Source of the DNA: Crocinitomicaceae bacterium
Lineage (GTDB): Bacteria > Bacteroidota > Bacteroidia > Flavobacteriales_D > Crocinitomicaceae
Direction of reading: 5' to 3'
DNA length: 64,000 nt
NCBI GenBank assembly: GCA_030727405.1
Contig: JANRBR010000011.1
Coordinates: 101,752-165,751, forward strand
The position numbers and the translations under genes were made by a program. Below are positions 1-64,000 of this stretch, piece by piece. The notes under the pieces were generated by a model, which saw only the letters and a program-made list of their open reading frames with translations, was not told where the DNA came from and searched no databases. Within the stretch, counting starts at the first letter, position 1; every line of letters starts with the position of its first letter.

Positions 1-1095
1 GCACTGCTTTCACCCATTCTTTCTGGAATTGCAGACGCTGGAGGTAAACGGAAATCGTTTATGCAGTTTTTCTGTTATTTAGGAGCCATTTCTAGTGGAT
101 TGCTTTATTTCTTTCACGCAGATCGATCCTCCGTTGATAGTGGTCCTTTTATGATCGACTGGAGCATACTCGCATTGTTTTTTGGTTCCATTGGTTTTTG
201 GGCAAGCTTGGTTTATTACAATTCTTATTTGCCAGAAATTGCTGAACCAAAAGACCATGACCGCATCAGTGCACGCGGATTTTCCATGGGATACTTAGGT
301 AGCTCCATTCTATTAATCATCATTTTAACCCTGACTGTATTTACAAAGGTCATTCCGATTCGTTTTGCCTTTCCATTGGTCAGTCTTTGGTGGATCAGTT
401 TTGCTACCTATTCGTTCATGCGCCTTCCTAAATCTACCGCAACAAGCAAAGTGGAGGGCAACATCATACTAAAAGGATACAGGGAAGTATATAAAGTATG
501 GAAAGAAATCAACGTCAATATTCCATTAAAACGTTACCTATTTTCCTTCTTTATGTTCAATATGGCTGTACAAACCATCATGGTGATGGCGGTTGCATTT
601 GCCAATAAAGAAGTACGTGGAATCAAACAACAGGACCTGATTATTTCGATTTTAATCATTCAATTCATTGGAATTCTAGGCGCCTATCTCTTGTCCAAAG
701 TTTCGAGTAAAATTGGCAACTTAAAGTCCATTGGAATCGCTATCGTTATTTGGATTGGATTATGTCTTGGTGTGTACTATTTGGTTTATGAACCTTGGCA
801 GTTTTACATTGCCGCAGCGATCGTAGGTTTAGTCATGGGAGGAATACAATCATTGGCTCGATCAACGTATTCCAAATTGCTGCCAGAAACAAAAGACCTA
901 ACATCGTACTTCAGTTTTTACGATTTAGCAGAGAAAATTGGATTAGCGGTGGGAACCTTAACTTTTGGACTAATCGAAGGTTACCTCAACATTCGCACAT
1001 CTATCTTAGCCTTGGTGATCTTCTTCTTCATCGGCTTAGTCATCCTTCTTTTCATACCAAAAACAAAGAATTTACAACATGAGACAACAAATTGA
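1..1095 (+). CDS. MFS transporter, UMF1-like permease (5' truncated by window edge)
   Basis: Reading frame is open from base 1 (ALLSPILSGIADAGGKRKSF...) through the 61..1095 ORF; multi-TM, UMF1-type motifs. Confidence 0.8.
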   Translation, partial: ALLSPILSGIADAGGKRKSFMQFFCYLGAISSGLLYFFHADRSSVDSGPFMIDWSILALFFGSIGFWASLVYYNSYLPEIAEPKDHDRISARGFSMGYLGSSILLIIILTLTVFTKVIPIRFAFPLVSLWWISFATYSFMRLPKSTATSKVEGNIILKGYREVYKVWKEINVNIPLKRYLFSFFMFNMAVQTIMVMAVAFANKEVRGIKQQDLIISILIIQFIGILGAYLLSKVSSKIGNLKSIGIAIVIWIGLCLGVYYLVYEPWQFYIAAAIVGLVMGGIQSLARSTYSKLLPETKDLTSYFSFYDLAEKIGLAVGTLTFGLIEGYLNIRTSILALVIFFFIGLVILLFIPKTKNLQHETTN

Positions 1096-1888
1096 AGCTG
1101 CATGGGATAACCGTGAATTACTGAAAGACCAAAAAACGATTCAAGCCATTGAAACAGTCATCGAAGAGTTGGATAAAGGACTTCTTCGCGTAGCGGAACC
1201 AGGTGAAAACGGCGAATGGATTGTGAACGAATGGATCAAAAAAGCCGTTGTCATGTACTTCCCCATACGTCAAATGGAAACGATCGAAGTTGGTCCATTT
1301 GAGTTTCACGATAAAATGGCCTTAAAACGAAATTACAAAGAATTAGGGGTACGTGTTGTACCGCATGCGATTGCACGCTACGGCGCTTTTGTTGCACCAG
1401 GAGTAATCATGATGCCATCTTATGTGAATATTGGAGCGTATGTGGATTCTGGAACGATGGTTGACACATGGGCAACAGTAGGAAGCTGTGCGCAGGTTGG
1501 AAAAAACGTCCACTTAAGTGGTGGCGTAGGAATTGGCGGTGTACTAGAACCCTTGCAAGCTGCTCCTGTGATCATAGAAGATGATGCGTTTATTGGATCT
1601 CGTTGCATCGTTGTAGAAGGCGTACGTGTTGGAAAACAAGCAGTACTAGGCGCAAATGTCGTTTTGACGAAATCCACTAAAATCATTGACGTCACAGGAC
1701 CAGAACCAATCGAACACCGCGGATATGTTCCAGAAAGAAGCGTAGTTATTCCAGGAACATACACCAAGGAATTTCCAGCAGGATCTTATCAGGTGCCTTG
1801 TGCCTTAATCATTGGTCAGCGCAAAGCATCTACTGATTTAAAAACTTCTTTGAATGATGCCTTACGAGAACATAATGTCGCCGTATAA
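1079..1888 (+). CDS. dapD: 2,3,4,5-tetrahydropyridine-2,6-dicarboxylate N-succinyltransferase
   Basis: 269 aa left-handed beta-helix hexapeptide repeats; PHAIARYGAFVAPGVIMMPSYVNIGAYVDSGTMVDTWATVGSCAQVGKNVHLSGGVGIGGVLEPLQA is characteristic of DapD. Confidence 0.97.
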   Translation: MRQQIEAAWDNRELLKDQKTIQAIETVIEELDKGLLRVAEPGENGEWIVNEWIKKAVVMYFPIRQMETIEVGPFEFHDKMALKRNYKELGVRVVPHAIARYGAFVAPGVIMMPSYVNIGAYVDSGTMVDTWATVGSCAQVGKNVHLSGGVGIGGVLEPLQAAPVIIEDDAFIGSRCIVVEGVRVGKQAVLGANVVLTKSTKIIDVTGPEPIEHRGYVPERSVVIPGTYTKEFPAGSYQVPCALIIGQRKASTDLKTSLNDALREHNVAV

Positions 1889-1904
1889 GCTACCACATTT
1901 TCCA

Positions 1905-2285
1905 ATGGGAGTCAGAAAGGTATTTTACCTTGCGCTTTTTTGCTGTCTTTGGTCGTTTAATACGAAAGCTCAGAGCATCGAAGGAATTTGGACAGAACAT
2001 TGGATTGATAGCGATGTAGATTATGTGGATACCGTGAGTATTGAATTTAAGGATCAAAAACTAGAAATTGAATTGCTTCATTCTGAATTTGACTGGAATC
2101 CGCAATTTGTCAACGAATCATTTGATGGCTCCATTCTAAGATTTCAAGTAAATGCGAATAATGTGACTAACTTTTTCATTTTTCAGCGATCGGATGACCC
2201 GAACCAAATTTTCGGAAAAGTTTACACATGGAAAGGTGAGATTAAACAAGTTTATTTGGTGAGAAAACCAAATGAGAAAGAATAG
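1905..2285 (+). CDS. Hypothetical secreted protein
   Basis: ORF 1854..2285; internal ATG at 1905 (MGVRKVFYLALFCCLWSFNTKAQS) gives a clean signal peptide and avoids overlap with dapD. Confidence 0.6.
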   Translation: MGVRKVFYLALFCCLWSFNTKAQSIEGIWTEHWIDSDVDYVDTVSIEFKDQKLEIELLHSEFDWNPQFVNESFDGSILRFQVNANNVTNFFIFQRSDDPNQIFGKVYTWKGEIKQVYLVRKPNEKE

Positions 2286-2383
2286 TCCGAGGATGTGTTT
2301 TTTCCTTTTCATGACTTTTGTCATTTTTTTCAAACAACTCGATTTAGTACCTTTGCTTCTGTAATTATTTAATTCAACATAGC

Positions 2384-3472
2384 ATGCAACTGTGGAATAC
2401 ATTAAATAAGGAGGAATTAGAAACGCATTTGCGTGAGGTGGGACATCAATTTATCACCATTTCATTTTACCAATATGCGAAAATTGAGAATCCTCACTTA
2501 TTCAGAGATCACCTATTCTTGATGTGGTCGAAATTAGATGTGGTCGGACGAACATACGTCGCACATGAAGGAATCAATGCACAAATTGCCGTTCCAACAG
2601 AAAACTTAAGTCAGTTTCGCGAAGAATTATACGGCATCGATTTTTTAGATGGTGTTCGACTCAATTTTGCGGTGGATGACTCGGAGGCGGAATTTCCATT
2701 CTTGAAATTAAAAATCAAGGTGCGGGATAAAATACTTGCTGACGGACTCGAAGACACGACCTTCGATGTAACGAACAAAGGAAAGCACCTGAACGCGGCA
2801 GAATTCAACGAGTTAACAGGAAAAGAAGACACCATTCTCATTGACTTCCGAAATCACTACGAATCAGAAGTTGGACATTTCAAAGGTGCAATTCTTCCGG
2901 ATGTGGATACATTTAGGGAATCACTTCCGTACATCGAAGAAATGTATTTGAAAGGAAACGAAGATAAAAATATTGTGATGTATTGCACCGGTGGTGTGCG
3001 CTGCGAGAAAGCTTCTGCTTGGTTTAAACACCGTGGATTTCAAAACGTACATCAATTGGAAGGAGGCATCATTAAATACGCCAACGATGCCAAAGAACAA
3101 GGGATTGAAAATAAATTCATTGGGAAAAACTTCGTATTCGATGAACGTCGAGGTGAACGCATTTCGGAGGACATCATTGCCGTTTGTCATCAATGTGGAA
3201 ATCCTGCCGATACACATACCAATTGCGTGAACGACGCCTGTCATTTGTTGTTCATCCAATGCGATGACTGTAAGTCTAAAATGGAAAATTGTTGCTCATC
3301 GGACTGCCATGATACCATACATTTGCCAGAAGAAATTCAAAAGGAAATGCGCAAAGGAAAAGAGAACAGCAACCGAATTTTCAAAAAAGGTCGATCAAAT
3401 AAACTTCCCTTTAAACACAATCCTGAAAAACCCTTATCTTTGATTGAACTTTCAATCAGAGAAATAGAGTGA
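2384..3472 (+). CDS. trhO: Rhodanese-related tRNA uridine(34) hydroxylase TrhO
   Basis: 362 aa; rhodanese active-site loop YCTGGVRCEKAS, FVFDERRGERI, Cys-rich C-terminus. Confidence 0.93.
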   Translation: MQLWNTLNKEELETHLREVGHQFITISFYQYAKIENPHLFRDHLFLMWSKLDVVGRTYVAHEGINAQIAVPTENLSQFREELYGIDFLDGVRLNFAVDDSEAEFPFLKLKIKVRDKILADGLEDTTFDVTNKGKHLNAAEFNELTGKEDTILIDFRNHYESEVGHFKGAILPDVDTFRESLPYIEEMYLKGNEDKNIVMYCTGGVRCEKASAWFKHRGFQNVHQLEGGIIKYANDAKEQGIENKFIGKNFVFDERRGERISEDIIAVCHQCGNPADTHTNCVNDACHLLFIQCDDCKSKMENCCSSDCHDTIHLPEEIQKEMRKGKENSNRIFKKGRSNKLPFKHNPEKPLSLIELSIREIE

Positions 3473-4326
3473 TTTTAGCAATAAACTGGACCGTTGACTC
3501 GGAAATCATAGATGGCTGGCGAACGCCCAACCTTTATGGATTATTATTTGTAACAGGATTAATTCTTGGTTATTTCGTTGTGAAACGCATGTTCAAACAA
3601 GAACAAATCAGCGATGTTCTTCTAGACAAACTTGTTTGGTTCATGATTCCAGCGACAGTCATTGGCGCACGATTAGGACACGTTTTCTTTTATGGGCCGC
3701 TGTTTGATAACATTCAGAATGGTGTGGTAGTGGATCGCGGTTACTTGTCTCATCCTGCCGATATTTTTAAAATTTGGGAAGGTGGATTGGCCAGTCATGG
3801 AGCCGCAATCGCTATTCTACTCGCACTTTGGTATTATTCGATAAAAGTCATTCATCGTCCTTATTTGTGGATGCTGGACCGTATTTCTGCACCAGTTGCT
3901 ATTGGCGGTACGTTCATTCGCTTGGGTAATTTAGTAAATCATGAAATGGTTGGCGATCCAACAAATGTCCCTTGGGCCTTTAAGTTCCAAAATTATTGGA
4001 ACGATCAATTACACATGTACGATGCAACACCGAGGCATCCGGCACAATTATATGAAGCGATTTGTTACTTCCTTGCATTTTTTATTCTATTGTTTTTGTA
4101 TTGGAAAAAAGAAAAATGGAAGCAACAAGGCTTTATTTTCGGTACTTTCCTCATCTTAATTTTTGGGGCACGTTTTTTCATTGAATTCGTGAAAATTGGT
4201 CAAACTGCTCGTGATTTCGAATGGACCTTAAACACCGGACAACTTTTAAGCATTCCTTTTGTTATTGTAGGAGCGTATTTGATCTTTCGTTCCTCAAAAG
4301 CGAAAGAAACAAATGAAAGAAATTAA
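3469..4326 (+). CDS. lgt: Prolipoprotein diacylglyceryl transferase
   Basis: Multi-TM; GARLGHVFFYGP, WEGGLASHGA, RLGNLVNHEMVG, PRHPAQLYEA Lgt motifs; GTG start overlapping trhO stop. Confidence 0.95.
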   Translation: MILAINWTVDSEIIDGWRTPNLYGLLFVTGLILGYFVVKRMFKQEQISDVLLDKLVWFMIPATVIGARLGHVFFYGPLFDNIQNGVVVDRGYLSHPADIFKIWEGGLASHGAAIAILLALWYYSIKVIHRPYLWMLDRISAPVAIGGTFIRLGNLVNHEMVGDPTNVPWAFKFQNYWNDQLHMYDATPRHPAQLYEAICYFLAFFILLFLYWKKEKWKQQGFIFGTFLILIFGARFFIEFVKIGQTARDFEWTLNTGQLLSIPFVIVGAYLIFRSSKAKETNERN

Positions 4327-4369
4327 AAATAAAAAAAGATTGAATCCTCACTTAGTGTAAAAATGACAA

Positions 4370-4403
4370 TTTGTAATTTTATTCAAATTCATTCTTATAT
4401 TTG
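4370..4403 (+). promoter_or_regulatory. Putative Bacteroidota promoter upstream of pdhA (TTTG 4370-4373, TATATTTG 4396-4403)
   Basis: Match to Bacteroidota -33 TTG / -7 TAnnTTTG with 22-nt spacing; implies ATG 4427 as start. Confidence 0.45.
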
Positions 4404-4426
4404 TGACCGAAATTAACGGACGTATT

Positions 4427-5479
4427 ATGCCAGCAAAAGCTACAACAAGCACAAAAAAAGCAAGCACTGCTTCTAAATCTGCAGGAAAACCAAAGTTCTC
4501 CAAAGAAACGTACATTAAATGGTACAAGGACATGTTACTCATTCGACGATTCGAAGAGAAAACTGGACAACTATACATTCAGCAAAAGTTTGGTGGTTTT
4601 TGTCACCTTTACATAGGTCAAGAAGCCATCGTTGCAGGGACAGCAAGCGCATGTCAACCCGGCGATAAACACATGACAGCTTACCGCGATCACGCACACC
4701 CAATTGCCTTGGGCACAGATCCACGTGTATTGATGGCCGAACTTTACGGTCGTTCAACTGGATGTTCCAAAGGGAAAGGTGGATCCATGCACTTTTTTGA
4801 TAAAGAAAAAAACTTCATGGGTGGACATGGAATTGTTGGAGCGCAAATTGCCATGGGAGCTGGAGTTGGTTTTGCAGAAAAATACAACGGTACAGATAAT
4901 GTTGCGTTTGTTTCCATGGGTGATGGAGCTGTTCGACAAGGGGCACTTCACGAAACCTTTAACATGGCGATGAATTGGAAACTTCCTGTTATTTTCATCA
5001 TTGAAAACAATAACTACGCAATGGGAACATCCGTGGAACGTACAACGAATGTAACGGACCTTTCGAAAATTGGACTTTCTTACGAAATGCCTTCAAAAGT
5101 AGTGAACGGAATGCGCCCAGAAAGTGTGCATGAAGCGATTGAAGAAGCATGTAACCGCGCTCGTCGTGGCGATGGACCAACTTTATTGGACATACGTACA
5201 TACCGTTACAAAGGACATTCAATGTCTGACCCCCAAAAATACCGTACGAAAGATGAAGTTGCTGAATGGATGGAACAAGATCCAATCGAACATTGTTTGA
5301 AAACAATTCAGGACAACAAATGGTTGAATGAGAAGGAAATTGAAGAAATTTCTGCTTGGGTGAAGAAAGAAGTGGAAGAATCTGTCGAATTTGCTGAAAA
5401 TTCGCCTTATCCAGAAGCACATGAGTTGTACGAAGACGTATACACGCAAACTGATTATCCTTACATCAAAGAATATTAA
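4427..5479 (+). CDS. pdhA: Pyruvate dehydrogenase E1 component subunit alpha
   Basis: GHGIVGAQIAMGAGVGFAEKY, GDGAVRQGALHETFNMAMNWKLPVIFIIENNNYAMGTS (ThDP motif); ORF 4403..5479, ATG at 4427 preferred. Confidence 0.95.
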   Translation: MPAKATTSTKKASTASKSAGKPKFSKETYIKWYKDMLLIRRFEEKTGQLYIQQKFGGFCHLYIGQEAIVAGTASACQPGDKHMTAYRDHAHPIALGTDPRVLMAELYGRSTGCSKGKGGSMHFFDKEKNFMGGHGIVGAQIAMGAGVGFAEKYNGTDNVAFVSMGDGAVRQGALHETFNMAMNWKLPVIFIIENNNYAMGTSVERTTNVTDLSKIGLSYEMPSKVVNGMRPESVHEAIEEACNRARRGDGPTLLDIRTYRYKGHSMSDPQKYRTKDEVAEWMEQDPIEHCLKTIQDNKWLNEKEIEEISAWVKKEVEESVEFAENSPYPEAHELYEDVYTQTDYPYIKEY

Positions 5480-5500
5480 AAACTTAAAATAAAAGAATCC

Positions 5501-6757
5501 ATGGCTGAAATCGTTTACATGCCGAAATTGAGTGATACAATGACCGAAGGGGTTGTTGCAACTTGGAATAAAAATGTGGGTGATACCGTTAAAGCTGGCG
5601 AAGTACTCGCTGAAATCGAAACGGATAAAGCAACCATGGAATTCGAATCTTTTTATGATGGTGTTTTATTACACATCGGTGTTGAAACAGGTAAAGCCGC
5701 ACCAGTAAACAGCATTCTTGCCATTATTGGTCAGGCAGGTGAAGACATTTCTGCTGCATTAGCTAGCGCAGGTGAAAGTGCTCCTAGTCCAGCTGTTGAA
5801 GCACCAAAAACGGAAGCTGCTCCAGCACCGGCACCAGTTGCAACTCCTGTCGCTGCAACCCCAGCACCTGTTGTGACAACTGCTCCAGTATCCAACAATA
5901 ACAATGGACGTGTTTTCGCTTCACCACTAGCGAAAAAACTAGCAAGTGAAAAAGGAATTGACATTCAATCTGTTGCAGGTACAGGTGAAAGCGGTCGAAT
6001 CGTGAAACGCGATGTGGATCATTACACTCCATATACTCCAGCAGAGCGCACATTTAGCGCCGCTCCAAGTGGTGTTGAATCATTCACAGATGAGCCTGTA
6101 AGTCAAATGCGTAAAACCATTGCTCGTCGTTTAGCAGAAAGTAAATTCACTGCTCCGCATTTCTATTTAACCATGGACATCAACATGGATCAAGCCATTT
6201 CTTCTAGAAAAGCCTTGAATAGCTTGGATGGAGTGAAGGTTTCCTTTAACGATTTGGTGGTGAAAGCCGTTGCCATGGCATTGAAACAAAATCCAGGTGT
6301 CAACAGTTCTTGGATGGGTGACTTTATTCGCCGCAACCAACACGTACACATTGGTGTAGCAGTGGCTGTGGAAGATGGATTATTGGTTCCGGTGATTCGT
6401 CATGCTGATACCAAAGGATTGGTTCAGATTTCTGCGGAAGTGCGTGAATACGCTCAAAAAGCAAAAGATAAAAAACTTCAACCAAGCGATTGGGAAGGAA
6501 ATACCTTCACGATTTCAAACCTTGGAATGTTTGGCATTGAATCATTCACGGCAATTGTGAATCCACCAGACAGCTGTATTTTAGCTATCGGAGGCATCAA
6601 GGAAGTTCCTGTAGTTAAAAACGGACAAGTAGTTCCTGGAAACGTAATGAAAGTTACCTTATCATGTGACCACAGAGTGGTAGATGGTGCAACAGGATCC
6701 GCATTTCTTCAAACGTTTAAAACGTACATGGAGAATCCTGCAGCAATGTTGTTGTAA
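5501..6757 (+). CDS. pdhC: Pyruvate dehydrogenase E2, dihydrolipoamide acetyltransferase
   Basis: Lipoyl domain (ETDKATMEFES), Ala/Pro linker, E3-binding domain, catalytic domain ending SCDHRVVDGATGSAFLQ. Confidence 0.95.
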   Translation: MAEIVYMPKLSDTMTEGVVATWNKNVGDTVKAGEVLAEIETDKATMEFESFYDGVLLHIGVETGKAAPVNSILAIIGQAGEDISAALASAGESAPSPAVEAPKTEAAPAPAPVATPVAATPAPVVTTAPVSNNNNGRVFASPLAKKLASEKGIDIQSVAGTGESGRIVKRDVDHYTPYTPAERTFSAAPSGVESFTDEPVSQMRKTIARRLAESKFTAPHFYLTMDINMDQAISSRKALNSLDGVKVSFNDLVVKAVAMALKQNPGVNSSWMGDFIRRNQHVHIGVAVAVEDGLLVPVIRHADTKGLVQISAEVREYAQKAKDKKLQPSDWEGNTFTISNLGMFGIESFTAIVNPPDSCILAIGGIKEVPVVKNGQVVPGNVMKVTLSCDHRVVDGATGSAFLQTFKTYMENPAAMLL

Positions 6758-6764
6758 GGATTTT

Positions 6765-7256
6765 TTAAACGTCTTTTCCTATCGAGTGCATGTCATTGTG
6801 GTTTTCCTCGATTTCGTCTTTGACACGTTGAATGGATTTCGTCAAAATGCGAATCTCAGGCGAAGCATGCTTTGCTAGCCAAAACCAACTATTATCCTCA
6901 TGATCTATGGCCAATGCCATGTGATACAATAATTCAAAACCGTTTTTTAACAGCCATTCTTGCGCTTTTAAATTACCCTCTGCCCCATTGATCATCGCCA
7001 TGACATGTGCATAACCATTTTCGATTAACCAATTGCGTGCTTCGTCTTTTAGCAAAACTGCAAAGGTCGCCATGTACAATTCTGGATACCCATTATCCTT
7101 CAACCAAGCTTGAATGTCCTCATTTCCTTCAACCGCTTTGGACCACGCAATTAACACCAAAGACGGGTAATTTATGTCGTGAAGCGGAGCCGCAGCAATT
7201 GGTGTCTTTGCTTGCTCATTGGTTTTCTTTGACGAACTAAAAAGTTTCCTTAACAT
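6765..7256 (-). CDS. Hypothetical protein with 25-aa tandem repeats
   Basis: 163 aa intact ORF in the gap between pdhC and the SpmAB gene; four repeats with Trp at residues 51, 76, 101, 126. Confidence 0.75.
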   Translation of the reverse strand: MLRKLFSSSKKTNEQAKTPIAAAPLHDINYPSLVLIAWSKAVEGNEDIQAWLKDNGYPELYMATFAVLLKDEARNWLIENGYAHVMAMINGAEGNLKAQEWLLKNGFELLYHMALAIDHEDNSWFWLAKHASPEIRILTKSIQRVKDEIEENHNDMHSIGKDV

Positions 7257-7265
7257 CTTACTAAA

Positions 7266-8705
7266 TTAGAAAAACCACAGTGCTACAAAAATGGCTGTGA
7301 CAACACAAATTAAATCTACCAACAACATAGTGCCTAATGCGTAGCGCGTATTGCGAACATTGATCGATCCAAAGTAAACCGCCACCACATAAAACGTTGT
7401 TTCTGCACTGCATTGAAAAATGCTGCTTAATCTACCTGCGAGTGAATCTGGACCAAAATTATTCATCGCATCCAACATGAAACCACGCGAACCACTTGAA
7501 CTGAACGGCCTCAACAACGCAACAGGTAGAGAGTCTGTGATTTCTTTGGACACTCCAATGAAATGAAATCCTGTGGCAATCCAATTGCTCATGATTTCAA
7601 ACAAGCCACTATTGCGAAATAAGGAAATGGCTGCCAACATCCCTAAAACATATGGAAAGATCGCCACACCTGTATTTAAACCACTTTTTGCTCCAACAAC
7701 AAAGGAATCAAAGACCGTTGTGTCTTTTTCTTTGAACTTTTTTTCATGAACAAAGGAAAAAATTAAGGTCGTTACGATGATTCCCAAAAGTAGGACACTG
7801 GAGAAATTACTAGAGAAGAAGTTCTTTCCAATAAGGTCCAAACTATTGACATACATCAATAATCCAACGATTCCGGCAATGATCGAGGTCAAAGCCAATA
7901 ACAAGGTGGCACTTCTAAATTGGATGCGTTGCCTAAACCCAACGATGAAAAATGCGGCCATTGTTCCAATGAGCGAGGTCACAATACAAGGCAACATCAC
8001 ATCGGCTGGATTCGAAGCATTTGCTGCTGCACGGTAACCTATGATCGATGTAGGAATCAGAGTGAGTCCAGCGGCATGTAGACACAGGAACATGATTTGT
8101 GCATCAGATGCTCTTTCCTTGTCTGGATTAATCTCCTGCAAACTTTGCATGGCTTTTAATCCAAAGGGAGTCGCTGCGGAGTCCAATCCTAAAAAGTTAG
8201 CCGAGAAATTCAAGGTCATGTATGAGATGGATTCGTGGTTTTTCGGAACGGAAGGAAATACCTTGACAAAAAACGGACTTAGTTTTCTAGCCAAGCGCTC
8301 CGTTGCACCAGAGTCAATCAATAATTGCATAATGCCACAAAAGAATGCTAAATAGGCCATCAAAGGCAAAATCAAGTCAAAAAGACTGGCTTTGCACGTT
8401 TCCAACAATCCATCTGCTTTCTGTTTGCCTTGAAAAACCTGAACAGTTGTACTTTTTAAAACATACGTAGTATCCACATCATCCGGATTCACATTGTAAA
8501 CAAGTGTTCCCTCAGGTGCTGATTTAAGGGTGTCTTGAAATGCTTTCGGATAGGAATTCAGGTATTTTTCCCCCGTTAATATTGGACTGTCCTTTTTACC
8601 ATTCAGGACAAAATCAATGGAATACGTCTGGGACAAAAACAGTCCAGCAAAAACAAACAAAACGGAGCTGATAAAAATAATCAGCCAAAATCTACTTAAT
8701 ACCAT
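7266..8705 (-). CDS. Fused SpmA/SpmB-type nucleoside recognition (Gate) domain membrane protein
   Basis: 479 aa; two Gate-like halves (MTLNFSANFLGLDSAATPFGLKAMQSLQEINP ; RPFSSSGSRGFMLDAM...STIFQCSAETTFYVVAVYFGS). Confidence 0.85.
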   Translation of the reverse strand: MVLSRFWLIIFISSVLFVFAGLFLSQTYSIDFVLNGKKDSPILTGEKYLNSYPKAFQDTLKSAPEGTLVYNVNPDDVDTTYVLKSTTVQVFQGKQKADGLLETCKASLFDLILPLMAYLAFFCGIMQLLIDSGATERLARKLSPFFVKVFPSVPKNHESISYMTLNFSANFLGLDSAATPFGLKAMQSLQEINPDKERASDAQIMFLCLHAAGLTLIPTSIIGYRAAANASNPADVMLPCIVTSLIGTMAAFFIVGFRQRIQFRSATLLLALTSIIAGIVGLLMYVNSLDLIGKNFFSSNFSSVLLLGIIVTTLIFSFVHEKKFKEKDTTVFDSFVVGAKSGLNTGVAIFPYVLGMLAAISLFRNSGLFEIMSNWIATGFHFIGVSKEITDSLPVALLRPFSSSGSRGFMLDAMNNFGPDSLAGRLSSIFQCSAETTFYVVAVYFGSINVRNTRYALGTMLLVDLICVVTAIFVALWFF

Positions 8706-8847
8706 AAAACGAATATCAACATTTTTACGTCACCTCCATTCACTCGAGCAAAAAAAGAATTAACACAGGTTATTGAATTGCGGATATTCGATTGAAAAAA
8801 GCACTTCGAATTTGAATGTCCTTACATTTGTAGTCAGAATCAAAAAA

Positions 8848-9561
8848 ATGAAAACAGAACTCCACACAGCAGAAAGCAGAGGTCAGGCCAATCATGGCTG
8901 GCTTTTAGCTAAACATTCATTCAGTTTTGCACAATGGTACAACCCAGATCGTGTTCACTTTGGTGCTTTACGCGTATTAAACGACGACATCGTTGCCCCA
9001 GGAATGGGATTTGGAAAACACCCTCATGACAACATGGAAATCATCACGATTCCACTTAGTGGTTCATTAAGGCATCAAGACAGCATGGGATTCAGTGAAG
9101 TAGTTCAAGCAGGCGAGGTTCAAGTGATGTCGGCCGGAACAGGAATTTTTCACAGCGAAATGAACGCTAGCCAAAAAGAAGAAATCAACTTGTTTCAAAT
9201 TTGGATTTTCCCAAACAAACAAGGAGTTACGCCGCGATACGAACAAAAATCTTATGATTTAGCGGATACAGAACAATGCTTTCTTCCCTTGGTCACACCG
9301 CAACCGAGTGAAAAAGGCGTTTGGATTCACCAAGATGCCTGGATTCACATGGCCACCATGGATGAAAACACCGAATTAACCTATCAACTCAAGTCCAAAG
9401 GAAATGGGATTTATTTGATGAACATTGACGGCCGCATCGAACTTGCAAATGAAGTATTAAATCGAAGAGATGCAATAGGAATATCCGAAACGGATGAAAT
9501 AACGATTTTCAGTAAACAAAAGTCCCGCTTGTTAGTTATTGAAGTACCTATGCAATTTTAG
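8848..9561 (+). CDS. Pirin family protein
   Basis: FGALRVLNDDIVAPGMGFGKHPHDNMEIITIPLSGSLRHQDSMG, VMSAGTGIFHSEMN; ORF begins 8773 but ATG 8848 (MKTELHTAESRGQANHGWL) fits family start. Confidence 0.92.
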   Translation: MKTELHTAESRGQANHGWLLAKHSFSFAQWYNPDRVHFGALRVLNDDIVAPGMGFGKHPHDNMEIITIPLSGSLRHQDSMGFSEVVQAGEVQVMSAGTGIFHSEMNASQKEEINLFQIWIFPNKQGVTPRYEQKSYDLADTEQCFLPLVTPQPSEKGVWIHQDAWIHMATMDENTELTYQLKSKGNGIYLMNIDGRIELANEVLNRRDAIGISETDEITIFSKQKSRLLVIEVPMQF

Positions 9562-9563
9562 TT

Positions 9564-10196
9564 ATGAAAAAAATCATTGAAGATTTAAAGTGGCGTTATG
9601 CCACCAAAAAATACGATCCAAGCAAAAAACTGAGCGAAGAACAAGTAGCTACCATTAAAGAATCGCTGCGCCTCACTCCTACTGCTTATGGATTACAAGC
9701 CTTGAAGTTTTTAATGATCGAAACACCAGAAATCCGTGAGGAAATTAAAGGCATTGCATTCGGACAAGCACAAGTGGTAGATGCGTCTCATTTAATCGTA
9801 ATTTGCTCACATACTCACATCGATGAACCCTACATTGATGCTTATGCTCAACGCGTTGCACGACATCGCAACACTCCGGAAGATAAACTGATTCAATTCA
9901 GTGAATTCCTGAAAAAGAACTTGCTTCATTTGGAACAAGAAAAAGTCGAGCCTTGGAACGACCATCAAGCATACATTGCCCTAGGTCAATTGTTACATAC
10001 CTGCGCAAGCATGCGCGTGGACGCAACACCGATGGAAGGATTTGACGCTGCTAAACTTGATGAACTTCTTCAACTAAAAGAAAAAGGACTGAAAAGTGTT
10101 TTATTGTGTCCTGTTGGTTTCAGATCGGAAGAAGATGCATACCAACATCTGGCAAAGGTGCGTAAATCAACGGAGGAGGCTTTCGAAACCATCTAG
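9564..10196 (+). CDS. Nitroreductase family NAD(P)H-dependent oxidoreductase
   Basis: RYATKKYDPSKKLSEEQVATIKESLRLTPTAYGLQ nitroreductase fold signature. Confidence 0.9.
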   Translation: MKKIIEDLKWRYATKKYDPSKKLSEEQVATIKESLRLTPTAYGLQALKFLMIETPEIREEIKGIAFGQAQVVDASHLIVICSHTHIDEPYIDAYAQRVARHRNTPEDKLIQFSEFLKKNLLHLEQEKVEPWNDHQAYIALGQLLHTCASMRVDATPMEGFDAAKLDELLQLKEKGLKSVLLCPVGFRSEEDAYQHLAKVRKSTEEAFETI

Positions 10197-10283
10197 TTTT
10201 TCCACATTTTTACGTGTATAAATTTGCGTGCTTGAAATTCCCTTCGAGCGTCACACGCACATTGAAATTCAGTATATTTGAGA

Positions 10284-12464
10284 ATGCAGAAGATTCTCAA
10301 AGCTTTTCTACTTTGTACGTTCATCCTTTTCACGAGAGGATTCAGTCTATATTCGCAAACGAAAATGAGCGCTAGCAACCGTTTGGATTTAGAACAAATT
10401 CAGGAACAATTGTTGTTGAACAAAGGAACAATTGATGGTTCGTTATTGTCTCGATATCCAATTCAAAAAATCAAAGGGGCTTATTACTTATCTTTTTTGG
10501 CGAGAACCTCGAATGACTTTGACCGCACCGAACTGTTGAAAAAGGAGTTTATCGTTGGGCATCCAATTGCACAAATCATTAGTTTGAAGGTTCCGATCAA
10601 CAAGCTAAATCAACTTTCAAACATCAAAGGACTTCAATACATCGAGATTGCAGGAAAAATCCAAAATGCACTTGATAAAGCCATTGTTGACATACGCGCA
10701 GACAGTGTTCATCAGGGAATTGGTTTGCCTCAAGGGTATTCCGGGAAGGACGTTTACATAGGAGTGACGGACTGGGGATTTGATTACACCTCTCCCGTAT
10801 TTTACGATACAGCCATGCAACAATCACGCATCATCGCTGCTTGGGATCAATATAAAACGAGCGGACCAAATCCACAAGGATTCTCTTATGGTACCGAATA
10901 CTCCACTGTTGCTTCACTATTAGCCGCAGGAAGTGACACCTCCAACATTTACTCTTATGCCACACACGGAACACATGTTTCTTCCATCGCTGGTGGTGGT
11001 GGCGCAGGAACGCCGTATAAAGGGGTCGCATTTGACGCCAACTTTCTATTCGTCACTTTCTTAGTGGATGAAGCAGCCGTTTTAGATGCCTGGGAATGGA
11101 TGTATCAAAAGGCGCAGGCGGATGGAAAACGCTTAGTGATCAATATGTCTTGGGGACTTTATCATTTCGGAACCTTGGATGGAACATCGATGCTGAGTCA
11201 AGCCATTACGGCCTACACAGACTTAGGTGTTGTATTCGCTAATTCCGGAGGAAATAATGGGAATGTGAATTTTCACATCAAAAAAACCTTCAATCAGGAC
11301 CAGTTCAAATCCCGGATCGAATTTTATTCCTATGCAGCAAATGCGAACATGTGGGGACAAAGTGTTCACGCATGGGGCGAACCAGGGAATTCCTTCTCCA
11401 ATGGCATTATCGTGACGAACAATGCTGGAAGTACCTTGGTCGAAAGTCCATTATACAGTACCGCGACAACAACGAATTACATTGATTCGTTCTTAGTGAG
11501 TGGAGTGGATACCATTTGGTTTAACATCACGGCGGATGCTGCTCATCCACTGAATGGTCGTCCACAAATGCGATTACGTGTAAAAAATACCAATACCGCA
11601 CTTCGTGTCTTGTTGAAGTCTTCTGCGGATGCAGGAACCGTTCACTATTGGAATGTGACAGAATTAACCACGGATGTTGGTAATTGGGGAATGCCTTTTT
11701 CCTTTTCTTACGGTGGAACGATCTCTGGCGATAAATTAAATGGCATCAGCGAACCTTCGTGTTCCGAAGATGTCATCAGCGTTGCTGCCTACGCTTCCCA
11801 ATATTTAAGTGCAAGTGGCAACCCAATTGGTGGAGCGATTGCATCCTTTTCCTCGGTTGGACCGCGCTACGACGGTGAAATGAAGCCAGACATCTCCGCA
11901 CCAGGTGTCGCCATTGCATCAGCGATGTCCTCTTTCACCGATGCGACTTTTTCATCGGTTGCCAATGTTAGCTTTAACAACAAAACGTACCACTTTGCCA
12001 AACTTTCAGGTACATCCATGGCTTCTCCAATGGTAGCCGGTGTCGCTGCCCTTATACTTGAAGCAAATCCCTATCTATCCGCAAGACAAGTGAAGGAAAT
12101 CATCATGCAAACGGCTCGACAAGACAACTTAACTGGATCGATTCCAACGGGTGGAAGTCCGATTTGGGGAGCGGGAAAAATTAACGCTTATGCGGCGGTA
12201 AAATTGGCACTTCAGACCGTTGGCATAGAAAACATCAAACATGAGATCGATTGGAATGTTTATCCAAATCCAGTAATGAATGAATTGCATTTTACCATTG
12301 TGGAACTACCGAAAAAAGCAGAAATCATCGACATGAAAGGCACCATGTATGAAAAGCACATCTTTGATGGGAAATTATACGTTTCTGATCTTCCGGCTGG
12401 AACATACTTCATTCGATTGATCATCGATGGTAAAGTACAACAAGAACGTTTTATCAAGCAATAA
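10284..12464 (+). CDS. S8 family (subtilisin-like) serine peptidase with T9SS type A C-terminal domain
   Basis: Signal peptide; catalytic Asp (VTDWGFD), His (HGTHVSSIAGG), Ser (SGTSMASPMVAGVAAL); C-term NVYPNPVMNE...LPAGTYFIRLIIDGKVQQERFIKQ. Confidence 0.93.
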   Translation: MQKILKAFLLCTFILFTRGFSLYSQTKMSASNRLDLEQIQEQLLLNKGTIDGSLLSRYPIQKIKGAYYLSFLARTSNDFDRTELLKKEFIVGHPIAQIISLKVPINKLNQLSNIKGLQYIEIAGKIQNALDKAIVDIRADSVHQGIGLPQGYSGKDVYIGVTDWGFDYTSPVFYDTAMQQSRIIAAWDQYKTSGPNPQGFSYGTEYSTVASLLAAGSDTSNIYSYATHGTHVSSIAGGGGAGTPYKGVAFDANFLFVTFLVDEAAVLDAWEWMYQKAQADGKRLVINMSWGLYHFGTLDGTSMLSQAITAYTDLGVVFANSGGNNGNVNFHIKKTFNQDQFKSRIEFYSYAANANMWGQSVHAWGEPGNSFSNGIIVTNNAGSTLVESPLYSTATTTNYIDSFLVSGVDTIWFNITADAAHPLNGRPQMRLRVKNTNTALRVLLKSSADAGTVHYWNVTELTTDVGNWGMPFSFSYGGTISGDKLNGISEPSCSEDVISVAAYASQYLSASGNPIGGAIASFSSVGPRYDGEMKPDISAPGVAIASAMSSFTDATFSSVANVSFNNKTYHFAKLSGTSMASPMVAGVAALILEANPYLSARQVKEIIMQTARQDNLTGSIPTGGSPIWGAGKINAYAAVKLALQTVGIENIKHEIDWNVYPNPVMNELHFTIVELPKKAEIIDMKGTMYEKHIFDGKLYVSDLPAGTYFIRLIIDGKVQQERFIKQ

Positions 12465-12959
12465 ATGAACATTCGTCTAGCTACTGCACTTGAATTACCT
12501 ATTCTTGAATCACTGGCACGTGCCATTTGGCCTCACACCTACGCTGACATCATCACCAAAGAACAAATGGACTTCATGCTGAATTGGATGTATTCCACGG
12601 AAACACTTCTCAAACAACAAAAAGCTGGACACGAATTTTACATTCTACAGAAGGATGACCTAGAAATTGGCTTCCTGGCGATTGAACAAGAAGGCGCAGA
12701 ATTGAAAGTGAACAAAATCTATGTCCTGCCCTCTCAACAAGGAATTGGCGCTGGGAAAAAACTCATGAATAAAGCCATCGAACGCGCGAATGCAAAGCGT
12801 TGTTCCCATATTTTTCTACAAGTGAATCGCGCCAATAAAGCGAAGTTCTTTTACGATAAATTGGGGTTCACCATCCGAAGAGAAGAGAAATTCGACATTG
12901 GCCATGGCTTTTTCATGGATGATTATGTGATGGAGTTGAAAGTTGATAAGGCTCTTTAG
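12465..12959 (+). CDS. GNAT family N-acetyltransferase
   Basis: LKVNKIYVLPSQQGIGAGKKLMNKAIERA acetyl-CoA binding motif. Confidence 0.9.
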   Translation: MNIRLATALELPILESLARAIWPHTYADIITKEQMDFMLNWMYSTETLLKQQKAGHEFYILQKDDLEIGFLAIEQEGAELKVNKIYVLPSQQGIGAGKKLMNKAIERANAKRCSHIFLQVNRANKAKFFYDKLGFTIRREEKFDIGHGFFMDDYVMELKVDKAL

Positions 12960-13002
12960 TTCTAAAGGCATTTTCCTTATCTTCGCTACCAAAATCTGAC
13001 CT

Positions 13003-14010
13003 ATGCTGAAAATCGACATGCACTCACATATCATTCCGAAGAATTTACCGAATTGGACGGAGAAATTTGGCTACGGGAAATTCATTTACTTGAATCACAA
13101 TGAGGACCGAAGTGCAGATATGATGCAAGGTGGGCAATTTTTCAGACGCATCAAAGAAAATTGCTGGGACGAAGACTTACGACTGGGTGAATACGAACAA
13201 TTTCAAACACAAACACAAGTAGTTTGTACGATTCCCGTGCTTTTCTCCTATTGGGCAGAACCGAAACACGGATTAGAATTGTCCGAATATTTAAATAACC
13301 ACATTGCCGAATTGGTTGCGAAATACCCAAAAAACTACATTGGACTAGCGACCATCCCAATGCAGGACACCGAATTAGCCATCAAAGAATTGGAACGCGC
13401 CAAAGCCATTGGACACGTCGGAATTCAGATTGGATCCAACATCAACGACGAGAATTTGAGTGAAGAACGTTTCTTCCCGATCTTCGAAGCCTGTGAACGC
13501 CTTGGCATGGCGGTGATGATTCACCCATGGCAAATGATGGGCTTTGACAGCATGAAAAAGTATTGGCTACCTTGGTTAGTGGGAATGCCCGCAGAAACGT
13601 CTCGTGCTGCTTGCTCGATGATTTTCGGTGGTGTTCTGGAACGATTACCAAACCTACGCGTATGTTTTTCCCATGCCGGTGGGTCATTTCTTCCCACTTT
13701 AGGTCGCATCGAACATGGATTCAATTGTCGTCCCGATTTAGTAGCGATTGATAACGAAGTGAATCCACGTGATTACGTTGGTAAATTTTGGGTGGATTGC
13801 ATCACACACGATATCGATGCATTGAAATACATCCTGAAGATGCAAGGTTCGAAACGTGTTTGCTTAGGATCTGACTATCCCTTTCCTTTGGGGGATTTAG
13901 AAATCGGGAAATTCATCGAAGAAAGTGATTTATCAACGCAGGACAAAGAAAATATCTTTTCCAATTCCACCTTGGAATGGTTAAATTTAAATAAATCCCT
14001 GTTTCTGTAG
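13003..14010 (+). CDS. Amidohydrolase family protein, ACMSD-like (2-amino-3-carboxymuconate-6-semialdehyde decarboxylase)
   Basis: MHSHIIPK, ENCWD, PVLFSYWAEP, IHPWQMMG, KYWLPWLVGMPAETSRAACSMIFGGVLERLPNLRVCFSHAGG, LGSDYPFPLGDLE, closely resembling ACMSD. Confidence 0.88.
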   Translation: MLKIDMHSHIIPKNLPNWTEKFGYGKFIYLNHNEDRSADMMQGGQFFRRIKENCWDEDLRLGEYEQFQTQTQVVCTIPVLFSYWAEPKHGLELSEYLNNHIAELVAKYPKNYIGLATIPMQDTELAIKELERAKAIGHVGIQIGSNINDENLSEERFFPIFEACERLGMAVMIHPWQMMGFDSMKKYWLPWLVGMPAETSRAACSMIFGGVLERLPNLRVCFSHAGGSFLPTLGRIEHGFNCRPDLVAIDNEVNPRDYVGKFWVDCITHDIDALKYILKMQGSKRVCLGSDYPFPLGDLEIGKFIEESDLSTQDKENIFSNSTLEWLNLNKSLFL

Positions 14011-14059
14011 TAATGTAACCAAAATTGAATCATTCATTTTTAACTTTAAACAGTCCATC

Positions 14060-16396
14060 ATGAATAAAACCTTCTATGCTTTAACCATTTATTTATTAAG
14101 TCAGTTTTTTCTGAATCAATATTATTGTCAAAAAAACAGAAATCCATACAATACAGAATCGATAACGATTAAAATTAGTGACCAACTATGGATGACAAAA
14201 AACTTAAATGTGGATCATTTTTCAAACGGTGATTTAATAGCTGAAGCGAAAAATTTTGATGAATGGGAACATGCCCTAATGAATGGAGTTCCATCTTGGT
14301 GTTATTATAATTTTGATAGTTTAAATGCGTTTACCTACGGGAAATTATACAATTGGCATGCTGTAAAGGATTCAAGAGGAATTGCTCCAAAAGGATGGAA
14401 AATTCCCAACCTATCGGATTGGGAGAAATTAGCAAAAAATCTAAGTATAAAATACCCATATTACAGCTCGATAGATGAATTATTAATGAGCACTTCCTCG
14501 CATTGGAAAGACAACAATTTTGGGACAAACTTATCCAATTTCAATGCCGAACCTAGTGGCTACGTTGAAAGTAATAATTTTTCAGGCCTAGGTGAAATTG
14601 CCTATTTTTGGAGTCGTGATAGCTCCCAAAGTGTTTATTTTCAGTTCTATTATTCATCATTTACACTAAGATCTGGTTCATGCATGGATGGATTTAACGG
14701 AAATGGATTTGCTATTAGATGCGTTCATGAAGAATCGGTTCAAATTGACAAAAATGAACATATTCAATTTGACAATCCCTATTTCAAAGACATGAAGTAC
14801 ATTGATCAAAGATCTTCTACTACGGTAGGATCAGTTATTAACACCGATCAAAAAGACAGCATGTTATATTATGATATTTTTAAATCCACTTATCAAAAAC
14901 CCTTCTATTTATCTGATCATGAGGTCACGAATGGGGAATACAAAGCTTTTGTTCATTGGGTGAGAGATTCAATTGCTAGAGAAAAATTATACCATCGGTC
15001 AAGCGAATCAGAAAAGAAAAAATGGGGAAAAAAAACACCATTAAAAATAAGTGGTTATGCCCTCAATTGGAAGACGAAAATCGATTTTAAGGACTCGATT
15101 TTAGATGACATGTATTATCCAATGGACAGTAGATTTTACTCAAATCGAAGAGAATTAGATACTCGACTTTTATTTTTTAATTTTTACGACGAAAAAGGAG
15201 AATTAAACCGAATAAACATTTATCCCGATACACTTGCTAGCATGCGTGAATTTGAATATTCAGTTAATTATTTCTCTAATTATTTTTGGCACGATGCATT
15301 TTCAAATTACCCTGTAACGGGAATTACTTTTGATCAAGCCAAAGCTTATTGCGTTTGGAGAACTCACATGTATGAATTGGAACGATCCAAAAAGAAGCAT
15401 CCATATTTAAGCGTATCATTTAGATTGCCAACGCATGAAGAATGGGACCAAGCTGCAGTTAATAATTTACCCAAGTATGAACGAATTTATGACCCCAATT
15501 CGGATGGTTATTTTTGCAATTATGGCAGTAACTACTTAAGCTCAGGTTTGAAGTCGAAATTTGCCGTAGACGATCATTATGTTAGACACAGTCCACAATA
15601 TTCATTTAAACCTAATTACTATGGACTGTATAACATGTATGGAAATGTGAGTGAATGGGTTGAATCGGATTTATCTCAACAAAATTTTTACCAGGATTAT
15701 TTATTACTCAATTTTTATTTCCCCTCAAAAGACAGTACCTCTAGAAAAGATATCTTCATAACAAATCCTTATGATGGCAAAACAAGTAAAGTCGTTAAAG
15801 GCAGCAATGATCACTGGGAAATTTTGAAAAAAAGAATGCAATATTACCAAATAACTCCTGACTTATCCGATGAGGAGGCCCTTCAGGTTTTTCTCAATTT
15901 CAACTCAATAGATCCAAAATATAAAGACTCTATTTTCAATACTTCCGATTCGAAATTACATTGTTTTGGTAGAGATATGTATTATAAATCATTTAATCAA
16001 AAATCTCCTGATTCATTGTACAATGTAATTTATGGGATTTTTGAATTACATTGTTTTAATTCCATAGATCAGAATTATAGAAACTTAAATTTCCTAAACG
16101 ATTTTAAAAAATTCAAACAAAATAATACATCATTAAATTTTCGTAAGTTTTCGAATAACTGGCCTTGGACTATAGGTGATGATTTTACATTAGTTTGTGG
16201 TGGAAGTTGGATAGACCCAGCCCATTATCTCTTACCTGGCGTTTCTAAAGCTGTACCAATGAGCTTCTCTTCAACTACAATTGGATTCAGAGTTGCTGCT
16301 GACGTGGAAGGCTATATCATTCCAAAAGAGGCGCAAAAAAGACATAAAAAGAAAAAAAAGAAAAAGAAGGATGATTGGGTTTTTAATGACAAATAA
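14060..16396 (+). CDS. FISUMP-domain + GldK/GldJ-like formylglycine-generating-enzyme (FGE/sulfatase-modifying) domain fusion protein
   Basis: N-term GKLYNWHAVKDSRGIAPKGWKIPNLSDWEKL...GYVESNNFSGLGEIAYFWSRD...FAIRCVHE (FISUMP); then FYLSDHEVTNGEYKAFVHWVRDSIAREKL, NIYPDTLASMREFEYSVNYFSNYFWHDAFSNYPVTGITFDQAKAYCVWR, RLPTHEEWDQAA, YGNVSEWVESD, CGGSW, GFRVAAD. Confidence 0.85.
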   Translation: MNKTFYALTIYLLSQFFLNQYYCQKNRNPYNTESITIKISDQLWMTKNLNVDHFSNGDLIAEAKNFDEWEHALMNGVPSWCYYNFDSLNAFTYGKLYNWHAVKDSRGIAPKGWKIPNLSDWEKLAKNLSIKYPYYSSIDELLMSTSSHWKDNNFGTNLSNFNAEPSGYVESNNFSGLGEIAYFWSRDSSQSVYFQFYYSSFTLRSGSCMDGFNGNGFAIRCVHEESVQIDKNEHIQFDNPYFKDMKYIDQRSSTTVGSVINTDQKDSMLYYDIFKSTYQKPFYLSDHEVTNGEYKAFVHWVRDSIAREKLYHRSSESEKKKWGKKTPLKISGYALNWKTKIDFKDSILDDMYYPMDSRFYSNRRELDTRLLFFNFYDEKGELNRINIYPDTLASMREFEYSVNYFSNYFWHDAFSNYPVTGITFDQAKAYCVWRTHMYELERSKKKHPYLSVSFRLPTHEEWDQAAVNNLPKYERIYDPNSDGYFCNYGSNYLSSGLKSKFAVDDHYVRHSPQYSFKPNYYGLYNMYGNVSEWVESDLSQQNFYQDYLLLNFYFPSKDSTSRKDIFITNPYDGKTSKVVKGSNDHWEILKKRMQYYQITPDLSDEEALQVFLNFNSIDPKYKDSIFNTSDSKLHCFGRDMYYKSFNQKSPDSLYNVIYGIFELHCFNSIDQNYRNLNFLNDFKKFKQNNTSLNFRKFSNNWPWTIGDDFTLVCGGSWIDPAHYLLPGVSKAVPMSFSSTTIGFRVAADVEGYIIPKEAQKRHKKKKKKKKDDWVFNDK

Positions 16397-16545
16397 ATTC
16401 CTCTAGTTCGCTACGCTTTTTACCTGCCAACAATCTGTTGATTTATTTCTTTTTGGATATTAAACGGCATTTTTTCGACTGAGAAATGATTAAATTCTAT
16501 TCGTTTAATCTTGTTTCTTAAACCATTTCCAGCTTCCATTGTTAC

Positions 16546-17256
16546 ATGACTATGGAATCAAAAAACTACTTTATCGTTGGTGCATCCTCTGGAATTGGAC
16601 TGGAAATAGCCAAGACATTGCACGCAGAAGGACACCAAGTATTTGGAACGTACTTCACAAAAGAACACGCGGATCTTCCTACAGGAATCCATTACCAGCA
16701 ATTGGATGTTCGTTCAGAGTCCTTGGATTTTGCATTCCTTCCTGATTCCTTAGACGGAATTGTTTATTGTCCAGGAGCCATTTCACTTAAACCCTTCGCG
16801 CGCATTTCCCCTGCGCAATTCAAAGACGACTTTGACTTGCAAGTGTTGGGTGCCATCAAATGCATTCAAGGAAACGTGGCAAGACTAAAAGCAGGATCCA
16901 CTCCATCCATTTTACTTTTTAGCTCCATAGCAGCGACTCAAGGATTGAATTTCCATACACAGGTTTCCGTTTCAAAAGCGGCTTTGGAAGGACTTACCAA
17001 ATCTCTGGCCGCAGAATTAGCGCCGAGCATTCGCGTGAATTGTATTGCTCCATCGTTAACCGATACGCCGTTGGCACAGAACCTTTTGAATTCTGATCAG
17101 AAGAAAGAAGCGAATGGATTGCGTCATCCAATGAAACGTGTGGGAACAGTAGCAGACATGGCAGACTATGCCGCATTTTTACTTTCAGAAAAAGCATCTT
17201 GGGTGACCGGTCAAATCATTGGCATCGACGGTGGCTTATCGACTTTACGGATTTAA
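16546..17256 (+). CDS. SDR family oxidoreductase
   Basis: GASSGIGLEIAKTL Rossmann motif; VSKAALEGLTKSLAAELAPSIRVNCIAP; GIDGG C-term. Confidence 0.92.
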   Translation: MTMESKNYFIVGASSGIGLEIAKTLHAEGHQVFGTYFTKEHADLPTGIHYQQLDVRSESLDFAFLPDSLDGIVYCPGAISLKPFARISPAQFKDDFDLQVLGAIKCIQGNVARLKAGSTPSILLFSSIAATQGLNFHTQVSVSKAALEGLTKSLAAELAPSIRVNCIAPSLTDTPLAQNLLNSDQKKEANGLRHPMKRVGTVADMADYAAFLLSEKASWVTGQIIGIDGGLSTLRI

Positions 17257-17601
17257 ACGCAACACCAGTGTAAACACAGCGATTCCAGCTAATATTGACA
17301 CCAGTACATTCAGTGCGAAGATGCTGTATTGTCCGTTTGAAAGCAGGAGAAAATTCTCGTGGGAAAAGGTACTAAAGGTACTGAAACCACCACAGAATCC
17401 AGCAAGTAATAAGGGATGAAGCCAATCTGTTTTGGCGATTTTCGAACTGAAATAAAGCACTAAGGCAAAAACCACACACGCCAATAGATTACTCCAAAAC
17501 GTTGCCCATGGAAAACCTTGTTTGTAAGGCAGAGCTTTGCTTATTCCAAAACGCGCCAAGCTCCCGAGTCCACCGCCAATAAAAACAAATACCCAATTCA
17601 T
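17245..17601 (-). CDS. crcB: Fluoride efflux transporter CrcB
   Basis: GGGLGSLARFGIS, FWSNLLAC, LLAGFCGGFSTFSTFSHE. Confidence 0.94.
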   Translation of the reverse strand: MNWVFVFIGGGLGSLARFGISKALPYKQGFPWATFWSNLLACVVFALVLYFSSKIAKTDWLHPLLLAGFCGGFSTFSTFSHENFLLLSNGQYSIFALNVLVSILAGIAVFTLVLRLNP

Positions 17602-18185
17602 TCTTTAGAGATGATGATAAAACGCGTTAATACATAGCGGCGCATGAAATACCCAATGAACACACCAAGCATGGCACCGACAAGCAAGTCAGTAAGGTAA
17701 TGTACACCTAAGTACATTCTGCTATACATGACCAAGGCAACAAGCGCAACGAGTGCCCACCTCATCCATGACGCGCGAAAGAAGGACCAGAAAAACGCCA
17801 CAAATCCAGCGAAGTTGGCCGCATGCGAAGAGACGAATCCGTATTTTCCACCTACGTATGGCGAACCATCCGAAAATAGATGGTAATGAAGCTGTTCAGC
17901 TATTTTTACATTATGAGAAGGACGAAAACGGTGAAAGACTTCTTTGAAAAGTTGAGTGGAAATAACGTCACATAAGATGATCATAAAGGTTCCGAAAAGC
18001 AAAAGCATGGCAATTTCCTTTCCCGTCTTTTTTTGGCTTCTAAACAAAAGAACCAACCATAATAAGAGAGGAACAATCAACCATTTAGAGGAAACAAGCC
18101 ACATCAAATCATCCAACAATGCCGTATGCTGGGCATTCACCCATAGCACCAAATATTCATCCCAAGAATTAATGAGCGATCTCAT
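17598..18185 (-). CDS. Phosphatase PAP2 family protein
   Basis: [42 protein letters not shown]2 motifs. Confidence 0.92.
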
Positions 18186-19170
18186 CGTTTAGGTGCTTCC
18201 AAATCAAATCTTTTAACTCTACAATTCCTTTTTGAGCCACCGCCGAAATAAACACATACGGTACATTCGGTAAGTCTTGCTTCATTTGAGCAATCAATTC
18301 ATCGTCCAGCATATCACTTTTGGAAATCGCTAATAAGCGTTCCTTGTTCAATAATTCAGGATTGTACTGTTTCAACTCGTTTAGCAAAATATCGTATTCT
18401 TTTTTGATGTCGTCACTATCCGCAGGAATCATAAATAGCAACAAGGAATTTCGTTCAATGTGACGCAAGAATCGAAGTCCCAGTCCTTTTCCTTCATGCG
18501 CTCCTTCAATGATTCCAGGAATGTCTGCCATTACAAAGGAACGGTGATCACGGTAGGAAACAATTCCTAAGTTAGGACGCAAGGTTGTAAAAGCATAATC
18601 CCCAATTTCTGGTTTCGCTTCCGTCACAACAGACAACAAGGTACTTTTTCCAGCATTTGGAAATCCTACCAAACCAACATCTGCTAGAAGTTTCAATTCT
18701 AAAATCTTCCATCCTTCTTGACCAGATTCACCTGGCTGCGCATAACGCGGAGTTTGATTGGTTGGCGACTTAAAATTGTCATTTCCCATTCCACCTTTAC
18801 CTCCCGGCTGGATGATTACCGTTTCTCCATCCTCTGTTATTTCGAAAAGAACTTCGCCTGTTTCTCCATCTTTGGCTAATGTTCCAAGTGGAACATCGAT
18901 GTACTTATCTTCACCTTGTGAACCAGTTTTCAGGTTTCCAGCCCCATGAGCACCGTGTCCGGCTTTCACGTGTTTCTGGAATTTCAGGTGAAGTAAGGTC
19001 CACAGTTGTTTATTTCCACGCAAGTAGATGTGTCCACCACGTCCACCATCTCCCCCATCAGGACCACCTTTTGGGATGTATTTTTCACGGCGAAAATGTG
19101 TCGAACCTCCACCTCCGTTACCAGAAGTACAGTGGATTTTTACGTAATCAACGAAATTGTCAGATGCCAT
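18169..19170 (-). CDS. obgE: GTPase ObgE
   Basis: Gly-rich Obg domain; [38 protein letters not shown]. Confidence 0.97.
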
Positions 19171-19179
19171 TGTTAGGCT

Positions 19180-19752
19180 TTAAATTGAATCAATTGCTTG
19201 AAACAAACGGTTAGTAATTTCATCAATACTTCCAATTCCATTGATGGATATAAACTTGTTTTGAGCTTGATAAAACGATTTAACAGGAGCGGTTTCCTGG
19301 TTATACACGTTGATGCGGTTTTGAATGACTTCAGGATTGGCATCATCTGCTCTTCCACTTACTTCAGCACGCTTCAACAAACGCGTTTTCAACTCACTTT
19401 CTTCTACTTCTAATGCCAACATCACGCTGATACCCGTTCCTAATTCATTTAAGAAGGTATCCAACGCTTCCGCTTGCGCATTTGTACGAGGAAATCCATC
19501 AAAGATGAAACCTCTCGGTGACTCGTGTTTCACTACTTCTGAACGAAGCATATCAATCGTCACTGAATCTGGCACCAATTGTCCTTGATCCATGTAACTC
19601 TTCGCTAAAGTACCAAGTGCTGTCTCGCCTTTAATGTTCGCACGGAAAATATCTCCCGTAGACAAATGAACCAAACCATATTTTTCAATCAAACGTTCCG
19701 ATTGCGTTCCTTTTCCTGCTCCTGGAGGTCCAAATAGTACAATGTTTAACAT
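19180..19752 (-). CDS. adk: Adenylate kinase
   Basis: LFGPPGAGKGTQSERL, STGDIFRANI, GFIFDGFPRTNAQAEAL. Confidence 0.97.
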   Translation of the reverse strand: MLNIVLFGPPGAGKGTQSERLIEKYGLVHLSTGDIFRANIKGETALGTLAKSYMDQGQLVPDSVTIDMLRSEVVKHESPRGFIFDGFPRTNAQAEALDTFLNELGTGISVMLALEVEESELKTRLLKRAEVSGRADDANPEVIQNRINVYNQETAPVKSFYQAQNKFISINGIGSIDEITNRLFQAIDSI

Positions 19753-19755
19753 AAG

Positions 19756-20295
19756 TCAGTCTATTAATTGATAAATCTCTTTTAAATTTCTACCTAATTC
19801 GTTGTAATCTAGACCATAGCCTACAACAAATTTATTAGGAATCTCCATTCCAATGTATTTTGGCCTGTTTTTTCCTAAAAATGCTTCCGGTTTGAACAAA
19901 AGCGTACATATTTCAATCGATTCAACATCCTGTGTTTTCAATAAGGTCAAAACCTTGTCGATCGTAATTCCTGTATCAACGATGTCCTCTAAAATGATGA
20001 CCGAACGCTGTTTCAAATCCGTGTTCAATCCAATCAGTTCATCTACACGACCCGTCGTTGCTGTTCCGATGTAAGAACTCACTTTCACAAACGACACCTC
20101 GACATTTGACGTCATGCACTTCAACAAATCAGAAGTAAACATAAACGATCCATTTAAAATAGACAGAAAAATCATGTCTTTTCCCTGGTAGTCTTTTTCC
20201 AAGTCCTGCGCTAATCTTTCGACCGCGGATTGAATTTCCGCTGCACTGATGTAGGATTGAAATTGTTTGTCATGAATGGTGCGCACATCTTTCAT
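19756..20295 (-). CDS. hpt: Hypoxanthine phosphoribosyltransferase
   Basis: ILEDIVDTGITIDKVLTLL PRPP motif; FVVGYGLDYNE. Confidence 0.96.
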   Translation of the reverse strand: MKDVRTIHDKQFQSYISAAEIQSAVERLAQDLEKDYQGKDMIFLSILNGSFMFTSDLLKCMTSNVEVSFVKVSSYIGTATTGRVDELIGLNTDLKQRSVIILEDIVDTGITIDKVLTLLKTQDVESIEICTLLFKPEAFLGKNRPKYIGMEIPNKFVVGYGLDYNELGRNLKEIYQLID

Positions 20296-20350
20296 ATGAA
20301 TGCAAAGGTACGATTTTGAAGACGTAATTGAAAATTTTCTTTGAATTCCA

Positions 20351-20378
20351 TTGGTTTAATTTCCTTGCTGTATCTTTG
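20351..20378 (+). promoter_or_regulatory. Putative promoter upstream of purK (TTG 20351-20353, TATCTTTG 20371-20378)
   Basis: Exact TAnnTTTG -7 match; spacing to TTG (17 nt) slightly short. Confidence 0.35.
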
Positions 20379-20409
20379 TTGCATGGAAGCAATTTGGTAC
20401 GGCAATAAA

Positions 20410-21525
20410 ATGAAAGTGGGCGTTCTCGGCGGTGGACAACTCGGACGCATGCTCATTCAAGAAGCAACAAACTTAAATGTTCAGTTGCACATGATGGACA
20501 GCGACGCTTCTGCACCCTGTGCGCACCTCGCGCATTCCTTCACTTGTGGATCAATTACTGACTACGATGCAGTTTATGCATTTGGAAAGGACAAAGACTT
20601 ACTTACGGTGGAAATTGAAAACGTTTCCATCGAAGCGCTGGAGGACCTTGAAAAAGAAGGCGTAAAAGTCTTTCCGCAACCGCGTGTCCTGCGCATCATC
20701 CGCGATAAAGGTTTGCAAAAACAATTTTACACCGATCAAAACATCCCTACCGCTCCTTTTGCTTTCATTGAAAATCGAGGTGATTTATTAGCCAAGGCAA
20801 GTTTTCCCATTGTGCATAAACTGCGTACTGGCGGTTACGACGGAAAAGGAGTCAATGTATTGAAGTCAGAAACGGATGCCTTAACTTCATTCGATGCGCC
20901 TAGCATCATTGAGAACAAAATACCTTTTCAAAAAGAACTTTCTGTGATCGTAGCACGCAATGAAAAAGGCGAAATGACGACGTTTCCCTGCGTAGAATGT
21001 GAATTCAATCCAGAAGCGAATTTGGTGGAGTTTTTATTCTCTCCAGCGGACATCGACCAAAGTATTGAACAACAAGCAGATGAAATCGCGAAGGACATCA
21101 TTCAGAAATTAGACATGGTTGGAATTCTAGCGGTTGAGTTCTTTTTAACGAACGACGGAAGTTTATTGGTGAATGAAATTGCGCCACGTCCGCACAATAG
21201 TGGACACCACACGATTGAAATTTGTCATACTTCCCAATTTGCACAGCATTTGCGAGCGATTTTAAATCTTCCATTAGGTGATACGTCTTTAATTCAATGT
21301 GGTGCGATGATCAACTTAGTTGGAGAAAAAGGATTTGAAGGTCCAGCAATCTATGACGGATTAACAGAAATTCTATCCATTCCAGGCGTCTATCCACACA
21401 TTTATGGAAAAGAAATTACGAAGTCCTTCCGCAAAATGGGACACGTCACCATCACCGGTTCAAACATGGATGAAGTACGTGAAAAGACGAAAAGGGTTCA
21501 ACAACGCATGCGCGTCATCGCATAA
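20410..21525 (+). CDS. purK: 5-(carboxyamino)imidazole ribonucleotide synthase
   Basis: MKVGVLGGGQLGRML, RTGGYDGKGV, VNEIAPRPHNSGHHTIEIC; ORF opens at 20341 but promoter and family start favour ATG 20410. Confidence 0.94.
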   Translation: MKVGVLGGGQLGRMLIQEATNLNVQLHMMDSDASAPCAHLAHSFTCGSITDYDAVYAFGKDKDLLTVEIENVSIEALEDLEKEGVKVFPQPRVLRIIRDKGLQKQFYTDQNIPTAPFAFIENRGDLLAKASFPIVHKLRTGGYDGKGVNVLKSETDALTSFDAPSIIENKIPFQKELSVIVARNEKGEMTTFPCVECEFNPEANLVEFLFSPADIDQSIEQQADEIAKDIIQKLDMVGILAVEFFLTNDGSLLVNEIAPRPHNSGHHTIEICHTSQFAQHLRAILNLPLGDTSLIQCGAMINLVGEKGFEGPAIYDGLTEILSIPGVYPHIYGKEITKSFRKMGHVTITGSNMDEVREKTKRVQQRMRVIA

Positions 21526-21557
21526 AAAAAGGACCACTTTTCAGTAGTCCTTTTCCT
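21524..21557. terminator. Putative bidirectional terminator between convergent purK and Omp28-like gene
   Basis: AAAAGGAC...GTCCTTTT stem with flanking A/T tracts (aaaaaaaggaccacttttcagtagtccttttcc). Confidence 0.65.
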
Positions 21558-21575
21558 TCATTCGTTTAGTTGATC

Positions 21576-23579
21576 TTATTCAATGATCAATTTTTTCGAT
21601 GTTGTTTGTCCGTTCACCGTTACCTCTACAAAGTAAACACCTGCTTTAAATGAGCTGGTATTCACGTTGATTTGATAGTCACCTTGAACCGTTCCATATG
21701 CTTTTTCACTGATTACTTTTCCTGCAAAATCAATCAACTTCATTGAAACAGAAGAAGCTTGAACTATGTGTAGGTTAACCGTTGCAGCTGTGGATGCTGG
21801 ATTTGGATAAACCGTCATCACTTGTGTCAAATCAGTTGCAGGCAACTCAGAAACCCCAGCAACATAGCCATTCGCTACCGCTTCTGCGATGGTTGCACGA
21901 CCAGCATTGTCTATTTTCCCAGATGGGTCTAAAATCATTCCAATGATGTGAATTTTTGTCTCATCCCAATCAGCTGGCAGAGTAAAACTCACTTGCATGG
22001 TATAGGAGTCACCAGCACTCACGGTTGAAGGATAACTATTTGCCATTCCATTGAAACTTGGAGCAATTGCACGCGCCACATGATCATAAACCATCGTTGC
22101 TGCTGGAACAGGATTTGAAAGCGCTTCAAAACCACCCATTACGCCGTTGTTTCCACCTGCATAGGCATTGGATTGATTCCATCCGCTACCGGTGCCCGTT
22201 ACATCATCCTCTGTCAAAACACAAGCAGCTTTGTAATTGCCATTCGCCGCTAAGGCAAAATTGGAAGTTACCGAAACATTTAAAACACGAGTTGCTGCGT
22301 CCCAAGTTGCTCCGTTTACGATCGTTGCAACAGGAGGTGTTTGCAGTCGTGCAAAGAAATCAGGAGACATTCCTGAAGGATCAACGTCTGGAAGACGGTC
22401 AACGATTGCACTTGGGTAACCACTGATTAATGGACCAATTCCCGCATCGTAATCCGTGTTAGTCATTGGATCACCATTGTGAACGGCAATTCCTGCCCAA
22501 TACTGATCGTATTTTGTTTGAAATAAATCCATGAAAACGGCTCCACGTGGACACCATTGACACCAAGTACCTGTCGCTTCTTCTCCGACCACCATTTTTC
22601 CTGGTGCTGGAACGACTGGGTCAATTTGACCTGACAAGGAGTTATCAACTGCAATGTCGTCATTTCCACCATTGATGCTCGAAATGGTTGCTGTATACGT
22701 TTGATTGCCCGCGACCAATACATTGGCAGGCAAATTAACCGTGTAAGTTCCTATGCTCGCAATGTTCACTCCCGTTACTGAAGTTGGATAATTGACACCA
22801 TTGTAGTTTAAATTCACATTAAAAGACGTAATTGCGGTAGCGCCAGCATTTAAAATTGTGACACTTGGCGTTACATTTTGACCAGCAATTTCTCCGCCCA
22901 TATTGACCGTCGAAATCATAGCATTTAGGTTAGGCAAGGTATAGTTTTGGTGATCAAAACTCACATTATCAACATAAAACTGACTATTTTGAACCGGATA
23001 GTAATCTACAGAGGCAACTGTATTTACACCATTCATCCACGTACCAATCAATGCATTATTGATGTACGCCTTCCAAACATGTAAGGTTAAATTTGCCTCT
23101 ATTTTCAAATTAAACCATGTGGCATCCGTGTAGGAACCAACAGCGAGGTTTGGTGTGTTTCCATCATCGATGGAAACTTGACCTGCATCCATGTTGACAT
23201 TCAAAGCCCATATTTGACCAATGGTTGCAGATCCTTGAATGTTGAAGTATGCATTTTTACCTGAGTTGATGAAAAAATCCGATTGCAAAGTAAATATTCC
23301 ACTATTGTAGGTTTGACCAAACTTCAACACCACATCCTGAGGACCGCCTGAGGCTGCCGTAGAAGAAAAGTAAATTGAATGAGGTGCAGAACTGGCGTTG
23401 TTGTTGGTAACCATGACATCTTCTGCTGTTCCCTCTGTACCACTCCATGTGGACCAAGTAGTCGATTGCGGTCCTATGTAGGAACCTAGAGCATACGAAT
23501 CAAAGTTATCTGAAAATAGTTGTGCAAACGATTGACTGCACAAAAAAACAGAGGCAATAAATAAGGTAGTTTTTTTCAT
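21576..23579 (-). CDS. T9SS type A sorting domain-containing Omp28-related protein
   Basis: Signal peptide; GTWCQWCPRGAVFMDLF thioredoxin-like CxxC; C-term TVYPNPASTAATVNL...SSFKAGVYFVEVTVNGQTTSKKLIIE. Confidence 0.9.
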   Translation of the reverse strand: MKKTTLFIASVFLCSQSFAQLFSDNFDSYALGSYIGPQSTTWSTWSGTEGTAEDVMVTNNNASSAPHSIYFSSTAASGGPQDVVLKFGQTYNSGIFTLQSDFFINSGKNAYFNIQGSATIGQIWALNVNMDAGQVSIDDGNTPNLAVGSYTDATWFNLKIEANLTLHVWKAYINNALIGTWMNGVNTVASVDYYPVQNSQFYVDNVSFDHQNYTLPNLNAMISTVNMGGEIAGQNVTPSVTILNAGATAITSFNVNLNYNGVNYPTSVTGVNIASIGTYTVNLPANVLVAGNQTYTATISSINGGNDDIAVDNSLSGQIDPVVPAPGKMVVGEEATGTWCQWCPRGAVFMDLFQTKYDQYWAGIAVHNGDPMTNTDYDAGIGPLISGYPSAIVDRLPDVDPSGMSPDFFARLQTPPVATIVNGATWDAATRVLNVSVTSNFALAANGNYKAACVLTEDDVTGTGSGWNQSNAYAGGNNGVMGGFEALSNPVPAATMVYDHVARAIAPSFNGMANSYPSTVSAGDSYTMQVSFTLPADWDETKIHIIGMILDPSGKIDNAGRATIAEAVANGYVAGVSELPATDLTQVMTVYPNPASTAATVNLHIVQASSVSMKLIDFAGKVISEKAYGTVQGDYQINVNTSSFKAGVYFVEVTVNGQTTSKKLIIE

Positions 23580-23634
23580 AGTGTTGAATGAATTATTGAT
23601 TTAGCATGTGAAATGTACTCAAATTCTATGATAA

Positions 23635-24372
23635 TCAGGCGTTTTCCTCCGAATTATTTGCGAGAAACTGAATCACTTCTGCTGCTCCAACGAGTCCAAA
23701 TAAAGCCGGCATATAGGAAATCGTTCCATAAAAAGACTTTTTGAAATTAGCGCCATTCGTCATTTTAAGGGAATCCTTTTGTTGAATTTCGGTTGAATAA
23801 ACCGCTTTGATTCCACGGTAGGAAATGTTTTTACGTTTCAAGCGCTTTTTCATGTGGGCTCCCAGTTTACAGCCCGAAACATGTTGAATGTTCGTCACTT
23901 TTATTTTGCTTGGATCAGTTTTACCTCCCGCTCCCATGTGACTGATGATTTTTATTTTCTTTCGTTTACACGCGATTAACCATTCCAATTTTGGTGTGAC
24001 GGAATCAATGCAGTCCATGACATAGTCCGGCTGATGTTCATCAAGTAATTCCCATACACGATCAGGTAGTACAAATTCCTCTACAATGTTTAATTGTATT
24101 CCTGGATTGATGTCCCTTATTCGCCCTGCCAATACAACGGCTTTATTCATGCCAATGGTGCTGTCAAGTGCCGTTAATTGGCGGTTTTTATTCGTCGGAT
24201 CGAATACATCTCCATCGATGATTGTCATTTTCCCAATTCCTGATCGGGCGATAAATTCGCCAGCAAAGGAACCAATTCCACCGAGTCCCACAATCAATAC
24301 ATGCGCCTGTTTAAGTCGATTCATTTGTTCTTCAGAAAACAACAGTTCAGTCCGCTCCAACCAATTTACCAT
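23635..24372 (-). CDS. tcdA: ThiF/TcdA-like tRNA threonylcarbamoyladenosine dehydratase
   Basis: RTELLFSEEQM, VLIVGLGGIGSFAGEFIARSGIGKMTIIDGDVFDPTNKNRQ; ORF extends to 24528, family start MVNWLERTE at 24372. Confidence 0.9.
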   Translation of the reverse strand: MVNWLERTELLFSEEQMNRLKQAHVLIVGLGGIGSFAGEFIARSGIGKMTIIDGDVFDPTNKNRQLTALDSTIGMNKAVVLAGRIRDINPGIQLNIVEEFVLPDRVWELLDEHQPDYVMDCIDSVTPKLEWLIACKRKKIKIISHMGAGGKTDPSKIKVTNIQHVSGCKLGAHMKKRLKRKNISYRGIKAVYSTEIQQKDSLKMTNGANFKKSFYGTISYMPALFGLVGAAEVIQFLANNSEENA

Positions 24373-24501
24373 GCTATTTTTTTTTCGCAAAGATATTTGA
24401 TTCTTGTACAATTGAACAGGAAAAATCAAGTTGGGAATCAGTAAAAAGGAACGGTAACCATGAATTTTTACTATATTCGGCAGGTAAACTAAACTATTTT
24501 T

Positions 24502-26478
24502 ATGGAAAATAATGCACAAAAAGGACATCCGAAGGGACTCTATTTGTTATTCGTAACTGAAATGTGGGAACGTTTTAGTTATTACGGAATGCGCGCCATC
24601 TTCACCTTATTTATGGTCAATGCGCTGATGTTTGATAAGTCTTTAGCTTCTACAGTTTATGGAAATTATACTGGACTTGTTTATTTAACACCCCTCATTG
24701 GAGGATATGTTGCTGACCGTTATTGGGGTAACCGTCGTTCCATTTTTGTAGGCGGTATCATGATGGCCATCGGTCAATTCTTTATGTTCCTCGCAGGATC
24801 CTTTTACACGGATGTTAATCTCGCATCCACAATGATGTTTGTTGGACTTGGATTTCTGATTTTTGGTAATGGTTTCTTTAAACCAAATATTTCCACTATG
24901 GTGGGGCAATTGTATGAGGAAGGAGATAAACGTGTTGACTCTGCATTCACTATTTTCTACATGGGAATTAACCTAGGTGCTTTCATAGCGCCATTAATTA
25001 CTGGTGGACTTGGAGAAGTTTACGATAAAGAAGGATTAATTGTTCCTGCCATGTTTAAATGGGGGTTCCTGGCAGCATGTATCGGGATGATTATCAGTAC
25101 AATCGTATTCGAATTATTAAAAAACAAATACATTATTAAACCAAATGGTGAGGCGATTGGTGCGAAACCTAAAAAAATCGAACCATCAGCTGAAGCAATG
25201 AAAGAACCAATGAACTTCGGGAAAATGATTCAATGGATTTTAATTTCCGGTGGATTATTTGTGGCTTTTAAAGGTCTGATGGGCTTAGATTTAGTTGGAG
25301 CATTCATTTATACCTTGTGTATCGTTGCGCCAGCATCCATCATCGTCGATAAAAGTTTAACAAAACAAGAAAAACAGCGCATTTGGGTGATTTTCATCAT
25401 CGCCTTCTTTGTCATCTTTTTCTGGTCTGCATTCGAACAAGCTGGAGCATCATTAACCTTCTTTGCGCAAGAACAAACAGATCGCCACTTATTTAATTGG
25501 GAGGTTCCTTCCTCTTATTTCCAAAGCATCAATGCTGTTGCCATTGTTATCTTCGCTCCAATTTTCGCTTATTTATGGATGAAATTAGGTGCTAGCAACC
25601 GTGAACCAAGTTCACCTGTTAAACAATCGTTAGGATTATTTTTATTGGCTGTTGGATATTTAATCATCGCTATTGGCGTGAAGGATTTAGATCCAAGTGT
25701 CAAAGTGAGTATGTTCTGGTTGGTTACGCTTTATACCGTGCACACCTTCGGTGAACTTTGCTTATCACCGATTGGCTTATCCATGGTCGTAAAACTTGCG
25801 CCGGTTCGTTTTGCTTCCTTGTTGATGGGTGTTTGGTTCTTATCCACGGCTACTGCGAATAAATTCGCTGGAGACTTAAGTTCACTTTATCCAGAAGAAG
25901 TGAAAATGGAGAAATCCATTCCTGTTAGTGCTTTTGCGTTTGAGGCAAAAGATACGACATTAAACCTATCACAATTAGATAGTAACACGGTTAAATCTTG
26001 GAAAACTGAATTTGCCAATCATACGGCAAGTATTAAATTACTTTCTGATGATTTCAAAGCGGAAAAGGAATTGGGATTTGTAGAATCATTTAAAAACAAA
26101 TTGTTCGGAATCGAAGCAAAGGAAAAAGCGGACTCTTTGTTAGGAATTTCTGTTGGTGACGTTTCTAAAAATAAGGTTTCGGAATTCACCAAAAAATTAA
26201 TTGTTGGGGCTAAACCGAAATTCAACTACACGATATTAAGCAACACAGATGGAAACATGCTGTACGTATTTAAATATGAGGCTGGTAAAAAAGGTAGTGA
26301 GGACGCAAAATCAATCGAGATTTGGAATATCAAACCAAAAAAACCAAGTTTCCTTGGAATGAAAATTGAAAATTTATACAACTTCTTCATGATCTTTGTA
26401 TTCATGGCTGGGACTGCATCGTTGATTTTATTCTTCCTATCAAAACGGCTTTTAGTTATGATGAATGGAGTTAAATAA
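24502..26478 (+). CDS. POT family proton-dependent peptide MFS transporter (paralog 1)
   Basis: FVTEMWERFSYYGMRAIFTLFMV, LGFLIFGNGFFKPNISTMVGQLY, DSAFTIFYMGINLGAF, ELCLSPIGLSMVVKLAP. Confidence 0.93.
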   Translation: MENNAQKGHPKGLYLLFVTEMWERFSYYGMRAIFTLFMVNALMFDKSLASTVYGNYTGLVYLTPLIGGYVADRYWGNRRSIFVGGIMMAIGQFFMFLAGSFYTDVNLASTMMFVGLGFLIFGNGFFKPNISTMVGQLYEEGDKRVDSAFTIFYMGINLGAFIAPLITGGLGEVYDKEGLIVPAMFKWGFLAACIGMIISTIVFELLKNKYIIKPNGEAIGAKPKKIEPSAEAMKEPMNFGKMIQWILISGGLFVAFKGLMGLDLVGAFIYTLCIVAPASIIVDKSLTKQEKQRIWVIFIIAFFVIFFWSAFEQAGASLTFFAQEQTDRHLFNWEVPSSYFQSINAVAIVIFAPIFAYLWMKLGASNREPSSPVKQSLGLFLLAVGYLIIAIGVKDLDPSVKVSMFWLVTLYTVHTFGELCLSPIGLSMVVKLAPVRFASLLMGVWFLSTATANKFAGDLSSLYPEEVKMEKSIPVSAFAFEAKDTTLNLSQLDSNTVKSWKTEFANHTASIKLLSDDFKAEKELGFVESFKNKLFGIEAKEKADSLLGISVGDVSKNKVSEFTKKLIVGAKPKFNYTILSNTDGNMLYVFKYEAGKKGSEDAKSIEIWNIKPKKPSFLGMKIENLYNFFMIFVFMAGTASLILFFLSKRLLVMMNGVK

Positions 26479-26495
26479 CCGATAAATGACACTTG

Positions 26496-26525
26496 AAGGC
26501 TACCCTCATCAGGTAGCCTTTTTTA
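26496..26525 (+). terminator. Rho-independent terminator after POT paralog 1
   Basis: AAGGCTACC-ctcatca-GGTAGCCTT followed by TTTTT. Confidence 0.85.
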
Positions 26526-26540
26526 TTTTAAAAACGTATT

Positions 26541-28160
26541 ATGGCAAAAAGCACACATCCAAAAGCACTTCCTTATTTATTTTTTTCAGAAATGTGGGAA
26601 CGATTCGGTTACTATTTAATGATCGGAATTTTTACGCTTTATTTAAAGGACTCCGTAGATGGATTTGGCTTCAATGAAAAAGAAGCTTCTGATTTGTATG
26701 GCACCTTTATCGCATTTGTATTCCTTACACCGTTTATTGGTGGACTTTTAGCTGACCGAGTTCTAGGTTATCGCAAGTCCATAACCATCGGTGGAATCAT
26801 GATGGGAATTGGTTATTGTTTGATGTCGGTTCATGACAAAACAACACTTTATGTAGCCATGGTACTCGTAATATTAGGTAACGGATTTTTCAAACCCAAC
26901 ATTTCTACCTTGCTCGGAAATGTGTACAATTCGGATGAATACAAATCTAAAAAAGACGCCGGTTACAGCATCTTTTACATGGGAATCAATATCGGAGCAT
27001 TCGTTTGTAATTTTTTCGGTGCGGCACTATACAATATTTATGGCTGGTATGCGGCATTTTTAGCGGCAGGAGTCGGAATGTTCATTGGCATTATCATTTT
27101 CTGGATTGGAACAAAACACTATAAACATGTGGATGTAATTAAACCAAAATCGAAGAACGACATGTCCTTAATTCATATTTTTTCGGTGATTCTACTTCCT
27201 TCGATTGGTTTTGGGTTATTGGCGTTATTACTTCCTGAACCACTGGTTGGTTCGGCAACAACCGATGCCTTTTTATTTGGTTGCATTCCAGTTATCTTCT
27301 TTTACGGACGGTTGTTGTACAAATCTCCGAAAGAGGAGAAAAAGCCCATCGCTGCAATGCTTGCGATATTTGCAGTTGTAATTGCATTCTGGGCAGTTTT
27401 TAAACAGAATGGCTCCACCTTGAATACTTGGGCTGACCGATACACAGACAGAGAGGTTCCCTCTGCAATTCTTCCCGTAGCAAAAGGATTATACCTCGCT
27501 GAGGAAATTAGCTATGAAAAAGACTCAGTGGTTATAATGGACCAACAGTTTCGAGTGAAAGACAAAAAAATTAAGGAATGGAATTATCCATATTACTTCA
27601 AAAATATTCCAGAGAAAGAAAAACCGAAAGTAGGTGATTCAATATTTGCCTTTAACACGAACCTTTTTCAATCCGTTAATCCGTTTTGGGTTGTGGCGCT
27701 AACTCCGCTCATCATCGCCTTCTTTGCATTTTTACGTCGCAAAGGAAAAGAACCCTCCACACCAACTAAAATTGCCTTCGGATTGCTCATTTCTGGTTTA
27801 TCCTGCTTTATTATGGTTGGAGCGATTTACGCGAATAACAACGGTATCGACAAAGCATCTCCATGGTGGTTTATTTCATCGTATGCTGTTATTACGATTG
27901 GTGAACTTTTCTTAAGTCCAATGGGACTTTCGCTCGTATCAAAATTAAGTCCGCCAAGATTAACTTCATTAATGATGGGTGGTTGGTTTTTAGCAACCTC
28001 GATTGGAAATAAATTGTCCGGCGTTCTGAGCTCACTGTGGGACAACTACGAGGACAAAGCAAATTTCTTTTATGTGAATGTTGTGCTTTTATGCGCTGCG
28101 TCGCTGCTCATGTTCGGCATGCTTCGGTGGTTAAATAATATATTCAAGGAATATGAATAA
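26541..28160 (+). CDS. POT family proton-dependent peptide MFS transporter (paralog 2)
   Basis: FFSEMWERFGYYLMIGIFTLYL, LGNGFFKPNISTLLGNVY, DAGYSIFYMGINIGAF, ELFLSPMGLSLVSKLSPPR. Confidence 0.93.
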   Translation: MAKSTHPKALPYLFFSEMWERFGYYLMIGIFTLYLKDSVDGFGFNEKEASDLYGTFIAFVFLTPFIGGLLADRVLGYRKSITIGGIMMGIGYCLMSVHDKTTLYVAMVLVILGNGFFKPNISTLLGNVYNSDEYKSKKDAGYSIFYMGINIGAFVCNFFGAALYNIYGWYAAFLAAGVGMFIGIIIFWIGTKHYKHVDVIKPKSKNDMSLIHIFSVILLPSIGFGLLALLLPEPLVGSATTDAFLFGCIPVIFFYGRLLYKSPKEEKKPIAAMLAIFAVVIAFWAVFKQNGSTLNTWADRYTDREVPSAILPVAKGLYLAEEISYEKDSVVIMDQQFRVKDKKIKEWNYPYYFKNIPEKEKPKVGDSIFAFNTNLFQSVNPFWVVALTPLIIAFFAFLRRKGKEPSTPTKIAFGLLISGLSCFIMVGAIYANNNGIDKASPWWFISSYAVITIGELFLSPMGLSLVSKLSPPRLTSLMMGGWFLATSIGNKLSGVLSSLWDNYEDKANFFYVNVVLLCAASLLMFGMLRWLNNIFKEYE

Positions 28161-28733
28161 TTACCCGAGGCGCTTGGTCACAAGCGCCTCTACTTTTTCA
28201 TAGAAATGCTGCGGTTTATAGGTCCGCCATTCAATGTCCTCCAACTCACCTCCCATAACAAAGTAATGGTCAATGTTGATGCGTTCAAATTCGCGCACTA
28301 CGTGGTCATGAAAGTTCACCATCGCGATCCAACCTTCTTCGACATCGTCGAACCATTCTTCGTAGTAACAATCGTCGGAATAATGGAAATTTAGTACGTT
28401 TTCACCGATGAGAATGAACTGATTGATTCCTTGGTCAATCAAAACATCGATGATGTCGCGCTTTAAGATCATGATATCGTTTTCAATGGCATCGTTCCAT
28501 TCGCCAATTAATTCAACGATTGCATAGGCAGCATCGTAGTCGACCATGAGGATTTTAATGAACAAAGTGGGAGAACCAATGGAATCCCATTGCGGATGGA
28601 TGTAAAAATCATAAATGTTGTTCGTGAATTCAAATTCACTGTATTCGCGTTCAAAAAAAGGAGACAGTGGATCCTCCGAAGCGACGTAGTATCCACGCCA
28701 ATTGAAATAAGGTTCGACAAAATGCATGGACAA
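28161..28733 (-). CDS. Hypothetical acidic protein
   Basis: 190 aa ORF filling the interval between POT2 and trmB; acidic/aromatic-rich, no recognised domain. Confidence 0.75.
   Translation of the reverse strand: MSMHFVEPYFNWRGYYVASEDPLSPFFEREYSEFEFTNNIYDFYIHPQWDSIGSPTLFIKILMVDYDAAYAIVELIGEWNDAIENDIMILKRDIIDVLIDQGINQFILIGENVLNFHYSDDCYYEEWFDDVEEGWIAMVNFHDHVVREFERINIDHYFVMGGELEDIEWRTYKPQHFYEKVEALVTKRLG
28167..28198 (+). terminator. Putative terminator of POT paralog 2, embedded in the 3' end of the convergent CDS
   Basis: Perfect 10-bp stem GAGGCGCTTG-gtca-CAAGCGCCTC followed by tactttttc. Confidence 0.65.
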
Positions 28734-28836
28734 ATTTATACAGCGAAAATGAGACTACACTGCAATAGTCTAAAATAAGTTATAATTTCGCGTTTTTCTA
28801 TTGAAGAAAACAATTCCTTAATAAAACAAACGCAAC

Positions 28837-29505
28837 GTGGGAAAAGATAAAATTTTACGATTTGAAGCCATTAAATCCTTCTCAAATGTCTATGAACCAG
28901 TATTCAGAGAGCCCTTTCCTATTCAAGGGAATTGGCGCAAAGAAGTATTCCAAAACAACAATCCCATTATTTTAGAATTAGGCTGTGGAAAAGGAGAATA
29001 TTCGGTAGGATTAGGTAGAAAATACCCCAACAAGAATTTTATCGGGGTCGATTTAAAAGGAAACCGCATTTACATCGGAGCAAAGGAAGCTTTGGAAACA
29101 AACCTCAGTAATGTTGCATTTTTGCGCACCCGCATTGACTTTATCCTAGATTACTTTGGTGAACATGAGGTAGATGAAATTTGGCTAACCTTTTCAGATC
29201 CACAACCAAACAAAGCACGCAAACGCTTATCTTCCCCCCTTTTTATTGACCGATACAAAAAAATATTAAAACCTGGCGGCATTGTTCACATGAAAACGGA
29301 CAGCGACATTTTGTTCGAATACACCTTGGAACAAATTGAAGAGAATAAGTACGAATGCCTAGAATCTACGTGGGATTTATACGCAAATTTACCGGAGGAT
29401 TTGGACCAAGACACCCGTGAAATTTTCCACATCAAAACACACTACGAGAAACTTTTTTCCTCTCGCGGATTTAAAATAAAATACTGTAAATTCAAGATTT
29501 CCTAA
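28837..29505 (+). CDS. trmB: tRNA (guanosine(46)-N7)-methyltransferase
   Basis: LELGCGKGEYSVGLGRKYPNKNFIGVDLKGNRI, LTFSDPQPNKARKRL; GTG start. Confidence 0.94.
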   Translation: MGKDKILRFEAIKSFSNVYEPVFREPFPIQGNWRKEVFQNNNPIILELGCGKGEYSVGLGRKYPNKNFIGVDLKGNRIYIGAKEALETNLSNVAFLRTRIDFILDYFGEHEVDEIWLTFSDPQPNKARKRLSSPLFIDRYKKILKPGGIVHMKTDSDILFEYTLEQIEENKYECLESTWDLYANLPEDLDQDTREIFHIKTHYEKLFSSRGFKIKYCKFKIS

Positions 29506-30378
29506 TCAGCGAATTTGAATATAATTGCGGTAATTCGTATCGATGCCCATCCATTTCAATAAATCCTTGATTTTATTTTTGAGGGATTTTTTGTTTCTAC
29601 TTGGGTCAACTTTAAAGGTCCAATTCAAGCGATTGATGCGTGCTTGCATAATCTGTGGATGCGTCCCCTTAAAACGAGCCAATCCATTGATGTGTTCTTC
29701 GTATGGAAAAAACTCCACGTCTTCAATGTTCTTTTCCAGCCATTCGTCATCGTGCCAAAGCTTGTGAAAGGATGTTTGTTTTGCCTGCATCGCTCTCGGA
29801 TCTTTTACCCAACCATAATGATAAACATCCGCATTGATTTTGGCTACCTTTAATTTTTGGTTATCATCCTTGCGGAATCCTTGTGCATCGCGGTACGAGT
29901 ATATGTTTGAGCTGTTTCGAATGATGCGTATTTCATTTTTGTACCAATTATTTGAAGCACCAATAAAATCGTAGGAACCATAAAAGTGTTGATAGGAAAA
30001 CAGAAGTCCATCTACTTCTGAATCGCCAACATACATTTCCATTTTTGAACGGATTTCTGCATGATCTTTCTCGTGAATGACCTCATCTCCTTGAATGTAA
30101 AACGCCCAATCGCTGTCCTTTGAAATGGCCTGAAAAGCTTTGTTTGTCTCATCCGCAAGGACAGCGCCATTCTCACGTAGCGTGTCATCCCAAATGGTTT
30201 CAATGATCTTGATTTTCGTTGGGTCGATGGATTGAATCAATCCCAAAGTATCGTCTTCTGAATTTCCAACAGCCACAATGACTTCATCACAGAGGGGTAA
30301 AATCGATTGGATTGCCTCCACAATTGGATAATCCAGTTTGATGGCATTTCGAATAAACGTAAATCCTGAGACTTTCAC
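29506..30378 (-). CDS. Glycosyltransferase family 2 protein
   Basis: FIRNAIKLDYPIVEAIQSILPLCDEVIVAVGNSEDDT GT-A N-terminus; DWAFYIQGDEVIHE. Confidence 0.85.
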   Translation of the reverse strand: MKVSGFTFIRNAIKLDYPIVEAIQSILPLCDEVIVAVGNSEDDTLGLIQSIDPTKIKIIETIWDDTLRENGAVLADETNKAFQAISKDSDWAFYIQGDEVIHEKDHAEIRSKMEMYVGDSEVDGLLFSYQHFYGSYDFIGASNNWYKNEIRIIRNSSNIYSYRDAQGFRKDDNQKLKVAKINADVYHYGWVKDPRAMQAKQTSFHKLWHDDEWLEKNIEDVEFFPYEEHINGLARFKGTHPQIMQARINRLNWTFKVDPSRNKKSLKNKIKDLLKWMGIDTNYRNYIQIR

Positions 30379-30380
30379 GT

Positions 30381-30671
30381 TTATTTATCCAATACTTTAG
30401 GAATACGGAAATAATCGGAGTCTTTTTTCGGTGCATTCTTCAATGCTTCCTCATGAGAAACCGTCACTTTGGGCTCATCTTCACGCACGCGATTGATTTC
30501 CTCCGACATGAAGATCAAGGGCTCAACATTTGTTGTGTCCACTTCAGACAATTTATCCACGAACTCAATCATGCGTTCCATGTCCTTTTGAATGGATGCT
30601 TTATCTTCCCCTTTAAACTCTAGTCGAGAAAGGTGTGCAATGTGATCAATTAGTTCTTCCGTGATTTTCAT
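30381..30671 (-). CDS. gatC: Asp-tRNA(Asn)/Glu-tRNA(Gln) amidotransferase subunit GatC
   Basis: 96 aa; IDHIAHLSRLEF, LSEVDTTNVEPL, REDEP motifs. Confidence 0.94.
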   Translation of the reverse strand: MKITEELIDHIAHLSRLEFKGEDKASIQKDMERMIEFVDKLSEVDTTNVEPLIFMSEEINRVREDEPKVTVSHEEALKNAPKKDSDYFRIPKVLDK

Positions 30672-30680
30672 GTGACAAAA

Positions 30681-31451
30681 TTATTGATTTTCATCCATTA
30701 AGTGTGGATATTCCGTTAAAATTGGACCATTAATCCGATCAAAACAAGCTTGACGGATTTCTTTGACTTCCATGTTGCTCAACTCCTCCACCGTAAAAAA
30801 CGGATGGATGTACACGCGAGAAATACCCGGTTGCGCCGGACCTAGAATGTCTGTTGGGTCTGAGAAAAGTTTGTAGTTGTTTGTAAAAGTGAGCGGCAAA
30901 AGTGGAACCCCCATGATTTTTGCCATTTTGAATGCACCATCTTTGAAGGAAATCATTTTAGGACATTGGTCATCTGGAATGGTTCCTTCTGGAAAAATAA
31001 CGATAGACCAACCATCTGCAACCGCTTTGTTCGCCATCGAATAAGCTTGACCAGCCTTGCTTTTATCTTTTCGGTATACGGGAATGTTCAAATTTTTAAA
31101 ATACGTGCCTAAAATCGGGTACTTTAAGAGTTCACTTTTACCCAGGAACACGAATGGGTGCTTGGGGAGAATGGAATGCATGAGGAAAATATCTAAATAG
31201 GAAGTGTGGTTTGCTACGATGATGTATGGACCATCCGGAAGTGGGGCTTTTTCTACCACTCGAACGCCATAAAAACAAAAAATGCGCATCAACCAACTCC
31301 AAACAACAAAAAGCTTAAAACTAAACTTTTTCCATTTCGGATTCATAATGAGCACTAAGAAAAAAGGATAAAACAACACAGCAACGATTACAAATACAAT
31401 CGCAATGTATAGTTTCCAAACCAATCCTAAAATGCCGAAAAATTTACGCAT
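30681..31451 (-). CDS. 1-acyl-sn-glycerol-3-phosphate acyltransferase (PlsC family)
   Basis: NHTSYLDIFL (HX4D-like), FPEGTIP; ORF extends to 31472, ATG 31451 (MRKFFGILG) equally plausible. Confidence 0.9.
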   Translation of the reverse strand: MRKFFGILGLVWKLYIAIVFVIVAVLFYPFFLVLIMNPKWKKFSFKLFVVWSWLMRIFCFYGVRVVEKAPLPDGPYIIVANHTSYLDIFLMHSILPKHPFVFLGKSELLKYPILGTYFKNLNIPVYRKDKSKAGQAYSMANKAVADGWSIVIFPEGTIPDDQCPKMISFKDGAFKMAKIMGVPLLPLTFTNNYKLFSDPTDILGPAQPGISRVYIHPFFTVEELSNMEVKEIRQACFDRINGPILTEYPHLMDENQ

Positions 31452-31502
31452 AGTCAAAGATACGCTTTTCAATGAACTTTTGAATCCTTGGATTCACTAG
31501 AA

Positions 31503-32501
31503 ATGAGTAATTTTGAAAAAAAGAAACGAATAATGGCGCGCATTTTAACAGGCATTCAGAGTACAGGGACACCACATTTAGGCAACATTCTAGGTGCGAT
31601 ACTTCCTGCCATTGACTTGGCTTCAGACCCAACAAATGAATCCTTTTTGTTTATTGCTGACATGCATTCCTTGACACAAATCAAGGATGGGAAAACATTG
31701 CGTGAAAACACCTACGCTACTGCAGCTACATGGTTGGCCTTTGGACTTGATGGTTCAAAAACGGTTTTCTACCGTCAAAGCGATGTGCCGCAAGTCACGG
31801 AACTAATGTGGTATTTGCTGTGCATGTATCCCTACCAAAGAATGACCTTAGCACATAGTTTCAAGGACAAAGCAGATCGATTGGATGACGTGAATGGTGG
31901 ACTCTTTTCTTATCCGATATTAATGGCTGCAGACATCTTATTGTTCGATGCAGAAGTTGTTCCTGTTGGTAAAGATCAAAAACAACACATCGAAATGACG
32001 CGTGACGTAGCCAATCGCTTCAATTTAACTTATGGAGATACCTTGGTACTTCCAGAAGAACAGATTCGTGAAGACACCATGTTGATTCCTGGAACGGATG
32101 GTGAGAAAATGAGCAAATCAAGGGGGAATTACATTGATGTTTTCTTGCCTGAAAAACAATTAAGAAAGCAAATCATGTCCATCGTTTCGGATAGTACTCC
32201 CCTAGAAGAACCGAAAAATCCAGACACTTGTCACACCTTTGCCTTGTATAAATTGTTAGCCAGCGAATCAGAGGTAAATGCGATGCGTGAAAATTATTTA
32301 CGCGGCGGATACGGTTTTGGTCATGCCAAACAAGCTTTATTCGAATTGATTTTAAGCAAATTTGAAAAGCAACGCATGCGCTTTGATGAATTAATGGCGA
32401 ATCCAGCTGAAATCGATGCAGCGCTACACCTTGGTGCGGAAAAAGCGAGAAAGGTAGCAAACGACGTCTTGAATCGCGTTCGCTCGAAAGTGGGATATTA
32501 A
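31503..32501 (+). CDS. trpS: Tryptophan--tRNA ligase
   Basis: TGTPHLGNILGAI (HIGH-like), GEKMSKSRGN (KMSKS); start could be 31503 or 31533. Confidence 0.95.
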   Translation: MSNFEKKKRIMARILTGIQSTGTPHLGNILGAILPAIDLASDPTNESFLFIADMHSLTQIKDGKTLRENTYATAATWLAFGLDGSKTVFYRQSDVPQVTELMWYLLCMYPYQRMTLAHSFKDKADRLDDVNGGLFSYPILMAADILLFDAEVVPVGKDQKQHIEMTRDVANRFNLTYGDTLVLPEEQIREDTMLIPGTDGEKMSKSRGNYIDVFLPEKQLRKQIMSIVSDSTPLEEPKNPDTCHTFALYKLLASESEVNAMRENYLRGGYGFGHAKQALFELILSKFEKQRMRFDELMANPAEIDAALHLGAEKARKVANDVLNRVRSKVGY

Positions 32502-34337
32502 TTATTCGCTTAAAGCATAATTCAAGCCCACTTTAAACCATCGTCCTGGCATTTGAACAAATCCCGCTTCTACATAGTTTGTATTGGTCAAGTTATTCAA
32601 TTCCACAAATAACTTCATCCCTTTAACATTTTCACTCACCAATTTAGCATCCAATAAATGGTAAACAGGCGTTGCAACACGTTCGATTAAACGATAGTTC
32701 AATTGAATGCTTGCATACTTTGAAAATTGAAAACTAAACTTCGCAATCAACTGTTGTTTTAGATTCGAATAAGCATAACGCGATTCCAAATCGGCATCAA
32801 ATACATGCGTTGCTTGGATGTACGTATAGGATACATCGATGAAATTTGGCTTGTACGCAGCAGAATAAACAAAGGATTTACGCACTTGAGCCTCCAAACC
32901 ATAAAACCGCACTTCGGAAATGTTCACAGGTTTCCATTTATTCGGGTTTGGATCGATAGATGAAGTGTCTCGAACCCAATCGATCATGTCGTATGTTTGA
33001 CGATAAAAGACATTTCCCTCTAGGTAAAGGGTGCCATTTTTAAACCAGCCTAGCTCCGCAGCATTTGCATATTCCGGTTTTAGGGAAGCATTCCCCATAT
33101 TTGATGGGTCAACGTAATACAATTCGGTATAGGTCGGGACACGGTTGCTTTTGGCAAAATTTACAAACATCCGATTCAATTGATTGAATTGAAAGGCACA
33201 TTGTACACTTGGCAAAAGTTTGATCGGATCATTCGAATAGCGAAATGCAAGGAAACTCGTGGTAGCTGTTAAACGACCAAGTCGCAAGGAAAGATCTCCA
33301 AATGCACTGGTATATTGTCGATCCCGCAAGCCTAAATTCGAACTATTCAGTTTCTCGAAGCGCTGTTCCAATCCAAGGTGATACGACAAGTTCGCCATTA
33401 TCTTACCGGCCAATAAACTTTCGAAACTGTAGGTTTCGGAAAAATGACGGTTCGTGTAAAAACCGGGATCGTTTCGTTTTAGTCGAAATTCATCTCGATT
33501 TGTTCGAGTACTCAATCGATTGACCCATGTTGCTTTTTTTAAGTTGACGTTATACCGAATACCAGCAAAGGCATTCTGCGTCGTCTCCCATTGATCTGGG
33601 AATTTATTTGAATAGTATCCATTCGCGCCAAATTGACGATCCGAATAAGCCAACATAATGAGGACATACTGTTTCTTAAGCGAAATGCCTCCTTCGTATG
33701 AAAGCTGTTTGTTGTCAAAATCTGAATTATACCAGTGTCCATTTGATCGATCGTATCCCAAGGACAACTTTTGATTCCACCGTTTCAATGGCGCACTTAC
33801 TGTAGCATTCAGACCAGCTGTACCAAATGAACCTCCATAGGCTTGTGCTTTTACAAAAGATTTATTCGAAAGAAAAGAAACAAAATTGACTGCGCCTGCA
33901 AGGGAACTTTGTCCAAAAATATGTGTCGCTGGACCTTTGAAAACTTCAATTTGATCAATGGCATTGACCGTAAATGGAATATTCATCGCGTGATGTCCCG
34001 TTTGTGGATCTACCATTTTGAATCCGTTCACTAAAATCAAGGTCTGTTCGAAACTACCTCCCCTAATGCCAATATCAGCCTGCATGCCATTTAAACCGCG
34101 CTGACGGACATCGACTCCAGACGTGTAACTTAATGCTTCACTTAGACTACGTGAAGGCAACAAGGCCAACCTATCCGCTTTTATTAAGGACATGGATTGA
34201 TTCCGTTTCAAATAATCTACCGGATTTCCCCTTCCTGTAACAATGACGTCTTTTATCGTGACCGTAAAATCATCTTTTTGAGCAAAAAACAATTGGGGAC
34301 AAAGGAATAGAACAAAGAAAATGGAGGTTTTTTTCAT
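32502..34337 (-). CDS. TonB-dependent outer membrane receptor
   Basis: Plug domain (IKDVIVTGRGNP...LPSRSLSEALSYTSGVDVRQRGLNGMQADIGIRGGSFEQTLILVNGFKMVDPQTGHH) and beta-barrel; signal peptide begins at ATG 34337 within ORF to 34556. Confidence 0.92.
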   Translation of the reverse strand: MKKTSIFFVLFLCPQLFFAQKDDFTVTIKDVIVTGRGNPVDYLKRNQSMSLIKADRLALLPSRSLSEALSYTSGVDVRQRGLNGMQADIGIRGGSFEQTLILVNGFKMVDPQTGHHAMNIPFTVNAIDQIEVFKGPATHIFGQSSLAGAVNFVSFLSNKSFVKAQAYGGSFGTAGLNATVSAPLKRWNQKLSLGYDRSNGHWYNSDFDNKQLSYEGGISLKKQYVLIMLAYSDRQFGANGYYSNKFPDQWETTQNAFAGIRYNVNLKKATWVNRLSTRTNRDEFRLKRNDPGFYTNRHFSETYSFESLLAGKIMANLSYHLGLEQRFEKLNSSNLGLRDRQYTSAFGDLSLRLGRLTATTSFLAFRYSNDPIKLLPSVQCAFQFNQLNRMFVNFAKSNRVPTYTELYYVDPSNMGNASLKPEYANAAELGWFKNGTLYLEGNVFYRQTYDMIDWVRDTSSIDPNPNKWKPVNISEVRFYGLEAQVRKSFVYSAAYKPNFIDVSYTYIQATHVFDADLESRYAYSNLKQQLIAKFSFQFSKYASIQLNYRLIERVATPVYHLLDAKLVSENVKGMKLFVELNNLTNTNYVEAGFVQMPGRWFKVGLNYALSE

Positions 34338-34401
34338 TATTAATTTTTTTTTGTGACAAAAGTACACAAGGAAACGCATTCCTGGTTCATTAAACCTTAT
34401 A

Positions 34402-36870
34402 TTAATTATAGAGGAACGAGAAATCGGACAATTGTGGAACGTCATCCTTGTATTGAATGCGTATAAGATGCTCACCACGTAATAAATGCACAAAATTGCG
34501 ATCAAATGAAATTCCTGTTTTTTGTGAAAAAAGCCAAAAATCAGCACAAAACGCACTATTTTTCACCCAAATCTCTGCAGTTTTACTGTTTTTGTCTATG
34601 TTTTTGATGGAAAGATCAATTTGAACTTCACGTTTCTTTGGCGAGGGACCTATTAAAAAATCACGGGTAATGCCATTGGATAATTCTACGCGAACCAATT
34701 GTTCATGCTTTGGGATGACACTCCAAATTAATTTATTTTCTTGATAAGCAACCGTTCTTTCACCTGTAATCGACAAAGGAGACAATGCACGTTCACCCCA
34801 ATTCAAATTGTAAATCAGTATTTTACATCCCAAAACTTGGTTTTCCATTACATCGGACTTCAGATAAAGTTGGACTTCACCTTTTTCCGTTGTTTTTTGT
34901 AATATAGCTACCGGCTGAAAATCTTCACGCATAGCGTAATGCAAGGCTTTCCAATTCCCCAAATAATCAATGCTCGACCAAGTCGGCGCAGGCCAACAAT
35001 CATTTAATTGCCAATATAAGGTTCCCATGCAACGCGGCGCATCCAAACGGTGTCCCGCAACGGCAGAGGAAACCGCATAACGCTGCGTTAATTGTGAGTA
35101 ATACACAAAACGATTAAAATCTTTGGTTGAACCATAAAGCAAATCTGCATGCTTTTGAATCATGCCATTTCCCACATAACTTTTTTGGTGGTGCTTCATT
35201 ACAGCGCTATTCAAGCGGAATTCATCGGGCGCAGCAAAAGAATTCAAGGTAGAAAACTCTGGAAAACTTTGAAATCCATATTCTGCATTAAAGCGACCTA
35301 TTTTTGTGGCAAAATTGGACATCGGATCTTTCCCATGCCATACGCCCCAATAATGTTGAGATCCGTGGTTGTAAAAATCGTCATTTCCCCAATTACTAAG
35401 CGGAGATGTGTGAATGTAACTCGTGTTTGTCCAAAATGACACCAGTTTCGGTGCAAGTCCTTTGAACAAGTCGTTATACGCTTTCAGAATCGTTTCTTGT
35501 TCTGAATCAGATAATTTGTATTGGCTTTGAAATCCCCAATTCTTCCAGGCAACATCCACTTCATTGTTTCCATTGAATAAAACAACGGACGGATGTGCAG
35601 AAATACGAGGAATCTGGTAATTAAATTCATTTTCCACCGTTTGTAAAAACGAATTGTCTCCTGGATACATGGCACAAGCAAACATGAAATCCTGCCAAAC
35701 CATGATTCCTTTTTCGTCACACGCGTTGTAAAATGCATCATCTGGATAGAATCCTCCACCCCAAATGCGCACCATGTTGAAATTCGCTTTGGACATTTGC
35801 TCCACTTGATTGATCCAATCCTGCTCTGTAATGGACGCGGGAAAAACAGATGGAGGAATAAAATCCGCTCCTTTGCAAAAAACAGGAAGTCCATTCACCT
35901 GAAATTCATAGGATGTCCCCCATTGGTCTTTCTGTTGAATCAATTCTGCCGTTCTAATCCCGAATTGTAGAGGTTTTTCATCCACCAATTTCCCCTTAAC
36001 AAACAGTCGAAGGGTATCCTGATAAAGGTTTGCTTCACTGATTCCAGATGGCCACCATAAATTTGGATTGTATTGAACGACTTCCGCTTCCAGATGTCCC
36101 GTTGTTGAATTATTCGTTAAGCTTAACTCACCGTATAAGCTCGAAACAATTTGATATTCGGTGCTTTGACCAGATACATCCAAGACGTATTTCAAACGTG
36201 CGAATGAATCTTCTTTTGGAATGGACAATGTTTGAACCGTGATGGCTTGGATTTTCATTTCTTTTCCAATGCGAACCTGGACAGGTTTTGCAAATCCAAT
36301 GGTATTCATCCGTAGCGCCCAGTCCCAGCCAAATTGGTATTGAGGTTTTCGGGTTAACGGCGCGACCTTCCATTTTGAAGGGTCATTTGGAGCGGGATAA
36401 TGGAATGCTTCGGCTTCATAACGTTCTTTATGGTAAAGGGTTGGTGGTGTAAAAACCACACGAACCTCGTTGTAACCGCAAAGTAACTGGGATTTGATTT
36501 GAAAGGCAAAGGGATGGAAAAAATTATCCGTTTTACCAATCAAGTTGCCATTGACATAAATGGAAGCATATGTATCGACATTTGGAAAGAATAATTCAAT
36601 GTCTTTCGCTAGAAATTGTTGTTCCGTTAAATAAAATTGACTTTGCAATTCCCATTCATAGTCTTCCACCCATTGGTATAACGCTTCATTTTCACCGTAA
36701 AAAGGATCTGGCAATTCACCTGATTGAAAAAGTACTTCTTGAACACTGCCTTTTTCACCGAATGCTTTCCATTCTTGGGTTTTCGGATTTTTATAACTCC
36801 AACGGAGCGTTGTTTGACTTTGTGCGAGTCCTATCATGCAACAAAAAAGAAAAGTGAAGCATCTTACCAT
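34402..36870 (-). CDS. Glycoside hydrolase family 2, beta-mannosidase-like
   Basis: LPDPFYGENEALYQWVEDYEW; VRIWGGGFYPDDAFYNACDEKGIMVWQDFMFACAMYP; acid/base NGNNE; nucleophile region FNAEYGFQSFP; signal peptide. Confidence 0.92.
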   Translation of the reverse strand: MVRCFTFLFCCMIGLAQSQTTLRWSYKNPKTQEWKAFGEKGSVQEVLFQSGELPDPFYGENEALYQWVEDYEWELQSQFYLTEQQFLAKDIELFFPNVDTYASIYVNGNLIGKTDNFFHPFAFQIKSQLLCGYNEVRVVFTPPTLYHKERYEAEAFHYPAPNDPSKWKVAPLTRKPQYQFGWDWALRMNTIGFAKPVQVRIGKEMKIQAITVQTLSIPKEDSFARLKYVLDVSGQSTEYQIVSSLYGELSLTNNSTTGHLEAEVVQYNPNLWWPSGISEANLYQDTLRLFVKGKLVDEKPLQFGIRTAELIQQKDQWGTSYEFQVNGLPVFCKGADFIPPSVFPASITEQDWINQVEQMSKANFNMVRIWGGGFYPDDAFYNACDEKGIMVWQDFMFACAMYPGDNSFLQTVENEFNYQIPRISAHPSVVLFNGNNEVDVAWKNWGFQSQYKLSDSEQETILKAYNDLFKGLAPKLVSFWTNTSYIHTSPLSNWGNDDFYNHGSQHYWGVWHGKDPMSNFATKIGRFNAEYGFQSFPEFSTLNSFAAPDEFRLNSAVMKHHQKSYVGNGMIQKHADLLYGSTKDFNRFVYYSQLTQRYAVSSAVAGHRLDAPRCMGTLYWQLNDCWPAPTWSSIDYLGNWKALHYAMREDFQPVAILQKTTEKGEVQLYLKSDVMENQVLGCKILIYNLNWGERALSPLSITGERTVAYQENKLIWSVIPKHEQLVRVELSNGITRDFLIGPSPKKREVQIDLSIKNIDKNSKTAEIWVKNSAFCADFWLFSQKTGISFDRNFVHLLRGEHLIRIQYKDDVPQLSDFSFLYN

Positions 36871-37859
36871 TACCAGTTTCGGTCAAAATTAGCATCAACT
36901 AACTTCTCTTCTTCTAAGGTTCTCAACGCGAAATTGAAGCCTGCGTAAATGGAATAAGCACCGAAATTCCCGTCCTTATCCAACGCAATAAAACCACATT
37001 GTAAACCCGTTAAATCATCGTGTTTACGAATGATGCGCATGCACGCTTCTTTGCAAGCTTCCAACGGTGAATAACCGTGACGCATTAATTCAACCACGGT
37101 ATGACTTCCTGCAACGCGAATAATCGCCTCACCTAGTCCGGTAGATGTCGCTGCCCCAACTTCTTGATCGACAAACAATCCAGCACCTATAATGGGAGAA
37201 TCACCAACGCGACCATGCATTTTATAGGCCCAACCGCTGGTTGTACAAGCACCACTAAGTTTACCGTTTGCATCCATAGCAATCATTCCAATAGTATCAT
37301 GATTTTCGTGATTGATTTCGGGTTTTTTAAAAACGTCTTTGTTTTCTTTTTTCCATTTCTCGTAATCTTTCTTCACTTCCGGAATGGGGGTTTTGATCGT
37401 GTCAAAACCATAATCTAATGCAAATTTTCGTGCACCATCTCCCACAAGCATGACGTGTTGTGTTTTTTCCATTACTGCTCGAGCTACAGAAATTGGGTGT
37501 GCGATTCCTTCGAGACAAGCAACTGAACCACATCGCGAACGATCGTCCATAATGCACGCATCAAGGGTGACATGTCCATCACGATCTGGACGTCCACCAA
37601 TACCCACACTGCGATTCTCCACATCAGATTCCGTTACACGAACACCTTTTTCTACGGCATCTAATGCCGAACCACCATTTTTCAGGACTTCCCAAGCAGC
37701 TTTATTGGCAGCTAATCCATGATCCCAGGTAGATAATACAATTGGACCACTTATTTTTCCACTGGAAGAGGTCGCCATGACATTAGCTGCTTTTACTGGC
37801 TCTACCAGACTTAACAATCCTGTGGCAGCGCCTAGCTTGAGAAAATTTCGTCGTTGCAT
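36870..37859 (-). CDS. N(4)-(beta-N-acetylglucosaminyl)-L-asparaginase (glycosylasparaginase)
   Basis: Tat-like signal MQRRNFLKLGAATG; NHDTIGMIAMDANGKLSGACTTSGWAYKMHGRVGDSPIIGAGLFVDQEVGAATSTGLGE with autoproteolytic Thr (HDTIG). Confidence 0.94.
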   Translation of the reverse strand: MQRRNFLKLGAATGLLSLVEPVKAANVMATSSSGKISGPIVLSTWDHGLAANKAAWEVLKNGGSALDAVEKGVRVTESDVENRSVGIGGRPDRDGHVTLDACIMDDRSRCGSVACLEGIAHPISVARAVMEKTQHVMLVGDGARKFALDYGFDTIKTPIPEVKKDYEKWKKENKDVFKKPEINHENHDTIGMIAMDANGKLSGACTTSGWAYKMHGRVGDSPIIGAGLFVDQEVGAATSTGLGEAIIRVAGSHTVVELMRHGYSPLEACKEACMRIIRKHDDLTGLQCGFIALDKDGNFGAYSIYAGFNFALRTLEEEKLVDANFDRNW

Positions 37860-38932
37860 TAGTTTTTCTTTTTACGTTGTTCGTTGGTTAACCAAGATTG
37901 AAAAGCTTTCGCGTTTCGCATGTGTTCAGCACCCGTAACGGCAAAATTATGTCGGTGTGAATAGTCCGGTTTTGCACACATAAAAATGTAATCAACCTTT
38001 GCGGGATGTAAAATGGCATCCACCACTTTTGGCGAAGGAAGACAGATTGGACCAGGAGGTAGTCCTTTGACTTTGTATGTGTTATAGGCACATTCAACAT
38101 CGCGGTGCACTGCTAACAGACGCTGTACGCCCAACAGTTGACTTCCCCAACAAAATTTAAAGGTTGGATCCGACTGCAATTTCATCCCTTGCTTGAGGCG
38201 GTTTAAATACAAACCAGCAATTATCGGCCATTCATCCTCTTGTCTAGACTGTTCTGAGCACACTATACTCGCTAACGTAACAGCTTGACTAGGGGAATTT
38301 AAACCAATCTTATTTAAACTATTTTTTCTTTCAGGTGTCCAGAAGTTTTTAAATTCTCGAGCCATCCGATCCACAAACATTTCTTCATTGGAATCCCAGT
38401 ACATTTGATAACTATCCGGAATAAATAGAGCCGGCAATTGTTCTGCTGTAAACCCAAATTTTGATAGGGTTTTTCCACTAAGGAGGTACTCTACCAATTT
38501 TGCGCTGTCCACATCAATGCTTTTAGACACTTTAGCAGCCATTTGATAAATGTCTCGGCAATTATTAAACGTTACCTCAACCTCTACTTCTGCGTTGCCA
38601 TTTCCTTTAGCATTCTTGATGAAGCCATTTAACAAAGTGCGGTAATTTGTCCCGGGTTCAATAAGGTATTTTCCTGAAGCTATTGTTTTGATAGACAGAT
38701 TTTTATATTCTCCAACTGAAATAAAAGATTTAACATTATCAATTAACTTTTCATCGGATAATTGCTTAGCCAATTCAGTCAATTCAAGGGGTTTACTCAG
38801 GTAAAATGCTTGTTGATCAGAATTGAGGCTTTTATGGTTTCCAGCCAAATAAATCAGCACTTTAGGAGCAACAACAATGGATCCGACTATAAGCAGTAGA
38901 ACTCCAACAACAATTAACTTTCCTTTAGACAT
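37859..38932 (-). CDS. mltG: Endolytic murein transglycosylase MltG
   Basis: ALFIPDSYQMYWD, ASIVCSEQSRQEDEWPIIAGLYLNRLKQGMKLQSDPTFKF, YNTYKVKGLPPGPICLPS. Confidence 0.95.
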   Translation of the reverse strand: MSKGKLIVVGVLLLIVGSIVVAPKVLIYLAGNHKSLNSDQQAFYLSKPLELTELAKQLSDEKLIDNVKSFISVGEYKNLSIKTIASGKYLIEPGTNYRTLLNGFIKNAKGNGNAEVEVEVTFNNCRDIYQMAAKVSKSIDVDSAKLVEYLLSGKTLSKFGFTAEQLPALFIPDSYQMYWDSNEEMFVDRMAREFKNFWTPERKNSLNKIGLNSPSQAVTLASIVCSEQSRQEDEWPIIAGLYLNRLKQGMKLQSDPTFKFCWGSQLLGVQRLLAVHRDVECAYNTYKVKGLPPGPICLPSPKVVDAILHPAKVDYIFMCAKPDYSHRHNFAVTGAEHMRNAKAFQSWLTNEQRKKKN

Positions 38933-39438
38933 AATTGATAACTTATTTCATCTATTTCACTTCCTTTAAACCGCAACCATCCTTTACGCATGCCCACTTT
39001 TCTAAAATTCATTTTTTCAAAAAATGCGATGCTGGCAGGATTGTCGCCATGTATGGAGCATTGTAAATTTCGTAATTCCAAGTAATCTCGCGTGTAGTTA
39101 ATGAGCAATTGCAGCGCATCCACAGCGAATCCCTTGCCTCTATCTGAATCCATCGCGATCAATATCCCAACAGAAGCGTAACCATGTTTAAAATTCACTT
39201 CATATAAATCAATGACTCCGACTGAACGCTCGGTCACTTTCTCAATGATGACAAATCTCAGCTGTCCAGACTTCCTTAAATCCGCTTGATGTTCAATCAA
39301 AGCCATGATATCGAACATGGAGAAAGGCACCTCTGTATTGGAAACTTTCCAATTTTCTGGATTATTCTCCCACATATAAATCGTTGTCGCATCAGATTTC
39401 TCAACCGCCCTCAAATACACTTTCTCTCCAACTAACAT
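38914..39438 (-). CDS. GNAT family N-acetyltransferase
   Basis: VYLRAVEKSDA, GYASVGILIAMDSDRGKGFAVDALQLLINYT, NPASIAFFEKMNFRKVG. Confidence 0.92.
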   Translation of the reverse strand: MLVGEKVYLRAVEKSDATTIYMWENNPENWKVSNTEVPFSMFDIMALIEHQADLRKSGQLRFVIIEKVTERSVGVIDLYEVNFKHGYASVGILIAMDSDRGKGFAVDALQLLINYTRDYLELRNLQCSIHGDNPASIAFFEKMNFRKVGMRKGWLRFKGSEIDEISYQLCLKES

Positions 39439-40208
39439 CTTTCTATTTTACCATGATAAACGAACGTGGCCGGTCCAATCAAAAAAACATGGTGAAAACC
39501 ATGGCCATTCATTTCCCAAGTCACCATTAAATTTCCGCCTTTCGTTTCAACCTTTACTCGATTTGAATCCGTTTTGGCAAACCTTGAATAAACCAGCGCA
39601 CAAGCAGTTACACCTGTCCCACATGAAAGTGTCTCATCTTCCACTCCTCGCTCGTATGTCGCCACACGAATTCCTTCTTCGGTAAGCTCCAGAAGGTTCA
39701 CATTAATTCCTTCTTTTTCATATTTTTCAGAGTAACGTACGGACTTACCAAAAGCAAGCACCGTTTCCTTCGAATGATCTGCCTGAAGCGATACGTAATG
39801 TGGAGACCCTGTATTCAAGACAAATGCTTCGCCATCTGCAAAAATTTCATGAACATCTTGCATGTGAATTCGCACTTCATCGCCGCATTGAGCAGCATGG
39901 TGAAACCCATCAATTGCTTTGAATTGAACCGAACGGGTATCCATGCCTAAACTACCGGCAAAATGTACGGCACAGCGGGCACCATTTCCACAAAACGATT
40001 GAGATCCATCTGCATTGAAATAGACCATTTCGAACGCAGCATCTGAGCACAATTGAATCAATATCAGTCCGTCCGCACCAATGCCAAAGCGTCTGTCACA
40101 ATAAAATTGAATGTCAGACTGAGACAAATTGTCATATTGTCCGTGACGGTTATCGATTAAAATAAAATCGTTTCCAGTTCCTTGATATTTCGAAAATTCA
40201 ATCTGCAT
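39432..40208 (-). CDS. dapF: Diaminopimelate epimerase
   Basis: FSKYQGTGNDFILIDNR, FNADGSQSFCGNGARCAVHFA, DETLSCGTGVTACAL; ORF extends to 40265, start MQIEFSKYQG at 40208. Confidence 0.95.
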   Translation of the reverse strand: MQIEFSKYQGTGNDFILIDNRHGQYDNLSQSDIQFYCDRRFGIGADGLILIQLCSDAAFEMVYFNADGSQSFCGNGARCAVHFAGSLGMDTRSVQFKAIDGFHHAAQCGDEVRIHMQDVHEIFADGEAFVLNTGSPHYVSLQADHSKETVLAFGKSVRYSEKYEKEGINVNLLELTEEGIRVATYERGVEDETLSCGTGVTACALVYSRFAKTDSNRVKVETKGGNLMVTWEMNGHGFHHVFLIGPATFVYHGKIERC

Positions 40209-40327
40209 AAAGCTTGAACAAATGTATCGAATTAATTGATAACAATTCTTAACAAATTTTAACATTTTCCAAGCAATTTTTGGAATACTATTTGCGTTTA
40301 GAAAGAGAATTTTAAAAATGTTTTATT

Positions 40328-41794
40328 ATGAATTTCTTAAGTTACTTTAAAATGTTGGGATTGGGCATACTTGGCGGCACCTTACCATTGGCCACTTATG
40401 TCATTATAGAACACTCATCCACAAAATTGTCGGAACAAGTTCTAGACGGAAATCGATTTGCGCGTCAAGTCTCTATGACCGGCGTTCCAGTTGGAGCCGA
40501 TTTCACCGAAGCATCTGCGAATACAATTAATTCAGTGGTGCACATCAATACGAAAGTGGTACAAACCACCTTTCAAAGGGATCCTTTTCAGGAATTATTC
40601 TATGGTCCGGGAGCAGGTGGAAGAGAATTCAAGCAATACGGCGCAAGTTCCGGATCAGGAGTAATCGTCTCCTCAGAGGGATATATTGTCACCAACAACC
40701 ACGTGATTGAAAACGCAAGCGAAATTGAGGTGATCCTTAATGATAACTCAAAATACACCGCAAAAATCATTGGAACAGATCCCGCAACAGACATTGCCGT
40801 GTTAAAAATAGAAGGATCAGGATTTACACCCATTCCACTTGGCAATAGCGATGATTTAAAGATTGGCGAATGGGTACTCGCGGTGGGAAATCCCTTTAAT
40901 TTAACATCTACCGTAACCGCTGGAATTGTTTCAGCTAAAGCACGAAACATCAATTTATTAAGCGAGCGAAATGGACAGGACATTGTTCCAATCGAATCGT
41001 TTATTCAAACAGACGCAGCCGTAAACCCAGGCAACAGTGGTGGCGCCTTGGTGAACACCCAAGGACAACTTGTCGGAATCAACACAGCCATCGCTTCGCA
41101 AACAGGAAGTTACAGTGGTTATTCCTTCGCCATCCCGGTAAACCTTGTTCAAAAGGTCATGGGTGACATCATTGATTACGGAATTGTGCAACGTGGATTC
41201 CTTGGCGTTCAAATTTCAGATATCTCACAGGACATCAAAGAGAAAAATAAATTACCCAATTTAAAAGGAGTATTTGTTGCAAAGGTAATTGAAGACGGAA
41301 GCGCCGATAAAGCAGGATTAAAAGATGGAGATGTGATTTTAAAAATTGGAACTAAAGAAGTCAATTCCGTTTCCGCCCTTCAAGAAGAAATTGGAAAAAG
41401 ACGTCCAGGAGACAAGGTTTCATTGACCGTCCGCAAAAAAGACGGAGAAGAAGTCATTCGAGAACTCGTATTGCGTAACAAAGAAGGAGAGACTTCGTTG
41501 ATGTCTAAGGAAAAAATTAATAAAAGTCAAGCACTTGGTGCCACTTTCACTGAAATGACTGATAAAGAGAAAAAAGAGTTGAATATAGCCTATGGGGTAA
41601 AAGTTAAATCGATATCAGCAGGTAAATTGAAATCGGTTGGAATCAATATTGGGGATGTCATCTTAAAAGTGAACAATGAACCCATTGAAACCATCGAAGA
41701 ACTGACCGGAAAATTGAGTGGAGTGAATCGAGGCGTTTTACTTGAAATCATGACTGAGAGCGGGAAAAGAGATTATAAAGGTTTGGGATTATAG
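40328..41794 (+). CDS. Do/HtrA family serine endopeptidase (DegP/DegQ-like)
   Basis: GSGVIVSSEGYIVTNNHVIENA, DIAVLKIEG, QTDAAVNPGNSGGALVN, two PDZ domains. Confidence 0.94.
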   Translation: MNFLSYFKMLGLGILGGTLPLATYVIIEHSSTKLSEQVLDGNRFARQVSMTGVPVGADFTEASANTINSVVHINTKVVQTTFQRDPFQELFYGPGAGGREFKQYGASSGSGVIVSSEGYIVTNNHVIENASEIEVILNDNSKYTAKIIGTDPATDIAVLKIEGSGFTPIPLGNSDDLKIGEWVLAVGNPFNLTSTVTAGIVSAKARNINLLSERNGQDIVPIESFIQTDAAVNPGNSGGALVNTQGQLVGINTAIASQTGSYSGYSFAIPVNLVQKVMGDIIDYGIVQRGFLGVQISDISQDIKEKNKLPNLKGVFVAKVIEDGSADKAGLKDGDVILKIGTKEVNSVSALQEEIGKRRPGDKVSLTVRKKDGEEVIRELVLRNKEGETSLMSKEKINKSQALGATFTEMTDKEKKELNIAYGVKVKSISAGKLKSVGINIGDVILKVNNEPIETIEELTGKLSGVNRGVLLEIMTESGKRDYKGLGL

Positions 41795-41953
41795 TCCATT
41801 TTAATGGGTAAAATAGAGGGTTGAGAACTCGTTGATAAAAGTTAATAAAATGTGGAAACTAAATTTTTTCAATCCCGATTTTTGGCGTTACTTTGCTTCC
41901 AACAACGACAGATTAGATAGATTATTAACTTATAAAGAGAGGTATTCAGCAGC

Positions 41954-42820
41954 ATGAGACAGCTTAAAATCACCAAATCGATAACAAATAGAGAGAGTCA
42001 ATCCTTAGATAAATACCTTCAGGACATTGGTCGCGAAGAATTAATTACAGCAGAGGAAGAAGTAGAATTAGCCAGAAAGATTAAAGCCGGTGATCAAAAA
42101 GCATTGGAAAAATTAACTAGGGCAAATTTACGTTTTGTGGTTTCCGTCGCAAAACAATACCAAAACCAAGGCTTAACGCTTCCAGATTTAATTAATGAAG
42201 GAAATTTAGGACTCATCAAAGCCGCACAGAAATTTGATGAAACACGTGGATTCAAATTTATCTCTTACGCTGTTTGGTGGATTCGTCAATCAATCTTGCA
42301 AGCATTAGCAGAACAAGCACGTATTGTACGTCTTCCATTGAACCAGGTAGGATCCTTGAATAAAATCAATAAGGCATTTTCTAGACTTGAACAAGAATTC
42401 GAACGTCCACCTTCCGCCGAAGAATTAGCAGAAGCGTTGGAAGTTCCAGAAGATAAAATCAAGGAAAGTTTAAATGTCTCTGGGCGTCACGTATCTATGG
42501 ATGCGCCATTATCTTCGAATGAAGATGGAGGAACATTGATGGATGTCATGGCAAACACAGATGCTCCTCGTACGGATCAGGCCTTAATGGCCGAATCGCT
42601 TCAAAAAGAAATCGAACGTTCGTTGAGTACTCTAACAGATAAAGAACGTGAAATCATTCGTTTGTTCTTCGGAATCGGCATGAATCACGGTTTAACGTTA
42701 GAAGAAATCGGCGCAAAATTTAACTTGACACGTGAACGCGTTCGTCAAATTAAAGAAAAAGCAATTCGTCGACTGCGACATACATCGCGAAACAAATTAC
42801 TGAAGTCCTACTTAGGATAA
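41954..42820 (+). CDS. rpoD: Primary sigma factor RpoD/SigA
   Basis: [20 protein letters not shown] region 2, [23 protein letters not shown] region 1.2, [29 protein letters not shown] region 4. Confidence 0.96.
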
Positions 42821-42826
42821 TCATTG

Positions 42827-42860
42827 AAAGGCTGTCTGCGAAAGTGGACAGCCTTTTTTA
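42827..42860 (+). terminator. Rho-independent terminator after rpoD
   Basis: AAAGGCTGTC-tgcgaaagtg-GACAGCCTTT followed by T tract. Confidence 0.85.
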
Positions 42861-42910
42861 CTTCCAATATTTCTTGAAATCAACAATCAATCAACATAAA
42901 ACAAGTAAAA

Positions 42911-44356
42911 ATGGAATCGAAAGATGGCTATGAAAAAGAGCTCCAATCTCACATTGAACAGGAGCGCGCAGCGGTAAAGCTGCAAAGTAAAGTCGGAGAG
43001 TTATTGTACGACAAAGGAATTGAATTGGTACTGTTTCGTAATCACCTTACGGATGTTACCATTTCGGAAATACTCAATTTACACGAGTATGCTAAGAAAG
43101 TCGTGAACAAACCCATTGATGTGTTCACTACCTCGGAATTGGCAGAAACCTTAATGACCTTAGATGTTACAGCATCTAAATTGGACATTGGGAAATTAGC
43201 AAGTGAATGGCTAGCGGAACACGCAAATTATTCGTCTAAAGCTGATTTTTTAACAAAAAAACTAGGTCAACTTCCCGCACAACAAGCAATAGAGCCGCGT
43301 GACGTGGTTTTATATGGATTTGGTCGAATTGGTCGTTTAGCTGCAAGGGAGTTAATTAAACAAGCTGGAAAAGGCCAACAATTGCGTTTAAGAGCCATTG
43401 TTACACGAGGATCTAGTGATGCAGACATCACCAAACGCGCATCCCTATTGCGCAATGATTCTGTTCATGGTGCTTTCAAAGGAACCGTCATCGAAGATTT
43501 AGCAAATAAAAGCCTTGTCATTAATGGACAAATCGTTCACATGATTGACGCTTCCAATCCAGAGGATATCGATTATACACAATTTGGGATTAACAACGCT
43601 TTGATCATTGACAACACAGGTGTTTTCACAAATCGTGAGCAATTGTCTCGTCACTTACAAGCGAAGGGTGTTTCCAAAGTATTATTGACCGCACCAGGAA
43701 AAGAAGTACCGAACATCGTTTACGGAATCAATCAAGGAACGTTGGACATTGAAAATGAAAATATTTTCTCTGCGGCATCCTGTACAACCAATGCCATCTC
43801 CCCTATTTTAAAAGTGGTGAACGATCAGTTTGGTGTCGTGAAAGGACACATCGAAACGGTGCATGCCTATACGAATGACCAAAACCTATTGGACAACATG
43901 CATAAAAAAGTACGCCGTGGACGTTCTGCAGCGATCAACATGGTTATTACCTCTACAGGAGCAGGAAGTGCTGTTACGAAAGTGATTCCAGACTTGAAAG
44001 ACAAACTTACAGCGAACGCTGTTCGCGTACCTACACCAAATGGATCCTTGGCGATTTTGAGCCTTGAATTAGGTAAAGGAACAAGTGTGGAAGAAGTCAA
44101 TGCAGCTATTAAAGACGCAGCATTGAATGGAGAATTGGTGAATCAAATTCACTACTCATTCGATCCTGAATTGGTTTCGAGCGACATCATCGGAAATACG
44201 TGTTGTTCTGTTTTTGACTCCAATGCGACAATCACTTCCATTGACGGTAAAAACGTGGTGTTGTACGCATGGTACGACAATGAATTCGGTTATACAAAAC
44301 AAGTGATTCGACTCGCGAAATACATTTCGAAAGTTCGAAGAGCGATGTACTATTAA
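42911..44356 (+). CDS. gap: Glyceraldehyde-3-phosphate dehydrogenase (long form with ~130-aa N-terminal extension)
   Basis: YGFGRIGRLAARELIKQ, SAASCTTNAISPILKVVND catalytic Cys motif, WYDNEFGYTKQVI. Confidence 0.94.
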   Translation: MESKDGYEKELQSHIEQERAAVKLQSKVGELLYDKGIELVLFRNHLTDVTISEILNLHEYAKKVVNKPIDVFTTSELAETLMTLDVTASKLDIGKLASEWLAEHANYSSKADFLTKKLGQLPAQQAIEPRDVVLYGFGRIGRLAARELIKQAGKGQQLRLRAIVTRGSSDADITKRASLLRNDSVHGAFKGTVIEDLANKSLVINGQIVHMIDASNPEDIDYTQFGINNALIIDNTGVFTNREQLSRHLQAKGVSKVLLTAPGKEVPNIVYGINQGTLDIENENIFSAASCTTNAISPILKVVNDQFGVVKGHIETVHAYTNDQNLLDNMHKKVRRGRSAAINMVITSTGAGSAVTKVIPDLKDKLTANAVRVPTPNGSLAILSLELGKGTSVEEVNAAIKDAALNGELVNQIHYSFDPELVSSDIIGNTCCSVFDSNATITSIDGKNVVLYAWYDNEFGYTKQVIRLAKYISKVRRAMYY

Positions 44357-44360
44357 ATTG

Positions 44361-44390
44361 AAAAGCTTCCTTCGGGAAGCTTTTTTTTTC
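44361..44390 (+). terminator. Rho-independent terminator after gap
   Basis: AAAAGCTTCC-TTCG-GGAAGCTTTT with UUCG tetraloop and T tract. Confidence 0.9.
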
Positions 44391-44443
44391 ATAAAGAATT
44401 CAAGCAAACGCATTAATCAATGCAAAAGAATTATTTTTGAAAC

Positions 44444-45133
44444 ATGAATCAAAAAAAGATTACCATTGCCATTGATGGCTTTTCGGCGTGTGGAAAAAGC
44501 ACCCTCGCTAAAGACTTGGCAAAACGTCTGGCTTATGTTTTCATTGATTCTGGCGCCATGTATCGCGCAGCGGCACTCTACTGTTTGAAACATCAGTTGA
44601 TTCAAGATGGAAAATTAGATACAGTAGGAATTGACAACCAACTGTCGCAAATGGATATTCACTTTGAAACCGTAAGCTCGGAATCACACATCTTGTTAAA
44701 TGGACAAGATGTCTCGAATGAAATTCGTGAGTCCAAAGTTGCCGAAATAGTTTCCATCGTTGCTGCCTACAAACCAATTCGAGAAAAATTAGTGCAGGCT
44801 CAACAAGAAATGGGTGCAAAAGGTGGAATCGTGATGGATGGCCGCGACATAGGTTCGGTTGTTTTTCCCGATGCTGAATTAAAGATTTTTGTTACCGCAG
44901 ATCCAGAAATCCGAGTGCAAAGAAGGCTTTCCGAAATGGTCACGAAAGGAATGCATACTTCGATTGAAGAAATACGTAAAAACTTAGCAGAACGAGATCA
45001 CCTCGATTCAACAAGAGAAGAAAGTCCCTTGATACAAGTTTCAGATGCCCTCGTATTGGATAATTCTCAACTTACCAAAGAAGAACAACTCGACTGGGTC
45101 CTAGATAAAGTGGCTTTAATCGTATCCAATTAA
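44444..45133 (+). CDS. cmk: (d)CMP kinase
   Basis: IAIDGFSACGKSTLAKDLAKRL, DSGAMYRAAALYCL, MDGRDIGSVVFPDAELKIFVTA. Confidence 0.96.
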   Translation: MNQKKITIAIDGFSACGKSTLAKDLAKRLAYVFIDSGAMYRAAALYCLKHQLIQDGKLDTVGIDNQLSQMDIHFETVSSESHILLNGQDVSNEIRESKVAEIVSIVAAYKPIREKLVQAQQEMGAKGGIVMDGRDIGSVVFPDAELKIFVTADPEIRVQRRLSEMVTKGMHTSIEEIRKNLAERDHLDSTREESPLIQVSDALVLDNSQLTKEEQLDWVLDKVALIVSN

Positions 45134-46261
45134 GGCGAAGACAGAGAAGGAAGACAACCAGTGATCAATGTCGTAATTTCCTTTTCCAATGCTCTCTTGT
45201 GCATAATCCCACATGTCGTTCATCGCTTTCACCCACTCCTTTTTAGTGGACTCATCTAATGTGCCTTCTGGCAAGGACTTTAACATTCCATTTAAGCACC
45301 AAATTCGGTTTAAATGGTATCCATCCCAATGTGATTCGTATCCATCGTGTTTTTCGGAACGTTTGATCTGCAATGGACTTTTAACATTTGCCGCAACAAA
45401 TAAGTCTGGACAAAATCCCTTGCTCCATTTTACAAATTTTTCGGGCTTCATGATTTTACGCATCAAATCAGCCACTAATAAACTTGCTGACATGAAATCA
45501 TATTCATAAGGCTCTTTTGTAATAGCGACATTTTCTAAATTTCCATAATATTTCATGGCAGCAGATGAAACCACTTTTTGCAACTTTTTATCACCAAAAG
45601 CCACCGCGTAATCGTAAGCAAATGATAAACCCATTGCTGGACTATCATGGCTACCTGATAATTCCACTTGATTCACTTGTTTCCATACAATGGTATGAAC
45701 TTGAGCGATGTATTTCGTCAAAGGCATTAGGTTTTGCAGCCATTCCTTCGCCATTGGATCATCCCAAGAATGCAATTCATCCGCTACTTTAAGCGCCCAT
45801 GATTGTCCGTAAGGAAATTCAAACAAACCATTTTCGTGCGAACGCACATATTCCACTTCCTTTAAAATGTTCTCTGCTGTAAAGCTTTCACTAAGGCGTT
45901 GACGCAATTCTTCCGCTTCAGGAATGTTGGGATGTGATTTTAGTATTTTGATCATGCACCAATGGTTGTGCACAGAACTATGCCAGTCATAACAACCATA
46001 GAAAGATGGCCAAACATCTTTGGGTCCATCGGTATCTCCCTTTTTTCGAATCGCACGAAAATAATAGTGCGGACTTGATTTTGAAGCGCAATCGAGGGAC
46101 AATTTAGCAAAGTAGGAGGCGCCTTCATCCGATAAAGTATAGCGTCCATCCGGTAATTTATTCACCAGTTGATTTTCTCCTGTATTTAGGATAAACCCGG
46201 AGGATTCTTGACCAAAGGACGAAAATCCAAGTAAAAGAAGAGCGAAGAGTAAGTGCTTCAT
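45116..46261 (-). CDS. DUF2891 family secreted protein
   Basis: FYGCYDWHSSVHNHWCMIKILK, FEFPYGQSWALKVADELHSW; signal peptide. Confidence 0.88.
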   Translation of the reverse strand: MKHLLFALLLLGFSSFGQESSGFILNTGENQLVNKLPDGRYTLSDEGASYFAKLSLDCASKSSPHYYFRAIRKKGDTDGPKDVWPSFYGCYDWHSSVHNHWCMIKILKSHPNIPEAEELRQRLSESFTAENILKEVEYVRSHENGLFEFPYGQSWALKVADELHSWDDPMAKEWLQNLMPLTKYIAQVHTIVWKQVNQVELSGSHDSPAMGLSFAYDYAVAFGDKKLQKVVSSAAMKYYGNLENVAITKEPYEYDFMSASLLVADLMRKIMKPEKFVKWSKGFCPDLFVAANVKSPLQIKRSEKHDGYESHWDGYHLNRIWCLNGMLKSLPEGTLDESTKKEWVKAMNDMWDYAQESIGKGNYDIDHWLSSFSVFALIGYD

Positions 46262-46281
46262 AGAGGATAAGATTAGGTCAA

Positions 46282-47616
46282 TTAGTTCGTTGGCGCTTTG
46301 AATCCATTTTTCATAATAGCCAACGATTCTTTTCCAATTCCAACGATGGAAATAATGTTTAACGGGAATTCCAAAAGAACGTGAGAGAAACTCAAAAAGA
46401 ACAACAAACTCAATCCTAATGAATAATCATAGGTATAGAAAACGCTTGCGACCACCCAAAGCAAAATCACAGCAGCAAAGCGTAATTTTGGTACTTGGTG
46501 CCAACGAATCACTTCCGTTTTACTAAACCAGTTCAGGTAATGGTATAAATAAGCGAATGCAATAAAACGCATCAACATGATGCCAACGGTTGAATTATAC
46601 ACAATAGAAGCGTATTTCTCCAAGGAGAAACCTGAGAAAATTTTAGCAGGCATTGGCTTCATTTGGTATTCGTTCAATACCTCTGGCTTCAAATACAAAG
46701 CTAAAATATTATCCGCCTGGAAATTCGGATTAATGGGTTGCTTGTTCATGACGTAAGCGGCATTTGGTTTTTTATTGAGGCTATCGATGATTTTCTTTAA
46801 GTCCGCCTTCGCAATAAACTGGTACTGCGCATTTGCATCCTTGAAGTCTTTTTTATTGACAAAGGCAACGAAATCTGCATTGGTATAGATCGGGTCTTCT
46901 ATTAGGTTGAAATGATCCATGATGCTAATGTTCGTTGCATAAAAACCATCTCCTTTCGCATAATGGGCATCCTTCCCGAATTTTGAGATGGGTGCTTTTG
47001 TATCAACAGGTAAAGCAAATACAAGCAATAAGGGAACAACTACGAATCCAACCATTTGCCACATGCCAGAAACGCTTCTTGTTTTCAAGGAACCAAACAA
47101 CATGAACAATCCTGTAAACAGGTATACGTGAATCAACGTTGGCACCAAAGATGTCAAGGCGAAAACCGTTGTGCTTTCTGCATTCGAGGTGGAATTATCC
47201 GGACTCAACCAACCAGAAACGAATACATACAAGAACAAGATGGCTATGATCTTCACGAAAAGGTTTTTCACCAAAGCAAATAAAATGGAGCTAAACAACG
47301 CGAAAACCAAGAGTTTATCAAAAAGATTCATTTTCACGAAGTAGTCGTACACTTCGAGACTCACACCGAAATCTTTCGCAAATGCGGCATAAGACAATAA
47401 AATCCCAACAATCAATAAAATCAAAAAGTCATATTTGCCTTTTGAAAAATAATTTCGGTCGTGCAACCAACTGATTTCGGTTAAATAATGTAAAGGGCCT
47501 AAATAGGCGTACGCCAGTAAGAACGTTTCAAATGGAAAAAAGTATGCAAGTACAGCTGTAATGAGCATTAATCCAATGTTGGCGTAATTGATTTTGTCTT
47601 CTCTTAATGCATTCAT
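46282..47616 (-). CDS. Hypothetical multi-pass membrane protein
   Basis: 444 aa, about 10 hydrophobic segments (YANIGLMLITAVLAYFFPFETFLLAYAYLGPLHYLTEISWLHDRN...). Confidence 0.8.
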   Translation of the reverse strand: MNALREDKINYANIGLMLITAVLAYFFPFETFLLAYAYLGPLHYLTEISWLHDRNYFSKGKYDFLILLIVGILLSYAAFAKDFGVSLEVYDYFVKMNLFDKLLVFALFSSILFALVKNLFVKIIAILFLYVFVSGWLSPDNSTSNAESTTVFALTSLVPTLIHVYLFTGLFMLFGSLKTRSVSGMWQMVGFVVVPLLLVFALPVDTKAPISKFGKDAHYAKGDGFYATNISIMDHFNLIEDPIYTNADFVAFVNKKDFKDANAQYQFIAKADLKKIIDSLNKKPNAAYVMNKQPINPNFQADNILALYLKPEVLNEYQMKPMPAKIFSGFSLEKYASIVYNSTVGIMLMRFIAFAYLYHYLNWFSKTEVIRWHQVPKLRFAAVILLWVVASVFYTYDYSLGLSLLFFLSFSHVLLEFPLNIISIVGIGKESLAIMKNGFKAPTN

Positions 47617-47654
47617 GATTGTGAATTTTATCTAACAAATTTAACGAAAATAAT

Positions 47655-47687
47655 AGCTAAAAAAAAGCCATCGAAAATTCGATGGCT
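47655..47687 (-). terminator. Rho-independent terminator after parC (minus strand)
   Basis: Minus strand AGCCATCGA-attt-TCGATGGCT followed by TTTTTT. Confidence 0.85.
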
Positions 47688-47700
47688 ATATAGAAAGATT

Positions 47701-50394
47701 CTAAAATAATTTAATCTGATCCTCGTTGTCCTCTTCTTCTTTTTTGGTCAAATCCCATTCCATGCTTGGAGTTGGACCTTCTTCGTCTTCTTCCAGGATT
47801 TCTACCTCTTCTTCATTGATGGACTCTTTTGGTTTTTGATCTGGCCAAGGTTCTGGACTTTCATCAACGGGATGCGTCAAAACAATTTCTTTGACTTTCA
47901 GCTTCGTCATTTGATTTCCCTGTGCTTTCATTCCTTTGACATCAATCAAATCTGCAAGATTCACGACGTTGTCTGGAAGGTTCTTCGTTTCCTTCAGCAA
48001 TTTATTGTAAACTATCTTCGCCTCTGGACGATATGCTGTCGAAACAATGTCCATGAAGGAACCTGCTGATTCACTGATGAACGACACACGTTTATCTGAA
48101 AGAACTTCGCAAATGAAGCGTTTGACATAGTGCAATTCTTTCTCAGCGTCGAAATAAACCGTTGTAATTGGACGATCTTGGATCCATTTTTCAATGTGAA
48201 CCATGTCTTCGTCGAAATGCGTCGCTAAATCGAAAGAACTCAAGCGGTATTCCCCATTGCGGTACAAAGTCAAAATGCGGTCATCACCTTTGAATGAACC
48301 AAGGAACTTCCCTCTTCCTTCATCGTTGAGACGTCCGACAATTCCATCGTACCAAATCTTACGTGCGGCCAACGTGGATCCACCGACTTCTTTTTGAACG
48401 ATTTTCTGAATGATTTCCTTCGTCACTCGATTTCCAGCCGAATTCCGTCCTTTGATGAGCAATTCACCTAAATCGACATCGAAACGCAAACGTTTTAAAT
48501 GCGGTCTTGGACGCAACAATACCGTGATGACTTCACGCTCACCATTCGGATGAACCGAGAAATAAAGCATCTTCGATCCTTTTGCACCTTTGGTTAAATC
48601 GTATTCTGAATCACGTGTGATGGAATTCACGTAGAAACGTTTCATCATCGTCGGACCACCGATTCCATCTTGATAGAACAAGTGGTAAATGGTACGCGTG
48701 TCTCCTTTTTTCCAAACGCTCGCAAAAATCAAGTCCTTCCCAACAAATTTCTTATCGGAAACTTTTGTGACCATCATTTTACCGGATGCAAAGAAACAAA
48801 TGATGTCGTCAATTTCCGAACAATCCCCAATTGGTTCGTTTTTCTTCAATCCGTAACCGATGAATCCTTCTTCGTAATCCACATATAACTTGCGGTTCGC
48901 GATGATTACCTTGGTCGCACTGATGTTGTCAAATACTTTGATTTCCGTTTTACGCTCTTTTCCAGCACCAAAACGTTTCTTTAAATCCTTGTAATAATCG
49001 ATGGCGTATTCAACCAAGTTATTCAAATGCGCTTTCACCACTTGAATTTCCTCTTCGATTTTCAATAAGGCATCATCTGCTTTCGTGGAGTCAAATCGCG
49101 TGATACGAATCATTGGGATTTGCGTCAATTTTTGCAAATCTTCATCTTCAATGCTCCGAATCAATTGTTTTTTGAATGGCTCAAATCGTTTGTATAAATA
49201 GACATACAAGGTCTCTCGGTCACTATAGTGCTTAAAGTCGATGTACATCTCATTGTTGATGAACAACTTCTCCAAAGTCGAGAAGTGCCATTGTCGTTCA
49301 AGCTCATCTAAGCGAATCTCCAATTCCAGTTTTAACAGGCGAACCGTATTATCGGTATTGATCTTTAAAATCTCTGTAACACCTAAAAACCTTGGTTTTT
49401 CACCATCAATAATGGATGAATTGGGTGCCATGGATACTTCGCAGTCGGTAAAGGCATAAAGTGCGTCGATTGTCTTGTCTGGAGAGACTCCAGGGAACAA
49501 ATGCACAATGATCTCTGCCTCTGAAGAAGTATTATCTTCAATTTTCTTAATCTTGATTTTCCCTTTATCGTTGGCTTTAATCACCGACTCAATCAAGGAT
49601 CCAGTTGTTGTTCCGAAAGGGATTTCATGAATGGTCAAGGTTTTATTATCGACCTTTTTGATCTTCGCACGAACGCGTACTCGTCCACCGCGTAATCCAT
49701 CATTGTACCCTGTGAAATCAGCCATTCCTCCGTTGGGAAAGTCGGGAAGCAACTCCACTTTTTTTCCTCTCAAGTGATTGATGGACTGATCAATGAGCTC
49801 GATGAAGTTGTGCGGTAAAAACTTACACGCCATTCCCACAGCAATTCCTTCTGCTCCTTGCGCTAACAAAAGAGGGAATTTCATAGGAAGTTGCTCCGGC
49901 TCCTTGTTTCGACCGTCGTAACTCAACAACCAGTTTGTGGTCTTTGGATTAAACGCCACATGCAACGCAAACTTTGATAAACGTGCTTCGATGTAACGAG
50001 GAGCAGCTGCACCATCACCTGTCAAGGTATTCCCCCAGTTTCCTTGGCAATCGATCAACAATTCTTTTTGACCCAATTGAACCAATGCGTCCCCAATGGA
50101 TGCATCGCCATGAGGGTGGTATTTCATGGTGTTCCCAATGATGTTCGCCACCTTATTATAGCGACCATCTTCCAATTCCTTCATGGAGTGAAGGATGCGT
50201 CGTTGCACCGGTTTCAATCCATCATTTAGGGCTGGTACTGCGCGTTCTAGGATTACATAACTGGCATAGTCCAAGAACCAATTCTCATACAATCCACCGA
50301 CAGGAATGATTTTCTCATCCACTTTCTTGTTTTCAAAAGGATTGTGTTCATCCCCCAAGGATTGATTTATGTCTTCAATTTCGTCTTCAGCCAT
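47701..50394 (-). CDS. parC: DNA topoisomerase IV subunit A
   Basis: YASYVILERAVPALNDGLKPVQRRILHSMKEL catalytic region; GDGAAAPRYIEARLSKFA; adjacent to parE. Confidence 0.94.
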   Translation of the reverse strand: MAEDEIEDINQSLGDEHNPFENKKVDEKIIPVGGLYENWFLDYASYVILERAVPALNDGLKPVQRRILHSMKELEDGRYNKVANIIGNTMKYHPHGDASIGDALVQLGQKELLIDCQGNWGNTLTGDGAAAPRYIEARLSKFALHVAFNPKTTNWLLSYDGRNKEPEQLPMKFPLLLAQGAEGIAVGMACKFLPHNFIELIDQSINHLRGKKVELLPDFPNGGMADFTGYNDGLRGGRVRVRAKIKKVDNKTLTIHEIPFGTTTGSLIESVIKANDKGKIKIKKIEDNTSSEAEIIVHLFPGVSPDKTIDALYAFTDCEVSMAPNSSIIDGEKPRFLGVTEILKINTDNTVRLLKLELEIRLDELERQWHFSTLEKLFINNEMYIDFKHYSDRETLYVYLYKRFEPFKKQLIRSIEDEDLQKLTQIPMIRITRFDSTKADDALLKIEEEIQVVKAHLNNLVEYAIDYYKDLKKRFGAGKERKTEIKVFDNISATKVIIANRKLYVDYEEGFIGYGLKKNEPIGDCSEIDDIICFFASGKMMVTKVSDKKFVGKDLIFASVWKKGDTRTIYHLFYQDGIGGPTMMKRFYVNSITRDSEYDLTKGAKGSKMLYFSVHPNGEREVITVLLRPRPHLKRLRFDVDLGELLIKGRNSAGNRVTKEIIQKIVQKEVGGSTLAARKIWYDGIVGRLNDEGRGKFLGSFKGDDRILTLYRNGEYRLSSFDLATHFDEDMVHIEKWIQDRPITTVYFDAEKELHYVKRFICEVLSDKRVSFISESAGSFMDIVSTAYRPEAKIVYNKLLKETKNLPDNVVNLADLIDVKGMKAQGNQMTKLKVKEIVLTHPVDESPEPWPDQKPKESINEEEVEILEEDEEGPTPSMEWDLTKKEEEDNEDQIKLF

Positions 50395-50397
50395 GAT

Positions 50398-52284
50398 TTA
50401 GGATGCAATTTCTATTTCGTCTTCGATTGATGCCGCTTTGTTTTGCTCAGCCGGATCTTTTTCCACACGTAAATTATCAATAATAAAATCTTGTCGTTCC
50501 TGCGTATTCTTGCCCATGAAATAAGACAGAATCGAATCAATCGAATTGTCTTTTGTCAATAACACAGGCTCCAAACGAATATCCGCACCAATGAAATGAA
50601 TGAATTCATCCGGCGAAATCTCCCCGAGACCCTTGAATCGTGTGATTTCAGCCCCTTTACCGATCTCTTCTATGGCATTGCGGCGCTCTTCATCTGAATA
50701 GCAATAAATGGTTTTCTTTTTGTTTCGAACACGGAACAACGGTGTTTGCAAAACATATACATGGTTGCGTTTCACCAAGTCAGGAAAGAACTGAAGGAAG
50801 AAGGTCAACAATAACATGCGAATGTGCATACCATCCACATCGGCATCGGTTGCAATCACGATTTTATTGTAACGCAAATTATCCATGTCGTCCTCAATGT
50901 CCAAAGCTGCCTGAATGAGGTTGAATTCCTCATTTTCATACACCACTTTCTTGGTCAAACCATAACAATTCAGTGGCTTACCACGCAAGGAGAATACAGC
51001 CTGCGTATTCACATCTCTTGATTTCGTAATGGATCCACTCGCTGAGTCACCCTCCGTAATAAAGAGCGTCGTTTCTTCTCGCTTATCGTCCTTCAAATCA
51101 GTTAAGTGCGTTCGACAGTCGCGCAATTTCTTGTTATGTAAATTGGCTTTTTTTGAACGGTCACGGGCAATTTTGCGAATGCCAGCCAATTCTTTTCGCT
51201 CGCGTTCCGACTGTTTGATTTTCTTTTCAATCGTATCTGCAACATCCGGATTTCGGTGCAGGTAGTTATCTAGTTTGTCCTTCAGGAAGTCATTGATGAA
51301 CGCACGCATCGATTTTCCGCCTGGCTCAATCTCTTGAGACCCAAGTTTTGTCTTTGTTTGCGATTCGAATACAGGCTCAATGACTTTCACCGCAATCGCC
51401 GCCACAATCGACTGTCGAATATCGGATGCTTCGTAGTTTTTGTTGTAAAAATCACGAATCACCTTAGCAACGGATTCGCGGAAAGCACTTTGATGCGTTC
51501 CTCCCTGAGTTGTATGCTGTCCGTTCACAAAGGAATAATAATCTTCCCCGTAGGTTCTTCCATGCGTAAAGGCTACTTCAATATCCTCGTCTTCCAAGTG
51601 AATAATTGGATAAAGTGGATCCCCGTCCATGTTGTTTTCCAACAAATCCTTTAATCCATCTTTGGATTGAAATTTCTCGCCATTGTAATACATGGACAAT
51701 CCACGATTCAAATAGCAATAATTCCACATCATTTTATCTAAATACGCTGTCTTGAATGCGTATTTCTTGAAAATCGTCTCATCCGGAATGAATTCTACAT
51801 ACGTTCCATTTCCTTCATCTGTTTTTTCGATGGCATGTTCTTTCACCAGTTCTCCCTGAGAGAATTCAGCTGCTTTCTTTTCTCCCTCACGAACAGAGTA
51901 GACCATAAAATGAGAGGAAAGCGCATTTACAGCTTTTGTACCCACCCCATTTAATCCAACTGATTTTTTAAAGGCCTTGGAGTCGTATTTTCCTCCAGTA
52001 TTCATTTTGGACACCACTTCCACCACCTTTCCAAGAGGAATGCCTCGTCCGTAATCTCGAACGGATACTTTTCCGTCCTTGATTTTAATGTCCACACGCT
52101 TTCCATTCCCCATAACGAATTCATCGATGCAGTTATCGACCACTTCTTTTACCAGGATGTAGATTCCATCATCAGCGGCTGCACCATCCCCCAGTTTCCC
52201 GATGTACATTCCAGGTCTGAGTCGAATGTGCTCCTTCCAATCGAGGGAACGTATATTATCTTCAGTATATTGATTTTCTGCCAT
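50398..52284 (-). CDS. parE: DNA topoisomerase IV subunit B
   Basis: [58 protein letters not shown] extends to 52341 but [14 protein letters not shown] at 52284 is the family start. Confidence 0.95.
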
Positions 52285-52466
52285 TTCGAATCTTAAGATT
52301 TTCGGAATAACAAAAATAACTTTTAGAAGGACTAAAAACACATCTAAAGCCTCTTTTTTATGAACGAATTTCCGTTGATAAAGGCCTTTGATTCAAGAAC
52401 TAAGTGTAAAATCCAAAATAATGAAAGTGGCCTTGCTGCAATTAAAATCATTTTGCGTGTAAACAA

Positions 52467-52496
52467 TTGTGTTTTCGGCTCAAAATCCTATCTTTG
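52467..52496 (+). promoter_or_regulatory. Putative Bacteroidota promoter upstream of efp (TTG 52467-52469, TATCTTTG 52489-52496)
   Basis: TTG-19 nt-TAnnTTTG, close to consensus, 21 nt before the efp ATG. Confidence 0.6.
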
Positions 52497-52517
52497 CCAC
52501 CAAATTTGAATTGAACC

Positions 52518-53084
52518 ATGGCTAATACTTCCGACATCCGAAATGGATTGTGCATCCGTCACAATGAAAAACTTTATCAAATCATCGAATTTCAACACGT
52601 TAAACCAGGAAAAGGACCTGCGTTTGTTCGTACGAAAATGCGTCAAATAGAATCCGGAAAGGTGATTGACAACACATTTTCTGCTGGACACAAAATCGAT
52701 CCAGTTCGCATTGAGAACCGTGAATACCAATACTTATATCAAGAATCAGAATCCTATGTTTTCATGAACAATGAGACATTTGAGCAAGTGAATATTCCTT
52801 TGAAAATGGTTGAAAAACCTGGATTTCTACAAGAGGGAATGACGGTAAACATCCTTTTTCACGCGGAAGAAGAAATGCCATTGGTCGTTGAATTACCGAT
52901 GTACATCATCTCTGAAGTTACCTACACAGAGCCAGGTGTCAAAGGCGATACCGCTACAAACTCGATGAAGCCAGCAACGATTGCAACCGGAGCTGAAGTA
53001 CGTGTTCCTTTGTTCATTGACAATGGCGAGGTGATTAAAATTGACACGCGCACAGGCATCTATGTGGAGCGCATCAAAAAATAA
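52518..53084 (+). CDS. efp: Elongation factor P
   Basis: 188 aa; FQHVKPGKGPAFVRTKMRQIESGKVIDNTF, GVKGDTATNSMKPATIATGAEVRVPLFI. Confidence 0.97.
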   Translation: MANTSDIRNGLCIRHNEKLYQIIEFQHVKPGKGPAFVRTKMRQIESGKVIDNTFSAGHKIDPVRIENREYQYLYQESESYVFMNNETFEQVNIPLKMVEKPGFLQEGMTVNILFHAEEEMPLVVELPMYIISEVTYTEPGVKGDTATNSMKPATIATGAEVRVPLFIDNGEVIKIDTRTGIYVERIKK

Positions 53085-53121
53085 TTGAAATTTACCAACT
53101 GAACAACGTTAACAGCAAACC

Positions 53122-54204
53122 ATGAAAAATACTGCACTTTCACAAAAACACATTGATCTAGGAGCTAAAATGGTTCCCTTTGCTGGATACAACATGCCTG
53201 TTCAATACGAAGGTGTGAATGCCGAACACGAAACCGTTCGAAATGCAGTTGGCGTTTTTGATGTTTCTCACATGGGTGAATTTGTTTTGAGAGGCCCAAA
53301 TGCTTTAACATTGATACAAAAATTTGCATCCAATGATGCATCGGTTTTAGTGGATGGAAAAGCGCAATATTCATGCATGCCAAACGGCAAAGGCGGAATT
53401 GTAGACGACTTGATCATTTACCGAGTGAACTCAGAAGAATACTTTATTGTCGTTAATGCTTCCAATATTGAAAAGGATTGGAATTGGATTTCCTCTTTGA
53501 ACGATTTAGGCGTTGAGATGGAAAACCTTTCAGATCAATATAGTTTATTGGCCATTCAAGGACCAAAAGCAGCGGAAGCGATGCAATCTTTAACAAGAAT
53601 CGACTTATCTAATATGACATATTACACTTTTCAATATGGCACTTTTGCAGGCATTGAAAATGTGATGGTTTCAGCAACTGGCTACACAGGTTCTGGCGGA
53701 TTTGAAGTCTATGTTAAAAATGAAGACGCGAACAAACTTTGGGATGCTGTTTTCACGGCTGGAGCTGATTTTGGCATCAAACCAATTGGACTTGCAGCGC
53801 GTGATACGCTTCGTTTAGAAATGGGCTTCTGTTTGTATGGGAACGACATCGATGACACGACTTCTCCGATAGAAGCAGGATTAGGATGGATCACCAAATT
53901 CACGAAGGATTTCACGGATTCTGAATTTCTTGCAAAACAAAAAGAAGCAGGTGTCACAAGTAAATTAGTCGCTTTCGAAATGATTGATCGTGGAATTCCT
54001 CGTCACGATTACCCAATTTTAGATGCTGAAGGAACAGTCATTGGAAAAGTGACTTCCGGAACAATGTCCCCAAGCATGAAGTTAGCCATTGGACTTGGAT
54101 ATGTTACCGTCGATCACAGCAAATTAGAGAGCGAGATTTTCATTGAAATTCGTGAAAAAGGAGTGAAAGCCAAAGTTGTAAAGCTGCCATTCTACAAGGC
54201 ATAA
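53122..54204 (+). CDS. gcvT: Glycine cleavage system aminomethyltransferase (T protein)
   Basis: [57 protein letters not shown]. Confidence 0.97.
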
Positions 54205-54992
54205 CCTCTTTCAACGAGTGCATTTCTTAGGTCGTCTGAAAGAATCCCCGTTGGATTTTTTCTAAATGCTTGACGAATCCCTTTGACGGAACGAATGTCG
54301 TACAAATAAATGCTGCGATTTTGTTCTTTTATCCAATCAATATCTGATTTTGAAATGGAAGCATTGCGCACCACCAATCCATTTATCAAGGGGTGATTAA
54401 GTAGCACCTTTTTACCTTCACTAAGTTCATCAGTAGAATACACCACATGGTATTCATCCGTCAATGCATTCAACCAATATTCGTTTGAGCAAATGAGTAT
54501 GATTTGACTGGAATAGGATAATACTTGTTCATTCAAAGCCTCCAAAAGCAAGTCGAAATCGATGAATTTATTTTGACACGAATTCATGTGTTTGATATCA
54601 AGAAAAAGCACTTGATGCTCCTGTAAAAGCGGAACAACATCGGATAATTTGACTAAGCGTTCTTTTTTGTAGGTATTGTAAGCAAGTTCCTTTAATTGAT
54701 CATCATGAAGATCCGCGACACAGCCCGTTCCGTTTGTTTCCGCTTCCAACAATTCATCATGGTACAACCAAAGCGTTCCATCTTTGCTCATTCGAACGTC
54801 TACTTCTACCCCATTTGATGTTGGCAAATTCAACGCAAGGGAAACGGCTTCTTTTGAGTTATCGTGGTAAATGGATTGACTCATACTTAATCCCATGCCT
54901 GCGTGACCAAAAACCAGGATCTTTTTCACTTCTTCACTTTTTTGACAAGCAAAGAGAAGAAAAACCAACATGAATAATTTAACGAATCGCAT
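54192..54992 (-). CDS. Glycerophosphodiester phosphodiesterase family lipoprotein
   Basis: GHAGMGL...[27 protein letters not shown]; lipobox-like LLFAC; ATG at 54992. Confidence 0.85.
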
Positions 54993-55479
54993 ACTGCAGG
55001 CCAAGTTTAAAATGATAATTCCATGTTAGGTTTCGATGTGCTTGCGACAGGTATTCAAAGGTTTCGAGCGTCGGACCAAAGCTCAATTCTTGAAAAAATT
55101 GAAAAGGACTACCCATGCTCATGCGATACCCCATGGAGGCATGCGTGTAATTAAATCGCGTACCAAATACATAGGAGTCCATTCCAACATGCACCACAGG
55201 ACCTAATCCAAGTTTCTTTAATGGAAATCGCTTCGAATAATCAACCATAAGGGAGGAAGCAAATACCGTTTGACGCGCCTTTTGAGGTGAAAATCCGATG
55301 CTTAAAGCAACTTGATTGTTTTTTGATGAATTGAATTGAAAACGCAAAGATGAAAATTGATTGAATTTTTGCAGTTCATAAGTCAACCCAATATTCCAAG
55401 TACCCACGCCCGTCTTAACCTGCGCGGTTATCCCGAATGAAAAGTAAAGAAACAAAAAAACAAAAAAGGTCCGAATCAT
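54979..55479 (-). CDS. Hypothetical secreted/outer membrane beta-barrel-like protein
   Basis: Signal peptide MIRTFFVFLFLYFSFGITAQ; alternating beta-strand-like pattern; overlaps the downstream lipoprotein gene. Confidence 0.65.
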   Translation of the reverse strand: MIRTFFVFLFLYFSFGITAQVKTGVGTWNIGLTYELQKFNQFSSLRFQFNSSKNNQVALSIGFSPQKARQTVFASSLMVDYSKRFPLKKLGLGPVVHVGMDSYVFGTRFNYTHASMGYRMSMGSPFQFFQELSFGPTLETFEYLSQAHRNLTWNYHFKLGLQYAIR

Positions 55480-55516
55480 CGCATACAAAGTTGCTGAAAA
55501 ATCATAAGAGTTTGAG

Positions 55517-55546
55517 CAAAAAAAAATCCCGTCATTGACGGGATTT
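55517..55546 (-). terminator. Rho-independent terminator after gdhA (minus strand)
   Basis: Minus strand AAATCCCGTCA/TGACGGGATTT inverted repeat followed by a T tract. Confidence 0.85.
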
Positions 55547-55565
55547 CCACTAAATATAAGTTGGA

Positions 55566-56933
<1,368 letters not shown>

Positions 56934-56951
56934 TTATAAATTGAACTTGGG

Positions 56952-56984
56952 CAAAAGTAGCAACATTTTCGAACGGAAAGTCAA
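56952..56984 (-). promoter_or_regulatory. Putative promoter of gdhA (minus strand TACTTTTG, upstream TTGA)
   Basis: CAAAAGTA at 56952-56959 = TACTTTTG on minus strand; TTG complement at 56982-56984 (22-nt spacing). Confidence 0.45.
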
Positions 56985-57088
56985 CTATTTTCAACAAATT
57001 ATTAGTGTCCAAATGACACTTATTTATCATTTTCCCCTTGAAATCAAAATTTATGTCGATTCAATAGTTATAATCACGCTCCTCTACC

Positions 57089-57119
57089 TTGATAAACGAA
57101 ACTTTTTTTCATATTTTTG
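57089..57119 (+). promoter_or_regulatory. Putative promoter of the T9SS type B protein gene (TTG 57089-57091, TATTTTTG 57112-57119)
   Basis: TTG-20 nt-TAnnTTTG match. Confidence 0.5.
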
Positions 57120-57183
57120 AGTCGCCTAAGCAACCCATTGCTAACGACCTTCGTTTAAGGCACAGAACTTACTACGTGAAACC

Positions 57184-59913
57184 ATGATTATGTTAATTAG
57201 AATAACGAAAAAAATGAATTTTTTGAAAGCAGCACTTGTATCGAGTGTGATGTTATTAGGACAAATACATGCATTCAGCCAAAATAATGTCGTATTATGC
57301 CTAGGACAGGACGCCACTATTTGTGCTGGTCAGACAGTTACCATCAACAACTGTAACTCCGGAACAAATCCTGGAACTGCCGCAGGACTTTACTTAAATG
57401 CGCCAACAAGTGTATTTTTAAGTGATGATGCATGGTCAGGAGCTGTTCCGATTGGATTCCCATTTAATTTTTACGGAACGAATTATACAACCTGTGCTAT
57501 TGGTTCGAACGGACTCATCTCTTTCGCGCCTGTTAGCGGATATTGTCCATGGTCACTCGCTGGCATTCCCCAACTTCCAACAGCGGTACTGCCATCAGCA
57601 CGCAACTCGATTATGATTGCTTATCAAGATTTGAATCCTGCTACAGCTGGACAAGTACAATATCAAACCATTGGTACAGCACCGAATCGTAAGTTTGTCG
57701 TGCTTTATAAGAATGTAGCCATGTTTGGTTGTACTACACAATGTAATTACCTAGCGATTATCCTTTATGAAACATCCAATATTTTTGAGTTACATATTGG
57801 AAACAAGCCTATTTGTGGAACTTGGAATGGAAGTTTAGCGATTCAAGGATCTGAGAATAATCCAATGACCGTTGCACACATCACTCCAGGACGAAATGTT
57901 TCTGTATGGAGTGCTAATCAGGATGGCAGGAGATTTTTACCTACTTCTCCATCAAACACGAACTCATACACCATGTCCCAGATTCCGTATACTATGGTAA
58001 ATAGTCCAGGAAGTAATTTCCTTTGGGCAAACACCATAGGTCAAACATTTCCATATAACAACGGTACATTAAACGTTAATCAAGTTCCATCCGGGACAAC
58101 AGGATACTTTTTAACAGGAGCAGCTTGTGGAACTAGCGTTGGATCCATCACCCAAGATACTACATGGATTACCGTATCGAGTCCAACACTATCCACTACA
58201 AACACTCCTGATGTATGTTCCCAAGGTATTGGTACGGCAACTGCAGTTCCCGGCGCAACTTCACCTCCACCTTATACATTTACATGGAGCAATGGTCAAA
58301 CAACACAAACAGCTACAGGATTAACTGCTGGCAATTATACCGTTTCGGTTTTAAATGGAAATGGATGTACAGCTACAGGAACAGTAACCATCACCGATAA
58401 TCCAGCAACTTTTAATGCAACAACCACTCCGGTATCATGTCCTGGAGGAAGCGATGGTACAGCTACCGCTGTTGTTACACCTATTACGGGTGCCATCACT
58501 TATACTTGGAGTAATGGTCAAACCACTCAAACTGCAACCGGTTTAAGCGCCGGAAATTATTGGTGCTATGCAACGACCGCTTCAGGATGTCAAGACACCA
58601 TTTACGTGACCATAACTGAGATTCCAGTAATGATACTTAATATGACGAATGTCGTTGACGCGAATTGTTACACCATTGCAAACGGACAAGCAACGGTAAA
58701 TGTTACTCAAGGAACGCCTAATTACGCTTATAGTTGGACAGGATCCACGGCGAGCGCTGCTACTGCATTAGATTTAGGTGTAGGCTTGCATACCGTAACT
58801 GTGACGGACATGAATGGTTGTGTTCAAACTTTGGATGTGTTAATCAATGAGCCATTGCCATTAGATATTACGTTTTTAACTCAAGACACCATGATCTGTT
58901 CTGAGGATGCGATTTTGTTATCTGCAATTGGATCGGGAGGATCATCTCCTTACACTTATTCATGGACAGAAGATGGGTTACCGATTGGAAACGGGGGATC
59001 TTTCACCGTTGACCCGATTAATTCAGGTACAGTTTATTGCGTCACACTTAGTGAAGCATGTGGATCACCAATTACAACGGAATGTATGACCATTACCTTC
59101 CCATTAGAAATTATTCCAAATACAGTACCAGATCATACTATTCGATGTTTGCCAGGTGATTTTGTGTTCTCGAACACATCTACTAATGGAGGAGACATTG
59201 CAAGTACAGAGTATATTTTCTCAACTGGTGAATCATTCTCAGTGAATAGTTTGGATCCTCTTCCTCATATGTTACCAACACCTGGAACATATACCTTGGA
59301 CATGGTCGTTACATCCATACACGGATGTACTTACCTAGGCCATTTCCAGGATATTGTAGAAGTAACTCCACTTCCAACGGCCGATTTTACAATGTCAAAG
59401 AGTCCACTAACATGGTTTGAAACAACGGTTCAAACAAACGATATTTCTTCAGGTAACATTGCAAGTTACATTTGGTCTAGTCCAGGTGCAACAAATGTTG
59501 TTAACAATGGCGGTAGTGCAATGATTTCCTATCCAGAAGGAGTTATGGGAACATACAACATCACATTAGTTGTTACCACAAATCAAGGATGTTCAGATTC
59601 TGCCACTTATGAAATTCAAGTGGTATCTGACGTGATTTTCTATGCTCCAACAGCATTTACGCCAGATGGCGATGAACATAATCAAGTTTGGTTGTTTTAT
59701 GTAGAAGGAATTGATAAAGAAAATTTTGAATTAACGATTCACAATCGTTGGGGAGAAGTTGTTTGGGAAACTCATGATGTCAATGCTTATTGGGATGGTT
59801 ATTACAATGGTCAACGCGTTCAACCAGGAGTATATACATGGAAAGCTTGGTACAAGGAATTGGACACAGACGGAAAAAATGAAAAGACAGGTGTTATTAA
59901 TGTCATTCGTTAA
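57184..59913 (+). CDS. T9SS type B sorting (gliding-motility C-terminal) domain protein with SprB-like repeats
   Basis: Repeats YTFTWSNGQTTQTATGLTAGNYTVSV / YTWSNGQTTQTATGLSAGNYWCYA / YAYSWTGSTASAATALDLGVGLHTVTV; PKD-like region; C-term FYAPTAFTPDGDEHNQVW...IHNRWGEVVWET...GVYTWKAWYK; start may be 57214. Confidence 0.92.
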   Translation: MIMLIRITKKMNFLKAALVSSVMLLGQIHAFSQNNVVLCLGQDATICAGQTVTINNCNSGTNPGTAAGLYLNAPTSVFLSDDAWSGAVPIGFPFNFYGTNYTTCAIGSNGLISFAPVSGYCPWSLAGIPQLPTAVLPSARNSIMIAYQDLNPATAGQVQYQTIGTAPNRKFVVLYKNVAMFGCTTQCNYLAIILYETSNIFELHIGNKPICGTWNGSLAIQGSENNPMTVAHITPGRNVSVWSANQDGRRFLPTSPSNTNSYTMSQIPYTMVNSPGSNFLWANTIGQTFPYNNGTLNVNQVPSGTTGYFLTGAACGTSVGSITQDTTWITVSSPTLSTTNTPDVCSQGIGTATAVPGATSPPPYTFTWSNGQTTQTATGLTAGNYTVSVLNGNGCTATGTVTITDNPATFNATTTPVSCPGGSDGTATAVVTPITGAITYTWSNGQTTQTATGLSAGNYWCYATTASGCQDTIYVTITEIPVMILNMTNVVDANCYTIANGQATVNVTQGTPNYAYSWTGSTASAATALDLGVGLHTVTVTDMNGCVQTLDVLINEPLPLDITFLTQDTMICSEDAILLSAIGSGGSSPYTYSWTEDGLPIGNGGSFTVDPINSGTVYCVTLSEACGSPITTECMTITFPLEIIPNTVPDHTIRCLPGDFVFSNTSTNGGDIASTEYIFSTGESFSVNSLDPLPHMLPTPGTYTLDMVVTSIHGCTYLGHFQDIVEVTPLPTADFTMSKSPLTWFETTVQTNDISSGNIASYIWSSPGATNVVNNGGSAMISYPEGVMGTYNITLVVTTNQGCSDSATYEIQVVSDVIFYAPTAFTPDGDEHNQVWLFYVEGIDKENFELTIHNRWGEVVWETHDVNAYWDGYYNGQRVQPGVYTWKAWYKELDTDGKNEKTGVINVIR

Positions 59914-59915
59914 TC

Positions 59916-60650
59916 ATGTTTAAAATACTAGCTATTTCCTCCATTTCTTTGTTTATTGGAACGTGTTCAAAGTTAGATTTATCGGTGATTAATGGATATG
60001 TCAATAATACACCTACAGCTCCATTGGTCCCTAAACTAAGTAACCAAGAAGTCATTTCCGGATTAAAAGAGGCATTGAATGTTGGTATTAAAAATGCAGT
60101 TAATGTAACTTCGATTACCGACGGATTTTTAAAAAATGAAACCATTCGTTTGCCCTTTCCACCTGACGCACTTAAAGCGCGTCAAAAAGCCATTGATTTA
60201 GGCATGACTAGCCAAGTTGAAAAGTTTGAAACGACATTGAACCGCGCAGCAGAGGAAGCAGTAAAAGAAGCACTTCCTATATTTATGGATGCCATTACGA
60301 ACATGAGCATTCAAGATGGATTTGCTATTTTAAATGGAGGTGAAGGTGCGGCCAGCAACTTTTTAAAAGAACAAACGACAGCAAAATTAACCGCTGCTTT
60401 TTCGCCAAAAGTTTCTGAGGCGATTTCCAAAGTCAAATTAACCGAATATTGGAGTCCGATCATGACCAAATACAACGCAGCCATGACACTTACTGGTGGC
60501 GAGAAAATCAACCCTGATTTAAATGCTTACGTGACACAAAAGGCCATTGAAGGACTTTTTAAGATGGTTACACTAGAGGAGAATAAAATCAGAAAAGATC
60601 CCGCAGCGCGCATATCTGATTTATTGGCAAAAGTTTTCGGTAGCATCTAA
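59916..60650 (+). CDS. DUF4197 domain-containing protein
   Basis: LKEALNVGIKNAVNVTSITDGFLKNETIRLPFPPDA...EEAVKEALPIFMDAITNMSIQDGFAILNGGEGAASNFLKEQT. Confidence 0.9.
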   Translation: MFKILAISSISLFIGTCSKLDLSVINGYVNNTPTAPLVPKLSNQEVISGLKEALNVGIKNAVNVTSITDGFLKNETIRLPFPPDALKARQKAIDLGMTSQVEKFETTLNRAAEEAVKEALPIFMDAITNMSIQDGFAILNGGEGAASNFLKEQTTAKLTAAFSPKVSEAISKVKLTEYWSPIMTKYNAAMTLTGGEKINPDLNAYVTQKAIEGLFKMVTLEENKIRKDPAARISDLLAKVFGSI

Positions 60651-60653
60651 CTT

Positions 60654-61517
60654 ATGCAATTTCCAGCAACGGAACTCGTCCTAAACGAGCGAAACGAAGT
60701 GTATCATTTAGCGATTCAGCCCAAACAGCTTGCTCATAAAGTGATATTGGTTGGTGATCAGGATCGGGTTGGACTCATTTCAGCATTTTTTGATGAAATC
60801 GAACACAAAAGCCAACACCGCGAATTCGTTTGTCACACAGGAAGCTACCAAGGAAAACGCATCAGTGTTTTATCGACTGGAATTGGAACGGACAACATCG
60901 ACATTTGCCTACAAGAACTGGATGCTTTAGTGAACATTGATTTAGAATCACGGACCGAGAAAGAAGTTAAAACAGCTTTGGAAATTGTTCGCATTGGAAC
61001 CTGTGGCATTTTACAAGCCCATATTCCTTTGCATGCTTACCTCCTTTCGAGCATGGCTTATGGATTCGATAATGTTGCTCACTTCTATCCAATTGAATTT
61101 ACTGAATATGAACAGGTATTAAATAAGGAAATCGACCATCATTTAAACCTACCAAACGGAATCTCGCCTTACCTCATTTCTTCTAACGAATCCTTAACAA
61201 GTCGTTTTCAATCACCTCAAACCTTTGAAGGTATAACAGTGACAAGTTCTGGTTTCTATGGTCCACAAGGAAGAAGTTTACGTTTAGAAAGCACCATTAA
61301 GGACATTCACTTGAAACTCGGTAGTTTTGAGAGCGACGGCATGAAAATCGTCAATTTTGAAATGGAAAGTTCGGCTATTTTTGCCTTAGGAAGGCAGCTC
61401 GGGCATTCTTGTACCACCATTTGTTTGGGCATTGCCAATCGTCCGAATGAACAGTTTTCTAAAGGATGTGAATCCGAAATGAAGGATTTAATTCAATACG
61501 TTTTGAATCGATTCTAG
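60654..61517 (+). CDS. Nucleoside phosphorylase (uridine phosphorylase-like)
   Basis: VILVGDQDRVGLISAFFDE, STGIGTDNIDICLQEL, IVRIGTCGIL, NFEMESSAIFALG. Confidence 0.9.
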   Translation: MQFPATELVLNERNEVYHLAIQPKQLAHKVILVGDQDRVGLISAFFDEIEHKSQHREFVCHTGSYQGKRISVLSTGIGTDNIDICLQELDALVNIDLESRTEKEVKTALEIVRIGTCGILQAHIPLHAYLLSSMAYGFDNVAHFYPIEFTEYEQVLNKEIDHHLNLPNGISPYLISSNESLTSRFQSPQTFEGITVTSSGFYGPQGRSLRLESTIKDIHLKLGSFESDGMKIVNFEMESSAIFALGRQLGHSCTTICLGIANRPNEQFSKGCESEMKDLIQYVLNRF

Positions 61518-62036
61518 CTATTTTAGTTGCTTGTCGATTTGAATGTGCAAGTTTATTCCCCTCAACTCTCCTCCACTCGCCACAACGTGACCATCACCAT
61601 CTATCAAAAAGGCTGATGGAATGGAAGAAACACCATAATTCGCTGAGGCGATTCCGTCTTTATCCAAAACGTGATTTTTCCAAGACAGGTGATCTTCTTT
61701 CATCGCTTGTTTCCAGGCTGTTTCATCACGATCCAACGAAACACTAAACACCTCAAATCCTTTCGCATTTTTGAATGTTTTGGATTTGTATTTCGAGTAA
61801 GCTTCTACCACATTGGGACTTTCTTTGCGACATGGTCCACACCATGATGCCCAGAAATCCACGAGAACCAACTTACCGCGCAAATCAGAAAGTTTAAGCA
61901 CTTTTCCTTTGGTGTTTTTTAAGGTGATTTCAGGAGCAAGGTCTTTCGAATCAAAGGATTTTTCAGAACGAAAGCAAACAGCGTAACAGGTGTACGCCGC
62001 AAGAAAAAGCAATCCTAAAAACAGCTGTTTTTTCAT
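61518..62036 (-). CDS. TlpA-like thioredoxin-fold protein
   Basis: LVDFWASWCGPCRKESPNVVEAYSKY; N-terminal signal/TM. Confidence 0.93.
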   Translation of the reverse strand: MKKQLFLGLLFLAAYTCYAVCFRSEKSFDSKDLAPEITLKNTKGKVLKLSDLRGKLVLVDFWASWCGPCRKESPNVVEAYSKYKSKTFKNAKGFEVFSVSLDRDETAWKQAMKEDHLSWKNHVLDKDGIASANYGVSSIPSAFLIDGDGHVVASGGELRGINLHIQIDKQLK

Positions 62037-63343
62037 TATCCTATTCTACGAATATCCGCACCGATGTTATTCAAACGCAATTCAATGTCTTGGTATCCAC
62101 GGTCGATTTGTTCGATGTTTTCAATAACACTTTTTCCTTTTGCAGATAACGCCGCAATCAGCAAGGATACTCCTGCACGAATGTCCGGAGAAGACATGCT
62201 TATTCCGCGTAAATCATGCTCACGGTTCAAACCAATAACAGTCGCTCTATGTGGATCACATAATATAATCTGAGCCCCCATGTCAATCAATTTATCAACG
62301 AAAAACAAGCGCGATTCGAACATTTTCTGATGAATCAGAACAGAACCCTTTGCTTGCGTTGCCACCACTAAAATTATGGAAAGTAAATCGGGCGTAAATC
62401 CAGGCCATGGAGCATCATAAATGGTTAAAATAGACCCATCGATGAAGGTATCAATTTCATATGATTCTTGAGCAGGAATGTAGATGTCATCTCCACGTCT
62501 TTCAAGTTTAATCCCTAAACGACGGAAAACATTAGGTATAATCCCTAAATTGTCCCAACTCACATCTTTAATCGTTACTTCAGATTTCGTCATTGCTGCT
62601 AAACCTATAAAGCTTCCGATTTCAATCATATCCGGTAGAATTCGGTGAAAACACCCACCTAACTTTTTCACTCCTTTGATGATGAGCATATTTGAACCGA
62701 TGCCACTAATGTTTGCTCCCATCGCATTCAACATTTTGCAAAGTTGTTGAATATATGGTTCACATGCCGCATTATAAAAAGTCGTTTCACCTTCTGCCAT
62801 CACGGCTGCCATCAAGACATTCGCAGTTCCCGTCACAGAAGCTTCATCTAAGTGAATGTAAGCACCTTTCAAGTTCTTACCTTCGACGGAATAGAAATGT
62901 TCCCCTGCGTCGTAATTAAATTTTGCGCCAAGCAAAGCGAATCCTTCAAAGTGTGTGTCCAAACGACGACGACCGATTTTATCACCGCCCGGCTTAGGAA
63001 TAAATCCAACACCATAACGCGCTAAAAGTGGCCCAACGATCATGATTGAACCTCTCAAAGAAGAAGCTCTTTTTTTAAAATCTTCGGATTCTAGGTAAGC
63101 TAAGTCAATGTCCTTTGCTTGAAAAATATACGTGCCTTTCTCTACTTTTTCAACTTTGACACCCATTGTTTGAAGCAATGCAATCAGTTTATTGACATCT
63201 ACGATGTCCGGAATGTTCGAGATCGTTACCTTTTCTTCTGTTAATAAAGGTGCACAAAGTACCTGAAGTGCTTCGTTTTTTGCTCCCTGAGGAATCAATT
63301 CACCTTTTAATGGTTTACCACCGTATATTTCAAATGAAGCCAT
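62036..63343 (-). CDS. murA: UDP-N-acetylglucosamine 1-carboxyvinyltransferase
   Basis: GGKPLKGELIPQGAKNEALQVLCAPLLT, SSLRGSIMIVGPLLARYG, TGTANVLMAAVMAEGETTFYNAACEPYI, LRGISMSSPDIRAGVSLLIAALSAKG. Confidence 0.96.
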   Translation of the reverse strand: MASFEIYGGKPLKGELIPQGAKNEALQVLCAPLLTEEKVTISNIPDIVDVNKLIALLQTMGVKVEKVEKGTYIFQAKDIDLAYLESEDFKKRASSLRGSIMIVGPLLARYGVGFIPKPGGDKIGRRRLDTHFEGFALLGAKFNYDAGEHFYSVEGKNLKGAYIHLDEASVTGTANVLMAAVMAEGETTFYNAACEPYIQQLCKMLNAMGANISGIGSNMLIIKGVKKLGGCFHRILPDMIEIGSFIGLAAMTKSEVTIKDVSWDNLGIIPNVFRRLGIKLERRGDDIYIPAQESYEIDTFIDGSILTIYDAPWPGFTPDLLSIILVVATQAKGSVLIHQKMFESRLFFVDKLIDMGAQIILCDPHRATVIGLNREHDLRGISMSSPDIRAGVSLLIAALSAKGKSVIENIEQIDRGYQDIELRLNNIGADIRRIG

Positions 63344-63346
63344 CGT

Positions 63347-63988
63347 TTATTGCTTTTTGAATTTCTTTTTTTGTTTTTGTTTAAAATTGTTTGATTTTCC
63401 AAATTTCTTGTTGTTATTCGCGCCAATTCCCATGGAACGCAACAGGGTATTTGTATTCACCAATTCATCCGGATTTTCAAGGATTAATTCACCTTTTGAA
63501 AGCTCCTTCAAGTGCTCAGCAATCACGTTGTTTTCCACTGCATCGTTGTTGTGGGACAAGTATTGCTTTTTCATGAAGTTCGCCATGGTACTTTTCAGGT
63601 ATTCTTTCTCAGCAGGATCTTCCGTTGTCTTTGCTGTTTCCAAAATTGACTGAGTATATTTCCCATAGTGCCCATAACGAATGGAGCTTTTTGGATAATC
63701 TAAGCGATCAGGTTTTTCATTGAGAACCTCTTGTTTCGGTATTTCATACGGAGAGTCTACATCCAAATGAAAATCGGACATCACAAATAAATGCGTCCAC
63801 AGTTTATGTCGGTAATCATCCACGTCTCTTAAATGTGGATTTAATTGTCCCATCACCTCAATAATTGCCTGTGCCGCACGGTTCCGTTCTGTTCGGTCCG
63901 CAATTTCCATTGCGTGTGCAATCATGTTCTGCACATTACGACCATATTCTGGCAATATCAACTTCCCTCTAGTGGTGTTGTATTCCAT
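63347..63988 (-). CDS. DUF4290 domain-containing protein
   Basis: MEYNTTRGKLILPEYGRNVQNMIAHAMEI...RNRAAQAIIEVMGQLNPHLRDVDDYRHKLWTHLFVMSDF, typical of Bacteroidota DUF4290. Confidence 0.9.
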   Translation of the reverse strand: MEYNTTRGKLILPEYGRNVQNMIAHAMEIADRTERNRAAQAIIEVMGQLNPHLRDVDDYRHKLWTHLFVMSDFHLDVDSPYEIPKQEVLNEKPDRLDYPKSSIRYGHYGKYTQSILETAKTTEDPAEKEYLKSTMANFMKKQYLSHNNDAVENNVIAEHLKELSKGELILENPDELVNTNTLLRSMGIGANNNKKFGKSNNFKQKQKKKFKKQ

Positions 63989-64000
63989 GTTTTCTATTTT

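Follow-up and report, generated by a model that had tools for sequence, protein, structure and literature searches.

Architecture and genomic setting of the fusion gene

The window, that is, the whole stretch of 64,000 nucleotides that was analysed, contains a gene for one exported protein in which a FISUMP domain precedes a GldK-like FGE (SME) core (Table 1). The FISUMP domain fills positions 1-186 of the 187 in the Pfam profile PF09603 (Fib_succ_major; 116.5 bits, gathering threshold 33.9) and exceeds the NCBIfam cut-off of TIGR02145 (94.3 versus 41.65 bits). The core matches the Pfam FGE-sulfatase family with 92.2 bits (gathering threshold 23.3, E 5e-26). Given these domain scores and the intact open reading frame, the fusion of a FISUMP and a GldK-like part is genuine, well above anything that chance would give.

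Table 1 Features of the fusion gene, with positions in the window
Feature	Position	Strand	Basis
FISUMP-GldK-like fusion gene, 778 aa	14060..16396	+	uninterrupted ORF, ATG start
Signal peptide, predicted SPI cleavage C23/Q24; QYYC, no lipobox	14060..14128	+	inspection, homologue comparison
FISUMP domain, aa 37-222	14168..14725	+	PF09603 E 2.3e-33; TIGR02145 over cut-off; fused-FISUMP clade 98/92
GldK-like FGE/SME core, aa 277-541; InsH shortened (~aa 308-384)	14888..15682	+	PF03781, TIGR03525, PorK alignment
Remodelled VR3 loop, aa 478-508, with a 7-residue insertion and without the PorG/SprF cysteine	15491..15583	+	alignment to PorK and 17 GldKs
Subfamily-specific insert, aa 563-698	15746..16153	+	alignment; no Pfam match; insert profile
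C-terminal end of FGE core, (V)CGGSW...IGFRVAAD	16184..16303	+	alignment
Lysine-rich C-terminal tail PKEAQKRHKKKKKKKKDDWVFNDK	16325..16393	+	sequence; kept in L011

An earlier note on this DNA had already placed a FISUMP domain at the N terminus of a single exported protein, and both points hold, the signal peptide being visible by inspection. Its comparison of the remainder with GldK and GldJ stands for GldK only. GldK (TIGR03525) is the best whole-length relative in NCBIfam (186.6 bits, E 9e-55; equivalog cut-off of 350 not reached), whereas the GldJ model (TIGR03524) gives 66.6 bits against a cut-off of 458.2. Apart from the common FGE core, all that the protein has in common with GldJ is a large insertion placed in the same loop (B-loop), and hhalign detected no relationship between the two inserts (E 0.64 and 0.17). 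The closest PDB relatives of the fusion protein are P. gingivalis PorK chains (~87 bits), and the FISUMP domain has no sequence relative in the PDB. The literature searched held nothing useful on FISUMP function or on GldK paralogs.

Membership of the SUMF1/EgtB/PvdO-type fold family, together with weak similarity to PvdO and SenA, could suggest an active FGE-family oxidase of the formylglycine, EgtB or PvdO type with a substrate of its own. This is highly improbable, as the only strong relatives are PorK and GldK, PorK lacks the FGE catalytic cysteines (PMC12421860), and no sulfatase or pathway gene lies adjacent.

The genome (42 contigs, 99.75% complete) encodes one other FISUMP protein. It also carries canonical gldK-gldL-gldM on contig C2 (L008), apart from the fusion gene, and a canonical GldJ of 884 aa, above its cut-off, on C39 (L009). 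Because of these separate copies, the fusion protein is a paralog beside canonical GldK and GldJ, and the search of the genome thus bore out what the earlier note had supposed. Its position outside a gldKLMN cluster was likewise seen: the gene is flanked by those for an Amidohydro_2 protein and an SDR, with no gld gene linked. GldN is single-copy and encoded on C41, and the window genome has no second GldN able to form a parallel ring. The canonical gldK is split by 100 N (L008:4371-4470) with the same ~50 bp repeated on both sides, which is a scaffolding gap and no broken gene.

Distribution, phylogeny and turnover of the subfamily

An insert of 135-155 aa between the GNVSEW and GGSW motifs defines the GldK-like subfamily to which the protein belongs; the whole loop in the window protein is ~180 aa long. 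Outside the subfamily, the insert profile produced two weak matches, in G134 and G152, which are HlyD-like coiled-coil proteins and were dropped as false positives. The survey covered 150 family genomes and, with the insert profile, 240 family, ~396 phylum-wide and 399 order genomes; as it rested on that profile, FISUMP domains joined to other FGE domains would escape it. Ten members were found, nine among the 240 family genomes and one, G675, from a different family within the order, and the ~396 genomes sampled across the phylum held none beyond the family and G675. In the window's genus the FISUMP domain is fused in G000, G231 (taken as the same as L011, MAG contig CANHMH010000146.1), G127, G189 and G222, and absent from G139 and G076; it is also absent from G125 and G146, of another genus of the family, and from G675. 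Tested homologues score 176-260 bits with TIGR03525, against the cut-off of 350, and a canonical GldK above this cut-off is present in all tested carriers (a set without G675) except G231, whose assembly is 83% complete. Most close relatives lack the gene.

The subfamily forms one clade beside GldK (support 100/99). AU tests of an origin inside the genus's own GldK gave p values of 0.085 and 0.20, by which such an origin is neither shown nor rejected, and the member outside the family, G675, speaks for an older origin or for transfer. Most FISUMP proteins examined have no GldK-like part, and the five fused FISUMPs form one separate clade (98/92), so that the fusion most likely arose once. On the GldK part, a single clade of the fused five is rejected by the AU test (p 0.01), and G139, which has no FISUMP domain, nests among the fused members and has therefore probably lost it.

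Between the window and L011, which share the locus, the fusion proteins are 67% identical and their neighbours 98% and 94%. The corresponding dN/dS is 0.145 for the gene, 0.10 for FISUMP and 0.23 for the insert, compared with 0.012 and 0.05 for the neighbours, values that are rough because synonymous sites are near saturation. The fusion gene is therefore under purifying selection yet fast-evolving.

The junction between the amidohydrolase and SDR genes (window 14011-16545) is a turnover site: it holds the fusion gene here, whereas sister species have a 246-aa SIMPL (DUF541) gene there or are empty save for 52-55 bp. On its right-hand side the window has the sequence AACCATTTCCAGCTTCCATTGTTA in common with the empty site of L093, and no mobile element was seen at the junction. 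G127 and G222 share DNA of 98% identity that starts right after the stop codon of the paralog, but the paralogs themselves are 41% identical and cannot be aligned by blastn. G223 has the same flank without the paralog. We read this pattern as allele replacement.

A secreted protein of 155 aa, with no Pfam or NCBIfam match, is encoded next to the fused paralog in G127, G222 and G189 and, without the paralog, in G223 (the four copies of the gene are L084:11042-11506, L083:2292-2756, L082:6687-7151 and L123:6691-7143). The G223 copy diverges in the signal peptide region, which looks like the end of a recombined stretch. The protein was found neither in the window genome nor on the L011 contig. 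Perhaps the paralog, as part of an exchangeable cargo locus, is a toxin or decoy that is secreted as an effector or antagonism factor, with this 155-aa neighbour as a possible partner, as the patchy distribution, the turnover of a single gene and the divergent alleles between near-identical flanks would fit such a role. We regard this as very unlikely, since the fusion protein has no toxin domain, no T9SS C-terminal sorting domain, no PADLOC match and no phage or plasmid relative that covers the fusion, and the supposed partner is inconsistently present.

Comparison with the ring proteins PorK and GldK

The fusion protein shares with GldK and PorK the FGE/SME core, the motifs EVTN.EY...HWVRDSIARxKL, YPDT, YPVVGIT..QAKAYC.WR, GNVSEW, GGSW and GFR, and part of InsH. 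It differs by its lack of the lipobox, the outer membrane (OM)-linking cysteine, native VR3 and VR4, the full InsH and a gldKLMN setting, as well as by its sub-cut-off score, the new insert and the FISUMP domain in front. For a closer comparison, contact residues described for the ring (PMC12421860, PMC12635249) were located in a joint alignment of eight paralogs with PorK and 17 GldKs; a ninth paralog (G675) was read by eye, and the counts exclude the tenth (G146), which is truncated by the end of its contig. AlphaFold on two-row alignments gave a pLDDT of 27.6 for the whole protein and 36.7 for FISUMP alone, and because no usable structure was at hand, the loss of interfaces is read from the sequence alignment.

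In GldK and PorK, a cysteine within an RGCF motif (C343 in F. johnsoniae, C356 in P. gingivalis) forms disulfides to SprF/PorG, and InsH is the bridging element of the PorK ring (PMC12421860, PMC12635249). This cysteine is present in 16 of the 17 GldKs but in only one of nine paralogs (G076, where the GC of the motif is kept); the window protein reads GYF. The cysteine of the PDT-x-C-W motif was considered as the PorG/SprF cysteine and rejected, as the paper puts that residue in the RGCF motif. One GldK above the cut-off (L068 of G241, 380 bits) is itself without this cysteine, which has been described as completely invariant in GldK/PorK.

Further ring contacts follow a similar pattern. Arg351 is an arginine in 15/17 GldKs and an aspartate in the window protein, and Lys442 and Tyr421, kept in nearly all GldKs, occur in none of the eight aligned paralogs. 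E365 is not kept in the window protein, though it varies among true GldKs too, most of which have R; Asp414 is kept in part among the paralogs, and true GldKs likewise differ from one another at some other contact positions. Most of the listed PorN-contact residues are missing and the PorN-anchoring loop is replaced. VR3 is seven residues longer and has a conserved motif of its own, N(F/Y)G...L.S(G)..K...DD, and the loop holding VR4 measures 202-244 aa in the paralogs compared with 55-62 in GldK, VR4 being swapped for the insert. The first half of InsH is kept and the second (PorK 188-247) is absent. Canonical GldKs of the window's genus (L061-L064, L067) are 656-694 aa long, versus ~416-543 elsewhere, owing to an enlarged InsH region. 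At the mature N terminus, read by eye, the window protein has QYYC/Q and its homologues have the SPI-type sites AFA/Q, GFT/Q, TLG/Q, LKA/Q and SFA/Q, whereas canonical GldKs carry lipoboxes such as LYAC, VYSC or LYSC.

At the level of sequence, this comparison shows the ring determinants to be lost. The ring-associated module that the earlier note had envisaged thus finds no support, the protein being without lipid anchor, the cysteine (in 8/9 paralogs), most PorN contacts, half of InsH and native VR4. The other suggestion made there, a double-headed surface protein, is possible. Since the fusion protein is not among the 65 matches of the genome to the T9SS C-terminal sorting domain (TIGR04183), a location in the periplasm or export by a non-T9SS route would be as likely as the surface.

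Alternatively, the protein could serve the gliding track or T9SS ring as an accessory subunit, cap or modulator. Its GldK-like half would bind GldK, GldJ or GldN, either at the ends of the track or in sub-stoichiometric amounts, and FISUMP and the insert would supply a new contact. The protein's GldK ancestry, the retained FGE core and first InsH half (DTRLLFF and other stretches are common to the genus's own GldK), the canonical GldK in nearly every carrier and an insertion whose B-loop position matches that in the track protein GldJ all point in this direction, and some GldK-type contact could remain because the first half of InsH is kept. A role on the track is nonetheless unlikely in view of the lost lipid anchor, OM-linking cysteine, VR3/VR4 contacts and half of InsH, the many close relatives without the gene, the lack of linked gld genes and the lack of an extra GldN in the window genome. 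Attachment through the residual InsH link is the main rival to a duplicate released from the ring. In a specific form, which we consider quite doubtful, a GldK-derived and horizontally exchanged protein would dock on the track via the kept InsH half without OM linkage and would add FISUMP-borne cargo or cap or tune the track. If docking on the track were true, a machine otherwise regarded as core would have this gene as a mobile accessory.

A possible accessory role outside the ring

On balance we lean towards a binding protein that is exported without a lipid anchor, is built on a GldK-derived scaffold and has an accessory role outside the ring. A copy of GldK would have been duplicated and released from the T9SS ring or gliding track, keeping the FGE (SME) scaffold and losing the membrane anchor, the OM-linking cysteine and the surfaces that dock on GldN and GldK. 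We infer that a protein without these determinants fails to join the ring. A conserved new loop of ~140-180 aa would have been gained, and in one branch the FISUMP domain would have replaced the N-terminal lipid and arm. The outcome would be a soluble two-module recognition protein, presumably in the periplasm or at the surface, that could bind a putative ligand via FISUMP and a remodelled FGE face made of VR3 and the insert. Such a protein would be carried as patchy single-gene cargo with fast-evolving, exchangeable alleles.

GldK and GldJ already illustrate how the fold of an enzyme, FGE, came to serve as a structural subunit. The subfamily appears to go one step further, a structural subunit having become an accessory, exchangeable and soluble protein that bears a new insert and an extra domain. 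Its members are natural variants that could reveal which GldK surfaces a protein can do without once it has left the ring. For annotation, a sub-cut-off match to GldK of this kind should not be taken as a T9SS component.

Other GldK-like genes were encountered in the family. In G139 (C2:220930-222325) and G076 (C90:339-1682), divergent GldK-like and GldN-like genes adjoin each other off the main gldKLMN cluster, possibly as a second, degenerate K-N pair. Another GldK-derived family consists of ~570-590 aa proteins whose single reading frame encodes two GldK-like FGE segments (G127:C1:131988-133304, G139:C17:32617-33930 and G189:C123:1109-2446).
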